DNA from: an uncultured Acetatifactor sp.
GTDB lineage: Bacteria; Bacillota; Clostridia; Lachnospirales; Lachnospiraceae
Direction of reading: 5' to 3'
Length of the DNA stretch: 64,000 nt
NCBI GenBank assembly: GCA_944384205.1
Contig: CALWSL010000007.1
Coordinates: forward strand, 82,533 to 146,532
The notes under the pieces were generated by a model. The model ran no database searches. It worked only from the letters and a program-made list of their open reading frames with translations, and was not told where the DNA came from. Numbering within the stretch: the first letter of the stretch is position 1; the number at the start of each line of letters is the position of its first letter. A program made the translations under genes and the position numbers. Below are positions 1 to 64,000 of the stretch, one piece after another.

Positions 1-556
1 CTTTTGCCTGTACCATTGCTTCCCGTTGTTTTTCTGTCACGACTGTATATGGATAGATTCCAAACATAAACGGAAAAAAAGAAAAAATAAAATCCTGTTT
101 ATCCTGTACCGTCATTTCTGTAAAAAACTGATCCAAACAGTTTCTTACTTCCGTTAAAGATTGTCCGTACACTGCTTTGAACTCTACAAGACGCTCAATC
201 CGGCAGTTTTCCTCCATATCGTAATGATTCATGGACATGAGCTTCAGCAGATTTTTCCGTTCTTCCAGAGAGTGAGCCAGCGCCCCGGCAAATTCCAATC
301 TTGACATCACTTTGTGTTCTGACCGGATCTGTCGGAGCTTTTCATTCCATAACTCATATTCCCTTTGCAGAAGCGCCAAAAAGATTTCTTCTTTTGTCTG
401 AAAGTAATTATAAATGGAAGTCCGCGTAAAAGAAGTTTCTTTGCCTATGTCCTTTATGGTAATTTCCCTAAAACTCATAGTTTTATACAGTGAAGCACAG
501 GCGTTAATAATTTCTTCTCTGCGGGCGTTGGTTAATTCTTCTGAACCCTTCGGCAT
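1..556 (-). CDS. TetR/AcrR family transcriptional regulator (3' end outside window)
   Basis: The minus strand is open from an ATG at 556 to the window edge, about 185 codons with no stop, so the C-terminus is missing. The first 60 residues hold a TetR helix-turn-helix: the stretch IGKETSFTRTSIYNYF followed by TKEEIF is the recognition helix and its flank. The rest is helical, as expected for the ligand-binding and dimer domain. It lies 34 bp behind the flavin reductase gene on the same strand, so the two are probably cotranscribed. Inference: it represses the promoter at 1160-1209, which carries two palindromes of the size TetR proteins bind. The ligand is unknown. Confidence 0.85.
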   Translation of the reverse strand, partial: MPKGSEELTNARREEIINACASLYKTMSFREITIKDIGKETSFTRTSIYNYFQTKEEIFLALLQREYELWNEKLRQIRSEHKVMSRLEFAGALAHSLEERKNLLKLMSMNHYDMEENCRIERLVEFKAVYGQSLTEVRNCLDQFFTEMTVQDKQDFIFSFFPFMFGIYPYTVVTEKQREAMVQAK

Positions 557-590
557 AGTATTCTGTCCCTCCTTTTGTAACAGTATTAAT

Positions 591-1133
591 TTACTTTTTA
601 AAAGAGAGGCATTTGCCAATCACATCTCCGGTTTTCAAATACTCGTAGGTGGGAAACTGGAATAAAACCGGCTTTAAAATATTATAGTCCGGTTTTCCCT
701 TTTCGTTCAGGCAGTTTTCTTCTACATAAGTAGCGTCAATGGTACAAATAAAATTTTCAAAGCCCTCCGTATTGTAAATATCCACAAGCGTACACTCCAT
801 GGCGAGAGGGGACTTTTCAATAATCGGTGTGGCATTTTCGCCCATCTCGTAAGCAAAAAGCTTGGATTTATCCTCCTTTGCACCGCTGACAGAACCGGAA
901 ACATCCACTTCCGGCAGCATGGATTCACTTATAAGATTAATTGATAATTTTTTGTCTGCTTTAATCACTCCATTGATAAAGTGGGGCGCTGCAAGACTTA
1001 CCAGTACGCGGTCGTGCCCAATAATTCCTACATGTGCCACCAGCGTCCAAGTGGGTTTTTCACCGTTCATTGCCCCAATCACGGTTGCCGGGGTAGGATA
1101 TAACGCTAAAAGGGAACCAACATTTTTCTTCAT
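591..1133 (-). CDS. Flavin reductase family protein (FMN-binding split barrel)
   Basis: A 180-residue protein of the flavin reductase-like, FMN-binding family (reduction of flavin by NAD(P)H, or a related flavoprotein role). Family signs are the N-terminal LYPTPATVIGA stretch, the middle segment DRVLVSLAAPHF, and the SINLISESMLP region typical of these barrels. I chose the ATG at 1133 because AAGGAG lies 10 bases before it; the in-frame ATG at 1157 has no such site. It is the first gene of a two-gene operon with the TetR regulator. The perfect promoter with two operators just upstream suggests that it is induced when the regulator releases DNA. The true substrate cannot be read from the sequence. 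Confidence 0.8.
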   Translation of the reverse strand: MKKNVGSLLALYPTPATVIGAMNGEKPTWTLVAHVGIIGHDRVLVSLAAPHFINGVIKADKKLSINLISESMLPEVDVSGSVSGAKEDKSKLFAYEMGENATPIIEKSPLAMECTLVDIYNTEGFENFICTIDATYVEENCLNEKGKPDYNILKPVLFQFPTYEYLKTGDVIGKCLSFKK

Positions 1134-1159
1134 TGTAAACACGCTCCTTCTTTTCAATC

Positions 1160-1209
1160 TGACACTGTGTCAGTAATTGCATTATAGCATTATTCTGACA
1201 CGGTGTCAA
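1160..1209 (-). promoter_or_regulatory. Sigma-A promoter with two TGACACnGTGTCA operators
   Basis: On the minus strand there is a consensus -35 TTGACA (plus coordinates 1209-1204), a 17-base spacer and a consensus -10 TATAAT (1186-1181). One palindrome TGACACnGTGTCA (1196-1208) overlaps the -35. A second (1160-1172) sits downstream of the -10 near the start of transcription. The two are 36 bp apart. This placement would block RNA polymerase when bound. The likely binder is the TetR protein at the end of the same operon. Confidence 0.85.
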
Positions 1210-1270
1210 CATTTAAGTAGTATGGTCCGAAAAGGAGTGGGATTAGAAATATAAAACAAGAGTAATGGGT

Positions 1271-1630
1271 TTAATGTTGTCCATTACTCTTGTTTAATGA
1301 TTCCTTATTTACCATCGTTTTATATGACATACCCCATGTTTCCATAGAAGCAATAATCGGACGCATGGATTCCCCAAGCTCACTCAGGGCATACTCCACT
1401 CTTGGCGGCACTTCCGCATAAACAGTACGGGTAATAATTCCATCCTCCTCCATGGAGCGCAAGCTGTCAGTTAATACCTTTTGGCTGATGCCATCCAGAC
1501 TTTTTCGTAATTCATTAAAACGCCACGGGCGTTTCAGCAAGTTTCTTAAAATAAGAAGCTTCCATTTACTTCCTATCAGTTGTACGGTTGTCGCAACGGG
1601 ACATTCCGGCATTTCTTCTTTTGTCAGCAT
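1271..1630 (-). CDS. HxlR family winged-helix transcriptional regulator
   Basis: A 119-residue single-domain regulator. The family pattern is clear: CPVATTVQLIGSKWKLLILR at the start, then RFNELRKSLDGISQKVLTDS (the recognition helix region) and a wing ending in PPRVEYALSELG. HxlR proteins are dimeric, often redox- or aldehyde-responsive regulators; the early Cys in ECPVA is the family's usual sensor position. The ATG at 1630 has GAGG six bases upstream. An in-frame ATG at 1642 has none. It faces away from the RiPP operon at 1833, so it could regulate that operon, but no operator proves this. Confidence 0.88.
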   Translation of the reverse strand: MLTKEEMPECPVATTVQLIGSKWKLLILRNLLKRPWRFNELRKSLDGISQKVLTDSLRSMEEDGIITRTVYAEVPPRVEYALSELGESMRPIIASMETWGMSYKTMVNKESLNKSNGQH

Positions 1631-1832
1631 CCGGCACCTCATTTCAATAGTTTAAAACAGAATGTAGTATTCAAATTATAATATAACATAACAAAAAACA
1701 CAAGTAAAACAGGTTACAAATAGGTGACTAAGTAATAGATTTGTGCGTACTTTTTTTTGAATAAGCAATAAATTACAATAAACTTGCGAACAGGAAAGCA
1801 GTTCGACAATCAAAAACAGGAGGTAATTAAAA

Positions 1833-2027
1833 ATGGCGCTATCTAATCTGTTTGGATGGAACAATAAACCGGAGGAGGCTCCGGCTGCAGCATGCGGGAC
1901 TGCCTGCGGTGCAGGAGATAAGCCGGAAGAAAAACCTGCGGCATGTGGTACCGCCTGCGGCGCCGGCGATAAGCCTGCTGAGACTTCCACAGCCTGCGGC
2001 AGCGCTTGTGGCACCGGCGATAAGTAA
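1833..2027 (+). CDS. ACGX-repeat cysteine-rich RiPP precursor peptide
   Basis: A 64-residue peptide with an AGGAGG site nine bases before the ATG. After a short leader of about 19 residues (MALSNLFGWNN, then a PEE segment) come three repeats of the form ACGxACGxGDKP, giving six cysteines. The spacing is regular: the two Cys of each repeat are three residues apart, and the second Cys is three residues before an Asp. The gene lies 98 bp before a radical SAM/SPASM protein, the usual arrangement of an ACGX-type modified peptide. From family knowledge the peptide is the substrate of that enzyme. The nature of the crosslink, any cleavage and the final activity are not known from the sequence. Confidence 0.85.
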   Translation: MALSNLFGWNNKPEEAPAAACGTACGAGDKPEEKPAACGTACGAGDKPAETSTACGSACGTGDK

Positions 2028-2125
2028 ACTTTTTTGCGAGGTTTGTTTCCGGTGGGAAATTTTCCGCCGGAAACGTACGAAATGATACTCGGTTAATCCG
2101 ATTGATATAAGAGAGGTTATGCAGT

Positions 2126-3163
2126 ATGAAGCAATATTTTTCTTTTCAGTGGCACATTACGGATGAGTGTGACCAGCGGTGTAAGCATTGTTATATTTTT
2201 TCCGAAAATACCTGCAAAAAGCCGGATGCCATGAGCTGGCAAAAGATGCAGGACACTTTTTATAATTGTCTGGATTTCTGTAAGGTATATGACCGTCTGC
2301 CTTATTTTTATCTCACCGGGGGCGATCCCCTCCTGCATCCTGATTTCCGAAAGCTGCTGGGACTTTTGAAGGAACATGGCATACCTTTTGCGATTCTGGG
2401 GAATCCCTTTCATTTAAACGATGAGGTGTGCCGGATACTGAAAGAATATGGATGTGAAAAATATCAGCTTTCTCTTGACGGTATGCGGGAAACCCATGAT
2501 TGGTTTCGTAAGCCGGGCAGCTTTGATATTACGCTTGAAAAAATTCACTGCATTAAAAATGCGGGTATCCGATGCGTCATTATGACAACGGTTTCCGGTA
2601 TGAATATTGATGAAATCCCCGACGTCATAGATACAGTGGTAGCGCACAAGGCAGATGTATTTGCTTTTGCCCGGTACTGTCCCACCAGCGGGGAAAAAGA
2701 TACCGATATTACACCGATTCGTTACCGGAAGCTGCTGGAAACCTGTGATATGAAGTTTAGGGAGTATGAAGCGGCAGGTTGTGAAACCTACTTCAATAAA
2801 AAAGACCATCTCTGGACGCTGTACGAATATGAGACAGGAAGCTTTCGGATTCCTGAAACGGTGGAAGAAGGCATGATTTACGGTGGCTGCAACTGTGGAA
2901 ACTGCCATCTGACCATTCTTCCCACCGGAGATATTTATGCCTGTCGCCGGGTACAAAACAGCAGGGTCGGCAATGTATTCGAGGACAGAATTGCCGATGT
3001 CTGGGTCTGCCGGATGGAAAGCTATCGGGAATATACGAAATTTGAGAAATGCGCCAAATGTGAGTTGCTGGCATGGTGCCGGGGATGTCCCGCCGTGGCA
3101 AGTGGAAAAAACGGAAATTTCTATGCGGCGGATCCGCAGTGCTGGAAGGAGACGGGAAAATAA
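2126..3163 (+). CDS. Radical SAM/SPASM peptide maturase, ACGX system
   Basis: A 345-residue enzyme that should modify the peptide encoded just upstream. The radical SAM cluster motif CxxxCxxC is at residues 15, 19 and 22 (CDQRCKHC), followed by the GGDP glycine-rich motif of SAM binding. The C-terminal SPASM domain (about residues 254-340) has a Cys-rich entry CNCGNC, the pattern CxxCxxxxxCxxC (CAKCELLAWCRGC) and a last Cys near the end, enough to hold two auxiliary 4Fe-4S clusters. Length and domain order match known RiPP maturases. A nitroreductase starts 36 bp downstream and is probably cotranscribed. Confidence 0.88.
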   Translation: MKQYFSFQWHITDECDQRCKHCYIFSENTCKKPDAMSWQKMQDTFYNCLDFCKVYDRLPYFYLTGGDPLLHPDFRKLLGLLKEHGIPFAILGNPFHLNDEVCRILKEYGCEKYQLSLDGMRETHDWFRKPGSFDITLEKIHCIKNAGIRCVIMTTVSGMNIDEIPDVIDTVVAHKADVFAFARYCPTSGEKDTDITPIRYRKLLETCDMKFREYEAAGCETYFNKKDHLWTLYEYETGSFRIPETVEEGMIYGGCNCGNCHLTILPTGDIYACRRVQNSRVGNVFEDRIADVWVCRMESYREYTKFEKCAKCELLAWCRGCPAVASGKNGNFYAADPQCWKETGK

Positions 3164-3199
3164 ATATGACAATTTGTTTTTGTAAGGAGGGAAAGACAA

Positions 3200-3799
3200 G
3201 TGGAAACAATTCCGAATGAAGTAATAAAAAATATTATGCACCGTCGGGCAATACGAAGCTTTGAAACGAGACAAATTGAAGAAAGCGCATTGCAGCAGAT
3301 TCTGCAGGCGGGCCTATATGCACCAAGCGCGGGCGGCAGACAGGGCGTTCTGCTTGTAGTTTGTCAGGATAAGGAAATCAATGAGCGATTGGGAAAAATC
3401 AAGCGGAGCAATTCTAATCCGAAAATGGCAACTGCTACAAGCTATGTTTCCAGAGAACAACCCAGTATTGCCGATGATCCGAATCTCCGGAATGCGTTTT
3501 ACGATGCGCCCACAGTCATTACGATGTTTGCACCGAAAAACTTTTTGTTTTCCGCGGAGGACTGTGCCGTCGCTGCTGAAAATATGATGCTGGCTGCGGA
3601 TTCTCTGGGTATCGGCTCCTGCTATATCGGTGCCGGCTGGACTGCCTTTGCCGATTCCTATGGGCAGGAGATTTTAAGACGCTGGGGTATTCGCACGGAC
3701 TATTATGCGGTGATGCAGCTTTTGCTGGGATATCCCCGCGAGGGTGACAATCATCCTACCCCCAAACCACGCAAAGATAACCGGATTATCCGGGTATAA
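3200..3799 (+). CDS. Nitroreductase family protein in the ACGX locus
   Basis: A 199-residue FMN-dependent nitroreductase-fold protein. Family signs are the N-terminal RRAIRSFETRQIEESALQQI, the FMN phosphate region ending in APSAGGRQ, and the GIGSCYIGAGW segment before a C-terminal LLGYP. The GTG at 3200 has AAGGAGG nine bases upstream and is the only well-placed start. It lies 36 bp behind the radical SAM gene. Nitroreductase-like proteins are known partners in peptide tailoring (dehydrogenation of azolines, redox steps). Here it could act on the ACGX peptide or serve as a general flavin reductase; the sequence does not decide. Confidence 0.82.
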   Translation: METIPNEVIKNIMHRRAIRSFETRQIEESALQQILQAGLYAPSAGGRQGVLLVVCQDKEINERLGKIKRSNSNPKMATATSYVSREQPSIADDPNLRNAFYDAPTVITMFAPKNFLFSAEDCAVAAENMMLAADSLGIGSCYIGAGWTAFADSYGQEILRRWGIRTDYYAVMQLLLGYPREGDNHPTPKPRKDNRIIRV

Positions 3800-3902
3800 T
3801 TGGAAATAGAAACGGAGTGAAATGATAGAACTGAATAAGCACATAGCACAATTACAAGTTCTCAGCATACTATAAATAAAGATGCCAAAAGAGGTTTCTA
3901 TC

Positions 3903-4469
3903 GTGGAAGAAAAAGAAAAAATTCTGACGAATACTTGCAGCTTTAAGGGTGTTGAGCCGATTATGATGGATTTGCCCTATCCGCCGATTCGGGTGGAGGA
4001 AAGAAATCAGGAGTACGCCAATTTACTGAGCATTGATTATTGCGGTTCCGTATCGGAATTGTCTGCAATTACCCAGTATATTAACAACGAAAACCGCATG
4101 GCGAGTGAGAAATGTCCTCTTGCAAAAACAATTTTGGGAATTGCCATAGCAGAAATGATACATCTGCAAAAATTAGGTGAATTAATTTTTTTGTTGGGAG
4201 AAAAAATTGATTTTACTGCAAAATATCGAAACGGCAGACAAAAAATGTGGACGCCGCAATATCTTGCCATACCCGAAAACGTCAGGGAAATGCTGTTGAC
4301 AGATATCGAGGATGAAAAGGATGCGATTGAGCAGTATACTATACATATGAAAATGATAAATGACAGACATGTGAATGCCGTGCTTGCCAGAATTATCAAG
4401 GATGAGGAGTACCACATTATGATACTTAAGGCATTGTTGGCGGAGTTAGAAGAAAAAAGCAGGCAGTGA
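3903..4469 (+). CDS. Ferritin-like di-iron protein
   Basis: A 188-residue, mostly helical protein with the four-helix pattern of ferritin-like proteins. Carboxylate and His ligands recur in the expected places: SELSAITQY in helix 1, AEMIHLQK in helix 2, EDEKDAIEQY in helix 3 and KDEEYHIMIL in helix 4. This gives two E...ExxH sets for a di-metal centre. I prefer the GTG at 3903 because AAGAGG lies eight bases upstream; an in-frame ATG at 3882 has no ribosome site. It follows the nitroreductase by about 100 bp and may be the last gene of the RiPP operon. Its role, for example oxygen or peroxide handling for the radical SAM enzyme, is inference. Confidence 0.72.
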   Translation: MEEKEKILTNTCSFKGVEPIMMDLPYPPIRVEERNQEYANLLSIDYCGSVSELSAITQYINNENRMASEKCPLAKTILGIAIAEMIHLQKLGELIFLLGEKIDFTAKYRNGRQKMWTPQYLAIPENVREMLLTDIEDEKDAIEQYTIHMKMINDRHVNAVLARIIKDEEYHIMILKALLAELEEKSRQ

Positions 4470-4610
4470 ATAATTTAAAGCGCAAGAGCTGTGTATCTGC
4501 GCTCCTATATTCTTTTTGTACATTTCTCTTAAGAAAATCCATAATAGATGTCGATAACTATAATTGTTTGAGGAAACCACTGAAAATACCGTTTAATTGG
4601 AGGGATGTAT

Positions 4611-5495
4611 ATGGAAATTCGGGTTCTTCGTTATTTTCTTACTGTAGCAGAGGAAGGGAATATAACGAGAGCTGCGAATATTCTTCATGTCACGCAGCCG
4701 ACACTCAGCCGTCAGCTTATGGATTTGGAAAATGAACTTGGCACTACATTATTTCTGAGAGGAAAGAGAGCGATTACATTGACGGATGACGGATTAATAT
4801 TCCGCCAAAGGGCGAAGGAAATTGTAGAGCTTGCAGATAAGGCGGAACGGGAATTCATTGAGCGCCACGATTTGATAAATGGAGTTATTTCCATAGGGTG
4901 TGTCGAGACAATGGGCTCGCGTTTTCTTGCCGATCTTATTGTAAAATTTCATCACCAATATCCACAGGTGCAGTTTGACTTATACAACGGTTATTCCGAC
5001 GATATAAAAGACCGGATTGACAAAGGACTTTTGGATATCGGCTTGCTTATGTCGCCTGTCGAAATAACGAAATATGACTTTATGCGTCTGGACAAGAAGG
5101 ATATATGGGGCGTGCTGGTGCCGGAAGATGATCCGATTGCCAAAAGCAGTGCGGTTACTTTGGATGAAATCATGGATAAGCCATTGTTTGTGCCAAAGAG
5201 ATCTGCCGTACATAACGAAGTTGTAAATTGGTTTGGAGTTCCCGCAGAACGGTTAAATATTGTCGGAACCCATACGTTGTTGTCCAACACGGTGCTGCTC
5301 GTGGAACGGGGTATGGGTTATGCGCTTACTTTGAACGGTTCCCTTTCTGTTCAAAGCAGCCAAAAAACAAAATTTATTCCGCTTTCTCCGGAACGCACAA
5401 CAGAGAGTGTTTTTGTGTGGAAAAAAAACCACCTGTTTCATCCCGCCGCATCACTGTTTATCCAGATGGCAAATATGCAGAAAGGACAGTTGTAA
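4611..5495 (+). CDS. LysR family transcriptional regulator
   Basis: A 294-residue regulator. The N-terminal helix-turn-helix is typical (EEGNITRAANILHVTQPTLS, then RQLMDLENELGTTLF). The rest is the periplasmic-binding-protein-like effector domain with GCVETMGSRFLADLI and an IGLLMSPVE segment. Two ATGs lie six bases apart; the second, at 4611, has GGAGG seven bases upstream and is preferred. The gene is followed by a cupin-flavodoxin pair whose upstream region holds a perfect palindrome (5567-5580), so this protein is a plausible activator of those genes. The effector is unknown. Confidence 0.9.
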   Translation: MEIRVLRYFLTVAEEGNITRAANILHVTQPTLSRQLMDLENELGTTLFLRGKRAITLTDDGLIFRQRAKEIVELADKAEREFIERHDLINGVISIGCVETMGSRFLADLIVKFHHQYPQVQFDLYNGYSDDIKDRIDKGLLDIGLLMSPVEITKYDFMRLDKKDIWGVLVPEDDPIAKSSAVTLDEIMDKPLFVPKRSAVHNEVVNWFGVPAERLNIVGTHTLLSNTVLLVERGMGYALTLNGSLSVQSSQKTKFIPLSPERTTESVFVWKKNHLFHPAASLFIQMANMQKGQL

Positions 5496-5566
5496 GAGGA
5501 TTTTATCATTCGCATAAGACATAATAAACAATAATTTATAAGTATTAGACATAGAAGAGAATTCCG

Positions 5567-5580
5567 ACTATCATGATAGT
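5567..5580. promoter_or_regulatory. Perfect 14-bp palindrome ACTATCATGATAGT
   Basis: A perfect dyad lies between the LysR gene and the cupin. Direct copies of AGAGAATTC flank it at 5556-5564 and 5583-5591. The position fits an operator for the adjacent LysR protein. Binding is inferred, not shown. Confidence 0.45.
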
Positions 5581-5594
5581 GTAGAGAATTCTTG

Positions 5595-5636
5595 AAACGG
5601 CAGATGGATTTTAGGATTCCGTCTGCCGTTTTCAAT
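5595..5636 (+). terminator. Rho-independent terminator or attenuator before the cupin gene
   Basis: A 10-bp perfect stem (AAACGGCAGA at 5595-5604 with TCTGCCGTTT at 5622-5631) is followed by a short T-rich tail. It ends LysR transcription, or attenuates any transcript that starts at the palindrome just upstream. Confidence 0.65.
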
Positions 5637-5668
5637 CGAATCAAAATATGAGAAAGGAGAAATGTATT

Positions 5669-6079
5669 ATGAGTACGCTTGAAAACAGTGTTATTTTTGC
5701 AAAAGGCGAGGTTAATCCGTTCGGAGAATTTTTTATCGGGACGTCCTATTTGAATATGCTTACCACCCAGGGAGTTGCAATTGGCAATGTAACCTTTGAG
5801 CCGGGCTGCCGGAACAACTGGCATATTCACAAAGCTGACAAGGGCGGCGGGCAGATTCTGCTCTGCACCGGCGGCAGAGGCTGGTATCAGGAATGGGGCA
5901 AAGACGCACAGGAGCTTCACGCCGGAGATGTGGTGGTAATTCCTGCAGGAGTAAAACACTGGCACGGCGCGGCGCAGGACAGTTGGTTTGTACATCTTGC
6001 AGTAGAGGTTCCCGGCGAGAACACAGGCTGCGAATGGCTGGAGCCCGTATCAGAGGAAGATTACAGAAATGTCCAATAA
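5669..6079 (+). CDS. Cupin domain protein
   Basis: A 136-residue single-domain cupin. Motif 1 is seen as WHIHKADKGGGQILLCTGG (two His, a Gln and a Gly-rich turn). Motif 2 is GDVVVIPAGVKHWHGAA, giving the third His. Such proteins bind a metal and act as small isomerases, decarboxylases or sensors; Lachnospiraceae copies are often beside flavodoxins and carboxymuconolactone decarboxylase-like genes. The ATG at 5669 has AAGGAG upstream; an in-frame ATG at 5648 has none. The gene overlaps the next flavodoxin by 11 bp, so the two are translationally coupled. Confidence 0.85.
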   Translation: MSTLENSVIFAKGEVNPFGEFFIGTSYLNMLTTQGVAIGNVTFEPGCRNNWHIHKADKGGGQILLCTGGRGWYQEWGKDAQELHAGDVVVIPAGVKHWHGAAQDSWFVHLAVEVPGENTGCEWLEPVSEEDYRNVQ

Positions 6080-6554
6080 AATGCTGATTATTTGCTATTC
6101 ACAGTCAGGAAATACCCATCGTGTCGCAGTTGAAATCCAAAGGCAGACGCAGGGAGAGCTGTGCCAGATTTATCCCTGGCAGCCGTATCCCATGACATAT
6201 TGGAAGCTGCTTTCACAGGTCAAGAAAGAAATTTATGACGGCTACTGTCCCCGCCTGCTGCCTGTTTCCTGCAATCTGCAGGACTATGATGTTATTTTTG
6301 TCGGTACTCCGAATTGGTGCGGAACAATGGCGCCGCCTGTAGCGGCTTTTCTGTCACAGAATCAACTGTCGGGAAAAAACATTCTTCCTTTCTGTACCCA
6401 CGGCGGCGGAGGCAGCGGTCACATCGAGGAAGATATCAGAAAAATCTGTGGGGATGCAAAGGTATGCAGGATTTTCAGCACAATAGGAAAGGGCGGAGTG
6501 CATTTAACACAGGATATCGGAGAATGGCTGCGCGATAATGGTATTAACTGCTAA
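6069..6554 (+). CDS. Flavodoxin-like protein
   Basis: A 161-residue flavodoxin. The FMN phosphate loop is CYSQSGNTHRVA at the N-terminus. VIFVGTPNWCGTMAPPV forms the second FMN-contact loop and LPFCTHGGGGSGH the third. It starts inside the cupin gene (11-bp overlap), so it is made together with it. Soluble, with no signal peptide. It probably carries electrons for or works with the cupin protein. A second flavodoxin domain, exported as a lipoprotein, follows at 6676. Confidence 0.86.
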   Translation: MSNKMLIICYSQSGNTHRVAVEIQRQTQGELCQIYPWQPYPMTYWKLLSQVKKEIYDGYCPRLLPVSCNLQDYDVIFVGTPNWCGTMAPPVAAFLSQNQLSGKNILPFCTHGGGGSGHIEEDIRKICGDAKVCRIFSTIGKGGVHLTQDIGEWLRDNGINC

Positions 6555-6603
6555 CGAGGATAATTCTGAAAAGTAAGTTATAACCTCCGGGTGTGAACTG
6601 GTG

Positions 6604-6639
6604 AACGAAACGAGACTTCTGTGAAAGTTTCGTTTTTTC
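6604..6639 (+). terminator. Rho-independent terminator after the flavodoxin gene
   Basis: AACGAAAC (6604-6611) pairs with GTTTCGTT (6627-6634) and a run of T follows directly. Confidence 0.75.
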
Positions 6640-6675
6640 TATAATACAGTCAACAGGAACAGAAAGGAGTTTACA

Positions 6676-7371
6676 ATGAAAAAATTTACCGTTTTATTTT
6701 TAAGCTTATCAATGATATTCAGTCTTGTTGCCTGCGGCAGTCAGAACAGTGAAAACAGCGCGCAGACAGGTCAGACTGCCAATGAAAGCACAACGTCGGA
6801 AGACACGCAGGAATCTGACCTGCAAACGGAGGAAACTCAGACAGAGAGTTCTGTAGAAAGTGTTGCCTCAGAACAGGAAACTCAGGAAAAAAAGACGCTG
6901 GTTGTCTATTATTCCGCATCAGGAAATACGGAAGCGGCTGCAAATTATATTGCCGCGGCAACCGATGCCGATGTTTTTGAACTGGTTCCGGCAGTTCCGT
7001 ATACGGATGATGATTTGGACTGGACAGATGACGAAAGCCGGGTTGTATATGAATATGAAAACCCGGAGGAACGGGCAGTAGAGCTTGTGGAATCAACTGT
7101 CCCTGACTGGGAATCCTATGATGTCGTTTTTATCGGCTATCCTATCTGGTGGGGAATTGCGGCATGGCCTGTAAATGAATTTATTGAAGGAAATGACTTT
7201 ACAGGAAAGACTGTTGTTCCGTTCTGCACATCGGCAAGCTCCGGTTTGGGTGAAAGCGGCGAATTGCTGGCGGAGGCAGCAGGAACGGGAGAATGGCTGG
7301 AAGGCGAGAGATTTACTTCAAGAGTTTCGGAGGAAACCGTTCAGGAATGGATAGAAAGTCTGGGGTTGTAA
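6676..7371 (+). CDS. Flavodoxin-domain lipoprotein
   Basis: A 231-residue exported protein. It has a lysine-start signal peptide and a lipobox (LVAC, Cys at residue 20). A Ser/Thr/Glu/Gln-rich linker of about 50 residues follows, then a flavodoxin domain. The FMN loop is YYSASGNTEAAA, the second loop VVFIGYPIWWGIAAWPV and the third VPFCTSASSGLGESG. AAAGGAG lies upstream of the ATG. It should sit on the outer face of the membrane, which is unusual for an FMN protein and implies flavin supplied outside the cytoplasm or export in folded form. It follows a terminator, so it may have its own promoter. Confidence 0.88.
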   Translation: MKKFTVLFLSLSMIFSLVACGSQNSENSAQTGQTANESTTSEDTQESDLQTEETQTESSVESVASEQETQEKKTLVVYYSASGNTEAAANYIAAATDADVFELVPAVPYTDDDLDWTDDESRVVYEYENPEERAVELVESTVPDWESYDVVFIGYPIWWGIAAWPVNEFIEGNDFTGKTVVPFCTSASSGLGESGELLAEAAGTGEWLEGERFTSRVSEETVQEWIESLGL

Positions 7372-7412
7372 GCACACGTACAGATTATAAGAATATTGCA
7401 TTTTTTACAAAG

Positions 7413-7449
7413 AAAGCTTCTGAATTTTAAAGAATTCAGAGGCTTTTTT
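7413..7449 (+). terminator. Rho-independent terminator after the flavodoxin lipoprotein
   Basis: A 14-base arm (AAAGCTTCTGAATT at 7413-7426) pairs with AATTCAGAGGCTTT (7433-7446), with one G-T pair, and T residues follow. Confidence 0.85.
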
Positions 7450-7506
7450 ATAGTACGCCTTGCGGCGCACGTTTTCTCATAGAGAAGATATAATAAGGAA
7501 AAATCA

Positions 7507-7542
7507 AAACTGGCATGGTGTTTTTTGTTAAAACTGGATATT
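7507..7542 (+). promoter_or_regulatory. Direct repeats AAAACTGGnAT upstream of the pyridoxamine kinase operon
   Basis: Two copies of AAAACTGG (starts 7507 and 7531, 24 bp apart) precede a possible -10 TATAAA near 7573. Tandem repeats of this kind suit a MocR/PdxR-like activator of vitamin B6 genes, but no such regulator gene is in the window. The call is tentative. Confidence 0.35.
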
Positions 7543-7599
7543 TTCATAAGACCAATTCTGATATAAAGTGTAACCAATGCAAAATACAGGAGAATGGAA

Positions 7600-8448
7600 A
7601 TGAAAAGAGTAGCGCTGATTAATGATTTATCCGGCTTTGGGAAATGTTCCCTGACAGCGGCGATACCTGTCATCTCAGTGATGGGAATGCAGGCTTGTCC
7701 TCTTCCGACGGCTGTTTTGTCGGCTCAGACGGGATTTCATAATTATTATTGTGATGATTTTACGGATAGAATGGATTGCTTCACGGATGAGTGGAAGAAA
7801 ATGCAGGTAAGCTTTGACGGAATTTATTCCGGTTATCTGGCAGGCCCCAGGCAAATGGAAAAGGTTCTGTACTTTTTGGAGGCGTTTAAAACAGAGGATA
7901 CCATGTATCTGGCTGACCCTGTTATGGGTGATAATGGCAGAGGCTATCACATGTTCAGCAAAGAGCTTCTGGATGAAATGAAAAAGCTGACAGTGAAGGC
8001 GGATGTCATTACTCCCAATTTGACGGAAGCCTGTTTCCTTGCGGGCGAAGAGTACCGGGATGTGATTTCCCACAGGCAGCATAAGGATTATACGAAACGC
8101 ATTCAGGATATCTGCGAAAAGCTTTTGAAGCAGGCGCAGAAACCCCAGACCGTCATAGTAACGGGCATTATCCGGGAGAGAGAAAATCAGGAATATGCAG
8201 GTAATCTTGCAGTTACGGAGAACGAAAGCTTTTATGTGGAACATCCTTACACGGGAACGGGATTTTCGGGCACTGGAGATTTGTTCGCATCCGTCATATG
8301 CGGTTCACTGATAAAAGGATTATCCGTTCAGGAAGCCGTAAAAAAGGCGGCGGGCTTTTTGCAGGCAGCAATAGAAGAGGCTACTGCAGAAAAGATTCCC
8401 CCGAACCACGGAATCCCGTTTGAAAAATATTTATATCAGTTATTATAA
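7600..8448 (+). CDS. Pyridoxamine kinase
   Basis: A 282-residue ribokinase-fold kinase that phosphorylates B6 vitamers (pyridoxamine, pyridoxal or pyridoxine) with ATP. The N-terminal INDLSGFGKCSLTAAIPVIS and the substrate segment PTAVLSAQTGFHNY are diagnostic of the PdxY/pyridoxamine kinase group. YLADPVMGDNG, PNLTEA and the anion-hole and catalytic region YTGTGFSGTGDLF complete the fold. The ATG at 7600 has AGGAG seven bases upstream; the ATG at 7594 is too close. It lies 13 bp before an ECF transporter S component, which fits uptake and trapping of vitamin B6. Confidence 0.9.
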   Translation: MKRVALINDLSGFGKCSLTAAIPVISVMGMQACPLPTAVLSAQTGFHNYYCDDFTDRMDCFTDEWKKMQVSFDGIYSGYLAGPRQMEKVLYFLEAFKTEDTMYLADPVMGDNGRGYHMFSKELLDEMKKLTVKADVITPNLTEACFLAGEEYRDVISHRQHKDYTKRIQDICEKLLKQAQKPQTVIVTGIIRERENQEYAGNLAVTENESFYVEHPYTGTGFSGTGDLFASVICGSLIKGLSVQEAVKKAAGFLQAAIEEATAEKIPPNHGIPFEKYLYQLL

Positions 8449-8461
8449 GGAGGCGGCAGCA

Positions 8462-9010
8462 ATGAGTATGCAGAAAACCGTAAATGAAGAAAAAGCAATG
8501 AAAAGTTCAAAAGTAAAATATATCACAATGACAGGTATCATGGCGGCATTGATTACAATTATGACGGCTTATATTTTCCATATTCCTATAGGTGTAAACG
8601 GCGGTTATGTTCATTTCGGAGATTCCCTGATTTATCTGGCGGCAGTATTGCTTCCGACGCCCTATGCCCTTGCGGCAGCAGCCATCGGCGGTGGTCTGGC
8701 GGATTTACTGACAGCTCCCATGTGGGCGCCCGCAACTATAATTATCAAAATGCTGATTACGATTCCTTTTACCAATAAGTCGAAGAAAATTGTAACTCCC
8801 CGCAACGTAATAGCAACCGTAATCGCATATTTTATTTCAGGAATCGGCTACTTTGTTGCGGAGTATGTTCTTTTCGGAACATGGTCAGTCTTTTTTGTAT
8901 CCATGTACCAAAGTTTGTGGCAGTCCGGCGGAAGCGCAATTTTCTTTGTTATTTTTGGTCTTGCGCTGGATAAGGCTCATGTAAAGACAAAATTCTTTGG
9001 AGAAAATTAA
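8462..9010 (+). CDS. ECF transporter S component (probable B6 vitamer uptake, TIGR04002-like)
   Basis: A 182-residue membrane protein with about five to six hydrophobic segments, typical of the substrate-binding S component of energy-coupling factor importers. The loop GVNGGYVHFGDSLIYLAA (residues about 38-55) and the following Ala/Gly-rich helix AAAIGGGLADLLTAP match the S-component fold. The start at 8462 has AAGGAGG eight bases upstream. The energizing module (EcfAAT) is not in this window and would be shared. The pyridoxamine kinase upstream makes pyridoxine or pyridoxamine the likely cargo. Confidence 0.82.
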   Translation: MSMQKTVNEEKAMKSSKVKYITMTGIMAALITIMTAYIFHIPIGVNGGYVHFGDSLIYLAAVLLPTPYALAAAAIGGGLADLLTAPMWAPATIIIKMLITIPFTNKSKKIVTPRNVIATVIAYFISGIGYFVAEYVLFGTWSVFFVSMYQSLWQSGGSAIFFVIFGLALDKAHVKTKFFGEN

Positions 9011-9024
9011 GAGAGGTATTAATT

Positions 9025-9621
9025 ATGGCAGATATTTTATACACATACAAAAATCAAGTTTACGCAAACATTACAAACCGCTGTGACTGCAGTTGTCAGT
9101 TCTGCATCCGTTCCCATCAGGACAGTGTGGGAGAAGCGGAGAATCTCTGGTTCAAAACCGATCCTACCTTGGAAGAAATCAAAAAGGCGATGGATGAGTT
9201 TGATTTTACAGGCTATGAGGAATTGGTATACTGCGGTTATGGAGAACCGACCTGTGCGCTGGAAAATCTTCTTGCCAGCGCCGCATATGCCAGGGAAAAA
9301 TATAATATCAGGATTCGCCTGAACACCAACGGACTGGCTAATCTGTATCACAAGAGAAATGTGGTGCCGGAGCTTGCAAAGGTAATTGACAGCGTTTCTA
9401 TTAGTCTGAACGCGCCCACCGCGGAGAAATATCAGGAGGTAACGCGTCCCCGGTTTGAAAATGCCTTTCCTGCCCTTCTGGAATTTGCGGCTCTTGCGAA
9501 GGATGCGTTTGCGCATACACAGCTTTCCATCGTGGATGTGCTTCCTGAGGACGAGATTAAGGCGTGCCGGAAGATTGCGGATGACAGAGGGATTTATCTG
9601 AAGATTCGGAAGTTTTCTTAA
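9025..9621 (+). CDS. Small radical SAM protein (TatD-linked/rSAM-pair type)
   Basis: A 198-residue radical SAM protein, short for the superfamily. The cluster motif CxxxCxxC is seen as CDCSCQFC at about residue 21-28, and YCGYGEPTCALENLL is the SAM-contact motif. No SPASM or other auxiliary cluster domain is present, so it is a minimal barrel. It starts 15 bp after the ECF S-component gene and belongs to the same operon. Similar small radical SAM proteins in Clostridia are linked to TatD-type nucleases and to this S-component family; their reaction is not known to me. Confidence 0.8.
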   Translation: MADILYTYKNQVYANITNRCDCSCQFCIRSHQDSVGEAENLWFKTDPTLEEIKKAMDEFDFTGYEELVYCGYGEPTCALENLLASAAYAREKYNIRIRLNTNGLANLYHKRNVVPELAKVIDSVSISLNAPTAEKYQEVTRPRFENAFPALLEFAALAKDAFAHTQLSIVDVLPEDEIKACRKIADDRGIYLKIRKFS

Positions 9622-9765
9622 AGAGTGATTTAAGTCATGTTTAATCCTCAATTGAATGACCTGTTGCATTTCATAGCAAAGGAAGAGAATGTAGGAAACG
9701 GATGGAAGAGTTTATTTTCAGATATAATAAGATAGATAACATAACCCCTTTAATCTGGAGGAAAT

Positions 9766-10740
9766 ATGAACCCGATCAACAAAGCAACTATTTTCAACAC
9801 TATAAAATTTACTTCGGCGGCGATTCTGGCGATTGTAATTGCCACTGCCTTAAGGCTTGACTATGCCGTTTCCGCCGGAATCGTGGCAATTTTAAGCATT
9901 CAGCCAACGAAGCGGGAGACTGTCAAAACAGCCATTGGCAGATTGCTTGCGTTTCTATGCGCCCTGCTTATTGCCTTTGTGTGTTATGGACTGTTGGGCT
10001 ACACCCTTTGGAGCTTTGGAATATATCTTCTGCTATATATATTCGTATGCCAAATCCTTGGCTGGTACAGTTCCATGGCGGTCAATTCTGTACTCGTTTC
10101 CCATTTTCTTACAGCGGGAATTATGGATATCACTACAATTCTCAATGAATGCGGCATTTTTTTCATCGGCGTGAGCATCGGACTTCTTGCAAATATGCAC
10201 CTGCGCAAAAATGTGGATTACATTGAAGAACTGAAAGAGAGCACTGACAATCAGATTCGGAAAATCCTGCATCGCATGTCTGAGCGCATTCTGGACAGTG
10301 ATATCTCCGATTACAACGGTGACTGTTTTCTCATCCTTTGGGATTCCATCCGCAAAGCCAAAAATGTGGCGGAGGAAAACTACAATAACCAGTTGGGAAA
10401 AGGAGATGTTTACGATAAGGAATATATTTATATGAGAGAATCTCAGTGTCAGGTTCTGTATGAAATGTACAAAAATGTCCGCCACATACACACAACCCCC
10501 ATCACCGCGAAGAAGATTTCAGATTTTTTGGAGGAGGTCTCCAAGGTATACCATAAGACGAACACGGGCAAAGAGCTGTTAGAGAAATTTAAGGAACTGG
10601 ATACAAGTATGAAGGATAAGCCCCTTCCCACGGAGCGGGTGGAATTTGAGGACAGGGCAAGACTTTTTTGCCTGCTGCGCTATATAGAGGAATTTCTTCT
10701 GATTAAAGTGGAATTTACAGGAAAACAAAATAAAGATTAA
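9766..10740 (+). CDS. Aromatic acid exporter family (ArAE_1/FUSC-like) membrane protein
   Basis: A 324-residue protein. The first 145 residues hold about five to six membrane segments, including the characteristic ALRLDYAVSAGIVAILSIQP with TKRETVKTAIGRLLA after it. The remaining 180 residues are a soluble helical domain rich in charged residues. This layout matches aromatic acid exporter family proteins with their C-terminal domain. GGAGG precedes the ATG. It appears to be a single gene. The transport substrate is not known. In the 144 bp before it I see only a possible 32-codon reading frame (9637-9735) without a convincing ribosome site. Confidence 0.8.
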   Translation: MNPINKATIFNTIKFTSAAILAIVIATALRLDYAVSAGIVAILSIQPTKRETVKTAIGRLLAFLCALLIAFVCYGLLGYTLWSFGIYLLLYIFVCQILGWYSSMAVNSVLVSHFLTAGIMDITTILNECGIFFIGVSIGLLANMHLRKNVDYIEELKESTDNQIRKILHRMSERILDSDISDYNGDCFLILWDSIRKAKNVAEENYNNQLGKGDVYDKEYIYMRESQCQVLYEMYKNVRHIHTTPITAKKISDFLEEVSKVYHKTNTGKELLEKFKELDTSMKDKPLPTERVEFEDRARLFCLLRYIEEFLLIKVEFTGKQNKD

Positions 10741-10748
10741 AATAACGC

Positions 10749-10779
10749 TTGACTCTTACGTTACGTCATAGCTTATGCT
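10749..10779 (+). promoter_or_regulatory. MerR-type promoter with 19-bp spacer
   Basis: TTGACT (10749-10754) and TATGCT (10774-10779) are separated by 19 bp, the over-long spacer that MerR regulators correct by twisting DNA. The spacer carries the core CGTTACGTCA, which also appears in the promoter of the MerR-methyltransferase gene at 56785-56815. Autoregulation is likely. Confidence 0.8.
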
Positions 10780-10838
10780 ACACTTACACGGGAAAAATAG
10801 AAGCTGAAAGCTTGCAGATGATAGGAAAGGTAAGTATT

Positions 10839-11576
10839 ATGATGACAGTAAATGAAGTGAGCAGATTGACAGGGGTGAGTATACGCACCCTGCATTATTA
10901 TGACACAATCGGCTTGTTGCACCCGTCTCAGGTGACGGAGTCCAAATACAGGCTGTATGACGATACGGCTTTGGAGCGTCTTCAACAGATTTTACTGTTT
11001 CGAGAGCTGGAATTTCCTCTAAAAGAGATTAAGACCATTTTGGACAGCAAAGACTTTGACCGCGGAAAGGCTTTGGAACAGCAGATTGAGCTGCTGACTC
11101 TGAAAAAGGAACATCTGGAAAATTTAATTACCTTTGCCCGTGAAATTAGGACGAATGGAGTGAAGAAATTGGATTTTGAAGCATTTGATACGAAAAAAAT
11201 TGATGAGTATACAAAGCAGGCGAAGGAACGCTGGGGTCAGACCAGGGAGTATCAGGAGTTTGAGCAGAAAAACGAAAACAGAAGTACTGAGGATATGAAG
11301 CATATTTCCCAGGAGCTTAGGGAATTGTTTGCAGAGTTTGGTCAGCTAAAAGAGAGGAACCCTGTATCGGAAAAAGTGCAGAAGAAGGTAAAAAATCTCC
11401 AGAACTTTATTTCAGAACATTTTTATACCTGCACACCGGAGATATTGAAGTCTTTGGGAGAAATGTATGCAGCCGGGGGCGAGTTCACTGAGAATATCGA
11501 CAAAGCAGGCGGAATCGGCACGGCGGAATTTGTGGCAAAGGCAATCGAAAGCTTTGCTGCGGAAAACCAGCAATAA
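10839..11576 (+). CDS. MerR family regulator with TipAS-like antibiotic-recognition domain
   Basis: A 245-residue regulator. Residues 1-70 are a MerR DNA-binding domain (MTVNEVSRLTGVSIRTLHYY, then DTIGLLHPSQV and YRLYDD), followed by a dimerisation coiled coil to about residue 110. The C-terminal 120 residues (from KQAKERWGQTREYQEFEQK onward, with FYTCTPEILKSLGEMY) match the TipAS fold, which in TipA binds thiopeptides and other drugs. ATG at 10839 has AGGAAAGG upstream. The 19-bp-spacer promoter supports autoactivation. Its other targets are unclear; the upstream exporter is a candidate. Confidence 0.92.
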   Translation: MMTVNEVSRLTGVSIRTLHYYDTIGLLHPSQVTESKYRLYDDTALERLQQILLFRELEFPLKEIKTILDSKDFDRGKALEQQIELLTLKKEHLENLITFAREIRTNGVKKLDFEAFDTKKIDEYTKQAKERWGQTREYQEFEQKNENRSTEDMKHISQELRELFAEFGQLKERNPVSEKVQKKVKNLQNFISEHFYTCTPEILKSLGEMYAAGGEFTENIDKAGGIGTAEFVAKAIESFAAENQQ

Positions 11577-11595
11577 TATCTTTTATAGTTTAGTA

Positions 11596-11630
11596 GGGGC
11601 ATATCAGTCGTTTATGATATGCCCCTTTAA
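11596..11630. terminator. Bidirectional terminator between MerR and the Ca2+ ATPase
   Basis: An 11-bp perfect stem (GGGGCATATCA at 11596-11606 with TGATATGCCCC at 11615-11625) lies between convergent genes. T residues follow on the plus strand. Confidence 0.85.
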
Positions 11631-11639
11631 AATTTCCTT

Positions 11640-14255
11640 TTAGTAAATTTGTTTACTTAGACAGCACGCTTTTGCGATTTCCATAAGGAGTACAGGAATG
11701 AATATCATCACCAGTCCCTTTATGTATAAATCAACAGGCAGGGAAATCAAGCCAAATACGGTACTAAGCGGTGTAAACAGGACAAGGCATACCAGAAGAA
11801 TGGAAACAAGCGCCGCCCAGTTAAGCTTATGGTTCGTGAATACGCCGGTTTTGAAAAGAGAGTGGTTGGAGCGCATATTGAAGGAATGTACAATCTGTGA
11901 AAGCGCCATTACCATAAAAGCAAGTGTCTGCCCTCCTGCCAGTTGTCCGGTAGCATTTTCTCCTGTTTGAAAAGCGATTAGTGTCAGTACGCCAAACAGG
12001 ATACCCTGTAGGATGACTCTGACGCCAAAACCATGGGCGAAAAGACTTTCGTCCTTTGCTTTGGGTTGGCGTTTCATAATATCCGGTTCCACATCTTCCA
12101 TTCCCAAAGCAATGGCGGGAAGACTATCTGTCACCAGATTCAGCCATAAAAGCTGTATGGACAGAAAAGGAGATTTGTGCCAAAGCAGCATTGCCACAAA
12201 TACGGAAACCACTTCTCCGATGTTGGTGCCTAACAGGAAGCCTACTACCTTTTTGATATTGGCGTAAATGCCGCGTCCCTCCCGTACGGCGTCCACGATA
12301 GTAGCAAAATTGTCGTCCGTCAGCGTCATGTCGGCGGCGCCCTTGGCGACATCCGTTCCTGTGATTCCCATGGCGCAGCCGATATCAGCAGCTTTCAATG
12401 CGGGCGCGTCGTTGACGCCATCTCCGGTCATGGCGACCACCTGATTTTTGCGCCGCCATGCCTTTACAATGCGAATTTTATTTTCCGGTGAAACACGGGC
12501 ATAGACAGAGATTGTCTCAATCTGGGCATCCAGTTTGGAGTCGGTGAGCAGGTCTAATTCTGCGCCGGTAATGGCTTTGTCTGCAGGCGCAAGGATGCCC
12601 AGCTCTTTTGCAATGGCGGATGCTGTCACAACATGGTCTCCGGTAATCATGACAGGCTTGATTCCCGCTATGCGGCAGGTTGCTACTGCCGCCTTTGCCT
12701 CAGGGCGAGGCGGGTCAATCATACCTACCATTCCCAGAAAAGTCAGGTCAGTTTCCAGCTCTTCGGGAACAATATTTTCAGGAAGAGAATCTATTTCTTT
12801 ATAAGCAACAGCCAAAACGCGCAGTGCGGCGGCGCTCATCTCATTATTGATAAGCTGCGCGGACTGCAAATCGCCGCCTGTACAGCGGGGTACCATGATG
12901 TCAAAAGCCCCCTTTACAATCACAATTAGCTTGTTGTCAATGCGGTGTACGGTGGTCATAAGCTTGCGGTCAGAATCAAATGGCAGCTCTGCCAGGCGCG
13001 GGTATTGTTTGTTTAAGTCCTCCTTTGGAAGTCCGTTTTTGTGGGCTGCCAGTACAATAGCAGTCTCGGTGGGGTCTCCGATATGCTCCTCTTTTGCTCC
13101 ATGGAAAAGAACAGAAGCGTTACAGCACAGGGTAGCATACTGAAGCAGCTTTTTTACTTCCGGTGAATTTTGATTGCTGATATCTTCGGTTTCGTTCCAT
13201 CCGTTCATGTATGCCTTTACAAGTGTCATGCGGTTCTGGGTCAGCGTTCCTGTTTTATCTGAGCAGATGACGGAAGCGCTTCCCAGGGTTTCCACAGCGG
13301 GGAGTTTGCGGATAATGGCATTTTTGCTGACCATGCGCTGTACGCCGATGGAGAGAACAATGGTTACGATAGCAGGAAGCCCTTCAGGAATTGCGGAAAC
13401 TGCAAGTGACACTGCTGTCATAAAAATTTCAAGAGCGGGGATTCCGTTTGTCAGTCCTACCACAAAAATAATCGCGCAGGCGGCAAGAGCCAGGATACCA
13501 AGATATTTTCCCAACTGCGCCAGCTTTTTCTGGAGAGGAGTCTGTGTATTTTCTTCATTGTCCAAAAGGTTTGCAATCTTACCCATTTCCGTATTCATTC
13601 CGGTTTCGGTAACAATCGCAGCAGCGGTTCCGTAGGTGATGCTGCACCCTGAAAATATCGTGTTGCTTCTGTCCCCAAGGGGCGCGTTTGCATCGACTAT
13701 CACGGAAGCATCTTTTTCGGAGGGAACGGACTCGCCGGTCAAAGCCGATTCTTCGCATTTCAGGCTGACACTGCTTATCAGTCTTGCATCCGCAGGGATA
13801 AAGTCGCCTGCTTCCAGACGGATAATATCGCCGGGAACCAGGAGGCTTGCGTCAATTACAGCTTCTTCGCCGTTACGGAGGACGCGGGCGTGGGGAGCGG
13901 ATAGATTTTTCAGGGCGTCAAGCGCCTTTTCCGCTTTGCTTTCCTGCATAACACCCATGATGGCGTTCAGGATAACGATTAGTAAAATTAATAAAGGTTC
14001 AAAAAATTCCCTGGGATTTCCTTCCATTAGGGCAATGACAAAAGATACGATGGCGGCGGCAATCAATATCAGAATCATAACGTCCTGAAACTGTTGAAAA
14101 AAGCGTTGAAAAATGGTCTTTTTTTTCTTCTCCCGCAGTCTGTTTTCGCCGTAGATTGACAGGCGCTTTTCTACTTGCGCGGTATTCAGACCGGAGGTTA
14201 TGTCTGATGACAGCATCCTTGCGACCTCTTCAACGGGTTTGTTATGGAATAGCAA
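11640..14255 (-). CDS. P-type calcium-translocating ATPase (PMCA/SERCA-like)
   Basis: An 871-residue P2-type ATPase that pumps Ca2+ out of the cytoplasm. All core parts are present: the N-terminal cation ATPase domain, the actuator motif LTGESVPSEKD (about residue 172), the membrane motif PEGLP (residues 290-294), the phosphorylated Asp 333 in DKTGTLT, MITGDH, and the hinge MTGDGVNDAPALK. The C-terminal membrane domain with NLVTD is complete. Length is normal for bacterial Ca2+ ATPases. No regulator is linked; it converges on the MerR gene. Confidence 0.93.
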   Translation of the reverse strand: MLFHNKPVEEVARMLSSDITSGLNTAQVEKRLSIYGENRLREKKKKTIFQRFFQQFQDVMILILIAAAIVSFVIALMEGNPREFFEPLLILLIVILNAIMGVMQESKAEKALDALKNLSAPHARVLRNGEEAVIDASLLVPGDIIRLEAGDFIPADARLISSVSLKCEESALTGESVPSEKDASVIVDANAPLGDRSNTIFSGCSITYGTAAAIVTETGMNTEMGKIANLLDNEENTQTPLQKKLAQLGKYLGILALAACAIIFVVGLTNGIPALEIFMTAVSLAVSAIPEGLPAIVTIVLSIGVQRMVSKNAIIRKLPAVETLGSASVICSDKTGTLTQNRMTLVKAYMNGWNETEDISNQNSPEVKKLLQYATLCCNASVLFHGAKEEHIGDPTETAIVLAAHKNGLPKEDLNKQYPRLAELPFDSDRKLMTTVHRIDNKLIVIVKGAFDIMVPRCTGGDLQSAQLINNEMSAAALRVLAVAYKEIDSLPENIVPEELETDLTFLGMVGMIDPPRPEAKAAVATCRIAGIKPVMITGDHVVTASAIAKELGILAPADKAITGAELDLLTDSKLDAQIETISVYARVSPENKIRIVKAWRRKNQVVAMTGDGVNDAPALKAADIGCAMGITGTDVAKGAADMTLTDDNFATIVDAVREGRGIYANIKKVVGFLLGTNIGEVVSVFVAMLLWHKSPFLSIQLLWLNLVTDSLPAIALGMEDVEPDIMKRQPKAKDESLFAHGFGVRVILQGILFGVLTLIAFQTGENATGQLAGGQTLAFMVMALSQIVHSFNMRSNHSLFKTGVFTNHKLNWAALVSILLVCLVLFTPLSTVFGLISLPVDLYIKGLVMIFIPVLLMEIAKACCLSKQIY

Positions 14256-14338
14256 TCTGTGTTCTCCTTATTTTCATTGAATACTATTTCATAGATATGA
14301 TTTGAAGGAGGAAAGTTATGACACAGAATGGCGGGTTA

Positions 14339-14425
14339 TTATTGTGTTTGAGTGAGTTCCTGTATGAAATCGTGCAATAATGCCTGTATGGATAAATCGT
14401 CTTCAACAATTAAGATTTTACTCAT
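14339..14425 (-). pseudogene. Response regulator receiver remnant (N-terminal 28 residues)
   Basis: The minus strand has a very good ribosome site (AGGAGG) before an ATG at 14425. The frame reads MSKILIVEDDLSIQALLHDF, the first strand and helix of an OmpR-type receiver with its acidic pair, then reaches a stop after 28 residues. The phosphorylated Asp and the rest of the domain are absent. I read this as the stub of a deleted two-component gene. Confidence 0.65.
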
Positions 14426-14440
14426 AGCGCACCTCCTGAA

Positions 14441-14477
14441 GATAATAGAAAACCTGCTTTGCAAATTTTCTATTATC
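14441..14477. other. 12-bp inverted repeat in the leader of the receiver remnant
   Basis: GATAATAGAAAA (14441-14452) and TTTTCTATTATC (14466-14477) form a perfect hairpin just upstream of the ribosome site of the remnant. It may be a terminator of the removed upstream gene. Confidence 0.5.
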
Positions 14478-14520
14478 AAGAATTGTAACAAGGTAATTTG
14501 TTGTGTAGATTTAATTTTTT

Positions 14521-14637
14521 TTAAATACTCGTCTTTCTGAAATGTCCATTTCTTCGCCGCTTCCGCGCGGAAATATATTCTAACATTTTAAATTCACGTT
14601 CTCTCAAATATATTTTATCTAATTGTATACAGTCAGC
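14521..14637 (-). pseudogene. OmpR-type winged-helix remnant
   Basis: On the minus strand the frame reads IQLDKIYLREREFKMLEYI, which resembles the start of an OmpR/PhoB DNA-binding domain, then degenerates and stops at 14521. It lies upstream, in reading direction, of the receiver stub, so the two stubs do not form one simple gene in order. This suggests a pair of lost regulators or a rearrangement. The rest of 14256-14863 shows no coding gene. Confidence 0.4.
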
Positions 14638-14863
14638 CGAACAAATTCAATAAGCACAAGATGAAACTCATTAAACGCATACTGACAAAAAAGAAAACGT
14701 TTGCTATAATCTTTATCAACGATACAATCAATCATGAGCGGTTTTTGCCACTGACCTGCAGACAGAACGGAAAACAACGAATGAACAAAAAGATGACATA
14801 ATGCCGAGTTAGATGCCAAGTTAAACTTGCTAAATATTAACGATGGAAGAAAGGTGGAAGAAA

Positions 14864-15214
14864 ATGTTATTTTTATGTTATCCCAAATGTTCAACCTGCC
14901 AGAAAGCTAAAAAATGGCTGGACGAGCATAGTGTAGAATATACAGAGCGTCATATTGTGGAGGATAATCCGACCTATGACGAATTAAAAGTATGGTATAA
15001 GCAGAGTGGATTTCCGCTTAAGAAGTTTTTCAATACCAGTGGGCTGATTTATAAAGAAATGCAGCTAAAAGACAAGTTACCATCAATGAGTGAGGACGAA
15101 CAACTAAAACTTCTTGCCACGAATGGAATGTTAGTAAAGAGACCAATGGTGATAAGTGAAGATAAAGTGCTTGTAGGTTTTAAAGAGGCTGAGTGGGAAG
15201 TGTTAATGCGATAA
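14864..15214 (+). CDS. Arsenate reductase/Spx family protein (YffB-like)
   Basis: A 116-residue thioredoxin-fold protein. The CxxC motif is at the N-terminus (CYPKCSTCQKAKKWL; the redox pair is CSTC). KKFFNTSG and the conserved RP pair (VKRPMVI) are present. This places it in the ArsC/Spx superfamily of uncharacterised short reductases rather than true arsenate reductase. The ATG at 14864 follows AAAGGTGG; an earlier ATG at 14843 has no site. No arsenic genes are nearby. Confidence 0.88.
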   Translation: MLFLCYPKCSTCQKAKKWLDEHSVEYTERHIVEDNPTYDELKVWYKQSGFPLKKFFNTSGLIYKEMQLKDKLPSMSEDEQLKLLATNGMLVKRPMVISEDKVLVGFKEAEWEVLMR

Positions 15215-15222
15215 TCTGGGGT

Positions 15223-15239
15223 ACTATCACTTAGTACCA
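15223..15239. repeat. Left copy of an imperfect 17-bp repeat bracketing an accessory cassette
   Basis: ACTATCACTTAGTACCA here matches ACTACCCATTAGTACCA at 17401-17417 in 14 of 17 positions. The two copies bracket the HNH remnant, the Schlafen-type gene and a decayed small gene. It begins nine bases after the stop of the arsenate reductase-like gene. It may be the scar of an element; I cannot prove mobility. Confidence 0.35.
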
Positions 15240-15316
15240 CGAAATTTCCGCTTGTTAAAATCATGGGCTTTATTTTTTATATGCGGACTTGTAAAATATC
15301 AGATGATTATTCTTAG

Positions 15317-15550
15317 AATAAGAAAAATGGCCTGCAAGCCACTGGAACTACATACAATGATGATAAATGTAAAGCTCTTGTATTTGCAACAAAAAAAGAT
15401 GCGGGATATATAGAGAATTTGATTTTAGCGTGTCATGATTGTAATCGCAATAAAAATGCGTTTTAGGTTGATGAAGAAGGGTTCGATGAGTTGTATGCCG
15501 GGCTTGGAAAAATTTTTGATGTTATAAGACAAAAGAGAAATATTATATAA
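15317..15550 (+). pseudogene. HNH endonuclease remnant
   Basis: A frame without a start codon runs from 15317 to a stop at 15548-15550, interrupted by one TAG at 15464. Before that stop it reads ENLILACHDCNRNKNAF, the CxxC...N..K end of an HNH nuclease motif. After it comes DEEGFDELYAGLGKIFDVI. The N-terminal half is missing. The stretch is AT-rich, like the next gene. Confidence 0.6.
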
Positions 15551-15589
15551 TGTGTATTTAATAATTCGTTATATTGAGGAGGCTTCTGT

Positions 15590-17059
15590 TTGAAAGACAT
15601 ATTTGACATATCAAAATTTGATTCGTACAAAGAAGATAACCGCCGGGAGGTCAAGAAAGCGAATGGCGGTTTGCCTGTGTCTCTATGGGACACTTATTCT
15701 GCATTTGCTAATTGCTACGGTGGAGTTATTATTCTTGGAGTAGCAGAGAACAAGGATGGTTCATGGCACACTACTGGATTAAAAGTGGCAGATAAAAGCA
15801 AGCTTATAAAGCAGTTTTGGGATATTATCAATAATCGAAAAAAAGTAAATATCAACATCTTAAAAGATAATGATGTAGAGACATATGAGGTTCAAGGAGA
15901 CCTTATTATTGTTATATATGTTCCTATGGCAAAACGTGAGGAAAAGCCGGTATATATAAATGATGATTTGTTCGGTGGAACATATCGTAGAAATCATGAG
16001 GGTGATTATAAATGCACACGACTGCAAGTTAAGACAATGCTTAGGGATCAGGCAGAAGAAACAACTGATATGACAGTGCTGGATGATGCGTTAATTTCAG
16101 ATTTGAATCAGGATTCTGTTCGAGGTTATCGCAATAGCCACAAATCTTTAAAGCCTGGGCACCCTTTTGAAAGATTAGATGATGGGCAGTATTTGAGAGC
16201 GATTGGTGCTGCTGGGGTATCCAGAGAAGATAAAAAGCTTCATCCAACGGCGGCAGGAATGTTAATGTTTGGTAATGAGTATGATATTATTAAATATTTT
16301 CCAGAGTATTTCTTAGACTACAGAGAGAATCCGAATCCGGTTATTCGTTGGACAGATAGAATTCAATCATCATCAGGCGAATGGTCAGGAAATGTATTTG
16401 ATTTTTATTTTCGTGTATATAATAAGCTTATACAAGACGTTAAGGTTCCATTTAAAATGGAGAATGGTAGACGAGTGGATGACACACCAGTACACAGGGC
16501 ATTAAGAGAGGCACTTGCAAATTGCATAATTAATGCAGATTTTTATGGTAAATATGGCATTATAATAAAGAAAGAGAACAAGAAAATAACAATAGCAAAT
16601 CCGGGCTATATACGTCTTGGAAAGGAACAAATGCGTAGAGGTGGTTTATCTGATCCAAGAAATAAATTGCTTATGAAGATGTTCAATATGATAGATATAG
16701 GTGAGCATGCGGGAAGCGGGGTCCCTAATATTTATAATACATGGGAAGATGAAGGTTGGGAAGAACCTGTAATTATAGAAGAATTTGATCCAGATAGAAC
16801 TACTCTGATTTTATCATTTGAAAAAAAGAATTCAGATATGGACGATACAGAGATTTTGGCTGATGATATAGCTAAAAGTAATGCGATTCTTGAATATTGT
16901 AAAACGGAGAGAACTAGAAAGGAAATTGCAGAGCATCTCGGATATAAGACAGTAAAGAGTGCTAAGAAGTATATTGATGCACTTGTGGAAAATGGCTTGC
17001 TAGGAATGACTGTGCCAGATAAGCCGAGTAGTCCTCTTCAAAAATATTATTCAAAATAA
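15590..17059 (+). CDS. Schlafen/AlbA_2-domain ATP-binding protein
   Basis: A 489-residue protein starting at a TTG with GAGGAGG seven bases upstream. Residues 1-125 are an AlbA_2 (Schlafen AAA_4) domain: NRREVKKANGGLPVSLWDTY, then FANCYGGVIILGVAE and a strand IIVIYVPMAKREEKPVYI. Residues about 290-400 hold a GHKL ATPase-like part with REALANCIINADF and an HAGSGVPNI box. The C-terminal 60 residues look like a winged helix (ARSNAIL-like start, then RKEIAEHLGYKTVKSAKKYI). Such proteins act in transcription control or phage defence. Base composition and its setting between gene scars suggest horizontal gain. Confidence 0.85.
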   Translation: MKDIFDISKFDSYKEDNRREVKKANGGLPVSLWDTYSAFANCYGGVIILGVAENKDGSWHTTGLKVADKSKLIKQFWDIINNRKKVNINILKDNDVETYEVQGDLIIVIYVPMAKREEKPVYINDDLFGGTYRRNHEGDYKCTRLQVKTMLRDQAEETTDMTVLDDALISDLNQDSVRGYRNSHKSLKPGHPFERLDDGQYLRAIGAAGVSREDKKLHPTAAGMLMFGNEYDIIKYFPEYFLDYRENPNPVIRWTDRIQSSSGEWSGNVFDFYFRVYNKLIQDVKVPFKMENGRRVDDTPVHRALREALANCIINADFYGKYGIIIKKENKKITIANPGYIRLGKEQMRRGGLSDPRNKLLMKMFNMIDIGEHAGSGVPNIYNTWEDEGWEEPVIIEEFDPDRTTLILSFEKKNSDMDDTEILADDIAKSNAILEYCKTERTRKEIAEHLGYKTVKSAKKYIDALVENGLLGMTVPDKPSSPLQKYYSK

Positions 17060-17061
17060 AA

Positions 17062-17129
17062 GCTTAGGTAATCAGCTTGGGTAAAAGCTTAGGTAAATTA
17101 CCTAGGCTACTTAGGTAAATACCTAAGCT
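17062..17129. repeat. Nested AGCTTAGGTAA repeats and palindromes
   Basis: Right after the Schlafen-type gene the unit AGCTTAGGTA occurs at 17061, 17086 and as an inverted copy TACCTAAGCT at 17120-17129, with AGGTAAATTACCT at 17091-17103 inside. Several hairpins are possible. In one frame it reads as Leu-Gly-Lys repeats, so it may be an old extension of the coding region. Confidence 0.55.
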
Positions 17130-17212
17130 GTGAATAACTGAAAGAGGAAATGTGCTGATATATTTAAAGAAACCAAGCGAAGAATAATAGCATCGGGGAA
17201 GGAAAAATAACC

Positions 17213-17393
17213 ATGGAGATATCTAAAAGCGATTGGAAGTTATTTCGAGAAAAACTGCCGGAATGGCAGGAAAGCTATATGGGACACTGTGTACCTTATA
17301 AGACTCAAAGTTATTACATATGATGACTTGGCAGATTTTAGTGATGAATTGAAACAGGAAGTGCAAAGAATACAGGAAATGCATAGAGGATAA
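17213..17393 (+). pseudogene. Decayed small protein gene (DWKLFR-type hypothetical)
   Basis: The ATG at 17213 opens MEISKSDWKLFREKLPEWQE and stops after about 36 codons. A second frame directly after it reads VITYDDLADFSDELKQEVQ and ends at 17393. I recognise these as the two ends of a small hypothetical protein that is common in Lachnospiraceae, here joined by a deletion with frameshift. No function is known to me. Confidence 0.55.
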
Positions 17394-17400
17394 TAGTGGC

Positions 17401-17417
17401 ACTACCCATTAGTACCA
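17401..17417. repeat. Right copy of the imperfect 17-bp repeat
   Basis: ACTACCCATTAGTACCA pairs with the copy at 15223-15239 (14 of 17 matches). Between here and 17662 there is no gene; only an imperfect inverted repeat (CTCTCAC near 17520 with GTGCGAGAG near 17560) stands out. Confidence 0.35.
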
Positions 17418-17662
17418 GAAAAATCGTGGTTGTATAAATCGCATATTCACAGTATAATTTTCATAGGTGGACATGCAAGCCAATTGAATATTATTCTTCG
17501 AGTAGTAAATAGACCGCTCTCACTTAATGAACAAATTTACTTCGGGAGTATAATGAGTGCGAGAGAGATTGTAGAATACGGTTTCTCTTGTTTTTGTTTT
17601 GAATGCTGATTGAGAATGACAGACGAGGAATATAATGATACACTTTACATGAGGTGAGTAAA

Positions 17663-18640
17663 GTGAAAAAAGAAATAAAAGAGATTATTGATAGTAATTT
17701 TAGAGGAAATGTATATATTGTTCAAGATAATGAAGTTATCTGTGAAAATGTGACAGGTTTTGCGGATTTGGCAAATGAGATTCCTAATTCATTGGATACT
17801 AAATTTGCCAGTGCGTCGGCAGGTAAAGTTTTTGTTGCGGTAGGAATATTGCAGTTAATTGAGCAAGGAAAAATAAAATTAGAGGATACTTTGGGAATAC
17901 TGCTTGATATTGATTTGCATATCGTTGACGCTGGTGTAACTGTAGAACAATTATTGAATCATACTTCAGGGGTTCCGGATTATTTTGACGAAACTGTTAT
18001 GGACGAATATGAAGAATTGTGGGTGAATTATTCTAATTATAAAATTAGGCACAATAGCGATTTACTACCGTTATTTATAGACAAACCCATGATGTATCCG
18101 AAGGGTGAAAAGTTTCAATATAACAATACGGGTTATGTATTGCTTGCCATGATAATAGAAAAGATAACCGGAATCTATTTTGACCAATATCTGAAAGCAA
18201 ATATTTTTGATGTATGTGATATGAAGTCAACGGGCTATTACGAATTAGACAGGCTACCGGCAAAATGTGCAAATAATTACATTTATTGTACAGAAACAAA
18301 CGATTTTCGTACCAATATATTTTCAGTTGATGTAAAGGGTACCGGTGCAGGCGGAGCATTTATCACGGTGAAGGATATCATTAATTTCTGGAGAGGTTTG
18401 TTAGCAGGGAAGTTAATTTCAAAGGAATTAGTTGCAAAGATGTTCAGCAAACAAAGCGGAGACGGGACTGACGCTGAAGAAGGTTACTACGGCTACGGCG
18501 TATGGATTATTGATAATCCAAATGGTAAGGATTATGTATATTTTCAAGGTTGTGATCCGGGAGTAAGTTTTATATCTGAATATAATCCCAATAATAATAT
18601 TATTTCTGTTTTGGTAAGTAACTATGGAGATAATGTTTGA
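17663..18640 (+). CDS. Beta-lactamase family serine hydrolase
   Basis: A 325-residue class C beta-lactamase/PBP4*-like hydrolase. The SxxK catalytic pair is in the segment ASAGKVFVAVGILQLIEQGK (Ser-Ala-Gly-Lys). The second motif is the Tyr-Asn-Asn in FQYNNTGYVLL. TVEQLLNHTSGVPDYF is a family landmark. The third motif, normally HTG or KTG, seems replaced by a FQGCDPGVSF segment, so true lactamase activity is doubtful; esterase or peptidase roles are common. No signal peptide is seen, so it is cytoplasmic. The GTG at 17663 has GAGGTG six bases upstream. Confidence 0.87.
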   Translation: MKKEIKEIIDSNFRGNVYIVQDNEVICENVTGFADLANEIPNSLDTKFASASAGKVFVAVGILQLIEQGKIKLEDTLGILLDIDLHIVDAGVTVEQLLNHTSGVPDYFDETVMDEYEELWVNYSNYKIRHNSDLLPLFIDKPMMYPKGEKFQYNNTGYVLLAMIIEKITGIYFDQYLKANIFDVCDMKSTGYYELDRLPAKCANNYIYCTETNDFRTNIFSVDVKGTGAGGAFITVKDIINFWRGLLAGKLISKELVAKMFSKQSGDGTDAEEGYYGYGVWIIDNPNGKDYVYFQGCDPGVSFISEYNPNNNIISVLVSNYGDNV

Positions 18641-18651
18641 AAGGAAATGAG

Positions 18652-18711
18652 AAAAGTCAGGGAAAATCTTTATAAATGTTAAGCTGCCAATGCCCTATTT
18701 GCCTGACTTTT
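18652..18711. terminator. Bidirectional terminator between convergent genes
   Basis: AAAAGTCAGG (18652-18661) pairs perfectly with CCTGACTTTT (18702-18711); the loop is 40 bases. It serves the serine hydrolase and the AraC gene that converge here. Confidence 0.6.
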
Positions 18712-18763
18712 GAAGAAACGGAACCTTATGCAAAATCATTAGACCAAAATCTTTTATAAAAAA

Positions 18764-19654
18764 TCAGTCATGGCGCTGCGAATGGCGGTACTCGCTGGGC
18801 GTGCATCCAAAGGTATCAAAAAATATTTTGGAAAAATAGCTCAAATGATTAAAACCGCAGGAAAAAGCAATCTCCGTGATACTGCTTTTCGTATCGGTTA
18901 AAAGATTGCAGCTTACTTTCAGGCGGTAAGCGTTCAAAAAATCAATCGGAGACTGCTGTAAATAATGTTTAAAAATACTACAGCATTTACTGCGGCAGAC
19001 GTGACCCGCAGCGGCGATGTCTGCCAGAGTTATTTTTTCGGCATAATGCCGGGAAATATAAGACACCATATCTTTCTGGGAAGTCAAATCCGTGTGCACT
19101 GCGCCCGAATCCTTTACGGGAAGCGCTTCAATGTGTAGAAGAAGTCTGCTCCAAAAAATATGGATGATTCCGACAGCTTCCATCTCATAGGCATAACCGG
19201 CTTTATTTTTCAGATTCATCATATTGTCCAAAAGCCCGGCGATTTCGCGTCCGAATGCTGTCAAACCGTCAAAGTAAACATATTCCAAATCTTCATTTTC
19301 CAGAATTGGAGTTACATAGCTTTGCAAAAGTTCTTTGTTATTGGCAAAAAGCGCAGGGTGAAACAGGATACAGATAAAGTCGCAGTCCTGTCCCTGCTCC
19401 GAATAGCCATAGTGCATCTGTCTTGCGTTTATCAGAATACTGTCGTTTTCGCCCAGCAGAATCCTTTTTCCGTTAATGTAATAATTCATTTTTCCGCGCA
19501 GAATGCGAATCAGCTCAATATCGTCATGCCAATGGCAAAGCGCCTGCATGTTGGGATAATAGGACAATTTACCGTTGCGGATATAAAGCGGCACACCGGC
19601 GCGTTCATAGTGGACTACCTCTGAGTTATCCTGCATTACTTCTACATTTCCCAT
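18764..19654 (-). CDS. AraC family regulator with N-terminal cupin sensor
   Basis: A 296-residue regulator. The N-terminal half is a cupin-type sensor (ALCHWHDDIELIRILRGKMN, with GENDSILINARQMHYGY). The C-terminal 100 residues carry two helix-turn-helices (TLADIAAAGHVCRSKCCSIFKHY and ITEIAFSCGFNHLSYFSKIFF). I prefer the ATG at 19654 because GGAG lies six bases upstream; an in-frame ATG at 19666 has poor spacing. It is divergent from a MATE-family exporter gene, so it probably controls that gene and itself. Confidence 0.9.
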   Translation of the reverse strand: MGNVEVMQDNSEVVHYERAGVPLYIRNGKLSYYPNMQALCHWHDDIELIRILRGKMNYYINGKRILLGENDSILINARQMHYGYSEQGQDCDFICILFHPALFANNKELLQSYVTPILENEDLEYVYFDGLTAFGREIAGLLDNMMNLKNKAGYAYEMEAVGIIHIFWSRLLLHIEALPVKDSGAVHTDLTSQKDMVSYISRHYAEKITLADIAAAGHVCRSKCCSIFKHYLQQSPIDFLNAYRLKVSCNLLTDTKSSITEIAFSCGFNHLSYFSKIFFDTFGCTPSEYRHSQRHD

Positions 19655-19705
19655 TTCTTTCTCCATCCTGAAATACGATTTTTACAATTTTTAGCGAAAA
19701 TATTG

Positions 19706-19722
19706 TTAGAAAACGTTTCTAA
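19706..19722. promoter_or_regulatory. Dyad TTAGAAA-ACG-TTTCTAA between AraC and MATE genes
   Basis: Two perfect 7-bp arms around a 3-bp centre lie in the divergent promoter region. The form is closer to LacI/CcpA-like operators than to AraC direct repeats. Which protein binds is not known. Confidence 0.4.
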
Positions 19723-19771
19723 TATGTACTATTATTATACCGTAAACAGTACAGAAAAGGGAAGAGCGATA

Positions 19772-21028
19772 ATGTTGGGAATGCTGAATCAGGATTCGCT
19801 GTCAGCAATATCCCTGGCGACGCAGGTGCAGTTTGTACTCAACCTTTTCTATGCGGCGTTGACCATAGGAGCTACGGTGCTGGCAGCGCAGTATTGGGGG
19901 AAAAAGGATACGGATGCGGTGGAACGGGTGCTTGCAATTGCCTTAAAAGCATCCATGCTGGTATCAATCCTTTTCTTTTTGGCAGCGTTTTGTGTGCCGG
20001 GACTTCTGATGCGAATTTTTACCAATGAAGCCATTCTGATAGAGAAGGGAATCCCTTATCTTCGGATTGTGAGCTGGTCCTATTTGTTTATGGGGATTTC
20101 GCAGATTTATCTCTGTATTATGAAAAACAGCGGCAGAACGGCTAAAAGTACCCTGTACGGTTCGGTTGCTTTGGGACTTAATATTGTATTGAACAGCGTG
20201 TTTATCTTTGGGTTGTTTGGTTTTCCAAAGCTGGAAATCGAAGGCGCTGCTGCGGCAACGGTGATTTCCAGGCTGGCAGAACTGGCATTGGTGATTTGGG
20301 AGAACCGGAAACGGGATGTTGTGCGCATTCGCCTTGGGCTGTTGCTTCAGGGAGGAGGCTATCTCAAAAAGGATTTTGTGAAATATACATCTCCCGTATT
20401 GGCAAACGAGCTGGTGTGGGGCTGTGGAATCACTATGGTCTCAGTGATTATGGGGCATTTGGGAAACGATGCGGTTGCCGCCAATTCCATAGCAAATATT
20501 GTGAAAAATATCATATCCTGTGTGTGTCTGGGAATCGGAGCGGGAAGCAGTATCATCATCGGTAACGAGCTTGGAAAAGGCAATCTGGAACAGGCAAAAG
20601 AGTACGGCGGTAAGCTGTGCAGGACAGCAGTGGCAACAGGAGTGGTCTCAGGACTTTTCTTACTCTTATGCAGTCCGTTGATACAAAGGTTTTCGGGAAA
20701 TCTCACAAAACAGGCGCAGGATTATCTGCAAATGATGTTGTATATCTGTTCTTACTATCTGATAGGTAAAGCCATTAATGCTACAGTGGTCGGTGGAATC
20801 TTTTGTGCGGGAGGAGATACCAGATTTGGTTTCCTTTGCGATGCAGTGACTATGTGGGCGGTTATCATACCAATCGGACTGATAGCGGCATTTGTGCTGG
20901 ATTTGCCTGTTTTGTTGGTGTACTTCCTGTTGAATCTGGATGAGTTTATAAAACTGCCGGCGGTTTATTGCCATTATAAAAAGTATAAATGGGTAAAAAA
21001 CCTGACTGTATCAAACGATATAGAATAA
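19772..21028 (+). CDS. MATE family efflux transporter, apparently short at the N-terminus
   Basis: A polytopic protein of about 418 residues. The segment MLGMLNQDSLSAISLATQVQ is followed by a long hydrophobic stretch and YWGKKDTDAVERVL, as in MATE exporters. Later repeats (VLNSVFIFGLFG, the second half starting near KKDFVKYTSPVLANEL) complete the two-fold fold. Family members normally have about 40 more residues of helix 1 before this point; here the upstream codons (from 19703) do not encode that helix. Either the gene is 5'-truncated or it uses the ATG at 19772 (weak GGGAAGAG site). It is divergent from an AraC regulator. Confidence 0.8.
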   Translation: MLGMLNQDSLSAISLATQVQFVLNLFYAALTIGATVLAAQYWGKKDTDAVERVLAIALKASMLVSILFFLAAFCVPGLLMRIFTNEAILIEKGIPYLRIVSWSYLFMGISQIYLCIMKNSGRTAKSTLYGSVALGLNIVLNSVFIFGLFGFPKLEIEGAAAATVISRLAELALVIWENRKRDVVRIRLGLLLQGGGYLKKDFVKYTSPVLANELVWGCGITMVSVIMGHLGNDAVAANSIANIVKNIISCVCLGIGAGSSIIIGNELGKGNLEQAKEYGGKLCRTAVATGVVSGLFLLLCSPLIQRFSGNLTKQAQDYLQMMLYICSYYLIGKAINATVVGGIFCAGGDTRFGFLCDAVTMWAVIIPIGLIAAFVLDLPVLLVYFLLNLDEFIKLPAVYCHYKKYKWVKNLTVSNDIE

Positions 21029-21080
21029 AAAAGCTGTATTCACAAAATTTATAAGAAAATAAGAAAAGAGGAACAAAATT

Positions 21081-21701
21081 ATGACAATGAGAGAACGCAT
21101 TCACTCAGGTAAATTATTTACGGATTACTGCGAGGGACTTCCTGAGGAGAGGACGGAAGCAAAAAGAAGGATGAAGGCACTGAATGAAACCGGACCGGAT
21201 GACCTGGAGCGGCGCAGGGAACTTCTGGCAGAAATCTTCGGACAGGAGACAAATGCGTGGATTGAACCGCCTTTCTATTTCTGCTATGGAAGAAATATCT
21301 CTATCGGAGAGGGAAGCTACCTGAACTTCAATTGTAATTTTGTGGATGACGGCAAAATCACCATCGGTAAAAAGGTGATGTTTGGACCGGCGGTAACGAT
21401 TGCCACGGTGGGGCATCCCATCCATCCCGATATGAGAGAGTACATGTATACAGATTCCGTAACGATTGAGGATAACTGCTGGATTGGCGGCGGTGTCACC
21501 ATCTGCCCCGGCGTCACTATCGGCAAAAACAGTGTTATTGGCGCGGGCAGCGTGGTTATCCATGATATTCCTGAAAATTCCGTTGCCGTTGGAAATCCCT
21601 GCCGGGTCATCCGTCAAATCAATGAGCAGGATGAAAAATATTATTACAAGGACCGTGTCATTGACAAGGCAGACCTGGAAGAGGAAAGAAAACTAAGATA
21701 A
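21081..21701 (+). CDS. Sugar O-acetyltransferase (maltose acetyltransferase-like)
   Basis: A 206-residue left-handed beta-helix acetyltransferase (Maa/NodL/LacA type). The N-terminal helical part MRERIHSGKLFTDYCEGLPE is the Mac domain. The hexapeptide repeats follow, with the catalytic His in ATVGHPIHPDMR and a coil around WIGGGVTICPGVTIGKNSVI. It transfers acetyl from acetyl-CoA to a sugar hydroxyl. AGAGGA lies upstream of the ATG. The last base of its stop directly adjoins the stop of rarA on the other strand, so the two genes end without any gap. Confidence 0.9.
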   Translation: MTMRERIHSGKLFTDYCEGLPEERTEAKRRMKALNETGPDDLERRRELLAEIFGQETNAWIEPPFYFCYGRNISIGEGSYLNFNCNFVDDGKITIGKKVMFGPAVTIATVGHPIHPDMREYMYTDSVTIEDNCWIGGGVTICPGVTIGKNSVIGAGSVVIHDIPENSVAVGNPCRVIRQINEQDEKYYYKDRVIDKADLEEERKLR

Positions 21702-23024
21702 TTACTCTTCTCCCTGCTTCCATTTTAAAATGTTATCCAGTCTTTCTTTAACTTGTTGTTCGTCTCCCTCTCTGGTGGGGCGGTAATACCGCCGCCCTGC
21801 CAGGGAATCGGGAAGACATTGCATCCGCGACAGCTTTTCTTCCGTATCATGGGCGTAAATATAGCCTTTTCCGTAATCCAATTCCTTCATGAGATTGGTG
21901 GGAGCATTACATATCTGTAAAGGAACCGGTTCTGCAGGAAGCTCCCGCACATCCTTCTTGCATTCTTCACACGCCACATACAGGGCGTTGGACTTGGGCG
22001 CCATGGACAGATATACAACCGTGTGGGTCAGATGCACGTCACATTCCGGCATTCCTAAGAAATGACATGCCTGATAAGCCGCAACTGCCACCTGCAGCGC
22101 GTGGGAGTCTGCCATCCCCACATCCTCGCTGGCAAAGCGCACCAGACGTCTTGCGATATACAAAGGGTCCTCGCCGCCGTCCAGCATACGGCATAGCCAG
22201 TAAACCGCCGCATCGGGGTCACTGTTGCGCATGGATTTGTGCAGGGCGGATATCATGTTGTAGTGTTCATCCCCGCTTTTGTCATATAAAAGGGAACGGC
22301 GGTCCATACATTGTGCCAGCACATCCCTGTCCACGCACAGAACCGCATCCTCATTCATCCGTCCGTTGAACACCACCATTTCCAGCGTATTCAGCGCGGT
22401 TCGTGCATCTCCGTTGGCAAAACGGGCAATCGCCGCCAGATGCTCCTCCTCTATGGAAATCCGCATATTCCCAAGCCCCTTGGGACTGGTCAGCGCATGT
22501 TTCAGCAGCTTCAGTAAATCCTTTTCCTCCAAAGCCTTTAAAATAAACACCTTGCAGCGGGAGAGAAGCGCGGAGTTGATTTCAAAGGAAGGGTTTTCCG
22601 TAGTGGCGCCAATTAAGATAATACTGCCCTTCTCCACATAAGGAAGAAAAGCATCCTGCTGTGCCTTGTTAAAACGATGAATCTCGTCCGTAAACAATAC
22701 CGTGCGGATACCCATGCGGCGGTTGTCCTCCGCCTGAGTCATAACGGCTTTCACTTCCTTGATGCCGCTGGTGACGGCGCTGAACTCCACAAATTCCGCT
22801 TTTGTCTGTCTGGCAATAATACGCGCAAGGGTGGTCTTTCCCACGCCGGGAGGTCCCCAGAAAATCATGGAGGATACCATATCCTTCTCGATTAGCTGGC
22901 GCAGAATTCTTCCTTTGCCAATCAGGTGTTCCTGCCCTACATACTCATCCAGATTGTCCGGGCGAAGGCGGCTCGCTAAAGGCGCCATATGATCACTATG
23001 GTCAAATAAGCTTAATTGTTCCAT
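21702..23024 (-). CDS. rarA: Replication-associated recombination protein A (RarA/MgsA), AAA+ ATPase
   Basis: A 440-residue clamp-loader-like ATPase acting at stalled replication forks. LASRLRPDNLDEYVGQEHL opens the AAA+ domain. Walker A is GPPGVGKTTLAR and Walker B is TVLFTDEIHRFNKAQQD. Sensor 1 lies in GATTENPSFEINSALLSRC. The C-terminal part (MLDGGEDPLYIARRLVRFASEDVGMAD) is the RarA-specific tetramerisation region. The ATG at 23024 has GGAGG upstream; the frame stays open to 23198 but without a site. Chromosomal housekeeping gene. Confidence 0.94.
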   Translation of the reverse strand: MEQLSLFDHSDHMAPLASRLRPDNLDEYVGQEHLIGKGRILRQLIEKDMVSSMIFWGPPGVGKTTLARIIARQTKAEFVEFSAVTSGIKEVKAVMTQAEDNRRMGIRTVLFTDEIHRFNKAQQDAFLPYVEKGSIILIGATTENPSFEINSALLSRCKVFILKALEEKDLLKLLKHALTSPKGLGNMRISIEEEHLAAIARFANGDARTALNTLEMVVFNGRMNEDAVLCVDRDVLAQCMDRRSLLYDKSGDEHYNMISALHKSMRNSDPDAAVYWLCRMLDGGEDPLYIARRLVRFASEDVGMADSHALQVAVAAYQACHFLGMPECDVHLTHTVVYLSMAPKSNALYVACEECKKDVRELPAEPVPLQICNAPTNLMKELDYGKGYIYAHDTEEKLSRMQCLPDSLAGRRYYRPTREGDEQQVKERLDNILKWKQGEE

Positions 23025-23061
23025 AAATCCTCCGTAAAGTTCCTTAGAACATTTGTTCTTT

Positions 23062-24030
23062 TTATTGTAATCCTTTTTCCAGAAACATGCAATTCTTTTT
23101 TGCAAAAGAATGTAAAATCTCCAGACTTTCTTCCCTGGTATAATAATATTGAAGTGCCTGTGCGTTTTTCGCAGGCTTTCCGAAAGACCGACGGACATTC
23201 CGCTTATATTCCTGAAAAGGATATCCGAATTTGCGCAGAAACGCCTTGTTTAGATATTTGGGGTCGGAAAAACCGCTCAGCTCGGAAAGCGCCGCAAGGG
23301 AATAATCGCCATTTTCCGCAAGCTGCAATGCCTGTTCCAACCGTTTGTCATTCAAGTATTCCTGAAAGGTAATACCGAAATTATCCGCAAAAAAATGGGA
23401 CAAATGGGTGGCGGAAATCTGCTCCTGTTCCGCAATATCCTGCAAGCGGATGGGATAGAGATAATTTTCGTCAATGTAGGCAGAAATACGGTTTACCCGG
23501 TCATTTCTCTTTTTGCGCTCCTGATAGGCGTTTTCATTGAGGAATTCATAGCTGGCATTTTCATAAAGCAGCATCAGCATTTCCGTAAACAGATGCAGGC
23601 AGCGCAGTACAAAAAAGTCCTCCCCCTTCACATAATCGAAAGCCAGCTCCGTCACCGTCTGCAAAAAGCGGGCATAATCCGTCGGCGCAAAATAGTCTTT
23701 GATGCGTGGCGAATGAAAATAAGTGTTCCGTAAAAAAGGAAAGTAGTCATTCAGGGTATGGCGGGAAAACTGCAAAATAATAATCTTCAAACCTTTTCCA
23801 CGGGAATCAATTTCGTGCATTTCATGAGGATGAATCAGGATGGCGTCGCCGGGTTTCACCGCAAAGCTGTCATTTTTCATCTGAATATTTCCGCTGCCCT
23901 CCGCGATTAGCAGCAGCTCGAAGTCGCTGTGCATATGGAAATTGCGGTAGGTAATATTAATGACAAAAGCGCCTAGATGCCTGATTTTGGAGTGCTGTAT
24001 CATTTCGTATTCTTCATGTTCTTTTTTCAT
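23062..24030 (-). CDS. AraC family regulator of the xyloside operon
   Basis: A 322-residue regulator. The N-terminal cupin segment includes FHMHSDFELLLIAEGSGNIQ and VKPGDAILIHPHEMHEI. The C-terminus has the AraC pair (IRLQDIAEQEQISATHLSHFF and SLAALSELSGFSDPKYLNKAF). The ATG at 24030 has GGAGA six bases upstream; the open frame further up has no site. It is divergent from xylB-yicI-xylA, and two direct repeats overlap the xylB promoter. This makes it the probable xylose or xyloside-responsive activator of that operon. Confidence 0.9.
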   Translation of the reverse strand: MKKEHEEYEMIQHSKIRHLGAFVINITYRNFHMHSDFELLLIAEGSGNIQMKNDSFAVKPGDAILIHPHEMHEIDSRGKGLKIIILQFSRHTLNDYFPFLRNTYFHSPRIKDYFAPTDYARFLQTVTELAFDYVKGEDFFVLRCLHLFTEMLMLLYENASYEFLNENAYQERKKRNDRVNRISAYIDENYLYPIRLQDIAEQEQISATHLSHFFADNFGITFQEYLNDKRLEQALQLAENGDYSLAALSELSGFSDPKYLNKAFLRKFGYPFQEYKRNVRRSFGKPAKNAQALQYYYTREESLEILHSFAKKNCMFLEKGLQ

Positions 24031-24133
24031 GGCAATTCTCCATTCGGAATGTATGCTGTAAATCGGTAACAGTTCACAAAATTCTATGTAAGAATCATAA
24101 TAGGAGTATATTCCCATTTTTCTAAAATCGCAA

Positions 24134-24191
24134 GATTGTCGTGAAATAAAGTTGCGATTGTCATTGAGTAATTTATCCTCATCGATATAAT
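24134..24191 (+). promoter_or_regulatory. xylB promoter with two GATTGTC direct repeats
   Basis: GATTGTC occurs at 24134-24140 and 24156-24162, 22 bp apart, the two-turn spacing AraC proteins prefer. The second copy abuts a -35 TTGAGT (24164-24169), with 16 bases to a -10 TATAAT (24186-24191). An inverted pair AATCGCAA/TTGCGATT (24126-24133, 24152-24159) overlaps the same area. Confidence 0.65.
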
Positions 24192-24226
24192 AAAATATAG
24201 AGGATACAGGAAAGAGGTGGTGCAGC

Positions 24227-25738
24227 ATGAAATACATAGGGATTGACTTAGGAACCTCCGCAGTAAAGCTTCTGCTGATGGATGAGAAAGGAAATGTATT
24301 GAAAATCGTGGCGCGGGAGTATCCGATTTCTTTTCCAAAGCCCGGTTGGTCAGAGCAAAATCCACAGGACTGGTTCCGGGAGGTCATGGCTGGAATCAAA
24401 GAACTGATTGCGGACTGTGACAAAACCGAAATAGCAGGAATCGGCGTTGCGGGACAAATGCACGGATTGGTAGTACTGGATGAGCATGACGAGGTAATCC
24501 GCCCTGCAATTCTGTGGAATGACGGAAGAACCTCTGAGGAGGTGGATTATTTAAATCAGGTAATCGGCGAAAAGAAGCTGTTGGAAGCGACCTCCAACAT
24601 TGCATTTGCCGGATTTACGGCGCCCAAGCTTTTGTGGATGCGCAAACATGAGCCGGAGCTTTTTGCCCGCATTCGCAGAATCATGCTGCCAAAGGATTAT
24701 GTAAACTTCCGTCTGACAGGAGTGTTTGCGACGGAGTATTCCGATGCTTCGGGAACCTTGCTTTTGGATGTAAAAAAGAAATGCTGGTCGGAACCTATGC
24801 TTGAAATCTGTGGAATATCCGTATCCCAACTGCCCCGGATTTTTGAAAGCTATGAGCCAATCGGAACATTGAAGCCCCAAATAGCCAAAGAATTAGGGTT
24901 TGGCAGTGGGGTAACGGTGGCGGCGGGCGCGGCGGATAACGCAGCGGCGGCTGTGGGAACGGGAACCGTGGGAGACGGAAGCTGTAATATCTCTCTGGGA
25001 ACTTCAGGAACCTTGTTTATTCCCTGTAGGGATTACGACGCCAGATGGGGAAATGCACTCCATACCTTTCTTCACGCGGACGGCAATTATCATCTGCTGG
25101 GCTGCATTTTGTCGGCGGCTTCCTGTAACAAGTGGTTTATGGAACAGATTTTACAGGATAAAGATTACAGCGGCATTCAAAAAAAGATTTCTCAGGAGAA
25201 GCTGGGAAGAAATCCCGTATTTTTCCTGCCCTATCTGATGGGGGAAAGAAGCCCCATTAACGATACCAACGCCAGAGGAACCTTCCTCGGAATGAGCATG
25301 GATACCACAAGGGAAGACATGCTGTTGGCGGTTTTGGAGGGCGTGGGTTTTGCCTTGCGGGACTGCATCGAAATCGCAAGGAGCCAGGGAATCGCCATCA
25401 CAAAGAGTACCATTTGCGGCGGAGGAGCCAAAAGTAAGCTGTGGCTGCAAATTATCGCCAATATTTTGCAGATGGAGCTTTCCATCGTAAAGACAGAGGA
25501 AGGTCCCGGCTACGGCGGAGCGATGCTTGCGGCGGTGGCGTGCGGAGAATATGCAACAGTTGAGGAATGTGTGAAAAATACCATTCAGACAGTGGAAAAG
25601 GTGAAGCCGGATGCAGAAATCGCTGCCAGATATGATGTGCAGTATGAGAAATTTAAAGAACTGTATCCGGCATTAAAGCCTGTTTTCCGGAAGCTGAATG
25701 TCTGGAAGCAAAAAATAGACAGGAGGAATGAAGAATGA
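24227..25738 (+). CDS. xylB: Xylulokinase
   Basis: A 503-residue FGGY-family sugar kinase that phosphorylates D-xylulose to xylulose 5-phosphate. The N-terminal IGIDLGTSAVKLLLMDEKG is the phosphate 1 motif. GQMHGLVVLD and ILWNDGRTSEEV are xylulokinase-specific. GAADNAAAAVGTGTV and the C-terminal ICGGGAKSKLWLQI complete the ATPase fold. GAGGTGGTGC lies before the ATG. It is the first gene of a three-gene operon and overlaps the alpha-xylosidase gene by four bases (ATGA), so the two are translationally coupled. Confidence 0.95.
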   Translation: MKYIGIDLGTSAVKLLLMDEKGNVLKIVAREYPISFPKPGWSEQNPQDWFREVMAGIKELIADCDKTEIAGIGVAGQMHGLVVLDEHDEVIRPAILWNDGRTSEEVDYLNQVIGEKKLLEATSNIAFAGFTAPKLLWMRKHEPELFARIRRIMLPKDYVNFRLTGVFATEYSDASGTLLLDVKKKCWSEPMLEICGISVSQLPRIFESYEPIGTLKPQIAKELGFGSGVTVAAGAADNAAAAVGTGTVGDGSCNISLGTSGTLFIPCRDYDARWGNALHTFLHADGNYHLLGCILSAASCNKWFMEQILQDKDYSGIQKKISQEKLGRNPVFFLPYLMGERSPINDTNARGTFLGMSMDTTREDMLLAVLEGVGFALRDCIEIARSQGIAITKSTICGGGAKSKLWLQIIANILQMELSIVKTEEGPGYGGAMLAAVACGEYATVEECVKNTIQTVEKVKPDAEIAARYDVQYEKFKELYPALKPVFRKLNVWKQKIDRRNEE

Positions 25739-28083
25739 AATTCAGTAATGGATGCTGGCTGCAAAAAGAAGGCTGTGCCCGTTTTTCACCGGCGGAGGTG
25801 TATTTTACAAAGATAGAAAAAAATCGTGTGGAGCTTTGCGCACCAACCCATAAAATCGCGCACCGCGGAGACACTTTGGGCGGGGTAAATCTGACCATTG
25901 AAATCACTGCTCCCATGCCGGAGGTAATCCGTGTCAGAGCCTGCCACTACAAAGGGACAAAGCGGAATGCTCCTGCGTTTGAGTTAAATCTGCCACAGCA
26001 GAGCACTATGGATGTGACAGACTCCGACGAGGAAATTCGGATAAGAAGCGGTCACACGGAGCTTGTAATTACCAAGAAAAACTGGAAAATGACCTATTAC
26101 AGCAACGGCAAAAAGCGTTGCAGCAGTGACAGTCGCGACCTTGCTTACATGAAAACCAATTGGAAGGGCGATGCCTATGTGAAAAGTGCAGACACGGATG
26201 CTTACATGCGGCAGCAGCTTTCCATCGGAGTAGGCGAACTGATTTACGGAATGGGCGAGCGTTTTACAGCGTTTATCAAGAACGGACAGACAGTGGATAT
26301 CTGGAATGAGGACGGCGGCACCTCCACGGATTTATCCTACAAAAATATTCCCTTTTATCTCTCGAATAAGGGTTACGGTATTTTTGTCAATCACCCTGAA
26401 AAGGTATCCTTCGAGGTGGCTACTGAGGCTGTGAACAGAGTGGAGTTTTCAGTGCCGGGAGAGATTTTGGACTATTTTTATATTGATGGACCCAGCATGA
26501 AGGACGTGCTCAGACGCTATACGGATTTGACCGGAAAACCTGCGCTTCCGCCCGCATGGACCTTCGGATTATGGCTCTCCACCTCCTTTACCACCAATTA
26601 CGACGAGGCGACGGTCATGAGCTTTATCGACGGCATGCTGGAGAGAGGAATCCCGTTAAAGGTCTTTCATTTCGACTGCTTCTGGATGAAGGATTTCCAT
26701 TGGTCGGATTTTGTCTGGGATGAAAGAGTGTTTGCAGACCCCAAAGGAATGCTTCAGCGAATCAAGGCAAAGGGAATTAAAATCTGTGTCTGGATAAATT
26801 CCTACATCGGTCAGGAATCAGCATTGTTTGACGAGGGCATGGAAAAAGGCTACTTCCTGAAACGTCCCGACGGTTCCGTGTGGCAGTGGGATATGTGGCA
26901 GCCGGGAATGGCTCTGGTAGACTTTACGAATCCCGACGCCTGCAAATGGTACACGGATAAGCTGGAAGTCCTTTTGGACATGGGTGTGGACTGTTTTAAG
27001 ACGGATTTTGGCGAGCGGATTCCCACGGACTGCGTCTATTACAACGGCATGGATCCGGTAAAAATGCACAATTATTACACCTATTTGTACAATAAGACGG
27101 TTTTTGAACTCTTGGAGCGCAGGCGCGGCAAAAATGAGGCGGTGCTCTTTGCCCGTTCCGCTACCGTGGGCGGTCAGAAGTTCCCTGTTCACTGGGGCGG
27201 CGACTGCTGGTCGGATTACGAGTCCATGGAACAAAGTCTGCGGGGCGGTTTGTCCCTGCAACTGTCGGGATTCGGCTTTTGGAGCCATGATATCGGCGGC
27301 TTTGAAAGTACCTCCACGCCGGATGTGTATAAGCGTTGGTGTGCCTTTGGTCTGCTGTCCTCCCATAGCCGACTGCATGGAAGTACATCCTACCGCGTTC
27401 CCTGGGCGTATGATGAGGAAGCGGTGGAGGTGATCCGGTTCTTCACCCGCCTGAAAGCGCGGCTCATGCCTTATCTGTGGAAAACGGCGAGAACCGCTCA
27501 TGTGGAGGGAATCCCTTCCATGCGCGCCATGATTCTGGAATTTGAACAGGACAGAATGTGTCAATATCTGGACAAACAGTATATGTTGGGCGATTCCCTG
27601 TTGGTTGCGCCGATTTTCAACGAAGAGGGAACGGGTGAGTATTATCTGCCGCAGGTGTCTGAGGATAATGTATGGACGGATTTCTTTACCGGGCAGCAGA
27701 AAAAAGGCGGCAACTGGTATTGTGAGCATTATGATTATTGCGCGATTCCATTGTATGTGCGTCCGAATACGATTTTGCCCATTGGCGCGGTAGAGGATAC
27801 GCCGGAATATGATTATGCAAAGGACGTAACACTGCGAATCTATGACTTAACCGATGAGGCGGCGGTGGTAATTTATGATATGGAAGGAAATATCTCGCTG
27901 AACGCCACGGCTCAACGGGAAGGCAACACGATACTTCTGACAGTGGATACCCGGAGCGAATATCAGGTTGAGCTTGTGAATTTACAGGTACAGGCTGTGG
28001 AAGGCGCAGAAATCGTGGTACAGAACCAAAATACAGTATTGTCTCATTGTGTGAAAAAGGGCTGCATCTGCATTACACTGTAA
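25735..28083 (+). CDS. yicI: Alpha-xylosidase, glycoside hydrolase family 31 (YicI-like)
   Basis: A 782-residue GH31 enzyme releasing alpha-xylose from xylosides such as isoprimeverose. The nucleophile is Asp 424 in [11 protein letters not shown] and the acid/base is Asp 490 in [23 protein letters not shown] and [15 protein letters not shown] are typical of the YicI subgroup. No signal peptide, so hydrolysis is cytoplasmic after uptake. It overlaps xylB by four bases and precedes xylA; together they convert xylosides to xylulose 5-phosphate. No linked transporter was seen, so the importer must lie elsewhere. Confidence 0.95.
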
Positions 28084-28141
28084 AGAAAAGCCTGATTTCG
28101 GAACAATAACCAAATACATTGTAGTAGAAAGGAAGAAAACG

Positions 28142-29461
28142 ATGAGCGAAATTTTTGAAAATATCCCAAAAATCCCCTACGAGGGAAGTGCAAGCAAAAA
28201 CCCCCTGGCATTTAAATATTATGATGCGGACCGAATCGTTATGGGAAAACCCATGAAGGAGCATCTCCCCTTTGCAATGGCATGGTGGCACAATCTCGGC
28301 GCCAACGGCGTGGATATGTTCGGGCGCGGAACCGCTGACAAGAGCTTTGGGGCGGCAGAGGGAACCATGGAGCACGCAAAGGCTAAGGTGGACGCAGGCT
28401 TTGAATTTATGCAGAAGCTGGGACTGAACTATTTCTGCTTTCATGATGTTGACCTGGTTCCTGAGGCAGAGGATATCAAGGAGACCAACCGCAGGCTGGA
28501 TGAAATTGCAGATTATATTCTGGAAAAAATGGAAGTCACCGGAATCAAATGTCTCTGGGGAACGGCAAATATGTTTTCCAATCCCAGATTCATGAACGGT
28601 GCGGGCAGTACCAACAGTGCGGATGTTTACTGCTTTGCGGCGGCTCAGATTAAGAAAGCGCTGGATATCACCGTAAAGCTGGGCGGCAGAGGCTATGTGT
28701 TCTGGGGCGGCAGAGAAGGCTATGAGACCTTGCTGAATACGGATGTAAAATTTGAGCAGGAAAATATTGCAAGGCTGATGAAAATGGCGGTAGCTTACGG
28801 AAGAAGCATCGGCTTTACAGGAGATTTTTACATTGAGCCGAAGCCCAAGGAGCCGATGAAGCATCAGTACGATTTCGACGCGGCTACAGCGATTGGATTC
28901 CTGCGACAGTACGGTCTGGACAAGGATTTCAAATTAAATATAGAAGCAAACCATGCCACACTGGCAGGACATACCTTCCAACACGATTTGCGCATTTCCG
29001 CCATTAACGGAATGCTGGGCAGTATTGATGCCAATCAGGGGGATTATCTGCTGGGCTGGGATACGGATGAATTTCCTTTCGATGTGTATGAGACCACCAT
29101 GTGCATGTATGAGGTCTTACAGGCAGGCGGTATCGCAGGCGGATTTAACTTTGATGCCAAGACCAGAAGACCGAGCTACACCTATGAAGATATGTTTGAG
29201 GCTTATATTTTAGGAATGGACAGCTTTGCGCTGGGTCTTTTAAATGCAGCGGAAATCATTGAGGACGGCAGAATCGGAGAGTTTGTTCACGACAGATATG
29301 AAAGCTTCCGAAGCGGTATCGGCGCCCGCATCGTGAATGGCGAAACTACTTTGGAGGAGCTTGCCGCCTATGCAGAGAAAATGGGGAAACCGGAGCTTCC
29401 CGGTTCCGGCAGACAGGAATACCTGGAAGGTATTGTAAACAGTATTTTGTTTAAAAAATAG
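28142..29461 (+). CDS. xylA: Xylose isomerase
   Basis: A 439-residue class II xylose isomerase converting D-xylose to D-xylulose with divalent metal. The catalytic His is in [13 protein letters not shown]. Metal ligands lie in [28 protein letters not shown] and [16 protein letters not shown]. Length matches the family. GAAAGGAAG lies before the ATG. It closes the operon xylB-yicI-xylA, 58 bp after yicI. The product feeds XylB. Confidence 0.96.
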
Positions 29462-29546
29462 AAAAATAAGGGATACGCCGCGGCTTGTTGCACATAACCA
29501 ACTAATAGATTATAATAAGTAGAAAATACAAAAGAGGAGGGTTATT

Positions 29547-30914
29547 GTGTATACAATATATGAGTTAGCGTGGTTCTTTCTTATCTATTCTTTTCTGGGC
29601 TGGTGCGTGGGCGTTGTCGCCAATGCAGTCCGAAAGAAAAAGTTTGTGAATACGGGATTTTTACAGCTGCCCTTTTGTCCTGTCTATGGCGTCGGAGCGC
29701 TGGGATATAGTATTTTTCTGACAGAGCTTAGAGGAAATCTATTTTTTCTGTTTTTATTCAGTGCGCTGCTCGGTGCATTCTGCTGTGTGATGACAGGAGT
29801 GCTTCTGGAAAAAATCTTTCACCGGAAATGGTGGGATTACAGCAAAAGCCGTCTTCAGTTTGAGGGATATATCAGTATGTGGCATTTAATCTTCTTTGGT
29901 GCGGCGGGCGTTGTGGTTATATGCGTTTCAAATCCTTTACTGGTAAGATGTGGCAGGCTGTTTCCTGATTTTGTCGGAAATCTGATTCTGATTGTTGTTT
30001 ATAGCCTATTGGGAATTGACTTGGCGGTTTCCATCGTGGTGCTATTACAGTTGAAAATCAGAATTCATCGTATGGAACAGATTGCGGAAAATATGCAGAA
30101 GGTGACAAATCAGTTTGGCAATGCGCTGACGGGAAGAATCCAGAAGCGTATGATGAAGGCATATCCCAATCTTGATGCGAAGCAGATTAAGGAAGCGGAG
30201 CAGAAAAAAGAGAAGAAGGAGGTATTTGCCCAGGGCTGCTGTTTCTATAAATTAGTATGGCTTTTTCTCATCGGTGCGTTTCTGGGCGATATTACAGAGA
30301 CCATTTTCTGCCGCATTACGACAGGAGAATGGATGAGCAGAAGCAGCGTGGTCTACGGACCCTTCAGTATTGTATGGGGGCTGGGATGTGCGCTGTTTAC
30401 CGGTTTCCTCTATAAATATAAGGATTGCAGCGAGGGGCGTATTTTCATTATCGGTACGGTGCTGGGCGGCGTTTATGAATACGTATGCAGCGTATTTACG
30501 GAGCTGGTGTTTGGAACGGTATTTTGGGATTACAGCGCGCTTCCGTTTAATCTGGGAGGAAGAATTAATCTGTTATATTGCTTCTTCTGGGGAATTGCCG
30601 CAGTTGTATGGCTGAAAATAATTTACCCCAGACTTTCGGCTTTGATTGAAAAAATTCCCATAAAATGGGGCGGGGTGCTTACATGGTTCTTTATTGTGTT
30701 TATGGTATTTGACATCGGAATGTCCGGTCTGGCGCTGGCAAGATATAATGAACGTCAGCAGGAGACGGAGACAAGCATACTGACAGAGGATGCGGTGGAA
30801 GCCATCTCGCCGGTAGGACAGGATAATGTATCAAGGCTGGATTTGTTTTTAGATGAGCATTTTCCGGATGAGCGCATGGAACGGATTTACCCGAATGCGA
30901 TTCAGGTGGAGTGA
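29547..30914 (+). CDS. Duplicated CmpB-type (putative ABC type IV permease) membrane protein
   Basis: A 455-residue membrane protein that starts at GTG with GAGGAGG six bases upstream. It holds two copies of the same domain. The first (residues 1-170) starts with ELAWFFLIYSFLGWCVGVV and contains GFLQLPFCPVYGVGALGYS. The second (about residues 230-410) starts with YKLVWLFLIGAFLGDITETI and contains SVVYGPFSIVWGLGCALF. A charged linker of about 60 residues joins them. Both carry the family signature (GP or CP then a VYG or IWG turn). The family name refers to putative ABC transport, but its function is unproven. Single gene. Confidence 0.8.
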   Translation: MYTIYELAWFFLIYSFLGWCVGVVANAVRKKKFVNTGFLQLPFCPVYGVGALGYSIFLTELRGNLFFLFLFSALLGAFCCVMTGVLLEKIFHRKWWDYSKSRLQFEGYISMWHLIFFGAAGVVVICVSNPLLVRCGRLFPDFVGNLILIVVYSLLGIDLAVSIVVLLQLKIRIHRMEQIAENMQKVTNQFGNALTGRIQKRMMKAYPNLDAKQIKEAEQKKEKKEVFAQGCCFYKLVWLFLIGAFLGDITETIFCRITTGEWMSRSSVVYGPFSIVWGLGCALFTGFLYKYKDCSEGRIFIIGTVLGGVYEYVCSVFTELVFGTVFWDYSALPFNLGGRINLLYCFFWGIAAVVWLKIIYPRLSALIEKIPIKWGGVLTWFFIVFMVFDIGMSGLALARYNERQQETETSILTEDAVEAISPVGQDNVSRLDLFLDEHFPDERMERIYPNAIQVE

Positions 30915-31020
30915 AATTAATGGAAATAATGCTTATATTTGGTTTTTTTATACAAGTAAGAGAAGATATTTTATAAATGCAGACATAGGTTCAAGAAGAG
31001 ATAAATAATTTAAAAATAAG

Positions 31021-31049
31021 TTGTAGAAAATGGTGTGAAATGTTACAAT
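31021..31049 (+). promoter_or_regulatory. Promoter of the anti-phage deaminase operon
   Basis: TTGTAG (31021-31026) and TACAAT (31044-31049) are 17 bases apart, 38 bp before the start codon. The local sequence is very AT-rich. Confidence 0.5.
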
Positions 31050-31086
31050 AATATAAAAACAATTACAAAAGAAAGAAGGAAGAGGC

Positions 31087-32248
31087 TTGTACGTTATTGG
31101 CTTAGTTGGTCCATTTGGAAGTGGGTGTTCTTATGTTGCGAAGAAAATAGTAGACAATCACGGTTATGAGCTGCTTTCATTATCAACCGTTTTGCGAGAG
31201 GAATATAAAAATGAGCACCCTTCAAAAAGAAAGTATACCAGAAAAGATTTGCAAGATTTTGGAGATACAATACGCGAGACGAAGGGTTCTGATTACTTAG
31301 CACGTGTGGTATGTGAAAAAATAAATCAGGATAAAACTAAAAATTATATTATAGATAGTATACGAAATCCGGAAGAAATAAATTATCTTAGAAAATCTTT
31401 TGCAGAATTTTTTTTTGTTTGGAGTATTTGCTGATCCTGATTTGCGTTGGAAACGAGTAAAAGATAAATATAATAATGATAGACGTACATTTGATGAAGA
31501 TGATAAAAGAGATAGTAATGAAGGAATAGAACATGGTCAACGAGTGACGGATTCTTTTAGAATGGCAGATATTATCTTGCTTAATAATGAAAATATAGTG
31601 CCTGGGAATAAAAATGAAGAATTATTTTTGGCAAAATTACAGCATAATGTACACCTGATTGAAGGTAAGGAGATTTTTTCGCCAACTTATGTAGAAACGA
31701 ATATGGCAATAGCGTATGCGTCAAGTATGAGATCTTCTTGTTTAAAAAGAAAAGTAGGAGCTGTAATAGTTGATTTAGCAGGAGATGTTTTCAGTTCAGG
31801 ATATAATGAAGTTCCCGCTGCCAATAATACTTGTAAATGTGAGTATGGCATGTGTTATAGGGATAAGCTAAAAAAAGATTATAAAGAGAGTTTGAACTCT
31901 ATAATTAAAAAGGAAAAAGAACGTGATTTGTCATATGCGTTATTTAAGAAAAATTTTAAGATATTAGATTATTGTCGAGCATTACATGCAGAAGAAAATG
32001 CTATTTTAAATGTGGCAAGGGTTGGTGCATCGGCTGCCTTGCCAACGTCGATTTTATTTACAACAACGTATCCATGTAATTTGTGTGCCAATAAAATAGC
32101 ACAAGTTGGTATAAAGCATATTGTATATTTTGAACCATATCCAATGGATGAAGCAAAGAAAATACTTGCAGATAAAGGAGTGGAACAAGAACCGTTTGAA
32201 GGTGTTACATACAGTGGCTATTTTAGATTAATGGAGGTGTTGTTTTAA
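31087..32248 (+). CDS. Anti-phage dCTP deaminase, interrupted by a frameshift in a T9 run
   Basis: Two overlapping frames make one protein of about 386 residues when one T is removed from the nine-T run at 31408-31416. The N-terminal part (TTG at 31087, AAGGA site) is a P-loop kinase-like domain with GPFGSGCSYVAKKI, where Cys replaces the usual Lys, as in this defence family. The C-terminal part from 31400 is a deoxycytidylate deaminase domain: HAEENAIL supplies one zinc ligand and the proton shuttle, PCNLCANKI the other two. Family members destroy dCTP on infection and starve phage DNA synthesis. As sequenced, translation would stop at 31434. It could be inactive, phase variable, rescued by slippage, or a sequencing error. 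A zinc-ribbon gene overlaps its stop codon. Confidence 0.82.
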
Positions 32249-32433
32249 TGTGTAAGATTTGTACATCATGTAATGGCATTATGAATTATGACCCATATTT
32301 TGAAGCAGAAGTTTGTGGAAAATGTGGAAAAATGGAAAGGAAAAAGAGTAAAGAAGTTCAAAAAATAGAGGTTCATCAATCCCAAAATTTTGAAATATTA
32401 AAACAGATTATGGGGGTTATGATAGCACATTAA
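32248..32433 (+). CDS. Small zinc-ribbon protein coupled to the dCTP deaminase
   Basis: A 61-residue protein whose ATG shares one base with the stop of the deaminase gene (TAATG), a sign of translational coupling. It has paired knuckles CKICTSC near the start and CGKCGK at residues about 27-32, spaced for one zinc. A Lys-rich linker and a short hydrophobic tail (LKQIMGVMIAH) follow. I do not know a named family. Its position points to a role in the defence operon, for example as a regulator or partner. Between its end and fabH (32434-32669) only promoter elements are seen. Confidence 0.7.
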   Translation: MCKICTSCNGIMNYDPYFEAEVCGKCGKMERKKSKEVQKIEVHQSQNFEILKQIMGVMIAH

Positions 32434-32535
32434 ATATTTACATAACGTACTTAGATTGTTAATTGCAAACTGGGTATGTTATGTATTTTTAATTATATGG
32501 GTTGTTAATATAGTGATTTTCTTTCAAATTTCCCC

Positions 32536-32592
32536 TTGACAGATACAAATCCCATGAGTATATTTATACCATAATAGTTTGAAATTCAAAAT
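32536..32592 (+). promoter_or_regulatory. fab operon promoter with FabT-like operator
   Basis: TTGACA (32536-32541) and TATATT (32559-32564) have a 17-base spacer. Just downstream, over the expected start of transcription, is the perfect dyad TTTGAAATTCAAA (32578-32590), which matches the FabT (MarR family) box of Firmicutes. A weaker half copy (GGAAATCAAA) follows at about 32597. No fabT gene lies beside it in this window. Confidence 0.7.
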
Positions 32593-32669
32593 AATTGGAA
32601 ATCAAAATAAATCGGATTATGCAGAATATTGTCTGCGGAGCGCAGAAAACCGCAGAAACGAGGGATAAA

Positions 32670-33674
32670 ATGATAGGAAAAATTCTAGGCACAGGGTCTT
32701 ATGTACCGGGAAAGGTTCTGGACAACAATGATTTGGCAAAATTCATAGATACCAATGACGAGTGGATTAGAGAAAGAACAGGAATTGTAAAAAGGCATCT
32801 GATAGAAGACGATACCACCGTCACCATGGCGGCAGAGGCAGCTAAGAGAGCTTTGGAGAATGCCAAAGTTTCAGCGGAGGAAATAGATTTGATTCTGTTA
32901 TCCACTGTTTCTTCCAATGTTATTTTACCGTCTACAGCCTGCGAGGTACAAAAAATAATAGGCGCAGTAAACGCGGTCTGCTTCGATTTGAATGCCGCAT
33001 GCAGCGGTTTTCTGTTTGCATTAAATACTGCACAGGCTTATATTCATGCAGGAATGATAAATACAGCGCTTATCATCGGTGCAGAAAGCCTTTCCAATAT
33101 CATGGACTGGCAGGACAGAGGAACCGCAATCCTTTTCGGGGATGGCGCAGGCGCGGCGGTTCTTGCTGCTGAGGAAGGACATATTTTTCCGACAGTCATG
33201 CACTCGGATGGGGCAAAGGGAGACGCTCTGCTGTGCCAGAGCCGGTTTCGCAGAGAGCAAAGTACCTCTTTAGAGTTAAAATCCGGAGAGACAGACATAC
33301 CGGGAACCGCAGGTTTTCCGGTAGATACCTATGTACAGATGAACGGTCAGGAGGTTTTTAAGTTTGCAGTAAGACAGGTACCTCTGGCAATTGAGGAATT
33401 GCTTTCGGCATGCGATAAAACCACTGAGGACATCGACTTATTTGTTCTCCATCAGGCAAATAAGAGAATTGTGGAGGGTGTGGCGAAGCGCTTACACATG
33501 GATATGGAACGCTTTCCGATGAATCTTATGGAGTACGGAAATACTTCCTCCGCAAGTATTCCCATTCTGCTGGATGAGCTGAACCGGCAAGGCAGACTGC
33601 AAAAAGGGATGAAGCTGGTACTTGCAGGCTTTGGCGCAGGTTTGTCCTGGGGCGCTGCCTATATGGAGTGGTAG
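32670..33674 (+). CDS. fabH: Beta-ketoacyl-ACP synthase III
   Basis: A 334-residue condensing enzyme that starts fatty acid synthesis by joining acetyl-CoA or a branched acyl-CoA with malonyl-ACP. The triad is Cys 111 (NAACSGF), His 261 (LHQAN) and Asn 291 (YGNTSSASIP). The substrate-specific N-terminal DTNDEWIRERTGI is present. ATG at 32670 has GAGGG upstream; the longer frame from 32595 has no site. It is the first gene of the ten-gene fab/acc operon and sits behind the FabT-like operator. Confidence 0.95.
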   Translation: MIGKILGTGSYVPGKVLDNNDLAKFIDTNDEWIRERTGIVKRHLIEDDTTVTMAAEAAKRALENAKVSAEEIDLILLSTVSSNVILPSTACEVQKIIGAVNAVCFDLNAACSGFLFALNTAQAYIHAGMINTALIIGAESLSNIMDWQDRGTAILFGDGAGAAVLAAEEGHIFPTVMHSDGAKGDALLCQSRFRREQSTSLELKSGETDIPGTAGFPVDTYVQMNGQEVFKFAVRQVPLAIEELLSACDKTTEDIDLFVLHQANKRIVEGVAKRLHMDMERFPMNLMEYGNTSSASIPILLDELNRQGRLQKGMKLVLAGFGAGLSWGAAYMEW

Positions 33675-33767
33675 AAGCAAAAAGCAACAATTCAGGTAAT
33701 TACCGGAATATCCGGATTACAAATAAAAAGAAATTTATCAATGAAAAGTTAAAAAGGAGATTGAAAC

Positions 33768-33995
33768 ATGTTTGAAAGAATTCAGGAGTTAATTGCAGAA
33801 GGTTTAGGAGTAGACAAGGAGCAGGTTGTTGAAACCGCATCTTTTAAGGATGATTTGCAGGCAGATTCTTTAGACCTGTTTGAGATGGTAATGTCTTTGG
33901 AAGAGGAGTTCGGCGTTGAAATTCCTTCCGAGGATTTGAATCAGATTGTAACCGTAGGCGACGTTGTAAAATACATCGAAGCAAAGCAGAAATAA
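33768..33995 (+). CDS. acpP: Acyl carrier protein
   Basis: A 75-residue acidic four-helix protein that carries growing acyl chains. The phosphopantetheine site is Ser 34 in QADSLDLFEM. GVEIPSEDLNQIVTVGDVV matches helix 3 and 4 of AcpP. AAGGAG lies before the ATG. It lies between fabH and fabK, the usual clostridial order. Confidence 0.96.
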   Translation: MFERIQELIAEGLGVDKEQVVETASFKDDLQADSLDLFEMVMSLEEEFGVEIPSEDLNQIVTVGDVVKYIEAKQK

Positions 33996-34043
33996 GAAAT
34001 TGAAACGAAGGAAGCATTTAGATAAAAGAAAGGGTTTGCAAAT

Positions 34044-34982
34044 ATGAAGACAGAAGTAACCGAGTTATTAGGAATTAAATATCCCATTATACAGGGAGGA
34101 ATGGCATGGGTTGCTGATTATCATCTTGCAGCCGCCGTGTCAGAGGCAGGAGGATTAGGTATCATAGGGGCAGGCGGAGCGCCTGCAAGCTGGGTACAGG
34201 AGCAGATTAGAGAGGCACGGAAATTGACGGATAAACCCTTCGGTGTGAACATTATGCTGATGAATCCCGAGGCAGACCAGATTGCACAGGTCATTGTGGA
34301 GGAGGGCGTCAAGGTTGTTACCACCGGAGCGGGAAGTCCGGAAAAATACATGAAAATGTGGAAAGAAGCCGGAGTCAGGGTGATTCCGGTCATTGCTTCC
34401 GTTGCACTGGCAAAGCGCATGGAGAGATGCGGCGCGGATGCGGTAGTAGCAGAAGGAACGGAGTCCGGCGGACATATCGGAGAGACCACCACCATGGCAT
34501 TGGTGCCTCAGGTAGTGGATGCAGTAAATATCCCTGTAATTGCAGCAGGAGGAATCGCGGATGGAAGAGGAATTGCAGCAGCATTTATGCTGGGAGCCAA
34601 AGCGGTTCAGATGGGAACTCATTTCGTGGTAGTGAAAGAGTCCATCGTACATCAAAATTATAAAAATCACATTATAAAAGCGAAAGATATTGACACAAGA
34701 GTGACCGGAAGAAGCACCGGACACCCTGTACGTGTCATTCGGAATAAAATGACCAAGGAATACCTGAAGCTGGAGCAGGAGGGAGCCACCCTGGAAGAAC
34801 TGGAAAGATTTACGCTGGGCGGCTTGCGCAAAGCGGTTGTGGAAGGTGACACGGATAATGGAAGCATTATGGCTGGTCAGATTGCGGGACTGGTAAAAGA
34901 GGAGTACACCTGCAAGGAGCTGATTGAGCATCTGGTAGCACAGACCGAAGAGCTGATGAAAGGAACAAAGTTATATGAGTAA
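34044..34982 (+). CDS. fabK: Enoyl-ACP reductase II, FMN-dependent
   Basis: A 312-residue TIM-barrel flavoprotein that reduces enoyl-ACP with NAD(P)H, replacing FabI. YPIIQGGMAWVADYHLAAAV opens the barrel. GTESGGHIGE carries the FMN and catalytic His region, and IPVIAAGGIADGRGIAAA with GAKAVQMGTHFV bind the FMN phosphate. FabK-type reductase implies natural triclosan tolerance. It overlaps fabD by eight bases, so the two are coupled. Confidence 0.94.
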   Translation: MKTEVTELLGIKYPIIQGGMAWVADYHLAAAVSEAGGLGIIGAGGAPASWVQEQIREARKLTDKPFGVNIMLMNPEADQIAQVIVEEGVKVVTTGAGSPEKYMKMWKEAGVRVIPVIASVALAKRMERCGADAVVAEGTESGGHIGETTTMALVPQVVDAVNIPVIAAGGIADGRGIAAAFMLGAKAVQMGTHFVVVKESIVHQNYKNHIIKAKDIDTRVTGRSTGHPVRVIRNKMTKEYLKLEQEGATLEELERFTLGGLRKAVVEGDTDNGSIMAGQIAGLVKEEYTCKELIEHLVAQTEELMKGTKLYE

Positions 34983-35898
34983 GATAGCATTTATCTATCC
35001 CGGGCAGGGAGCACAGAAATTTGGTATGGGTAAGGATTTTTATGAAAACAGCCAGTCCGCGAAAGCATTGTTTGACAGAGCAGGAGAACTGTTGCAGTTG
35101 GATATGAAGGCGCTGTGCTTTGAAGAAAACGACAAGCTGGATATTACGGAATATACACAGGCAGCTCTTGTTACGACCTGTCTTGCCATGACCAGAGTGG
35201 TGAAAGAGCAGGGAATCAAACCAGATGTGACAGCAGGCTTAAGCCTTGGCGAGTATTGCGCCATTGCTACCGCAGGCGGCATGAAGGAAGAGGATGCTAT
35301 CTGCCTTGTCCGCAAAAGAGGAATTTTAATGCAGGAGGCAGTTCCTGCAGGTGTAGGCTCCATGGCGGCAGTGCTGGGCATGACAGGGGAAGAGATTGAA
35401 AAAGTAATCGACGGCATGGACGGCATTTCCATTGCAAATTATAACTGCCCCGGACAAATCGTAATCACGGGACTTACGGAAGCGGTAGCTGACGCATCCG
35501 AAAAGCTCACCGAAGCGGGTGCAAAGAGAGTGATTCCGTTAAAGGTCAGCGGACCTTTCCACTCTGCCATGCTGACCGAGGCAGGCACAAAATTGGGCGA
35601 GGAGCTGGAGCAGGTTACCCTGTTTCCGCTGCACACTCCCTATGTGACCAATGTAACGGCGGAATATGTAACTGACATTCAGCAGAGCAAGGCTTTGCTG
35701 GCAACACAGGTAGCCTCCAGTGTCCGCTGGGAGCAGAGCATCCGCAATATGATTGCAGATGGGGTAGACACCTTTGTGGAAATTGGACCCGGCAGAACAT
35801 TAGCCGGTTTTATGAAGAAAATCAACAAAGAAGTTAAAATGTATAATATCGAAACTTTTGAGGACGTAAGCAAGGTAGCGGAGCAGATTAAAGTGTGA
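34975..35898 (+). CDS. fabD: Malonyl-CoA:ACP transacylase
   Basis: A 307-residue acyltransferase loading malonyl onto ACP. The active Ser is residue 90 in GLSLGEY. The catalytic His lies in VSGPFHSAML. IYPGQGAQKFGMGKDFY and the late VEIGPGRTLAGFMKK are conserved. The ATG lies inside the end of fabK. A hairpin at 35891-35921 follows before fabG. Confidence 0.95.
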   Translation: MSKIAFIYPGQGAQKFGMGKDFYENSQSAKALFDRAGELLQLDMKALCFEENDKLDITEYTQAALVTTCLAMTRVVKEQGIKPDVTAGLSLGEYCAIATAGGMKEEDAICLVRKRGILMQEAVPAGVGSMAAVLGMTGEEIEKVIDGMDGISIANYNCPGQIVITGLTEAVADASEKLTEAGAKRVIPLKVSGPFHSAMLTEAGTKLGEELEQVTLFPLHTPYVTNVTAEYVTDIQQSKALLATQVASSVRWEQSIRNMIADGVDTFVEIGPGRTLAGFMKKINKEVKMYNIETFEDVSKVAEQIKV

Positions 35899-35921
35899 GA
35901 AGAATTTCTAATCTCACACTT
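35891..35921 (+). other. Hairpin between fabD and fabG
   Basis: AAGTGTGAGA (35891-35900) pairs with TCTCACACTT (35912-35921). There is no T run, so it is more likely an RNA processing or stability element than a terminator. It overlaps the fabD stop codon. Confidence 0.5.
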
Positions 35922-35941
35922 GGAAAGGCATGGTTATTTGT

Positions 35942-36682
35942 ATGTTAAGCGGTAAGGTAGCAGTAGTGACAGGCGCTTCCAGGGGTATCGGCAGAGCGAT
36001 TGCGGTGAAGCTGGCGGAAGCGGGAGCAACAGTTGTGATTAATTATAACGGCTCTGTGGAGAAAGCGGAAGCTGTTTGCAAAGAGATTGTGGATAACGGT
36101 GGTACGGCAAGCACTTATCAGTGCAATGTATCTGATTTTGCAGCCTGCGAAAAGTTCATTCAGGATGTGATTGCGCAGTACGGACGCCTTGATATTCTGG
36201 TGAACAATGCGGGAATCACAAAAGACGGACTTTTGATGAAGATGTCGGAAGAGGATTTTGACCGGGTAGTGGATACCAATTTAAAAGGGTGCTTCAACTG
36301 CATTCGCTTTGTATCCCGTCAGATGTTGAAGCAGAAGGGAGGACGCATCATTAACATGTCCTCCGTATCCGGTATTATGGGAAATGCGGGACAGGCAAAT
36401 TATTCCGCATCCAAGGCGGGAGTAATCGGACTGACCAAGGCGTGTGCAAGAGAGCTGGCAAGCAGACACATTACGGTCAATGCCATAGCACCGGGATTTA
36501 TTGATACGGATATGACAGAGGTTTTAAGCGACAATGTAAAGGAAGAAGCAATCAGGCAGATTCCTCTCGGCAGCTTCGGAAAGCCGGAGGATATCGCGAA
36601 TCTGTCAGTTTTCCTTGCATCTGAGCAGGCAGGCTATATTACAGGTCAGGTAATTCATGTAGACGGCGGTATGTCAATGTGA
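35942..36682 (+). CDS. fabG: 3-oxoacyl-ACP reductase
   Basis: A 246-residue short-chain dehydrogenase reducing 3-oxoacyl-ACP with NADPH. The Rossmann motif is [12 protein letters not shown]. The catalytic set is Ser 140/141 (NMSSVSG), Tyr 154 and Lys 158 (YSASK). VNNAGIT and the C-terminal [10 protein letters not shown] are typical. Homologs start at [11 protein letters not shown], which fits the ATG at 35942. An in-frame ATG at 35930 is closer to the GGAAAGG site, so the start is not certain. Confidence 0.93.
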
Positions 36683-36762
36683 GAAGTCAATCTAACCTGT
36701 CAAAAGACGCTCGTCATAAATAGCATGGCTGGACGTTTTTAAACTTAATAAGAGGTGAAAAG

Positions 36763-38001
36763 ATGAAGAGAAGAGTTGTTGTAACAGGGATGGGAGCGGT
36801 TACTCCTATCGGTAACAATGTAGAAGAATTCTGGAATAGTATCAAGGACGGTAAAGTAGGAATCGGCGAGATTACCAAATTTGATACCACAGATTATAAA
36901 GTAAAAATTGCGGCAGAGGTCAAGGATTTCAACGTTGCTGACTATATGGATTTCAAAGCAGCAAAGCGTATGGAGCCCTTTTCACAGTATGCAGTTGCCG
37001 CCGCAGTGCAGGCGATGAACCAGTCAGGCATTGATATGGAGCAGGAAGACCCTTACAGAGTGGGCGTCATCATTGGTTCCGGTATCGGCGGACTGGGGTG
37101 CATGGAAAGAGAACACAGCAAGCTTCTGGAGAAGGGACCTTCCCGTATCAGTCCTCTTATGGTGCCCATGATGATTACCAACATGGCGGCAGGAAATGTA
37201 GCAATTCACTTAGGGTGTAAAGGCAAATGTACGAATGTGGTAACTGCCTGCGCAACAGGAACCCATTCTATCGGCGATGCCTTCCGTGCCATCCAGTACG
37301 GTGATGCAGACGTCATTTTGGCGGGCGGTACGGAAAGCTCCATTACGCCTGTGGGCGTTGCAGGCTTTTCTTCCCTGACAGCCCTTACGACAGCGGAGGA
37401 CCCTAAGCGCGCTTCCATTCCTTTCGACAAGGACAGAAGCGGCTTTGTTATCGGTGAAGGCGCAGGCGTGGTAGTACTGGAAGAGTTGGAACATGCAAAG
37501 AAGCGGGGAGCAAAAATTCTGGCGGAGCTTGTGGGATACGGCGCTACCTGTGACGCGTACCATATTACTTCTCCGGCAGAGGACGGAAGCGGCGCGGCTA
37601 AGGCGATGACTTTGGCAATGGAGGATGCGGGCGTCAGTCCTGAGGATATTGATTATATCAATGCCCACGGAACCAGCACTCATCACAATGACTTATTCGA
37701 GACGAGAGCCATCAGACTGGCATTGGGAGAAGCGGCAGACAAGGTTAAGATAAACTCCACCAAGTCCATGATTGGGCACCTTCTGGGCGCTGCCGGCGGT
37801 GTGGAATTTATCACCTGTGTAAAGACCATTGAGGAAGGATTTATCCATCAGACCGTGGGTACGGTTGAAACTGACCCGGAATGCGATTTGGATTATGTCA
37901 TCGGCGCGCCTGTGCAGCAGGAGGTATGTTATGCGTTAACGAACTCTTTGGGCTTTGGCGGTCACAATGCCACACTTTTAGTGAAGAAGTATGAGGACTA
38001 G
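36763..38001 (+). CDS. fabF: Beta-ketoacyl-ACP synthase II
   Basis: A 412-residue condensing enzyme for chain elongation. The nucleophile is Cys 163 in TACATGTHSIG. The two His are in NAHGTSTHHND and MIGHLLGAAGG, the FabF/FabB pattern. RRVVVTGMGAVTPIGNNVEE opens the protein. AGAGGTG precedes the ATG. Only this elongation synthase is present here; FabB is normally absent in Clostridia. Confidence 0.96.
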   Translation: MKRRVVVTGMGAVTPIGNNVEEFWNSIKDGKVGIGEITKFDTTDYKVKIAAEVKDFNVADYMDFKAAKRMEPFSQYAVAAAVQAMNQSGIDMEQEDPYRVGVIIGSGIGGLGCMEREHSKLLEKGPSRISPLMVPMMITNMAAGNVAIHLGCKGKCTNVVTACATGTHSIGDAFRAIQYGDADVILAGGTESSITPVGVAGFSSLTALTTAEDPKRASIPFDKDRSGFVIGEGAGVVVLEELEHAKKRGAKILAELVGYGATCDAYHITSPAEDGSGAAKAMTLAMEDAGVSPEDIDYINAHGTSTHHNDLFETRAIRLALGEAADKVKINSTKSMIGHLLGAAGGVEFITCVKTIEEGFIHQTVGTVETDPECDLDYVIGAPVQQEVCYALTNSLGFGGHNATLLVKKYED

Positions 38002-38029
38002 TCGCCGGCGCGGCAGAATGTGAGGAAGT

Positions 38030-38545
38030 ATGAATTTCGATCAGGTTTTGGAATTGGTAAAAACAGTGTCAGATTCGGAACTGACAGCATTTCAGTATGA
38101 AGAGGGCAATCAAAAGATAACTATGCAGGCAGGCGGATTTTTTAACGCGGCAGGATTTGACGGTGTAAAAATAAACAATGATACCATGCAGTCCTGCGAT
38201 ATGCAGAGCAGAACACAGCCCAGGGAAAACGTACAGGTAAATGTACAGACAACGGGAATCCAGAATGTACCCGCTGCAGAGACGGTACAGGCGGAGGCTC
38301 CTACAGGAAGTGTTGTAGTTTCTCCGCTGGTAGGCAGGTTTTATGCGGCTCCCTCTGAGGAGGCAGAAAGCTTCGTCAAGGTTGGCGATACCGTGAAAAA
38401 AGGTCAGGTGTTAGCCATTGTGGAAGCGATGAAGCTGATGAACGAGATAGAAAGCGACTATGACGGTGTAGTGACGGAAATCCTCGCAGACAACGGACAG
38501 GGCGTGGAATACGGACAGCCGTTATTCCGCATCAAAGAGAGCTAA
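38030..38545 (+). CDS. accB: Acetyl-CoA carboxylase biotin carboxyl carrier protein
   Basis: A 171-residue biotin carrier. The biotinylated Lys is residue 135 in VEAMKLMNEI. The C-terminal 80 residues form the biotinyl domain, and VVSPLVGRFYAAPSEEAESF includes the thumb region of AccB. A flexible, Gln/Thr/Pro-rich linker (about residues 55-92) joins the N-terminal helix. It shuttles carboxyl groups from AccC to the AccD-AccA fusion in the same operon. Confidence 0.94.
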   Translation: MNFDQVLELVKTVSDSELTAFQYEEGNQKITMQAGGFFNAAGFDGVKINNDTMQSCDMQSRTQPRENVQVNVQTTGIQNVPAAETVQAEAPTGSVVVSPLVGRFYAAPSEEAESFVKVGDTVKKGQVLAIVEAMKLMNEIESDYDGVVTEILADNGQGVEYGQPLFRIKES

Positions 38546-38578
38546 AACGCTTCGGAACGGAGGAAAGGTTGAATAAAA

Positions 38579-39004
38579 ATGAGATTAGGAATCAAAGAGA
38601 TTGAACAGATTATCCCACACAGACATCCCTTTCTGTTGATTGACTATATTGAGGATTATGAGCCGGGCGTCAGTGCGGTTGGTTATAAATGTGTTTCCTT
38701 TCGAGAGGAATTTTTCAAGGGACATTTCCCCCAGGAGCCTGTTATGCCGGGAGTCCTGACCATAGAAGCGTTGGCGCAGGTGGGCGCCGTAGCGATTTTA
38801 AGCGTGGAAGAAAATAAAGGGAAAATCGCTTATTTCGGCGGCATCAACAAGTGCAAATTTAAAGGAAAAATCGTTCCCGGTGACAAGATTCGCCTGGAGA
38901 CAAAAATTATCAAGCAAAAAGGACCCTTAGGAGTAGGGGAAGCTGTTGCAAGCGTGGATGGCAAGGTGGTAGTGACTGCTGAGCTTACCTTTATGATTGG
39001 CTGA
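38579..39004 (+). CDS. fabZ: 3-hydroxyacyl-ACP dehydratase
   Basis: A 141-residue hot-dog-fold dehydratase. The catalytic His is residue 49 in [14 protein letters not shown] and the acidic partner Glu 63 in [21 protein letters not shown] opens the domain. It removes water from 3-hydroxyacyl-ACP. GGAGG lies well upstream of the ATG. Confidence 0.95.
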
Positions 39005-39026
39005 CGGGCAGAAATGGAGGTCATAC

Positions 39027-40364
39027 ATGATTCAAAAGGTTTTAATTGCCAACCGTGGAGAGATTGCAGTGCGGATTATCCGTGCCTGTCGCGAAATGGG
39101 CATTGAGACGGTTGCTGTCTATTCGGAGGCGGACAAAGAAGCGCTTCACACCCAGCTTGCGGATGAGGCCATCTGTATCGGACCTGCGAACTGCGCCGAA
39201 AGCTATCTGAATATGGAGAATATTATCAGCGCCACCATGATTTCCGGTGCGGATGCCATCCATCCGGGATTCGGATTTCTTTCAGAAAATGCAAAATTTA
39301 CGGAACTGTGCGAGCAGTGCAATATTACTTATATCGGTCCCAGCGCCGCCACCATCCGCAAAATGGGCAATAAGGCGGAAGCCAGAAGAACAATGATAGA
39401 AGCGGGCGTTCCCGTGATTCCGGGCAGCACAGAATCGCTTACGGATGCGGCGGAAGCGGCAAAGATTGCAGAACAAATCGGATATCCCGTTATGATTAAA
39501 GCGGCTCTCGGCGGCGGCGGAAAAGGGATGCGCGTAGCGAAAAACGCTGAAGAGTTTGAGCGGGCATTTCAGACTGCCGCAAAGGAAGCAAAAATGGCAT
39601 TCGGCGATGATACCATGTATCTGGAGCGTTTTGTGGAAAATCCCAGACATATCGAATTTCAGATTCTTGCGGATAAATACGGCAACGTGGTGCATCTGGG
39701 GGAAAGGGACTGTTCCATTCAGCGGAATCACCAGAAAGTGATAGAAGAATCTCCCTCCATGGCATTATCAGAGGAGCTTCGTCAGAAAATGGGAGAGGCT
39801 GCCGTAAAGGCAGCAAAGGCGGCAAATTATGAAAATGCCGGAACCATTGAATTTTTGCTGGACAGGGACGGAAGCTTTTATTTTATGGAGATGAATACCC
39901 GGATTCAGGTAGAGCATCCCGTGACGGAATGGGTGACAGGAATTGATTTGATTAAGGAACAGATTCGGATTGCGGACGGCAGAAAGCTTTCCTATACACA
40001 GGACGATGTTCATATCACGGGACACGCCATCGAGTGCAGAATCAATGCAGAGAATCCGGCAAAGAACTTTATGCCCTGTCCCGGAACCATTACAGATATG
40101 TATTTGCCCGGCGGAAAAGGAGTGCGTGTGGATTCCGCTGTTTATGCGGGTTATACGGTGCCGCCCTACTATGATTCCATGCTGACGAAGCTGATTGTGC
40201 ATGCGAAAAGCCGGAGTGAGGCGATAAAAAAAATGCGCAGCGCATTGGGAGAGGTTATTATTGAGGGAATCCATACCAATGTGGATTATCTGTACGACAT
40301 TATCAATCACCCTGATTATATTAACGGTAATATAGATATTGAGTTTATAGAAAAGATGAAGTAG
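39027..40364 (+). CDS. accC: Acetyl-CoA carboxylase biotin carboxylase subunit
   Basis: A 445-residue ATP-grasp enzyme that carboxylates biotin on Acc[21 protein letters not shown] opens the protein. The Gly-rich ATP loop is in [35 protein letters not shown] and [19 protein letters not shown] hold metal, bicarbonate and biotin residues. The ATG at 39027 has GGAGG six bases upstream. The gene follows fabZ by 22 bp. Confidence 0.96.
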
Positions 40365-40398
40365 TTTTAAGCCAAACGGCTGGGAAATGGGGATTATC

Positions 40399-42153
40399 AT
40401 GCAGTTGAATCAGATGTTTAAGAAGACGAAGGATAATTATATACCGTTAAAAAATACGACTGCTCCTACCGGGCAGACAAAACCGGAGGTGCCGGAGGGA
40501 TTGCTGCGCAAATGTAATATGTGCGGCAAGGCTATTTTTTCTGATGAAGTAAAGGCGAATCATTATATTTGTCCGAAATGCGGAGGATATTTCCGAGTGC
40601 CTGCATTTAAAAGAATCCGCATGATTACGGAGGAAAATTCCTTCGAGGAATGGGATACCGGTATGGATACCAAAAATCCACTGGAATATAGGGGATATGA
40701 AGAAAAGCTTGCGTCGCTTCGGGAAAAAACGGGTTTAGATGAAGCGGTTATCACGGGAAAGGCACGGATTGGAGTACATTCCGTGGTGCTTGCCGTGATG
40801 GACGGAAGATTTCTGATGGCGAGTATGGGCGAAGTAGTGGGTGAGAAAATCAGCCGCGCTGTGGAACGGGCAACCAAAGAAAAGCTTCCTGTCATTATTT
40901 TTACCTGTTCCGGCGGAGCCAGAATGCAGGAGGGAATCACCTCTCTTATGCAGATGGCAAAGACTTCCGCGGCGTTGAAACGCCACAGCGATGCAGGTCT
41001 GTTATATCTCTCTGTTTTAACAGACCCCACAACGGGAGGTGTAACGGCAAGCTTTGCCATGCTGGGAGATATTATTCTGGCGGAGCCCAAGGCATTGATC
41101 GGATTTGCGGGACCGAGAGTAATTGAGCAAACCATCGGTCAGAAGTTGCCGAAGGGCTTTCAGCGGTCAGAATTCCTGTTGGAACACGGTTTTATTGACG
41201 CCATTGTAAAGAGGGATGAGTTAAAGGATACATTGGAGCAGATTTTGAATCTGCATGTGAGAATGCCGGAAGGCGTTGGAAATGATTTGTCAGAGCAGTC
41301 TTCGGCAGAGTTCAGAGAATCGGAAAAACCGGTGGAATATACTGTGGAACAACGCAGTCTGGCATTGGAGTATAGAACTGCCTGGGACAGAGTGCAGCTT
41401 TCCAGAAAGCAGGGCAGACCTGTAGGAGAGCATTACATTCAGGAGTTGTTTCAGGATTTTGTAGAGCTGCATGGAGACAGATACTTTGCGGATGACAGTG
41501 CAGTAATCGGTGGTGTCGCTTCCTTTTATGGCAGACCGGTAACGGTGATTGCACAGGCAAAAGGGAAAAACACCAAGGAAAATATCGCCCGGAATTTTGG
41601 TATGCCCTCACCGGAGGGTTACCGCAAGGCGCTTCGTCTGATGAAGCAGGCGGAAAAATTCCACCGCCCCGTCATCTGTATCGTGGATACGCCGGGAGCT
41701 TTCTGCGGAATGGAGGCGGAGGAGCGCGGACAGGGTGAGGCGATTGCCCGCAATCTCTATGAGATGTCCACCCTTCAGACGCCTGTGTTGTCCCTTGTAA
41801 TCGGGGAAGGAGGAAGCGGCGGTGCCCTTGCCTTTGCTGTTGCCGACGAAGTATGGATGATGGAGAATGCTGTTTATTCCATTCTTTCGCCCGAAGGCTA
41901 TGCTGCAATTCTGTGGAAGGACAGTGCAAGAGCCAGGGAGGCTGCGGAGGTCATGAAAATGACGGCAGCAGATTTAAAACAGGCGGGCATAATAGAGAAA
42001 GTAATCAAAGAGCCGGAGAATTTCACAATAGAAACCTTTTCGGCTGTCAGAAAAAATTTAATTCGGGAAATCTCGGATTTCCTTGCAAGGTATGACGGAG
42101 TATCTTCAGGAGAATTACTTGAGGCGAGATATGAACGCTTCCGAAGGATGTAG
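40399..42153 (+). CDS. accD: Acetyl-CoA carboxylase carboxyltransferase, fused beta (AccD) and alpha (AccA) subunits
   Basis: A 584-residue single chain. Residues about 1-290 are AccD: a zinc ribbon (CNMC and CPKC) followed by the crotonase-like core with [13 protein letters not shown] and [16 protein letters not shown]. Residues about 310-584 are Acc[41 protein letters not shown] and [16 protein letters not shown]. In E. coli these are two proteins; fusion is known in some Lachnospiraceae. The joint near residue 300 is a Glu/Ser-rich linker. The start at 40399 has GGGG six bases upstream; an ATG at 40387 is possible. It closes the operon before a terminator. Confidence 0.93.
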
Positions 42154-42173
42154 CAGACATCAGACAACTAATG

Positions 42174-42211
42174 CCCTCTGACTTGGATTGAAAGGCAGAG
42201 GGAAATTTTTT
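42174..42211 (+). terminator. Terminator of the fab/acc operon
   Basis: CCCTCTG (42174-42180) pairs with CAGAGGG (42196-42202) and AAATTTTTT follows. Confidence 0.8.
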
Positions 42212-42216
42212 ACACA

Positions 42217-42245
42217 TTTACACATAGTTTTAAAAACCATATAAA
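42217..42245 (+). promoter_or_regulatory. Promoter for the nitronate monooxygenase-like gene
   Basis: TTTACA (42217-42222) and TATAAA (42240-42245) are 17 bases apart, directly after the fab terminator. Confidence 0.55.
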
Positions 42246-42289
42246 AAGGATAAATAAACTTTGTTTTGACGAAAGGGCAGGTGTTTAGT

Positions 42290-43393
42290 ATGAAGTATGA
42301 ACCATTGCAAATCGGAAATTTAACGGCAAGGGTGCCTATCATTCAAGGCGGAATGGGCGTTGGAATCAGCCTGGGCAATTTGGCGGGAGCTGTGGCAAAG
42401 GAAGGCGGTGTTGGCATTATTTCTTCGGCTCAAATCGGTTACAGAGAGCCGGATTTTGAACAGAACTCAAAGGAATGTAATCTCCGCGCCATAAAAAAAG
42501 AGTATCAAAAGGCAAGAGCCATTGCACCCGACGGAGTGATTGGATTTAACATAATGGTGGCGTTGCAGCATTACGAGGAGTATGTAAGAGCGGCGGCGGA
42601 AGCGGGTGCAGACCTGATTATCTCCGGCGCGGGACTTCCCACGGATTTACCTAAGTATGTGGCGGGTACTTCAGCGAAAATTGCCCCTATTGTCTCTTCT
42701 GTAAAATCTGCAAACGTCATTCTGAAATACTGGGATAAAAAATATTCCCGAACAGCGGATATGGTAGTGATTGAGGGTCCTAAAGCGGGGGGACATCTGG
42801 GATTTTCCAAAGAACAGTTGCTTTTTTATACAGGGGAGGGCAGCAGTGATACGGTTTCTGACAGTCAGGGGATGAGCGCCACCTATGAAGAAGAAATTTT
42901 GAAAATCCGTGAAGTTGTAAAAAGTTATGCAGAAAAATATGGTGTGGAAATTCCGGTTGTAGTGGCGGGAGGAATCAATAATGGGACAGAGATGGAACGA
43001 ATAATGAATCTGGGCGTGCAGGGTGTTCAGGTGGCAAGTCGTTTTGTGACCACAGTGGAATGTGATGCGGACGAAAAGTACAAAATGGCATATGTCAATG
43101 CAAAAAAAGAAGATATTCAGATTGTAAAGAGCCCTGTGGGAATGCCGGGACGTGCCATCAGAAACTCCTTTATGGATAAAGTGATGAGCGGTCAGCGCGT
43201 AGCGCCAAAGAAGTGTCTGGGGTGTCTGCGCAAATGTAATCCCGGGGAGATTCCCTATTGTATTACGGACGCGTTGATTCATGCGGCAAAAGGTGAAGTG
43301 GAGGATGGTCTTTTATTCTGCGGAGCGAATGCGTATCAGGCGGAGAGAATTGAGACAGTGGAAGAGGTAATCCAGTCGTTTGTTAATTTTTGA
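42290..43393 (+). CDS. Nitronate monooxygenase family flavoprotein
   Basis: A 367-residue TIM-barrel FMN enzyme related to FabK and to nitronate monooxygenase. [20 protein letters not shown] opens it. [10 protein letters not shown] carries the active-site His region and VPVVVAGGI-like strand [18 protein letters not shown] with [10 protein letters not shown] binds phosphate. Near the C-terminus is a Cys-rich segment [16 protein letters not shown], which could bind a cluster and is not in plain FabK. The ATG at 42290 has AGGTG seven bases upstream. It has its own promoter beyond the fab terminator. Substrate unknown; a lipid or nitroalkane role are both possible. Confidence 0.83.
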
Positions 43394-43490
43394 ACAAAAT
43401 AATCCATTTTTTTCTTTGCTGTTTTACGGTACAATATCTATATATAATGAAAACAAAAGTATTCCCTATATATGGAAGGAGAGAACAACA

Positions 43491-44612
43491 ATGGATACAA
43501 AAAAATTGGGCTTTGGTATGATGAGACTGCCGTTATTGGATTTTAACGATGATTCCAAAATAGATATAGAACTGACGAAAAAAATGGTTGATACCTTTCT
43601 GGAAAGAGGCTTTACGTATTTTGATACAGCGTGGATGTATTGTGGTTTTAAAAGTGAAAATGCTGTAAAGGAGGCGTTAGTAGACCGCCATCCCAGAGAC
43701 AGCTTTACTTTGGCGACAAAGCTCCATGCAGGATTTATCAACAGCTTGGAGGATCGTGACCGAATCTTTAATGAGCAGATGGCAAAGACGGGTGTAACTT
43801 ATTTTGATTATTATTTACTGCACGATGTTGGGATGCACCACTATGAAATCTATAAAAAATATGACTGCTTTAACTGGATTATGGAGAAGAAGAAACAGGG
43901 GCTGGTGAGAAAGATTGGCTTCTCCTTCCATGACAACGCTGAGCTGCTGGATCAGGTGTTGACAGAGCATCCTGAGATGGAGTTTGTACAGCTGCAGCTC
44001 AATTATTTAGATTGGGACAGCGAGGGAGTTCAATCGCGAAAATGCTATGAGGTAGCGAAAAAGCATGGCAAGCCCGTGATTGTTATGGAGCCTGTAAAGG
44101 GCGGAACGCTTGCAAAGGTGCCTGAGGATGTGGAAAAAGCCTTTAAAGCATATCATCCGGACATGTCTGTTCCTTCCTGGGCTATCCGTTTTGCCGCAAG
44201 TCAGTACAATGTAATTATGGTGCTTTCCGGTATGAGCAATATGGAACAGTTGTTGGATAATACCGGATATATGACAAATTTTGAGCCTTTAAATGAGGAA
44301 GAACAGGAAATCATCCGAAAGGCGGTGGATGTTATCAATGCCAACATTGCCATTCCCTGTACCGGTTGCTCCTATTGTACGGAAGGGTGTCCCATGCACA
44401 TTGCCATTCCGAAATACTTTTCTCTTTATAATGCTGACAAGCAGGAGATTAAGGAAAAAGGCTGGACGCCTCAGGGTACATACTATGGCAACCTGACCAA
44501 AACCTTTGGAAAGGCAAGCGCCTGCGTGGCATGTGGACAGTGTGAGCGTGTTTGTCCTCAGCATTTACCTATTATAAAGCATCTGAAAGAAGTTGCAGAT
44601 CATTTTGAATAA
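43491..44612 (+). CDS. Aldo/keto reductase with C-terminal 4Fe-4S ferredoxin-like domain
   Basis: A 373-residue protein. Residues 1-290 form the aldo/keto reductase barrel: LGFGMMRLP, then [19 protein letters not shown] with the catalytic Tyr and Asp, KLHAGF with Lys, and [12 protein letters not shown]. The last 80 residues add two cluster motifs, [18 protein letters not shown] and [17 protein letters not shown], for two 4Fe-4S clusters. This fused form is common in Clostridia and suggests electron exchange with ferredoxin rather than only NADPH. AGGAGAG precedes the ATG. Confidence 0.92.
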
Positions 44613-44622
44613 GAAATAACGC

Positions 44623-44660
44623 AAAGAACAGACCTCTGATAGTCGGGGTCTGTTCTTTTC
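44623..44660 (+). terminator. Terminator after the aldo/keto reductase
   Basis: AAAGAACAGACC (44623-44634) pairs perfectly with GGTCTGTTCTTT (44647-44658). Twelve base pairs with a 12-base loop. Confidence 0.85.
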
Positions 44661-44724
44661 CATGAAAACCAAGAAGACATATATTTGCTTTTCTTAACAG
44701 TAGTTAGTGCCTGGTTCTGAGAAA

Positions 44725-45897
44725 TTAGTTTTTCCAAAAAAGGCAAAGCTTGTCCATAGCTTCGTTTTCCGTCAGTTCAAAATTTTCCCGGATTCTATGA
44801 AGCGTGTTTTCTCTGGAAGCACCCAATTCCTGACAAGTCATTATAAATACTTGAAGGTCCTTTTCCACCTGGTGTTCCGCTTTTTCAGCCCGCTTACGTT
44901 GTTCTTCGACTCGCTTACGTTGTTCTTCGGCAAGCTTACGTTGTTCTTCGGCAAGCTTACGTTGTTCTTCGGCAAGCTTTCGCTGTTCTTCGGCAAGTTG
45001 TCGCTGTTTCTCAAATTTTTGTTTTTCTTTTTCAATGTCATAAGGAACTACATTTTCAAATAAATAGCCCATTTTCTTTTCCTTCACCTTTCCCACTAAT
45101 TCTTCTGTTTGCGTTACGGGAACATCCATTTTTAACAGAAATGCCCGCAGGATCTCGCTGATAATTGTTAACAGGTGTTCCGGAGTATCCTTTAATATGG
45201 TTTCTAATTTATCTGCCGGAAGATTTCGGAAGATATCGATATCCTCTGAATTCTGCATCCTATTAATCATCATTACCAGAGAGATTTCGTCTCTTTTCGC
45301 TAATAATTCATCGTTGGTATATTTGCGCAGAGGGACCAGATAATATTCAAAATTCGGGAGATATTTTCCGAAGGTTTCTCCCTCAATAATCCGGCTTTTG
45401 AAATCAAACGGAACGGTCCAGTTTCCGGCGCCTTCGTAATATACAATGGGCAGAATGGGAGGATACTTAAAGTCAGCCCGTTTGGTAATACCCTTCTGCA
45501 GCTTTTCGGCTTCTTTGGCATAAGCCTCCCAAATATAAACCATATAGCGAAAAATCTGCATACTTATATTATAATCCAAAAAAGTTTTATGTTCAATAAG
45601 AGATACAAGAAAAAACGGATTTTCATTTTTTATATGTACTTTTTTCACACGGTCAGCATTTCTTTCTTCGGCAAATAAGGGAACATATTGTTCGGAAACA
45701 TCCTCGATATCCTCCGGCTGTACATTTTTTAAATAGGGGAGGTCAATGTAATCTCGTAAGAATTGGGAACAAAGAATGTTATTCTCAAAAATAATCTTGC
45801 TGCTGCTGTCCGAAGTCTTGGTATTGAGAATAATGTTTCCATTCTGCGCGGGTTTCTCAGGGATGGTAGTCGTATTTGTGTTTGTTGTGTCTGTCAT
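44725..45897 (-). CDS. Rpn family recombination-promoting nuclease/putative transposase
   Basis: A 390-residue PD-(D/E)XK-type protein of the Rpn/Transposase_31 family, DNA endonucleases that promote recombination. FVSLIEHKTFLDY-like segment NPFFLVSLIEHKTFLDYNIS gives the nuclease E-x-K core. The mid part (PPILPIVYYEGAGNWTVPFD) is a family landmark. Residues about 290-345 are a tandem seven-residue repeat KLAEEQR forming a long coiled coil. The ATG at 45897 has GGAGG six bases upstream. Such genes are scattered in many copies in Lachnospiraceae. The call as a transposase is historical; no terminal repeats are seen here. Confidence 0.85.
   Translation of the reverse strand: MTDTTNTNTTTIPEKPAQNGNIILNTKTSDSSSKIIFENNILCSQFLRDYIDLPYLKNVQPEDIEDVSEQYVPLFAEERNADRVKKVHIKNENPFFLVSLIEHKTFLDYNISMQIFRYMVYIWEAYAKEAEKLQKGITKRADFKYPPILPIVYYEGAGNWTVPFDFKSRIIEGETFGKYLPNFEYYLVPLRKYTNDELLAKRDEISLVMMINRMQNSEDIDIFRNLPADKLETILKDTPEHLLTIISEILRAFLLKMDVPVTQTEELVGKVKEKKMGYLFENVVPYDIEKEKQKFEKQRQLAEEQRKLAEEQRKLAEEQRKLAEEQRKRVEEQRKRAEKAEHQVEKDLQVFIMTCQELGASRENTLHRIRENFELTENEAMDKLCLFWKN
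44890..45010. repeat. 21-bp tandem repeat inside the Rpn gene
   Basis: About five to six copies of a 21-bp unit, including GTTCTTCGGCAAGCTTACGT, encode the KLAEEQR repeats. The middle copies are nearly identical at DNA level, which points to recent slippage expansion and likely length variation between strains. Confidence 0.85.
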
Positions 45898-46224
45898 ATA
45901 AATCCTCCTTGTGGTATGAGCAGACAAACAACGAAAAGCTTCACTGCAACGCTTGCCTGCTTATTTAAAATATTTGGGTAATTACAGGCGAAACGCCCTG
46001 ACTTCATGGCTTGTAAAAACAAAGCCGATTGATAGATATATTTGAAGTTTTATTAACTATAACACTATTGCATACAAAAAGCAATGATTTTTTATATTTT
46101 TTTGAAAATTAAAACAGAATTGCGTGAGAATCTGTGAAACGGTATAGATATCAGCAGGGAGGAGTTTAGGGACAGACGGGAAATTGACAGTTGAATAATC
46201 AGGCTGAACTCAGGTAAAAAACAG

Positions 46225-46253
46225 TTGACAACGTTTTTTTACACTACTATAAT
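46225..46253 (+). promoter_or_regulatory. Consensus promoter of the 2-oxoacid oxidoreductase operon
   Basis: TTGACA (46225-46230) and TATAAT (46248-46253) are 17 bases apart. Transcription would start near 46260, giving a leader of about 340 bases before the first gene. Confidence 0.85.
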
Positions 46254-46274
46254 AAAATAAATTGATAAAAGTCT

Positions 46275-46500
46275 AAAAACGATGACGGAGACAGTACATT
46301 TTTTTGAAAGTCACAGAGAGCCGCGTTAGCTGAGAAGCGGTATGAGTAGGAACTATGGAATATCCCTCCCAAGTTGCAGCACCAAAGCGCAAGCGAGTAG
46401 ATGCTGACGGATTCCTTCCGTGATAAAGGACGCATATGTTGGTATGTCGTAAATGGAAAAAGAGGATAAAGCTTCTGCCGTTTGCGGTAGGAGCTTTTTA
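46275..46500 (+). ncRNA. T-box-like leader with apparent isoleucine (AUC) specifier
   Basis: The leader shows Stem I marks of a T-box riboswitch: the AGTA loop-E element (46293-46296), AGAGAG (46315-46320), a distal hairpin CCGC/GCGG (46321-46340), and GAA followed by one base and AUC (46358-46364). GGAG (46287-46290) can pair with CTCC below that loop. This reads as a specifier loop for Ile. A terminator (46469-46500) ends the leader. The canonical AGGGTGGnACCGCG box is not found; TTGGTATGTCG (46439-46449) with a UGGU that could meet the tRNA end is the best candidate. So the family call is good, but the antiterminator part is unusual. Confidence 0.62.
46469..46500 (+). terminator. Leader terminator of the T-box-like element
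   Basis: AAGCTTCTGCCG (46469-46480) pairs with CGGTAGGAGCTT (46485-46496) around a TTTG loop, followed by TTTT. It would stop transcription before the operon when uncharged tRNA is scarce. Confidence 0.8.
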
Positions 46501-46601
46501 AAATTCCTGAACTATTTTAAGATAGCCGGCAATGCGAAAAATGTCGGTTTTTTTGTACATAAAAATAAAAGATGTTTAAAATAGAAAGGTAAGGTATCAC
46601 A

Positions 46602-47174
46602 ATGAAAGACACGATTGAAATCAGATGGCACGGACGCGGTGGTCAGGGTGCCAAAACTGCTGCTCTGCTGTTAGCGGATGTGGCATTTAAGACAGGCAAG
46701 TATGTACAGGGTTTCCCTGAATACGGTCCTGAGCGAATGGGAGCGCCCATTACCGCGTACAACAGAGTCAGCGCGAACCCCATTACCATTCATTCCAACA
46801 TTTACTATCCTGATTACGTGGCGGTGGTGGATGACAGTCTGCTTGAGACCATCGACGTAACCCATGGATTGAAACCCGAAGGCGCTATCATCGTAAACAC
46901 CCGGAAAAGCAAGGAAGAGATTACAGCCATGCTGAACGGATATCAGGGAGAGGTGTACACCATTGATGCAAAGGATATCTCCGTGAAAGCTCTCGGTAAA
47001 AATTATCCCAACTCCCCTATGCTTGCCGCAGTGGTGGCAGTAACCGGGGTTATGGAGCCGGAGGTGTTTTTGAAGGAAATGAGGGCATCCTTTGAACATA
47101 AATTTGCCAAGAAACCGGAAGTAATCGACGGTAATATGAAAGCTTTACAGATGACGTTAGATGCGGTCAAATAA
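46602..47174 (+). CDS. porG: 2-oxoacid:ferredoxin oxidoreductase, gamma subunit
   Basis: A 190-residue subunit of a CoA- and ferredoxin-dependent 2-oxoacid oxidoreductase. The N-terminal IEIRWHGRGGQGAKTAALLL is the glycine-rich CoA-linked motif. YVQGFPEYGPERMGAPI is conserved in the pyruvate/2-ketoisovalerate group. It is the first of four genes in the order gamma-delta-alpha-beta, as in archaeal-type pyruvate or 2-ketoisovalerate enzymes. The leader upstream is T-box-like. Confidence 0.92.
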   Translation: MKDTIEIRWHGRGGQGAKTAALLLADVAFKTGKYVQGFPEYGPERMGAPITAYNRVSANPITIHSNIYYPDYVAVVDDSLLETIDVTHGLKPEGAIIVNTRKSKEEITAMLNGYQGEVYTIDAKDISVKALGKNYPNSPMLAAVVAVTGVMEPEVFLKEMRASFEHKFAKKPEVIDGNMKALQMTLDAVK

Positions 47175-47247
47175 AATAGGAAACCTGTTCAGAGCCAACT
47201 TTGTCCGGCTCTGAACAACTATAAAGTAAGAAAGGATTTGGCGATAC

Positions 47248-47544
47248 ATGAAAAGTATAGATATTAATGAAAAAAGTCCATGGCAGGACATTACGGAGGG
47301 CAACAAAATCTTTGAATCCGCTACCTCCAGAAATTTCTGCACAGGAGAGTGGAGAACCGCTACCCCCGAATTTCACATCGAAAAATGCAAGCAATGTCTG
47401 CTGTGCGCACCGGTTTGTCCCGACTCCTCCATTCCTGTCAAGGATGGCAAAAGAGGAGAATTTGACTATGACCACTGCAAGGGTTGCGGCATCTGTGCAA
47501 AGGTATGTCCCTTCGGTGCAATTACTATGAGGGAGGGTAAATAA
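47248..47544 (+). CDS. porD: 2-oxoacid:ferredoxin oxidoreductase, delta (ferredoxin) subunit
   Basis: A 98-residue two-cluster ferredoxin subunit. CKQCLLCAPVCP and CKGCGICAKVCP are the two 4Fe-4S motifs. The N-terminal 45 residues are the delta-specific extension. It passes electrons from the thiamine centre of the beta subunit to external ferredoxin. The next gene begins on the very next base after its stop. Confidence 0.93.
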   Translation: MKSIDINEKSPWQDITEGNKIFESATSRNFCTGEWRTATPEFHIEKCKQCLLCAPVCPDSSIPVKDGKRGEFDYDHCKGCGICAKVCPFGAITMREGK

Positions 47545-48732
47545 ATGGCAATCAGAGAACGTTTATCAGGAAATGAAGCAGTGGCTTATGCCATCAAACA
47601 GATTAATCCCGATGTAATGCCGGCTTTTCCCATTACACCGTCTACGGAAATTCCTCAGTACGTTGCGACCTACATCGCAAACGGCGAGATTGATACGGAA
47701 TTTATTCATGTGGAAAGCGAACACAGTGCGATGAGCGCAACCATCGGAGCATCCGCAGCGGGAGCGAGAGCTTTAACAGCAACCTCCTCCTGTGGTATGG
47801 CGCTGATGTGGGAGGAGCTTTATGTGGCGGCTTCCGACAGACTTCCCATTGTACTCGCGCTTGTGAACCGTGCATTGACCGGACCCATTAATATTAACGC
47901 GGACCATTCCGACAGTATGGGCGCCAGAGATTCCGGCTGGATTCAGATTTATGCAGAGTCCAATCAGGAGGTTTACGACAACTTTTTACAGGCATTCCCC
48001 ATTGCGGAGCATCCCGATGTCCACCTTCCGGTTATGATTTGTCAGGACGGCTTCATCACCAGTCACGGCGTGGAAAATATTCTTTTGGTGGAAGATGAAA
48101 AGGTAAAGGAGTTTGTAGGCGAGTATCATCCGGAGCATTTTCTCCTGAATAACAAGGAGCCTATGGCGGTAGGTCCCTATGCGGTATCCAATTACTACAT
48201 GGAGACCAAGAGGGCGCAGCGGGAAGCCATGAAGAATGCAAAAAAGGTAATTCTGGAAATGGCTGACAAGTTCGAGAAGCTGACAGGCAGAAAATACAGC
48301 TTCTTTGAAGAATACAAGATGGAAGATGCGGAATATGCCGTAGTAATCATCGGTTCCGCAGCGGGAACCTGCAAGGCGGCAATTGACCATATCAGAGAGA
48401 CCACAGGCAAGAAGGTTGGTCTGGTAAAAATCAGAGTATTCCGTCCTTTCCCCGAAGAGGAGCTGGCAGAGGCTTTGAAGGATATGAAGGCAATTGCTGT
48501 TATGGACCGTTCTGAGATGTTTTCCGCTACCAGCGGTCCTTTGGGCGCAGAGGTGCGTGCGGCTTTGTATCAGGCGAAATCCAATGCGGAAGTGGTGAAT
48601 TATTTCTACGGACTGGGCGGCAGAGATATCACTGTGGAGGATTTCCAGCAGGTATACGCAAATCTGGAAGTAATGGCAGAAACCCATGAGGTAAAAGGAA
48701 TGTACGATTATATCGGACTCCGCGAGAAATAG
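47545..48732 (+). CDS. porA: 2-oxoacid:ferredoxin oxidoreductase, alpha subunit
   Basis: A 395-residue subunit with the pyrimidine-binding and transketolase C-terminal domains. MPAFPITPSTEIPQYVATYI is the PITPST motif that shapes the substrate pocket and is found in pyruvate-type enzymes. FIHVESEHSAMSATIGASAA includes the catalytic-site Glu. The gene abuts porD with no gap. A strong hairpin and a terminator lie between it and porB. Confidence 0.92.
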   Translation: MAIRERLSGNEAVAYAIKQINPDVMPAFPITPSTEIPQYVATYIANGEIDTEFIHVESEHSAMSATIGASAAGARALTATSSCGMALMWEELYVAASDRLPIVLALVNRALTGPININADHSDSMGARDSGWIQIYAESNQEVYDNFLQAFPIAEHPDVHLPVMICQDGFITSHGVENILLVEDEKVKEFVGEYHPEHFLLNNKEPMAVGPYAVSNYYMETKRAQREAMKNAKKVILEMADKFEKLTGRKYSFFEEYKMEDAEYAVVIIGSAAGTCKAAIDHIRETTGKKVGLVKIRVFRPFPEEELAEALKDMKAIAVMDRSEMFSATSGPLGAEVRAALYQAKSNAEVVNYFYGLGGRDITVEDFQQVYANLEVMAETHEVKGMYDYIGLREK

Positions 48733-48742
48733 AAAAGGCATA

Positions 48743-48802
48743 GTGTGAAAAATAATTCTAAGGCAGCAAAAGACACTGCCTAAGAATTATTAAGTTTCAC
48801 AC
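48743..48802 (+). other. Long hairpin in the porA-porB gap
   Basis: GTGTGAAA (48743-48750) pairs with TTTCACAC (48795-48802), and the inner part AATAATTCT/AGAATTATT with AGGCAG/CTGCCT extends the stem to over 20 base pairs. Probably an mRNA stability element. Confidence 0.6.
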
Positions 48803-48805
48803 AGG

Positions 48806-48830
48806 AAAAACGCTAAGGGCAGCGTTTTTC
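48806..48830 (+). terminator. Terminator-like hairpin before porB
   Basis: AAAAACGCT (48806-48814) pairs with AGCGTTTTT (48821-48829). If active it would lower porB transcription relative to porGDA, which is odd for a complex of equal subunits. Confidence 0.6.
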
Positions 48831-48891
48831 ATTTCTATTTGAGTCGACAAATGCGGCATTTTTTACAGATTGTATAAGAATGGAGAATAAT

Positions 48892-49827
48892 ATGGAAACA
48901 GCATATCAGTTTAAAGAAGTAATGAGCAAACCGGAGCGTCTGGCGCCGGGACATAGAATGTGTGCGGGCTGCGGCGGAACCATAACAGTACGTGCCGTAT
49001 TGCGCGCTCTGCATGAGGAGGATAAAGCGGTTATCGGTAATGCTACCGGCTGTCTGGAGGTTTCCTCTTTTATGTATCCCTACACTGCTTACGAGGACAG
49101 CTATATACATAACGCATTTGAAAATGCAGGCGCGACCCTGTCGGGTGTAGAGACTGCCTACAGAGTATTAAAGAAAAAAGGAAAAATACAGGATACTTAT
49201 AAATTCATCACCTTCGGCGGTGACGGTGGAACCTATGATATCGGTCTGCAGTCCTTGTCAGGCGCTATGGAGCGTGGACATGATATGGTCTATGTCTGCT
49301 ATGACAACGGCGCTTACATGAACACCGGAACCCAGCGTTCCTCCGCAACGCCCCAGTTTGCGGACACCACTACCACTCCCGCAGGTAAGGTTTCCAGCGG
49401 TAAGGTACAGGTTCGTAAGGATTTGGCAGCTATTATGGCGGAGCACCATATTCCCTATGTGGGACAGACCACTTTTACAAGCAATTTCAAGGATATTCAT
49501 ACCAAGGCGGAGAAGGCGATTTATACACCGGGCGCAGCGTTTCTGAATGTATTGTCTCCCTGTCCGAGAGGTTGGGGTTATGATACTTCCGAGCTGATGA
49601 ATATCTGCAAGCTGGCAGTGGATACCTGCTACTGGCCTATGTTTGAGGTTGTGGACGGACAGTGGAAGCTGACCTATGAGCCGAAGAAAAAGCTGCCCAT
49701 TGAGGATTTCCTTCGTCCACAGAAGCGATTCAGCCACTTGTTCAAAGCGGGCAATGAAGATTTAATCGGGCAGTTTCAGATGGAAGTTGACAAGAGATGG
49801 GAAGAGCTCTGTAAGAAATGTCAGTAA
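48892..49827 (+). CDS. porB: 2-oxoacid:ferredoxin oxidoreductase, beta (thiamine pyrophosphate) subunit
   Basis: A 311-residue subunit that binds thiamine pyrophosphate. HRMCAGCGGTITVRAVL near the start holds cluster Cys residues; the diphosphate motif is FGGDGGTYDIGLQSLSGA ending in NGAYMNTG. SPCPRGWGYDTSELM is conserved in PorB. The ATG at 48892 has GGAG six bases upstream; an ATG at 48880 is too close to the site. With porGDA it makes an enzyme interconverting a 2-oxoacid with acyl-CoA and CO2. Confidence 0.92.
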   Translation: METAYQFKEVMSKPERLAPGHRMCAGCGGTITVRAVLRALHEEDKAVIGNATGCLEVSSFMYPYTAYEDSYIHNAFENAGATLSGVETAYRVLKKKGKIQDTYKFITFGGDGGTYDIGLQSLSGAMERGHDMVYVCYDNGAYMNTGTQRSSATPQFADTTTTPAGKVSSGKVQVRKDLAAIMAEHHIPYVGQTTFTSNFKDIHTKAEKAIYTPGAAFLNVLSPCPRGWGYDTSELMNICKLAVDTCYWPMFEVVDGQWKLTYEPKKKLPIEDFLRPQKRFSHLFKAGNEDLIGQFQMEVDKRWEELCKKCQ

Positions 49828-49852
49828 TAGAATGATATAGAAGTTAAGGAAA

Positions 49853-49908
49853 AAGGCTATCCCACCTACGATTTTTGCAATTGTTTGTGTGATAGCCTTA
49901 TTTTTTCT
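49853..49908. terminator. Terminator between porB and the ABC permease genes
   Basis: AAGGCTATC (49853-49861) pairs with GATAGCCTT (49891-49899), then ATTTTTTC. It serves porB and possibly the convergent minus-strand operon. Confidence 0.8.
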
Positions 49909-49918
49909 TAAAAAAATC

Positions 49919-50791
49919 TTATTTTATACCGGAGTGCATAAAGCTTTCCATAAATTGGCGCTGAAAGATGATGAACAGTATTAGCAGGGGTGCACATACC
50001 AAAACAGTTGCAGCGCTGACATCGCTCCACTGCGCGCCGGTCTCATAGGACATGGCGAACATGGCAAGCCCCAGGGATAGCGGTCTTTTCTCTACGGAAT
50101 CCGTCATAACAAGGGGCCAAAGGAAATTATTCCACTGGAAGGACGCGGATATCATACCAAAAGAGATGTATGCCGGTTTCAGAAGAGGAACATATACCTT
50201 CCAAAGAATCTGAAACAGGTTGGCGCCGTCCACCTTGGCAGCCTCCTCCAGCTCATAGGGAATGGTCTTGATGGTCTGGCGGACAATCAGGGTTCCCATG
50301 GCAGAAGCAAAGAAGGGAAGCATAATGCCAATGCGTGTATCGGTGAGCCCCCATTTCGTCATCAGGGTATAGTTGGGAAGAATTAATACTTCCGGTGCAA
50401 TCATAAGCTGTGATAGAAACAGCACAAACAAAGCTTTGGAGCCATAAAAATCAATTCTTGAAAAAGCGTATCCTGCAAGTGTAATTAACACAAACTGTAC
50501 CGCTAATACGCCGACTACAATAATAATAGTGTTACCATAATACTTTCCGAAGGGCGCAGCCGCCAGAACTCTTTTAAAATTGTCCAGCACCGGCGCGGCG
50601 ATTGCAGTTAAGTCTAATGTAAGACTTTGTGGGATGAAGGCAGTTCTAATTATCCATAGAAGTGGAATCGTACTGATAAAAAGCAGGGAAAACATCGGAA
50701 TATATACCAGTAATTTATTGATATTGATTTTACGGGTTCTTTTTCCATGATATCTTGTCATGGCAGGTTTATATGTATTATTCATTTTCAT
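49919..50791 (-). CDS. Carbohydrate ABC transporter permease (UgpE/MalG-like)
   Basis: A 290-residue permease with six hydrophobic segments. The ATPase-contact EAA loop reads YELEEAAKVDGANLFQILWK. The N-terminal 25 residues are basic and cytoplasmic. It pairs with the permease gene at 50812, 20 bp away, and with the binding protein at 51820. No ATPase gene is near; MsmK/UgpC-type shared ATPases are common in Firmicutes. By analogy with UgpE the cargo may be glycerol 3-phosphate or its diesters. Confidence 0.88.
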   Translation of the reverse strand: MKMNNTYKPAMTRYHGKRTRKININKLLVYIPMFSLLFISTIPLLWIIRTAFIPQSLTLDLTAIAAPVLDNFKRVLAAAPFGKYYGNTIIIVVGVLAVQFVLITLAGYAFSRIDFYGSKALFVLFLSQLMIAPEVLILPNYTLMTKWGLTDTRIGIMLPFFASAMGTLIVRQTIKTIPYELEEAAKVDGANLFQILWKVYVPLLKPAYISFGMISASFQWNNFLWPLVMTDSVEKRPLSLGLAMFAMSYETGAQWSDVSAATVLVCAPLLILFIIFQRQFMESFMHSGIK

Positions 50792-50811
50792 TCAACCTTT
50801 TCTAACTAAAT

Positions 50812-51759
50812 CTAATCATTATAATATGCCTTTTTATCTTGAACAAAAAAGCATATGGAAGTGACCATTAAGAGCAGTGTTACTAAAATTACGGTCATGG
50901 CAGACGCTTTACCGGTATCCCAGTAATCAAAACCAGTCTGATAGATGTAAAAGAGCAGAACATTAGTGGCATTTCCGGGACCGCCCTTTGTCATAATGTA
51001 CAGATGATCCACCATTTTGTAAGCGTTGGTCAGTGCAATGATAAGGACGTAAATTGTTGTGGGCTTTAGCATGGGCCAGGTAATTTTTATAAAAATTTTT
51101 ACAGAGTTGGCACCGTCGATTTTGGCAGCTTCGTATAATTCTCTGGAAATACCGTGCAGTCCTGCTATATAGAAAAGCATAATATAGCCTGCCTGTTTCC
51201 AGATAAGCATGACAATCAAAGCCCAGATAGCTGTGTCGCTGTCGGCAAGAAAACGCCATTCTGGGTTGATATAACCCAGCAATCCATAGATGGGCGTGTA
51301 AATAAACATCCAGATATTAGCGGCAGCTACCAATGGAATAAAGGTGGGGTAGGTAAAGCCTAACCGTACAATGGTTTTTCCTTTTTTCAGGCTGTTGGCA
51401 AAAAGCGCCATTATAACGGCAAATGCAATACTTATGGGAACCGTAACGACTGCAACTAAAAGGTTGTTAAAAAAGCATTCCCAGAATACCATATCGTGAA
51501 ATAGAGAGAGATAGTTGTCAAGACCTGTAAAAACAGGATCCATTACGGACAGATTATCTTTGTAAAAACTGCTTATGACACTTTTAATAATGGGGTAAAT
51601 TGTAAAAATAGCCAGAAAGACCAAAGAGGGTGCCAGCAGTAGCCATCCTGTCAAAGTACGCCTCCATTTACTTCGGATTTCTTTATGTAAAGCCCGTTGA
51701 TAAACCTCATCACGGGCAGGCAAACAGGCGGATGTTTGTAAAATTTGACTGGAATCCAT
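50812..51759 (-). CDS. Carbohydrate ABC transporter permease (UgpA/MalF-like)
   Basis: A 315-residue permease with six membrane segments. GWLLLAPSLVFLAIFTIYPI starts the first. The EAA loop is SRELYEAAKIDGANSVKIFI, followed by ITWPMLKPTT. YIMTKGGPGNATNVLLFYIY is a landmark of this family. It is the middle gene of the minus-strand importer operon. Confidence 0.88.
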   Translation of the reverse strand: MDSSQILQTSACLPARDEVYQRALHKEIRSKWRRTLTGWLLLAPSLVFLAIFTIYPIIKSVISSFYKDNLSVMDPVFTGLDNYLSLFHDMVFWECFFNNLLVAVVTVPISIAFAVIMALFANSLKKGKTIVRLGFTYPTFIPLVAAANIWMFIYTPIYGLLGYINPEWRFLADSDTAIWALIVMLIWKQAGYIMLFYIAGLHGISRELYEAAKIDGANSVKIFIKITWPMLKPTTIYVLIIALTNAYKMVDHLYIMTKGGPGNATNVLLFYIYQTGFDYWDTGKASAMTVILVTLLLMVTSICFFVQDKKAYYND

Positions 51760-51777
51760 AAGTTCCTCCCTATATAA

Positions 51778-51806
51778 CAGACCGATTGTAGTCTACAACC
51801 GGTCTG
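51778..51806. other. Hairpin between binding-protein and permease genes
   Basis: CAGACCG at 51778-51784 pairs with CGGTCTG at 51800-51806, with further pairing of TTGTA with TACAA inside. Hairpins here often protect the binding-protein mRNA or partly terminate, giving more binding protein than permease. Confidence 0.6.
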
Positions 51807-51819
51807 GTTTGTAAATTTT

Positions 51820-53199
51820 TTATTGATAAGCTTTCAGAATATTGGTTGCCGTTTCCTGTGCCTGATTCAGTGCCGTCTGAACATCGGACTGACCGGTCAT
51901 AACATAAGAAATTGCATCGTCAATAGCCTTCTGAACCTCAGCCTGATTATAAGTGGAAAGCTCTGCATAGCCGTATTCCAATTGGTCTCTTGCCACCAGA
52001 CAGTAAGGGAATTCTGCTGCATATGCTTTCATGCGTTCCGTTTCATATGCTGTGGGTCTGGTTGCAACATATCCGGTATCAATACTCCACTGTGCAACAC
52101 GCTCGTCATCAGTCATCCATTTAATAAATTTAAATGCTGCTTGCTGTCTTTCTTCGGAAATACCTTTGAAAATGTAGAAATTACCGCCGCCTGTAGGAGA
52201 ACCAGGCGTCTCATCTGCGGGAAGCATCGCAACGCCAAACTCAAATTGCGCATTATTTTTTACGTTAGTAAGATTACCTGTGGTATGGTACATCATAGCC
52301 GTCTTGCCTTCAATAAAATCAGAAGGGGTTGTTGCCCATGCTACAATGCCCTCCGGCATGGAACCATCCTCAGCAAGAGATTTCCAGAAAGAAAGTCCTT
52401 TTGCAGTTCTCTCATCATTGTAGTAAACTTCTGTACCGGTTTCGTTCATAAGGTTAAAGCCGTTCTGTTGTGTACAGAAGGTCTGAAGCATCCAGTAAGC
52501 ATAGCCGTCGGAAGGAATTTCAATACCGTATTGTGTGGTGGTATTGCCGTCCTTTATGGTCAGCTTCTTTGCATATTCTTTTAACTCATCCCAAGTGGAA
52601 GCAGCCTTCTCGGGATCTAAGCCAGCGGCTGCAAAAGCTTCTTTATTGTAGTAGAGAATGATGGTACTTCTCTGCCAGGGAATACCATAGGTGGTTTCAC
52701 CATCGCGGCTGTTCATCATAAATCCGTCGTAAAAGCCGTTTAACCACTCTTTGTCTTCCTCTGTTACACACATACTATCCATATCAATAACCGCATCCAT
52801 AGCCAATAAGGAATATAAGTCGATGGAAAACATAATTGCCATATCGGGGATATTTCCTGCTTTGATAGCTGCCTGTACCTTAGTTCTGGTATCAGCGTAA
52901 CTTCCTGCATATACGGGTTTGACAGTTACGTTGGGATTTTCTTCATGATACTGTTGGCATAACGCATCAATCAGTGCATCAGGACCGCCACCTACAGATA
53001 CCGGGAAATACATGGTAAGCTCAATAGGCTCTTTGGAAGTAGTATCGTTTGTCTGTGATTCTGTGTTTTGATTCTGCGCTTCGTTTGTCTGTGTAGCCGA
53101 GCTGTTCACGCTTTGTGTGTTTTGATTTTCTGACTGTCCACATGCTGCCAAGGAAATTGTCATAATTCCTACTAAAAGACTACATATTAATTTTTTCAT
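51820..53199 (-). CDS. ABC transporter extracellular substrate-binding lipoprotein (UgpB-like)
   Basis: A 459-residue lipoprotein with a signal peptide and lipobox LAAC (Cys 20), then a Gln/Asn/Ser/Thr-rich linker. The mature fold is a family 1 solute-binding protein. HEENPNVTVKPVYAGSYADT and KVQAAIKAGNIPDMAIM recall UgpB more than maltose or multiple sugar binders. The C-terminal part (FIKWMTDDERVAQWSIDTGY) is complete. A Ugp-like cargo agrees with the phosphoesterase gene upstream of it in the operon direction. Confidence 0.9.
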   Translation of the reverse strand: MKKLICSLLVGIMTISLAACGQSENQNTQSVNSSATQTNEAQNQNTESQTNDTTSKEPIELTMYFPVSVGGGPDALIDALCQQYHEENPNVTVKPVYAGSYADTRTKVQAAIKAGNIPDMAIMFSIDLYSLLAMDAVIDMDSMCVTEEDKEWLNGFYDGFMMNSRDGETTYGIPWQRSTIILYYNKEAFAAAGLDPEKAASTWDELKEYAKKLTIKDGNTTTQYGIEIPSDGYAYWMLQTFCTQQNGFNLMNETGTEVYYNDERTAKGLSFWKSLAEDGSMPEGIVAWATTPSDFIEGKTAMMYHTTGNLTNVKNNAQFEFGVAMLPADETPGSPTGGGNFYIFKGISEERQQAAFKFIKWMTDDERVAQWSIDTGYVATRPTAYETERMKAYAAEFPYCLVARDQLEYGYAELSTYNQAEVQKAIDDAISYVMTGQSDVQTALNQAQETATNILKAYQ

Positions 53200-53311
53200 T
53201 CTCCTATCTCCCTTTTCTTAAGAGTTGTATGTGTTTGCTTACGTAAGTAAGATAAGTATAAGAAGAAAGAAAATAAGAAACAACCAATACAATGTAAAAC
53301 TTTGTAATATT

Positions 53312-54049
53312 TTAGTAAATAAATATGGATTTTACCGTTACTTTTCCTCTTGTGTTAACGTGTACAAGCTGCATTCCTGAAGGCAGCCAAGACAGGTGTG
53401 GCGTCACAGCCATACCGTTTACTACAATACTTTTTTTGATTGAATAGAGACGGGTATCCGTGGAATGCAAATGCCCGCAAAGTATCAGCCTGATTTTTCC
53501 GCTGTTTACAATTTCCATTAATCTATCCTGATTTTTGATGACCTCCGGCTGGTGGTGCATCAGCAGAACACCATAGCTTTTTTTGTCAATGGTATTTATA
53601 AGGTCAATACTGTTTTGCGGAATAACTGCCTGATCGAAAAAGGTCAGGGAAGTCTCCGTGCAGGTATTGATTGTTTGAAAAGAAAAACGCGGATGTTTAT
53701 CGCAGTCCGTATGTGAGGGAAGGATATCAAACTGCTTAAGGAAATTTTCATAATGGGTAAATGAAGAATGGGCATTTCCGCAATCGGCATCATGGTTGCC
53801 GGGGCAGAGCAGAAGGAACTCTCTTTTTATGGAAAGAACAGCAGTCAACTGCATCAGGTAGTTATGCGCCTGCGCAAACTCACTTTCCAACCCATGACAG
53901 GTGATATCCCCCGTGGCGGCAAGGGCATCTATGGAATATCTCTCATTGAGGTTTCGTGCAAGTGAAATAATTTTATTCCATTTGTCTGCAACGTGGTTGT
54001 AATCATCTTCTGTGGAAAAGTGCAGGTCTGTAAGATGTAGTATGTTCAT
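53312..54049 (-). CDS. Calcineurin-like metallophosphoesterase
   Basis: A 245-residue phosphoesterase. The five metal blocks are visible: HLTDLHFS, AATGDITCHG, CPGNHDADCG, LLMHHQP and LCGHLHSTD. The fold matches 3',5'-cAMP phosphodiesterase and glycerophosphodiesterase relatives. It reads into the UgpB-like gene 112 bp downstream on the same strand, so cleavage of an imported phosphodiester is a fair guess. No signal peptide, so it is cytoplasmic. Confidence 0.85.
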   Translation of the reverse strand: MNILHLTDLHFSTEDDYNHVADKWNKIISLARNLNERYSIDALAATGDITCHGLESEFAQAHNYLMQLTAVLSIKREFLLLCPGNHDADCGNAHSSFTHYENFLKQFDILPSHTDCDKHPRFSFQTINTCTETSLTFFDQAVIPQNSIDLINTIDKKSYGVLLMHHQPEVIKNQDRLMEIVNSGKIRLILCGHLHSTDTRLYSIKKSIVVNGMAVTPHLSWLPSGMQLVHVNTRGKVTVKSIFIY

Positions 54050-54355
54050 AAATAATAATATCCCCTTTCATTACCCTGTCAGTATAAAAAAGTGGGAGAT
54101 ATGTTTCTATCAATTTTGAGTAAAATATTGTAAGATTTGAGTAAAAGGAGTTGGAGAGTTTATTTTGATTCTGCGAAGATTTATGATATACTTACTTTTA
54201 TAAGCTTATAGTCGAGGAGGCGAAGAGATTGTTCCCCATGCAATCAGAAGATGGGCGGTATTTTGGAAAATGAAGTTATTGTGGATGGGGCTGTAGAACA
54301 GAGGGGTTGGAGTAATTTAACGGAAAAATGAAATTCATATAAGGGGGAGCTATAG

Positions 54356-54672
54356 ATGAAAAATTTAATAAGGTTGACGGATTACACATCAGAGGATATT
54401 TATGAAATCTTCAATATTGCAGACGAGGTTACACAGGGAAAATATACGGATATTCTGAGTGGAAAAAGTGTCGTTTTTTTCAAAATTGTCAGGTGACAAA
54501 AGCCATTATGGAGCGTGCAAATGAAGGCGCTGTTTTAAATCCCTGTCCACCATTTTATCGGGGAGAAGAGGTTTCTGAGGATACAATAGAATCTAAGTAT
54601 TTTGTGGGATATGAATTTAAGAAATGCTTGTTGGAGGTTCAGCAGGCGGTTATGATATACCTGAACTCATAA
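54356..54672 (+). pseudogene. Ornithine/aspartate carbamoyltransferase-family remnant
   Basis: The ATG at 54356 (GGGGGAG site) opens a 46-codon frame reading LIRLTDYTSEDIYEIFNIAD and LSGKSVVFF, the N-terminal start of a carbamoyltransferase up to the carbamoyl-phosphate motif. A second frame to 54672 reads AVLNPCPPFYRGEEVSEDTI and FVGYEFKKCLLEVQQAVMIY, the C-terminus of the same family. About 200 middle residues and the frame are lost. This is a deleted gene scar. The 300 bp before it hold no other recognisable gene. Confidence 0.7.
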
Positions 54673-54719
54673 AGATATAATCGATGTATAGTATAATAAA
54701 AAATTGGAGAGACAAACCA

Positions 54720-55232
54720 ATGATTATTCTGATTTCAGGAGCCTCACACACAGGAAAAACCTTGCTGGCTCAAAAACTGCTGGAAAAATACAAATATCCA
54801 TACCTGTCCATTGACCATTTAAAAATGGGGCTTATCAGGAGTGGCAATATAGAACTGACACCGGAGGATGATGAAGAGCTGGTACCCTGTCTTTGGTCTA
54901 TTGTTAAGGAAATTGTCAAAACAGCCATTGAAAACAATCAAAATCTGATAATAGAAGGCTGCTATATTCCATATGACTGGAAAAGGGACTTTGATGCTGA
55001 CTATCTGGAAGACATTCAGTATTTTTGTCTTGTCATGACGCGAGCGTATATTGAAAAGCATTTTTCAGACATTCAGAAATATGCAAATGCAATTGAGAAA
55101 AGGCTTGATGATTCTCCCTGCACGGCAGAGTGGCTGATTTGGGAAAATGAGGAGACTTTGCGGATGTGCAAAAAGTATGGCTGCAATTACATTCTGATAG
55201 AGGATGAATATAACGTAGAGATTGATTTATAG
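54720..55232 (+). CDS. P-loop nucleoside/phosphoglycerate kinase-like protein
   Basis: A 170-residue P-loop NTPase. Walker A is SGASHTGKTLLAQKLLEKY. Then YLSIDHLKMGLIRSG and NLIIEGCYIPYDW resemble small-molecule kinases (adenylate kinase, 2-phosphoglycerate kinase, zeta-toxin groups). No lid domain. The ATG at 54720 has GGAGAG upstream; the frame from 54684 has none. No antitoxin-like partner is adjacent, so a toxin role is unlikely. Substrate unknown. Confidence 0.68.
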   Translation: MIILISGASHTGKTLLAQKLLEKYKYPYLSIDHLKMGLIRSGNIELTPEDDEELVPCLWSIVKEIVKTAIENNQNLIIEGCYIPYDWKRDFDADYLEDIQYFCLVMTRAYIEKHFSDIQKYANAIEKRLDDSPCTAEWLIWENEETLRMCKKYGCNYILIEDEYNVEIDL

Positions 55233-55270
55233 GAAGAATGGCAGTAAAGCTTGGTCTTAGGGGAAAAAGT

Positions 55271-55726
55271 ATGTACATAGAAACAGAGAGATTAGTGATT
55301 CGCAGTTTAGAGTTGACGGATGAAAAGGCATATGTGGAAATGGCTTCGGACGGAACTCTGACTGAGATATTCGGGGATTGCGGAGAGTGTGATAAGTGGA
55401 TGAAGGACTGGCTTGCGGAAGCCATATCGCTGGATAAAGGAAATAATCCCAGCAGAGAGTATCTGGCGTATGCAGTTTTGGAAAAGAAGAGTAACATTGT
55501 GGTTGGTTCTGTAGGCTGTTCGTTTTATGAAGTTATGCTTCCCTTTTCCATAGAGGTATTATGTTTTGACGCGCGGGATAGGAGGAGAGATGTTAACAAG
55601 TATTGCATTGATTCTGTTATCAGGACTGCTTTTGGGAAGCCTTTTTTCCAAAATAAAGCTGCCAAGCTTGCTGGGAATGATTCTTGTAGGAATTATTTTG
55701 GGTCCGTATGCCCTGAATGTGATTGA
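55271..55726 (+). pseudogene. GNAT acetyltransferase, truncated at the C-terminus
   Basis: The ATG at 55271 has AGGGG upstream. Residues 1-85 look like a RimJ-type GNAT domain (MYIETERLVIRSLELTDEKA, then YAVLEKKSNIVVGSVGCSFY). The acetyl-CoA loop (R/QxxGxG/A) that should follow is missing; the frame continues into unrelated residues that overlap the antiporter gene (from 55590). It is therefore a 3'-deleted gene whose frame happens to stay open. The deletion point is near 55535-55560. Confidence 0.65.
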
Positions 55727-56768
55727 TGAATCCATTTTAAACATATCGGCGGAACTAAGACAGATTGCATTAGTGATTATTCTGACAAGAGCGGGATTGT
55801 CGCTGGATATTACGGATTTGAAAAAGGTGGGAAGACCGGCGGTGCTGATGTGCTTTGTTCCTGCGTGCGTGGAAATACTGGGTACTATCATTCTCGCGCC
55901 GTTATTGCTGGGAATAACAGTTTTAGAAGCGGCTATTACAGGGAGCGTGATTGCTGCAGTATCACCCGCAGTTGTCGTGCCCAGAATGATACGTCTCATT
56001 GAGGAGGGATACGGGAAAAAGAACGGTATCCCACAGTTGATATTGGCAGGGGCATCGGTGGATGATGTTTTTGTGATTGTGGTATTTACCGCATTGACCT
56101 CCTTAGCTTCCACAGGAACGGTATCGGTGGTAAGCTTCCTGCAAATCCCCGTCTCGATTCTGTTGGGAATTCTGATAGGAGCAAGTGTAGGTCAGCTTCT
56201 TGTGTGGTTTTTTAAACGGTTTCACATGAGAGATTCCGTTAAGATTTTAATGATTCTCAGCATTTCGTTTTTGCTGTTGGAATTACAGAACCGATTAGAA
56301 GAGATTGTACCGATTTCCGGACTATTGGCGATTATGAGTGTGGGCATGGTAATCAAACAAAGCTATGGCGCACTGGCGGTAAGATTATCAGGCAAATACA
56401 ATAAGCTGTGGGTGGCAGCGGAAATATTTTTATTTGTTTTGGTGGGAGCAACTGTAGATTTAAAATATGCGCTGGCAGCAGGAGCTTTTGCAATTTTGCT
56501 GGTAATTGGCGCTCTGATTTTCCGGATGCTGGGCGTGGTGTTGTCGTTGGTAAAAACAAAGCTGACAAAGAAGGAAAGAATATTCTGCATGGTGGCATAT
56601 ACACCGAAGGCTACGGTACAGGCAGCTATCGGCTCCATTCCGCTTTCCATGGGGCTGCCCTGCGGGCAGATTGTTTTGACGGTTGCAGTTCTGTCAATTC
56701 TGATAACCGCGCCGTTTGGGGCAATCTGTATTGATAATCTTTATAAAAAATTGTTGGAGAAGGGATAA
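55590..56768 (+). CDS. Cation:proton antiporter (CPA family)
   Basis: A 392-residue membrane protein with about eleven to twelve hydrophobic segments. SLFSKIKLPSLLGMILVGII is the typical entrance, ALVIILTRAGLSLDI the Na+/H+ exchanger helix, and VDDVFVIVVFTAL holds the paired Asp of the ion path. ATG at 55590 has AGGAGG just upstream. It lies in the 3' end of the broken GNAT gene, so that deletion brought it close. It probably moves Na+ or K+ out against protons. Confidence 0.88.
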   Translation: MLTSIALILLSGLLLGSLFSKIKLPSLLGMILVGIILGPYALNVIDESILNISAELRQIALVIILTRAGLSLDITDLKKVGRPAVLMCFVPACVEILGTIILAPLLLGITVLEAAITGSVIAAVSPAVVVPRMIRLIEEGYGKKNGIPQLILAGASVDDVFVIVVFTALTSLASTGTVSVVSFLQIPVSILLGILIGASVGQLLVWFFKRFHMRDSVKILMILSISFLLLELQNRLEEIVPISGLLAIMSVGMVIKQSYGALAVRLSGKYNKLWVAAEIFLFVLVGATVDLKYALAAGAFAILLVIGALIFRMLGVVLSLVKTKLTKKERIFCMVAYTPKATVQAAIGSIPLSMGLPCGQIVLTVAVLSILITAPFGAICIDNLYKKLLEKG

Positions 56769-56784
56769 ATTTTCACACAGACGC

Positions 56785-56815
56785 TTGACCTTGCCGTTAC
56801 GTCAAGGTGTACGGT
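56785..56815 (+). promoter_or_regulatory. MerR-type promoter with 19-bp spacer
   Basis: TTGACC (56785-56790) and TACGGT (56810-56815) are separated by 19 bp. Arms ACCTTG (56788-56793) and CAAGGT (56803-56808) form a dyad. The core CGTTACGTCA equals that at the promoter of the MerR/TipAS gene at 10749-10779. Confidence 0.8.
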
Positions 56816-56839
56816 AAAGAAAAAAGGAGGCATACAGCT

Positions 56840-58033
56840 ATGAAGTACACGGCGGGAGAGCTGGCAAAAAAATTAGGAGTATCAGGAAGGACCATCCGGT
56901 TTTACGATGAAAAAAGATTACTGACCCCATGCGAGTATTCGGAGGCGGGCTATCGCATTTATAACGATGAAAGCGCGGAACGTCTGCAGAAAATCATTAT
57001 GCTGAGATTCATGGATTTTTCTCTGGAGCAAATCAGTGAAATGATGCAGGAAGAGGATTTTGATGTAAGAAAATCACTGCAGGAGCAGGAAAATCTGTTG
57101 TTGGAGAAAAAGGAGCATATTGAGAGGATTTTAGAGGCGGTTCGCAAGACCAGGCAGGCTTCCGATGAGGAATTGTGGGACAATATGTTCAGAATTATTG
57201 ACATTACCAAGGAGCGGGAAGATGTCATCCGGCAATACAGAAGTGATGATAACCTTAAAAAGCGTATTTCCATTCATGATTACAGCACCTCAGAAGTGGG
57301 CTTTTATGAATGGATGTTTGAAAAAATTGCTTTGACTTCCGGTCTGAAGGTGCTGGATATCGGGTGCGGCAACGCAGCCTTTTGGGGGCATATGGCAGAG
57401 AAACTTCCGGAGAGAATGGAGATACATCTGGTGGATTACTCTGACGGGATGCTTGCCAGCGCTAAGAGTACAGTCTATAATATTCAAAAGAAATATCCGG
57501 AAAAGGGACTGAAATTTGTATTTGAAAAAAGGGATGCGACAAGCTTTTCTTACCCGGTGGCGGGATTTGACCGTATTATGGCAAATCACATGTTGTATTA
57601 TATTAATAAAGAAAGCCGGCTTGATTTGTACCAAAAGATAAATGATTTGTTAGCTGAAAACGGAAGATTTTCATGCAGTCTGATTGGAAAAAAGCATCTG
57701 AATGAGCTGCATGAGTTGATTCGGGAGTACTATCCCGATATTAAAATTCCGTCGGATTCCTTTGACATCTGGCTTGAGACTGCCAAAGAAGAATTACGCA
57801 ATTTCTTTACAGTGGTTCAGGTGGAGGAGCAGGAGAACGATTTGCTGGTTCCTGAAGAGGAACTGGTATTTGATTATGTTTCTTCCTATTCAACACAGGC
57901 AATGGAACTTGTCAGTAAGGACAAAGAGCAGTTTTTAGACCGGGTGAGGACAGAGAAAAATGAAGAGGGATATATGTATATCCATAAATCGACGGGTATT
58001 GTGGTGTGCGGGAAAGAGAGACGGGGAAAATAA
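56840..58033 (+). CDS. MerR regulator fused to a SAM-dependent methyltransferase
   Basis: A 397-residue fusion. Residues 1-70 are the MerR domain (YTAGELAKKLGVSGRTIRFY, then DEKRLLTPCEYSEAGYRIYN), followed by a coiled coil to about residue 120. Residues about 150-330 are a class I methyltransferase: LKVLDIGCGNAAFWGHMAEK (motif I), VDYSDGMLASAKS and DRIMANHMLYYI. GGAGG precedes the ATG. The methyltransferase may be an effector-binding domain or a resistance enzyme. Autoregulation is likely from its promoter. Fusion of this type is found in Clostridia. Confidence 0.88.
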   Translation: MKYTAGELAKKLGVSGRTIRFYDEKRLLTPCEYSEAGYRIYNDESAERLQKIIMLRFMDFSLEQISEMMQEEDFDVRKSLQEQENLLLEKKEHIERILEAVRKTRQASDEELWDNMFRIIDITKEREDVIRQYRSDDNLKKRISIHDYSTSEVGFYEWMFEKIALTSGLKVLDIGCGNAAFWGHMAEKLPERMEIHLVDYSDGMLASAKSTVYNIQKKYPEKGLKFVFEKRDATSFSYPVAGFDRIMANHMLYYINKESRLDLYQKINDLLAENGRFSCSLIGKKHLNELHELIREYYPDIKIPSDSFDIWLETAKEELRNFFTVVQVEEQENDLLVPEEELVFDYVSSYSTQAMELVSKDKEQFLDRVRTEKNEEGYMYIHKSTGIVVCGKERRGK

Positions 58034-58095
58034 TGACCTTTGGTGCAACCTTTCTCAAGACAATTATTTTTGGGATTGATACGAGGTAGTGAGAA

Positions 58096-58482
58096 ATGAA
58101 TGAACTATGGGAAAAGCTATATAATTGTGCGATGGAGGTAATAAATCCACATGAGATTTCCTCTAATATCTATGTAGGCAGTGTTGCGGCTGCCATCTTG
58201 ACAAAAAAAGGGAATATATATACAGGGGTGTGCATTGATACCAGTTGTTCTTTGGGGATGTGCGCAGAACGAAATGCGTTGTCTACCATGATTACGCACG
58301 GTGAAAAAGAAGTTGACAAAGTTTTGGCTGTCTATCAGGATGGAAATATTATGGCGCCCTGTGGTGCATGCAGAGAATTTATGATGCAGCTTGGCGAAGG
58401 TGCAGGAGATATTGAAATAATGCTGGATAATAACGGAAAGGTTAAAAAACTGGCAGAGTTAATGCCGGAGTATCCATATTAG
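58096..58482 (+). CDS. Cytidine deaminase family protein
   Basis: A 128-residue zinc deaminase. The metal and catalytic motifs are CAERNAL (Cys with the proton-shuttling Glu) and PCGACREF. VGSVAAAILTKKGNIYTGVC is a family strand. Length fits single-domain cytidine deaminase; the short N-terminus also resembles blasticidin S deaminase. GAGG lies before the ATG. It is followed by an uncharacterised gene 11 bp on. It may be salvage or drug-resistance related. Confidence 0.85.
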   Translation: MNELWEKLYNCAMEVINPHEISSNIYVGSVAAAILTKKGNIYTGVCIDTSCSLGMCAERNALSTMITHGEKEVDKVLAVYQDGNIMAPCGACREFMMQLGEGAGDIEIMLDNNGKVKKLAELMPEYPY

Positions 58483-58502
58483 ATGAAAGAACGGTGGATG
58501 TT

Positions 58503-59156
58503 ATGAGAAGAAAAAGCGCCCGCGGTGTATCCATAATTGGTGGTGCAGACGGACCGACCAGTGTTTTTATTGCTGGAAAATCGAAGAAGATTCCTCTAAA
58601 AGAGAGAATAAAGAGATTCTTTTATAGAAGGAAACGGAGAAAAATCGAAAAAACCATCACGGCAAACCCTCATACCCTGGAGGAGGTAATCCGATATTTG
58701 CAGGATACCTATGATGCGGTAGAAGTGTCAAAGGATTCCCATGCCTATTTGGAAGAGTATGAAAGTTTAAAGGAATCTCTTATTCTCCGGCATAAGCCGG
58801 AGCTGCTGGGGGATATGGCGGAGTTAAAGGCTCCCACAGAAACGGAGTTTCAATCGTTAAAGGAATTTTGGAAGCAGATGGAACTTCGCAGCAGGAAAGC
58901 ACAGAGCGTTCCTGCGGAGCTGTTCCCGATGGATTTTCATCTCTACCGGATAAAGGTGCCGGATGCAGGAGAAATGCGCTTTAGCATTGAAACTATCTGG
59001 AAGGTATTCGGCGGTTCATACAGCGGCAGCAAAAAAGGAATGAAGGAGCTTCATCGCATTTCCAAAGACATTTATTTGTACTATGGGGTGACGGAGGAAG
59101 ATATTCGGGAGAAGTCACATAGATATTCTGCACTTGTAACGGAACTGAGTATATAG
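58503..59156 (+). CDS. Uncharacterised protein with a sodium-pump decarboxylase-like N-terminal motif
   Basis: A 217-residue basic, soluble protein. At the start it has GVSIIGGADGPTSVFIAGK, which resembles the IIGGADGPT signature of the beta subunit of Na+-translocating decarboxylases, but no membrane helices follow. The rest (HTLEEVIRYLQDTYDAVEV, a helical middle, and a C-terminal WKVFGGSYSGSKKGMKELH) has no domain that I recognise. I chose the ATG at 58503 with GGTGG five bases upstream; GTG at 58494 is also in frame. It follows the cytidine deaminase gene. No function can be given. Confidence 0.6.
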   Translation: MRRKSARGVSIIGGADGPTSVFIAGKSKKIPLKERIKRFFYRRKRRKIEKTITANPHTLEEVIRYLQDTYDAVEVSKDSHAYLEEYESLKESLILRHKPELLGDMAELKAPTETEFQSLKEFWKQMELRSRKAQSVPAELFPMDFHLYRIKVPDAGEMRFSIETIWKVFGGSYSGSKKGMKELHRISKDIYLYYGVTEEDIREKSHRYSALVTELSI

Positions 59157-59214
59157 TATAAATAAAAAATGATATCGATATATTAATTACAATAAAAAGT
59201 TGGAGTTAGAAGAT

Positions 59215-59628
59215 ATGCAGGGATATAATTTGATAGCGGTTTTTAATGAAACAGAAGATAGTTGGCTGATGTGCAGGCGGAGAAAGGACCCCTATATGGG
59301 TTTGTCTAATCTTGTGGGTGGAAAAATCGAGGAAAATGAAGATGGTCTGGAGGCTGCTTACCGGGAACTGGAGGAGGAAACTGCAATTACCAGAGAGGAT
59401 ATTCTGCTGACACATTTGATGGATTTTACGTATCCTTTGGATGACTGTTATGTGGAGGTGTATGCAGGAAAGCTGCATAACGCTGTAGCTGTAAATGGAA
59501 ATGAAAATGAGCTATACTGGTCTTCGCTGGAATATAATTTCTTTGACTCCGCTCTGTATGCTGGGGAGGGCAATATCGGACATATTCTGGAGCATATTAT
59601 TCTCGCGAAGGAGCGGGTGCTTTTATAG
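59215..59628 (+). CDS. Nudix hydrolase
   Basis: A 137-residue Nudix protein. The Nudix box is GGKIEENEDGLEAAYRELEE followed by ETAI, where Ala replaces the usual Gly near the end. The RE..EE metal ligands are kept. YNLIAVFNETEDSWLMCRRR is the N-terminal strand. It would cleave a nucleoside diphosphate-linked compound. The ATG at 59215 has GGAG upstream; a TTG at 59200 is less likely. Single gene. Confidence 0.87.
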   Translation: MQGYNLIAVFNETEDSWLMCRRRKDPYMGLSNLVGGKIEENEDGLEAAYRELEEETAITREDILLTHLMDFTYPLDDCYVEVYAGKLHNAVAVNGNENELYWSSLEYNFFDSALYAGEGNIGHILEHIILAKERVLL

Positions 59629-59708
59629 CGAATCGGATTTTACATTTGGCAGATAATAGTTTATAATAATTGCATCAAATACAAAACAAATTGAAAAGGG
59701 AGCAACTT

Positions 59709-60419
59709 ATGTCTTATCAGGTTGGATTTTGTGATGATGAAATATATCAGATAAAAGTAAATAATCTATTATTAAAAGAGTTGGCCGCAAAGAATGGGTA
59801 TGATTTTGAATGCCATGGGTTTCAGTCAGGAAAGCAGTTACGTAATTATTTGACATCCCACCATTTGGATCTTTTGTTTTTGGATATTGATTTAGGTGAT
59901 GAAACGGGGATAGAAATAGCGGCATGGGTTGCCCGGAATTACCCTCATATTATCACTATTTTTGTGACAGGGCATAGAGAATTTGCAGAGGAAGCTTTTG
60001 AAGTAGAAGCTTTGGGATATTTGGTAAAGCCTTATGATATCAAAAAGATGGAAAATGTGCTGAAGAAGGCACTGAACCTGTTAGAGAAGAAACCTGTGGA
60101 AGAGCCGAAGGCAGAAATTGTTATCACAGATGAGAATATAAAAAAGAAAATAAATTGTCCGGATATTCTTTATATACAACGGCAGCAGTCAAAGAGTATT
60201 ATCATGACCCGGCAGAAAGAATATCAGGTATACGAAACGATTACTTCTCTTTGCGGACGATTAGATGATTCCTTTATTCGTGTGAATCAGGGAGAAGTTG
60301 TGAACTGTAATATGATAAAAGAGATAAAAGGAAATATTGTATTTTTAAAAAACGGAAAGGAAATGTCGATAGGCAGAACCTATCGCAAAGAAGTGTTGGC
60401 GAAGTATTTTGGAAAATAG
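59709..60419 (+). CDS. LytTR family response regulator
   Basis: A 236-residue two-component regulator. The receiver (residues 1-125) has the phosphorylated Asp in LLFLDIDLGDETGIEIA, the acidic pair in GFCDDEIYQI and the Lys in YLVKPYDIKK. The C-terminal LytTR DNA-binding domain spans about 150-236 (IKGNIVFLKNGKEMSIGRTY, then RKEVLAKYF). GGGAG lies before the ATG. No histidine kinase gene is seen next to it. It lies before an AgrB-like fragment and exporters, so it may control them. Confidence 0.9.
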   Translation: MSYQVGFCDDEIYQIKVNNLLLKELAAKNGYDFECHGFQSGKQLRNYLTSHHLDLLFLDIDLGDETGIEIAAWVARNYPHIITIFVTGHREFAEEAFEVEALGYLVKPYDIKKMENVLKKALNLLEKKPVEEPKAEIVITDENIKKKINCPDILYIQRQQSKSIIMTRQKEYQVYETITSLCGRLDDSFIRVNQGEVVNCNMIKEIKGNIVFLKNGKEMSIGRTYRKEVLAKYFGK

Positions 60420-60646
60420 TATAGAAAAAAGTGTTGTTGTACAAAGTCTTAACATCTGTATGACAGCACTTTTTATTTTACAAACAAATAATAATAAAAA
60501 TACGACAGAAAAACAAGATGATAAATAGCAGAATGTAAAATAAAGCGGATTAAAAGTAATATAGAGGTGAAAGATTGGAGTGAGATGCGTTTTTGATTAT
60601 ACTAAGCATATCAAATGAAACATAAAGCAACAAAACGGAGGACAAC

Positions 60647-60913
60647 ATGAAGATATTTAGAAGAATTGCAGAAAAGATGATTGCAATAGCTGATATGAAT
60701 TTGTCAGAATCAGAGAATCAGAAATGCAGAGAAGGATTGACGGTATTATTTGCAATAATTGCAAACCTTCTAATAGTTTTATTAATTGGAATTGTAACAG
60801 GAACGTGGAAGCTGGTGCTTGCGCTTATGACATTTTTAATTAGTATAAGATGGTTTATAAGAACTTTAAATGGTGTTAGAAGGGATATGGATTTCCATGA
60901 TAAAAATAAATAA
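60647..60913 (+). CDS. Short AgrB-like membrane protein
   Basis: An 88-residue protein with two hydrophobic helices (LTVLFAIIANLLIVLLIGIV and LVLALMTFLISIRWFIRTL). The stretch ESENQKCREGLTVLFAIIANL looks like the start of AgrB, the peptidase that makes autoinducing peptides, but AgrB is near 190-200 residues and its catalytic His and Cys are absent here. It could be a truncated remnant or a minimal relative. CGGAGG lies before the ATG. It overlaps the ABC transporter gene by 17 bases. Confidence 0.5.
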   Translation: MKIFRRIAEKMIAIADMNLSESENQKCREGLTVLFAIIANLLIVLLIGIVTGTWKLVLALMTFLISIRWFIRTLNGVRRDMDFHDKNK

Positions 60914-62834
60914 TCTGGTTAAAAATTACAAATTAAGGAAAGAGAAAATATGTGTTTTAAATCATATCAATCTGGAAATTTACAAAGGGGAATTTATTAG
61001 TATTCTAGGACAATCGGGATGTGGAAAAACAACACTATTAAATATCATTGGTGGATTAGAAGATGATATAGAAGGTGAAATCTATTACGAAAACAAAAAT
61101 ATAACACAGTTTAGAGAAAAAGACCGGATTACTTATAGAAAACAGAAAGTTGGATATATTTTTCAAAATTTTAATCTGATTTCTCATTTAAGTGTACAGG
61201 ATAATGTTGAACTTCCAATGAAGTTTAATGGAAGAAAAGAAAAATATAGAAAAACGCGGGCGCTTTTCCTCCTAAAGATGGTGGGATTGGAAGATAAAGC
61301 GAAATATATGCCGTCACAATTGTCAGGAGGACAAAAGCAGCGTGTAGCTATAGCAAGAGCACTTGCCAATGAGCCGGATATTCTTTTGGCAGATGAACCG
61401 ACAGGTGCATTGGATACCGAACATTCCAGAGAGATTATGAAAATTCTTAAAAAAATTAATCAGGAGAATGGGGTAACCATTATTTTTGTAACTCATAATA
61501 AAGAGTTAGCAAAGCAAGCTGACCGAATTGTCTATATGAAAGATGGCAGTATTAATCAGATTGTTGAGAATCAAAATAAAGATATAAATTGGACAAAACA
61601 GAAAGAGTTAACATCATTAAAGGCAGAAAAAATGTCATTATTATCTGCTATGCAAGAGGGAATGAAAAATATCATACAAAAAAAGAAGAGAAATATTCTT
61701 GCAGTCTTTGGCATGGCAGTTGGCGTAACAGGAATGACGCTTATGCTGGGCATTGGTATCGGTGCAGAAGCAAAGATAAATTATGAATTGCGAGCATTTG
61801 TTGGTGATGAAACTATTTGGGTTACCCCTTCGGACGCGGCAAGTTCCATGACACAAGATGATATCTCTAAATTAAAGAAGATAGAAGGTGTGGAATCCGT
61901 GCTGGATAACAACCTATTTATGTCAACGTACTACTATGAGAATAACAGCGCTGAGGGAATGATGGATGCGTTTGGACCGAAGGCGGAGATAACAGAATAT
62001 GAAAGGAGTCTTGCTAATATTGGTGTAATTCCAAAAGATGATACAAGTTATGAAATTGTTCTCACCAGCGAAGTTGCAAAACAATTGGCAGGTGAACACA
62101 CAGAGAACCTTATCGGAAAAGAAATCAGCATTATTACACGTTTAATACTAAACAACAGACTAACGTACGAGGTAGAAACTTTATTTACAGTGGTAGGAAT
62201 TAATGATACGGGTCTTGTGGCAGGTTCTTCTTTTATACCATATCATGTGGCAGCAGAATTAGCGAATCAATCATGCAGATTGGAAGTTGCTGAGCAAAAA
62301 GGGGCAGAAGTAAGGGCAGCGAAAAGCGCGGATTATGATGGTGTAGTAACAGCTATTCATGAGTTGGGATATACAGTAGCAACTAATAAAGAAGATTTTT
62401 CCAATATTAACAGCTTAATTATGGCAGGAAAGCTTTTTTTATTTTTTGTATCAGCAGCAGCTCTGTTTATTTCAGGAATTATGATTAAGATTGTGTTGCA
62501 CACCAACGTATTAGAGAGAACCAAAGAAATTGGAATTATGGGTGCCATAGGTGCAAGTAAGAAAGATATTAAGAGAATTTTTGTGATGGAAGCTGGTATT
62601 TTGGGTATATTTTCAGGAATAACAGGCGTATTATGTGGAACTTGTTTAGGGAAAGTAATCAATATGGTTATTGAAAATAAATTAAATAATATGAGTTTCA
62701 GATTATATCAAATGAATGGAAACACAATTATTATTTGCATTGCTTTAAGTACCGTTATAGCCATGTTTTCAGGAATGAGACCTGCCAAGAAGGCAGCAAA
62801 AATAGCACCGGCAGAAGCTCTTCGATATGAATAG
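60897..62834 (+). CDS. MacB-type ABC exporter, fused ATPase and permease
   Basis: A 645-residue fusion. Residues 1-230 are the ATPase: Walker A GQSGCGKTTLLN, signature LSGGQKQRVAIARALAN, Walker B ILLADEPTGALD and the H-loop VTHNKEL. Residues about 255-645 are a MacB/FtsX-type permease with one helix, an extracellular domain and three C-terminal helices (ERTKEIGIMGAIGASKKDI). It probably exports or defends against a peptide. The start at 60897 lies inside the preceding gene. The next ABC gene starts 10 bp after its stop. Confidence 0.88.
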   Translation: MIKINNLVKNYKLRKEKICVLNHINLEIYKGEFISILGQSGCGKTTLLNIIGGLEDDIEGEIYYENKNITQFREKDRITYRKQKVGYIFQNFNLISHLSVQDNVELPMKFNGRKEKYRKTRALFLLKMVGLEDKAKYMPSQLSGGQKQRVAIARALANEPDILLADEPTGALDTEHSREIMKILKKINQENGVTIIFVTHNKELAKQADRIVYMKDGSINQIVENQNKDINWTKQKELTSLKAEKMSLLSAMQEGMKNIIQKKKRNILAVFGMAVGVTGMTLMLGIGIGAEAKINYELRAFVGDETIWVTPSDAASSMTQDDISKLKKIEGVESVLDNNLFMSTYYYENNSAEGMMDAFGPKAEITEYERSLANIGVIPKDDTSYEIVLTSEVAKQLAGEHTENLIGKEISIITRLILNNRLTYEVETLFTVVGINDTGLVAGSSFIPYHVAAELANQSCRLEVAEQKGAEVRAAKSADYDGVVTAIHELGYTVATNKEDFSNINSLIMAGKLFLFFVSAAALFISGIMIKIVLHTNVLERTKEIGIMGAIGASKKDIKRIFVMEAGILGIFSGITGVLCGTCLGKVINMVIENKLNNMSFRLYQMNGNTIIICIALSTVIAMFSGMRPAKKAAKIAPAEALRYE

Positions 62835-62844
62835 GAGAATAGAA

Positions 62845-63960
62845 ATGATTCAGGTAAGTAAGCTGGTTAAAAATTATAAAGTGGGTCAAGGACAGGTATC
62901 AGTATTAAAAGGTATTGATTGTAAGATTGAAAAAGGGGAATTTGTAGCAATATTAGGTCCTTCCGGATGTGGGAAATCAACATTTTTGAATATACTGGCA
63001 GGATTAATGCAGGCAGATGGCGGAGAACTGGTTTTAAATGGAAAAAACACAGCGACTTATAAAGAATCCGATTGGGATAGCTGGAGAAAAAATCACGTAG
63101 GAAATATCTTTCAAAATTTTCATCTAATTTCGCATTTTTCAGCATTGAAAAATGTAGAATTGGCTTTATCGGTATCTGCATATGGAAAGCGTGGACGTAA
63201 AAAGAGGGCAAAGGAACTCCTTAGCAGAGTTGGGTTGGGGAATCGTATGAAAAACAAACCATCTCAATTGTCAGGAGGACAGAAGCAGAGAGTGGCTATT
63301 GCGAGGGCATTAGCAAATTATCCAAGTTTGATTTTGGCAGATGAACCAACAGGTTCATTGGATTCACAAACAACCCAAGAAATTATGGGGATTTTAAAAT
63401 CTTTAAATGAGGAGGAAGGCGTAACTATTATCATGGTTACACATGATGAAGAGATTGCGGCTTGGGCAAAGCGAAATATCCGCATGCTGGATGGAAAGAT
63501 TATAGAAGATACTATCTACGAAACAGATAGAAAACAACCAGTTTTTGCTAAAGAAACAAGTACAAGAAGATGGAAAGAAACAAATGAAAAAGGGATGAGT
63601 ATTTTAGATACTTTATCAGTAGCTTTTCACAATCTGTTTTTAAAGAAAAAACGAACATTATTAACAATATTCGGAATCTCAATAGGCCTCTGTAGCGTGA
63701 CGGGAATGATGGGAATTACGAATGGAATAGCAGAAAAAGTCGATAAGGAATTGAACGCACTTTCCAAGGCTTCACTTGTTCGTATAGCAACAGAAAATGC
63801 CAGTGAGGAGCAGTTAGAAAAATTAGAGCGGCAACTGATAGGAAATGAATATATACAGACACAAGAGGATGTATATGTATTTGACAGTATATTTTCCTAT
63901 GAAGAGGAAATTTTAGATGGAAGCATTTTTAGACAATATGTAATGACCTCCGCATTGTAG
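62845..63960 (+). pseudogene. MacB-type ABC exporter, truncated in the extracellular domain
   Basis: A 371-residue paralog of the previous gene. The ATPase is complete (GPSGCGKSTFLN, LSGGQKQRVAIARALAN, LILADEPTGSLD). The first permease helix (LTIFGISIGLCSVTGMMGI) is present, but the frame stops at 63960, about 270 residues short of its neighbour. The following 40 bases contain no continuation. The ATG at 62845 has AGGAG seven bases upstream. Without its last three helices it cannot form a normal MacB permease. The cut could be an insertion whose body lies outside the window. Confidence 0.75.
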
Positions 63961-64000
63961 GTTCGTGGATTTACCTGTATACTAAAGTTTGTCAAGAACA

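Follow-up and report, generated by a model that had tools for sequence, protein, structure and literature searches.

An ACGX peptide and its radical SAM maturase in a predicted HxlR-controlled redox operon that carries ADP-ribosylation genes in many relatives

The window, a stretch of 64,000 nucleotides from an uncultured Acetatifactor sp., contains four open reading frames in a row on the forward strand, and we confirmed the coordinates given for them by a sequence-only reading. The first encodes the 64-aa precursor peptide acgX (1833..2027), with 63.3 bits in the NCBIfam profile TIGR04341 against a cut-off of 28. It is followed, 98 bp downstream, by a 345-aa radical SAM/SPASM maturase, rSAM_ACGX (2126..3163; 591.9 bits in TIGR04340, cut-off 400), then by a nitroreductase-family flavoenzyme of subtype NTRa with a GTG start (3200..3799; PF00881, 90.9 bits) and by a ferritin-like protein (3882..4469; weak matches to PF00210, 31.7 bits, and PF02915). 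The sequence-only reading had named the first two genes an ACGX-type pair known as a prediction, which both profiles bear out; the pair is already known as a prediction and is uncharacterised, and its original description is said to be that of Haft and Basu. On the opposite strand, diverging from the peptide operon, lies a gene for an HxlR/DUF24-family regulator (hxlR, 1271..1642; Pfam HxlR, 108.6 bits), whose true start is possibly the ATG at 1630. This divergent gene, the putative operator in front of acgX, the hairpin lying between acgX and the enzyme gene and the continuation of the operon into SirTM and macrodomain genes in relatives (45 of 68 loci) were all absent from the sequence-only reading.

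For comparison, we used the best 80 of 450 encoded enzyme homologues in named genomes, picked by closeness to the window's enzyme, a choice that under-represents distant family members. Adding 30 further loci with longer stretches, and counting the window, gave 111 loci, and clustering of the enzymes at 95% identity left 85 non-redundant (NR) loci; neighbour family labels rest on one representative each. Enzymes above the family cut-off were present in 16 of 391 genomes sampled from the class, 15 of 101 from the genus and 9 of 398 from the phylum, these samples overlapping. Seven loci from the phylum sample (L222-L228, of which L223 duplicates L036) stand outside the counts and agree with them, having an oxidoreductase downstream in 7/7, HxlR upstream in 4/7 and the exact promoter motif in 5/7.

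The acgX peptide of the window consists of a leader, MALSNLFGW, and three Cys-x3-Cys-x3-Asp units, of which two read ACGTACGAGDK and the third ACGSACGTGDK. A script detected a peptide with ACG repeats upstream of the radical SAM gene in at least 72 of the 85 NR loci, a lower bound, as the other 13 include contig ends and one locus (L196, at the place of L122) that does show the peptide. Peptide statistics were drawn from 68 NR peptides with a clear start, after dropping the 13 loci lacking a detected peptide and four lacking the leader pattern. The leader M-A-L-S-N-L-x-G-W is common to this set, with the tryptophan present in 64 and N5 in 62, and the repeats extend to the C-terminal end, where 49 of 68 peptides finish in [GSA]DK. 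The number of CG..D units ranges from 1 to 6 in the NR set, and the 232 repeat units counted divide into 177 double units of the Cys-x3-Cys-x3-Asp type and 55 single ones. Aspartate stands at +4 of the terminal cysteine in 216 of 234 cases and is absent in 18, including four units of the L197 peptide (ACGA[AV][SA]P). Cys-x3-Asp is retained despite differing spacers (L097-L099, L118), and it is the smallest shared unit because the single units keep it while lacking Cys-x3-Cys.

The maturase has Radical_SAM (81.2 bits) and SPASM (30.3 bits) Pfam domains and a CX3CX2C motif; C15, C19 and C22, along with seven more cysteines, are invariant in 18 aligned sequences. An AlphaFold2 model from this 18-row alignment (pLDDT 88.5) has a SPASM maturase fold, whose nearest solved relatives are SuiB, SkfB, anSME and CteB; these are maturases of different chemistry, and therefore the fold does not pick the chemistry of the crosslink. 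The locus shares two features with ranthipeptides, namely a radical SAM plus SPASM enzyme with CX3CX2C and Cys-x3-Asp motifs in its substrate. The enzyme itself reaches 61.7 bits in the PapB family model, far under the cut-off of 340, and for this reason we do not file it as a PapB-type ranthipeptide maturase; after its own family, the closest profile is SbtM, at 164 bits versus 62 bits for PapB. PapB joins cysteine to the beta-carbon of aspartate in CX3D (PMC9413430), and because of this activity we predict that the ACGX crosslink is most likely a Cys-to-Asp thioether across Cys-x3-Asp. Some other linkage or mark, such as an alpha-carbon thioether, a Cys-Cys or Cys-Gly bridge or an oxidised or dehydro residue, with the aspartate serving merely for recognition or metal binding, is quite possible, if somewhat doubtful. 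The alanine at -1, glycine at +1 and alanine at +2 around the cysteine are about as conserved as the aspartate, and both the closeness to SbtM and the four L197 units lacking aspartate would suit such an alternative, whereas the retention of Cys-x3-Asp in the 55 single units speaks against it. Among the nearest enzymes scoring under the family cut-off (L100-L102, L128, L129), a pattern search returned no ACGX peptide, and neither these nor the longer L208-L212 and L221 (the last with short flanks) gave a match to the partner genes.

Counting only loci with enough upstream sequence, an HxlR gene lies upstream on the opposite strand within 3 kb in 53 of 60 NR loci and within 1.1 kb in 56 of 71. 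The protein joins the HxlR/DUF24 domain to a conserved N-terminal cysteine, as in redox sensors of this group; this single cysteine is invariant in all 65 aligned homologues, and such a cysteine is common in the HxlR family. The best PDB match of the window's protein is YybR (4a5m), which we take to be HypR. The related regulators HypR, YodB and CatR use their N-terminal cysteine to sense HOCl, quinones and diamide, and their regulons include hypO, azoR1 and the nitroreductase gene yodC (PMC6943732).

Column counts in the promoter alignment revealed a core, GTGCGTACTT (1743..1752, forward strand), that is exact in 65 of 70 NR promoters. Upstream of it stands a conserved box, GTTACAAATAGGTGACTA, a partial inverted repeat (1713..1730), and 21 bp past the core comes the -10 element TACAAT (1774..1779). 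This spacing is kept across loci, with a -10 matching at least 5 of 6 positions found 20-21 bp after the core in 59 of the 65 loci that have it, against a background of 3.5% in the same flanks. The core occurs once in the 3,147,725-base genome, at the position given, and a reversed control pattern twice; with so rare a control, the single copy is weak when taken alone and fits a local regulator without proving one. Where 3.3 kb or more of upstream sequence was available (81 loci), HxlR and the motif occurred together in 67 and were both missing in 7, with HxlR alone in 4 and the motif alone in 3 (Fisher 1e-5, for loci that are not independent). We infer that the core is a putative HxlR operator, at which the regulator would bind beside the promoter's -35 region, switching the operon upon electrophiles, quinones or disulfide stress. 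A generic scan for promoters and terminators gave no more hits than shuffled sequence, and the acgX promoter was not among them. Between acgX and the radical SAM gene there is a hairpin (2045..2074), with a best local energy of -23.9 kcal/mol compared with a shuffled mean of -11.3 kcal/mol, and hairpins at this place beat all 20 dinucleotide shuffles in 55 of 65 loci (median z -4.1). It may allow the peptide to be made in excess over the enzyme.

The first gene downstream of the pair encodes an oxidoreductase in all 84 NR loci, when its start is required to lie within 700 bp (it is 550-650 bp away in L045, L074 and L079). It is a nitroreductase in 55 loci (29 of subtype a and 26 of subtype b), a quinone oxidoreductase in 24 and a PNPOx-type flavoprotein in 5; a PNPOx gene also appears within 4.5 kb downstream in 41 of 68 NR loci. 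By comparison, a ferritin-like gene adjoins the pair in a single one of the 68 NR loci that extend 4.5 kb or more downstream, namely that of the window, and we therefore do not count it as part of the system; a ferritin-like match in L046 (25%) lies upstream. The sequence-only reading had given the locus its own redox partners and looked to genome neighbourhoods for both of them: the nitroreductase, or another oxidoreductase in its place, holds up as a conserved neighbour, and the ferritin-like gene turns out to be incidental. That reading had also found no dedicated transporter or protease, and its observation extends to the relatives, since reading by eye the neighbour clusters present in at least five loci revealed neither at a fixed place, in keeping with a product retained inside the cell.

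These observations bear on the idea of the ACGX peptide as an exported RiPP, an antimicrobial or a signal, that general host machinery cleaves and exports while the redox genes serve the stress response of the producer. SkfB, CteB and SuiB, which are among the nearest solved relatives of the enzyme, serve secreted peptides, and the variable number of repeats could also be read this way. Against export speak the lack of a transporter or peptidase at a fixed place in those clusters, the repeats running to the very end of the peptide, and the presence of HxlR and the motif at SirTM modules without the peptide (L152, L161), and we regard an exported product as very unlikely. The context of a redox-type switch, an oxidoreductase and ADP-ribose enzymes rather suggests a stress-response peptide kept in the cell and not an exported antibiotic.

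In many relatives the operon continues into genes for ADP-ribosylation. Within 4.5 kb downstream of the pair, a sirtuin was found in 44 of 68 NR loci, a macrodomain in 29, either one in 45 and both in 28; a SirTM gene stood without a macrodomain in 16, a macrodomain alone in 1, and neither was found in 23. One locus that combines HxlR, the peptide and both ADP-ribosylation enzymes is that of the cultured commensal Agathobaculum Marseille-P7918 (L042). The representative macrodomain is a protein-ADP-ribose hydrolase (NF003163, 377.6 bits against 272) close to solved proteins, 5kiv among them, and the representative sirtuin has as its best PDB match 5a3a (2.1e-74), presumably the streptococcal SirTM. 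Every sirtuin gene above 600 bp in the 111 loci, 60 in total, encodes TQGDYG, with the QG that replaces the catalytic HG in class M (PMC4518038). SirTM elsewhere ADP-ribosylates a lipoyl carrier. In L057 the sirtuin ORF misses an internal part; a group II intron in such split SirTM genes was considered and dropped, the 424-aa ORF downstream in L057 not having the look of a reverse transcriptase when read by eye.

The association is also seen at the level of genomes. In the class sample, a zinc macrodomain above cut-off was present in 16 of 16 ACGX genomes and in 55 of 375 others, with a Fisher value of 3e-13 that overstates independence because the genomes are related. The macrodomain gene lay within 3 kb of the ACGX locus in 12 of the 16 and elsewhere in the window's genome and three more (G296, G316, G332), and 17 of 21 further ACGX genomes had one as well. 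The sirtuin query matched 34 of 37 ACGX genomes, with G805 giving only 34% over the length or fragments, and G715 and G795 giving fragments. In the window, neither a SirTM nor a macrodomain match was found near the locus; the genome encodes the pair in trans, at another place (G000:C4, L173), with the macrodomain at 7731-8567, the sirtuin at 8568-9521 and no GTGCGTACTT motif at the pair. GcvH-L was tried as a hidden partner and rejected, there being none near the loci: across 30 ACGX genomes (21 with completeness of 90% or more and contamination of 5% or less), no GCV_H match shared a contig with the ACGX locus. In 26 of the 30, GCV_H was absent altogether, and the few matches lay on contigs other than that of the locus.

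SirTM/macrodomain modules with a divergent HxlR gene also occur in genomes without an ACGX enzyme (L149, L152, L154, L158, L159, L161, L167, L171), and therefore the peptide cannot be their sole partner; L152 additionally has nitroreductase and PNPOx genes, and it shares the GTGCGTACTT motif with L161. We built a tree of 33 ACGX-linked and 22 unlinked macrodomains, with internal-stop rows dropped and the unlinked ones drawn from fetched loci and not from all 55 genomes. It required 14 changes of label, of which well-supported branches force at least 8, while shuffled labels needed 17.6 on average (26 of 500 shuffles were as low), so the linked macrodomains show some clustering and no single origin, and the idea of one specialised clade was rejected. 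Similarly, SirTM/macrodomain linkage on a tree of the 54 usable enzymes among the 85 NR ones gave 16 changes, at least 8 of them forced, with 215 of 500 shuffles as low, and the idea that one enzyme clade inherited this linkage from its ancestor was rejected as well. The many changes on both trees speak against a fixed couple of substrate and enzyme, though the fact that the genes have come together repeatedly in one and the same position favours a common function.

The same shifts on both trees could be expected if the peptide were a metallothionein-like sink for metals or electrophiles, tuned by the maturase, and the ADP-ribosylation genes were co-members of an HxlR-controlled set and not partners. 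The many cysteines in Cys-x3-Cys pairs (the L016 peptide has 15 cysteines) and the HxlR gene close by would agree with a sink; a dedicated radical SAM enzyme would be a costly addition to one, and the cysteine spacing is, to our knowledge, not that of any metallothionein. We hold this explanation to be possible and rather unlikely.

Taken together, we read the acgX system as an HxlR-controlled, redox-induced operon for an intracellular thioether peptide, to which we give a probability of about 0.6, its regulation and chemistry being predicted from sequence. The window would hold a short form of this redox-stress operon under an HxlR-type thiol sensor. The radical SAM/SPASM enzyme would recognise the MALSNLFGW leader and modify every ACGxxD unit, and in the double units the first cysteine may remain a free thiol or form a disulfide. 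Left uncleaved in the cytosol, the peptide could act as a multivalent sulfur carrier or redox buffer, working with the neighbouring flavin or NAD(P)H oxidoreductase. In the roughly two thirds of relatives with SirTM and/or the zinc macrodomain in the operon, the response would be coupled to reversible ADP-ribosylation, for which the window's genome would draw on the pair encoded elsewhere. A more speculative step, which we consider unlikely, is that clostridial SirTM/Zn-Macro pairs have the matured peptide, under HxlR control, as the carrier they otherwise miss. Made by a radical SAM enzyme, the peptide would then be a multi-site counterpart of lipoylated GcvH-L, with Cys-x3-Cys dithiols replacing the lipoyl dithiolane, and SirTM and the macrodomain would add ADP-ribose to its aspartate (or cysteine) residues and remove it again. 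If this were true, the peptide would be a RiPP with an activity switched by ADP-ribosylation, and we know of no other such RiPP. A modified peptide that shares the SirTM operon and has a conserved acidic residue by most of its cysteines is a directly testable candidate. For the orphan ACGX family, the work would supply a likely regulator, a class of inducers, partner enzymes and a crosslink prediction, and it would extend the list of RiPPs believed to function intracellularly.

Compared with known systems, the window's pair scores far over the cut-offs of the NCBIfam ACGX families (TIGR04340, rSAM_ACGX, and TIGR04341, target_ACGX), with the same order and strand as its relatives. That family is defined by the pair alone, and the context of HxlR, motif, oxidoreductase and SirTM/macrodomain genes is what is added here; we did not find it among the open-licence papers listed by our searches. 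As far as these reach, two points are new: the placing of the ACGX pair, judged by its neighbourhood, in an HxlR-associated redox operon, and the presence of ADP-ribosylation genes in this operon at two thirds of the loci with enough sequence. The PapA/PapB ranthipeptide freyrasin resembles the system in the multiple Cys-x3-Asp motifs of the peptide and in its radical SAM/SPASM maturase (PMC9413430); the ACGX enzyme differs in lying far under the PapB cut-off, its substrates have many double Cys-x3-Cys-x3-Asp units, and its crosslink is a predicted one. The Bacillus HypR/HypO and YodB/YodC switches likewise place an HxlR sensor with one N-terminal cysteine beside a nitroreductase-family gene, whereas at the ACGX locus the first gene past the motif is that of a peptide with its maturase. 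The SirTM/Zn-Macro operons are similar to 45 of the 68 ACGX loci in combining a class-M sirtuin and/or a Zn-macrodomain with redox enzymes, the extended SirTM operon being accompanied by OYE and LLM genes (Rack 2015, PMC4518038; Ariza 2024, PMC11490716). The extended operon has GcvH-L and LplA2, in contrast to the ACGX loci of the 30 genomes searched, which have no GcvH-L nearby and have the radical SAM peptide in that place, and the window differs further in having the SirTM/macrodomain pair only in trans.

The ACGX operon, comprising the acgX precursor peptide and its radical SAM/SPASM maturase rSAM_ACGX, appears to have moved between lineages. In a tree of 54 of the 85 non-redundant maturases (95% clustering), those from genomes of the window's own genus are dispersed among other families, a pattern that points to horizontal transfer.

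On the minus strand, a TetR-like regulator and a flavin reductase-like gene (window 2-1157, labeled by eye) adjoin the gene for the divergent HxlR regulator, and the flavin reductase-like gene has no neighboring match at other ACGX loci. Downstream of the ACGX locus, the plus-strand genes for a LysR regulator, a cupin-like protein, and two flavodoxin-like proteins (window 4605-7371) form a neighborhood of redox flavor that is not conserved with ACGX, with only scattered, weaker matches. An additional ferredoxin-nitroreductase fusion gene lies farther 3′ in one related ACGX locus (L042:8628-9506), and also in L036 and L045.

In L197 and L199 (genomes G407 and G417; equal to L123 and L125), there are peptide units that read ACGA[AV][GSA]PEEKP and lack the Asp at +4; the peptides nevertheless terminate in ACGSACGAGDK, making them natural variants suited to testing the predicted crosslink site. 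The peptide frame of L074 (Oscillibacter valericigenes An411) is seemingly interrupted mid-repeats. At L221, genome G779 encodes an ACGX-related enzyme scoring under the ACGX cut-off, and a different peptide encoded 3′ of it (L221:2893-3177), whose leader is long and whose tail is rich in Cys (SSDCDSCCNGGQPDGDCSECFAACCQ), is perhaps its own precursor.

The L005 and L189 promoters carry two tandem copies of the half-motif AAGTGCGTA 5′ of acgX, and this doubling suggests that two HxlR dimers may bind there. Finally, L152 (G197) and L161 (G008) possess HxlR, the motif GTGCGTACTT as at ACGX loci, and the zinc macrodomain/class-M sirtuin pair, without the peptide or the ACGX enzyme, and these naturally occurring ACGX-less versions can serve as a comparison.
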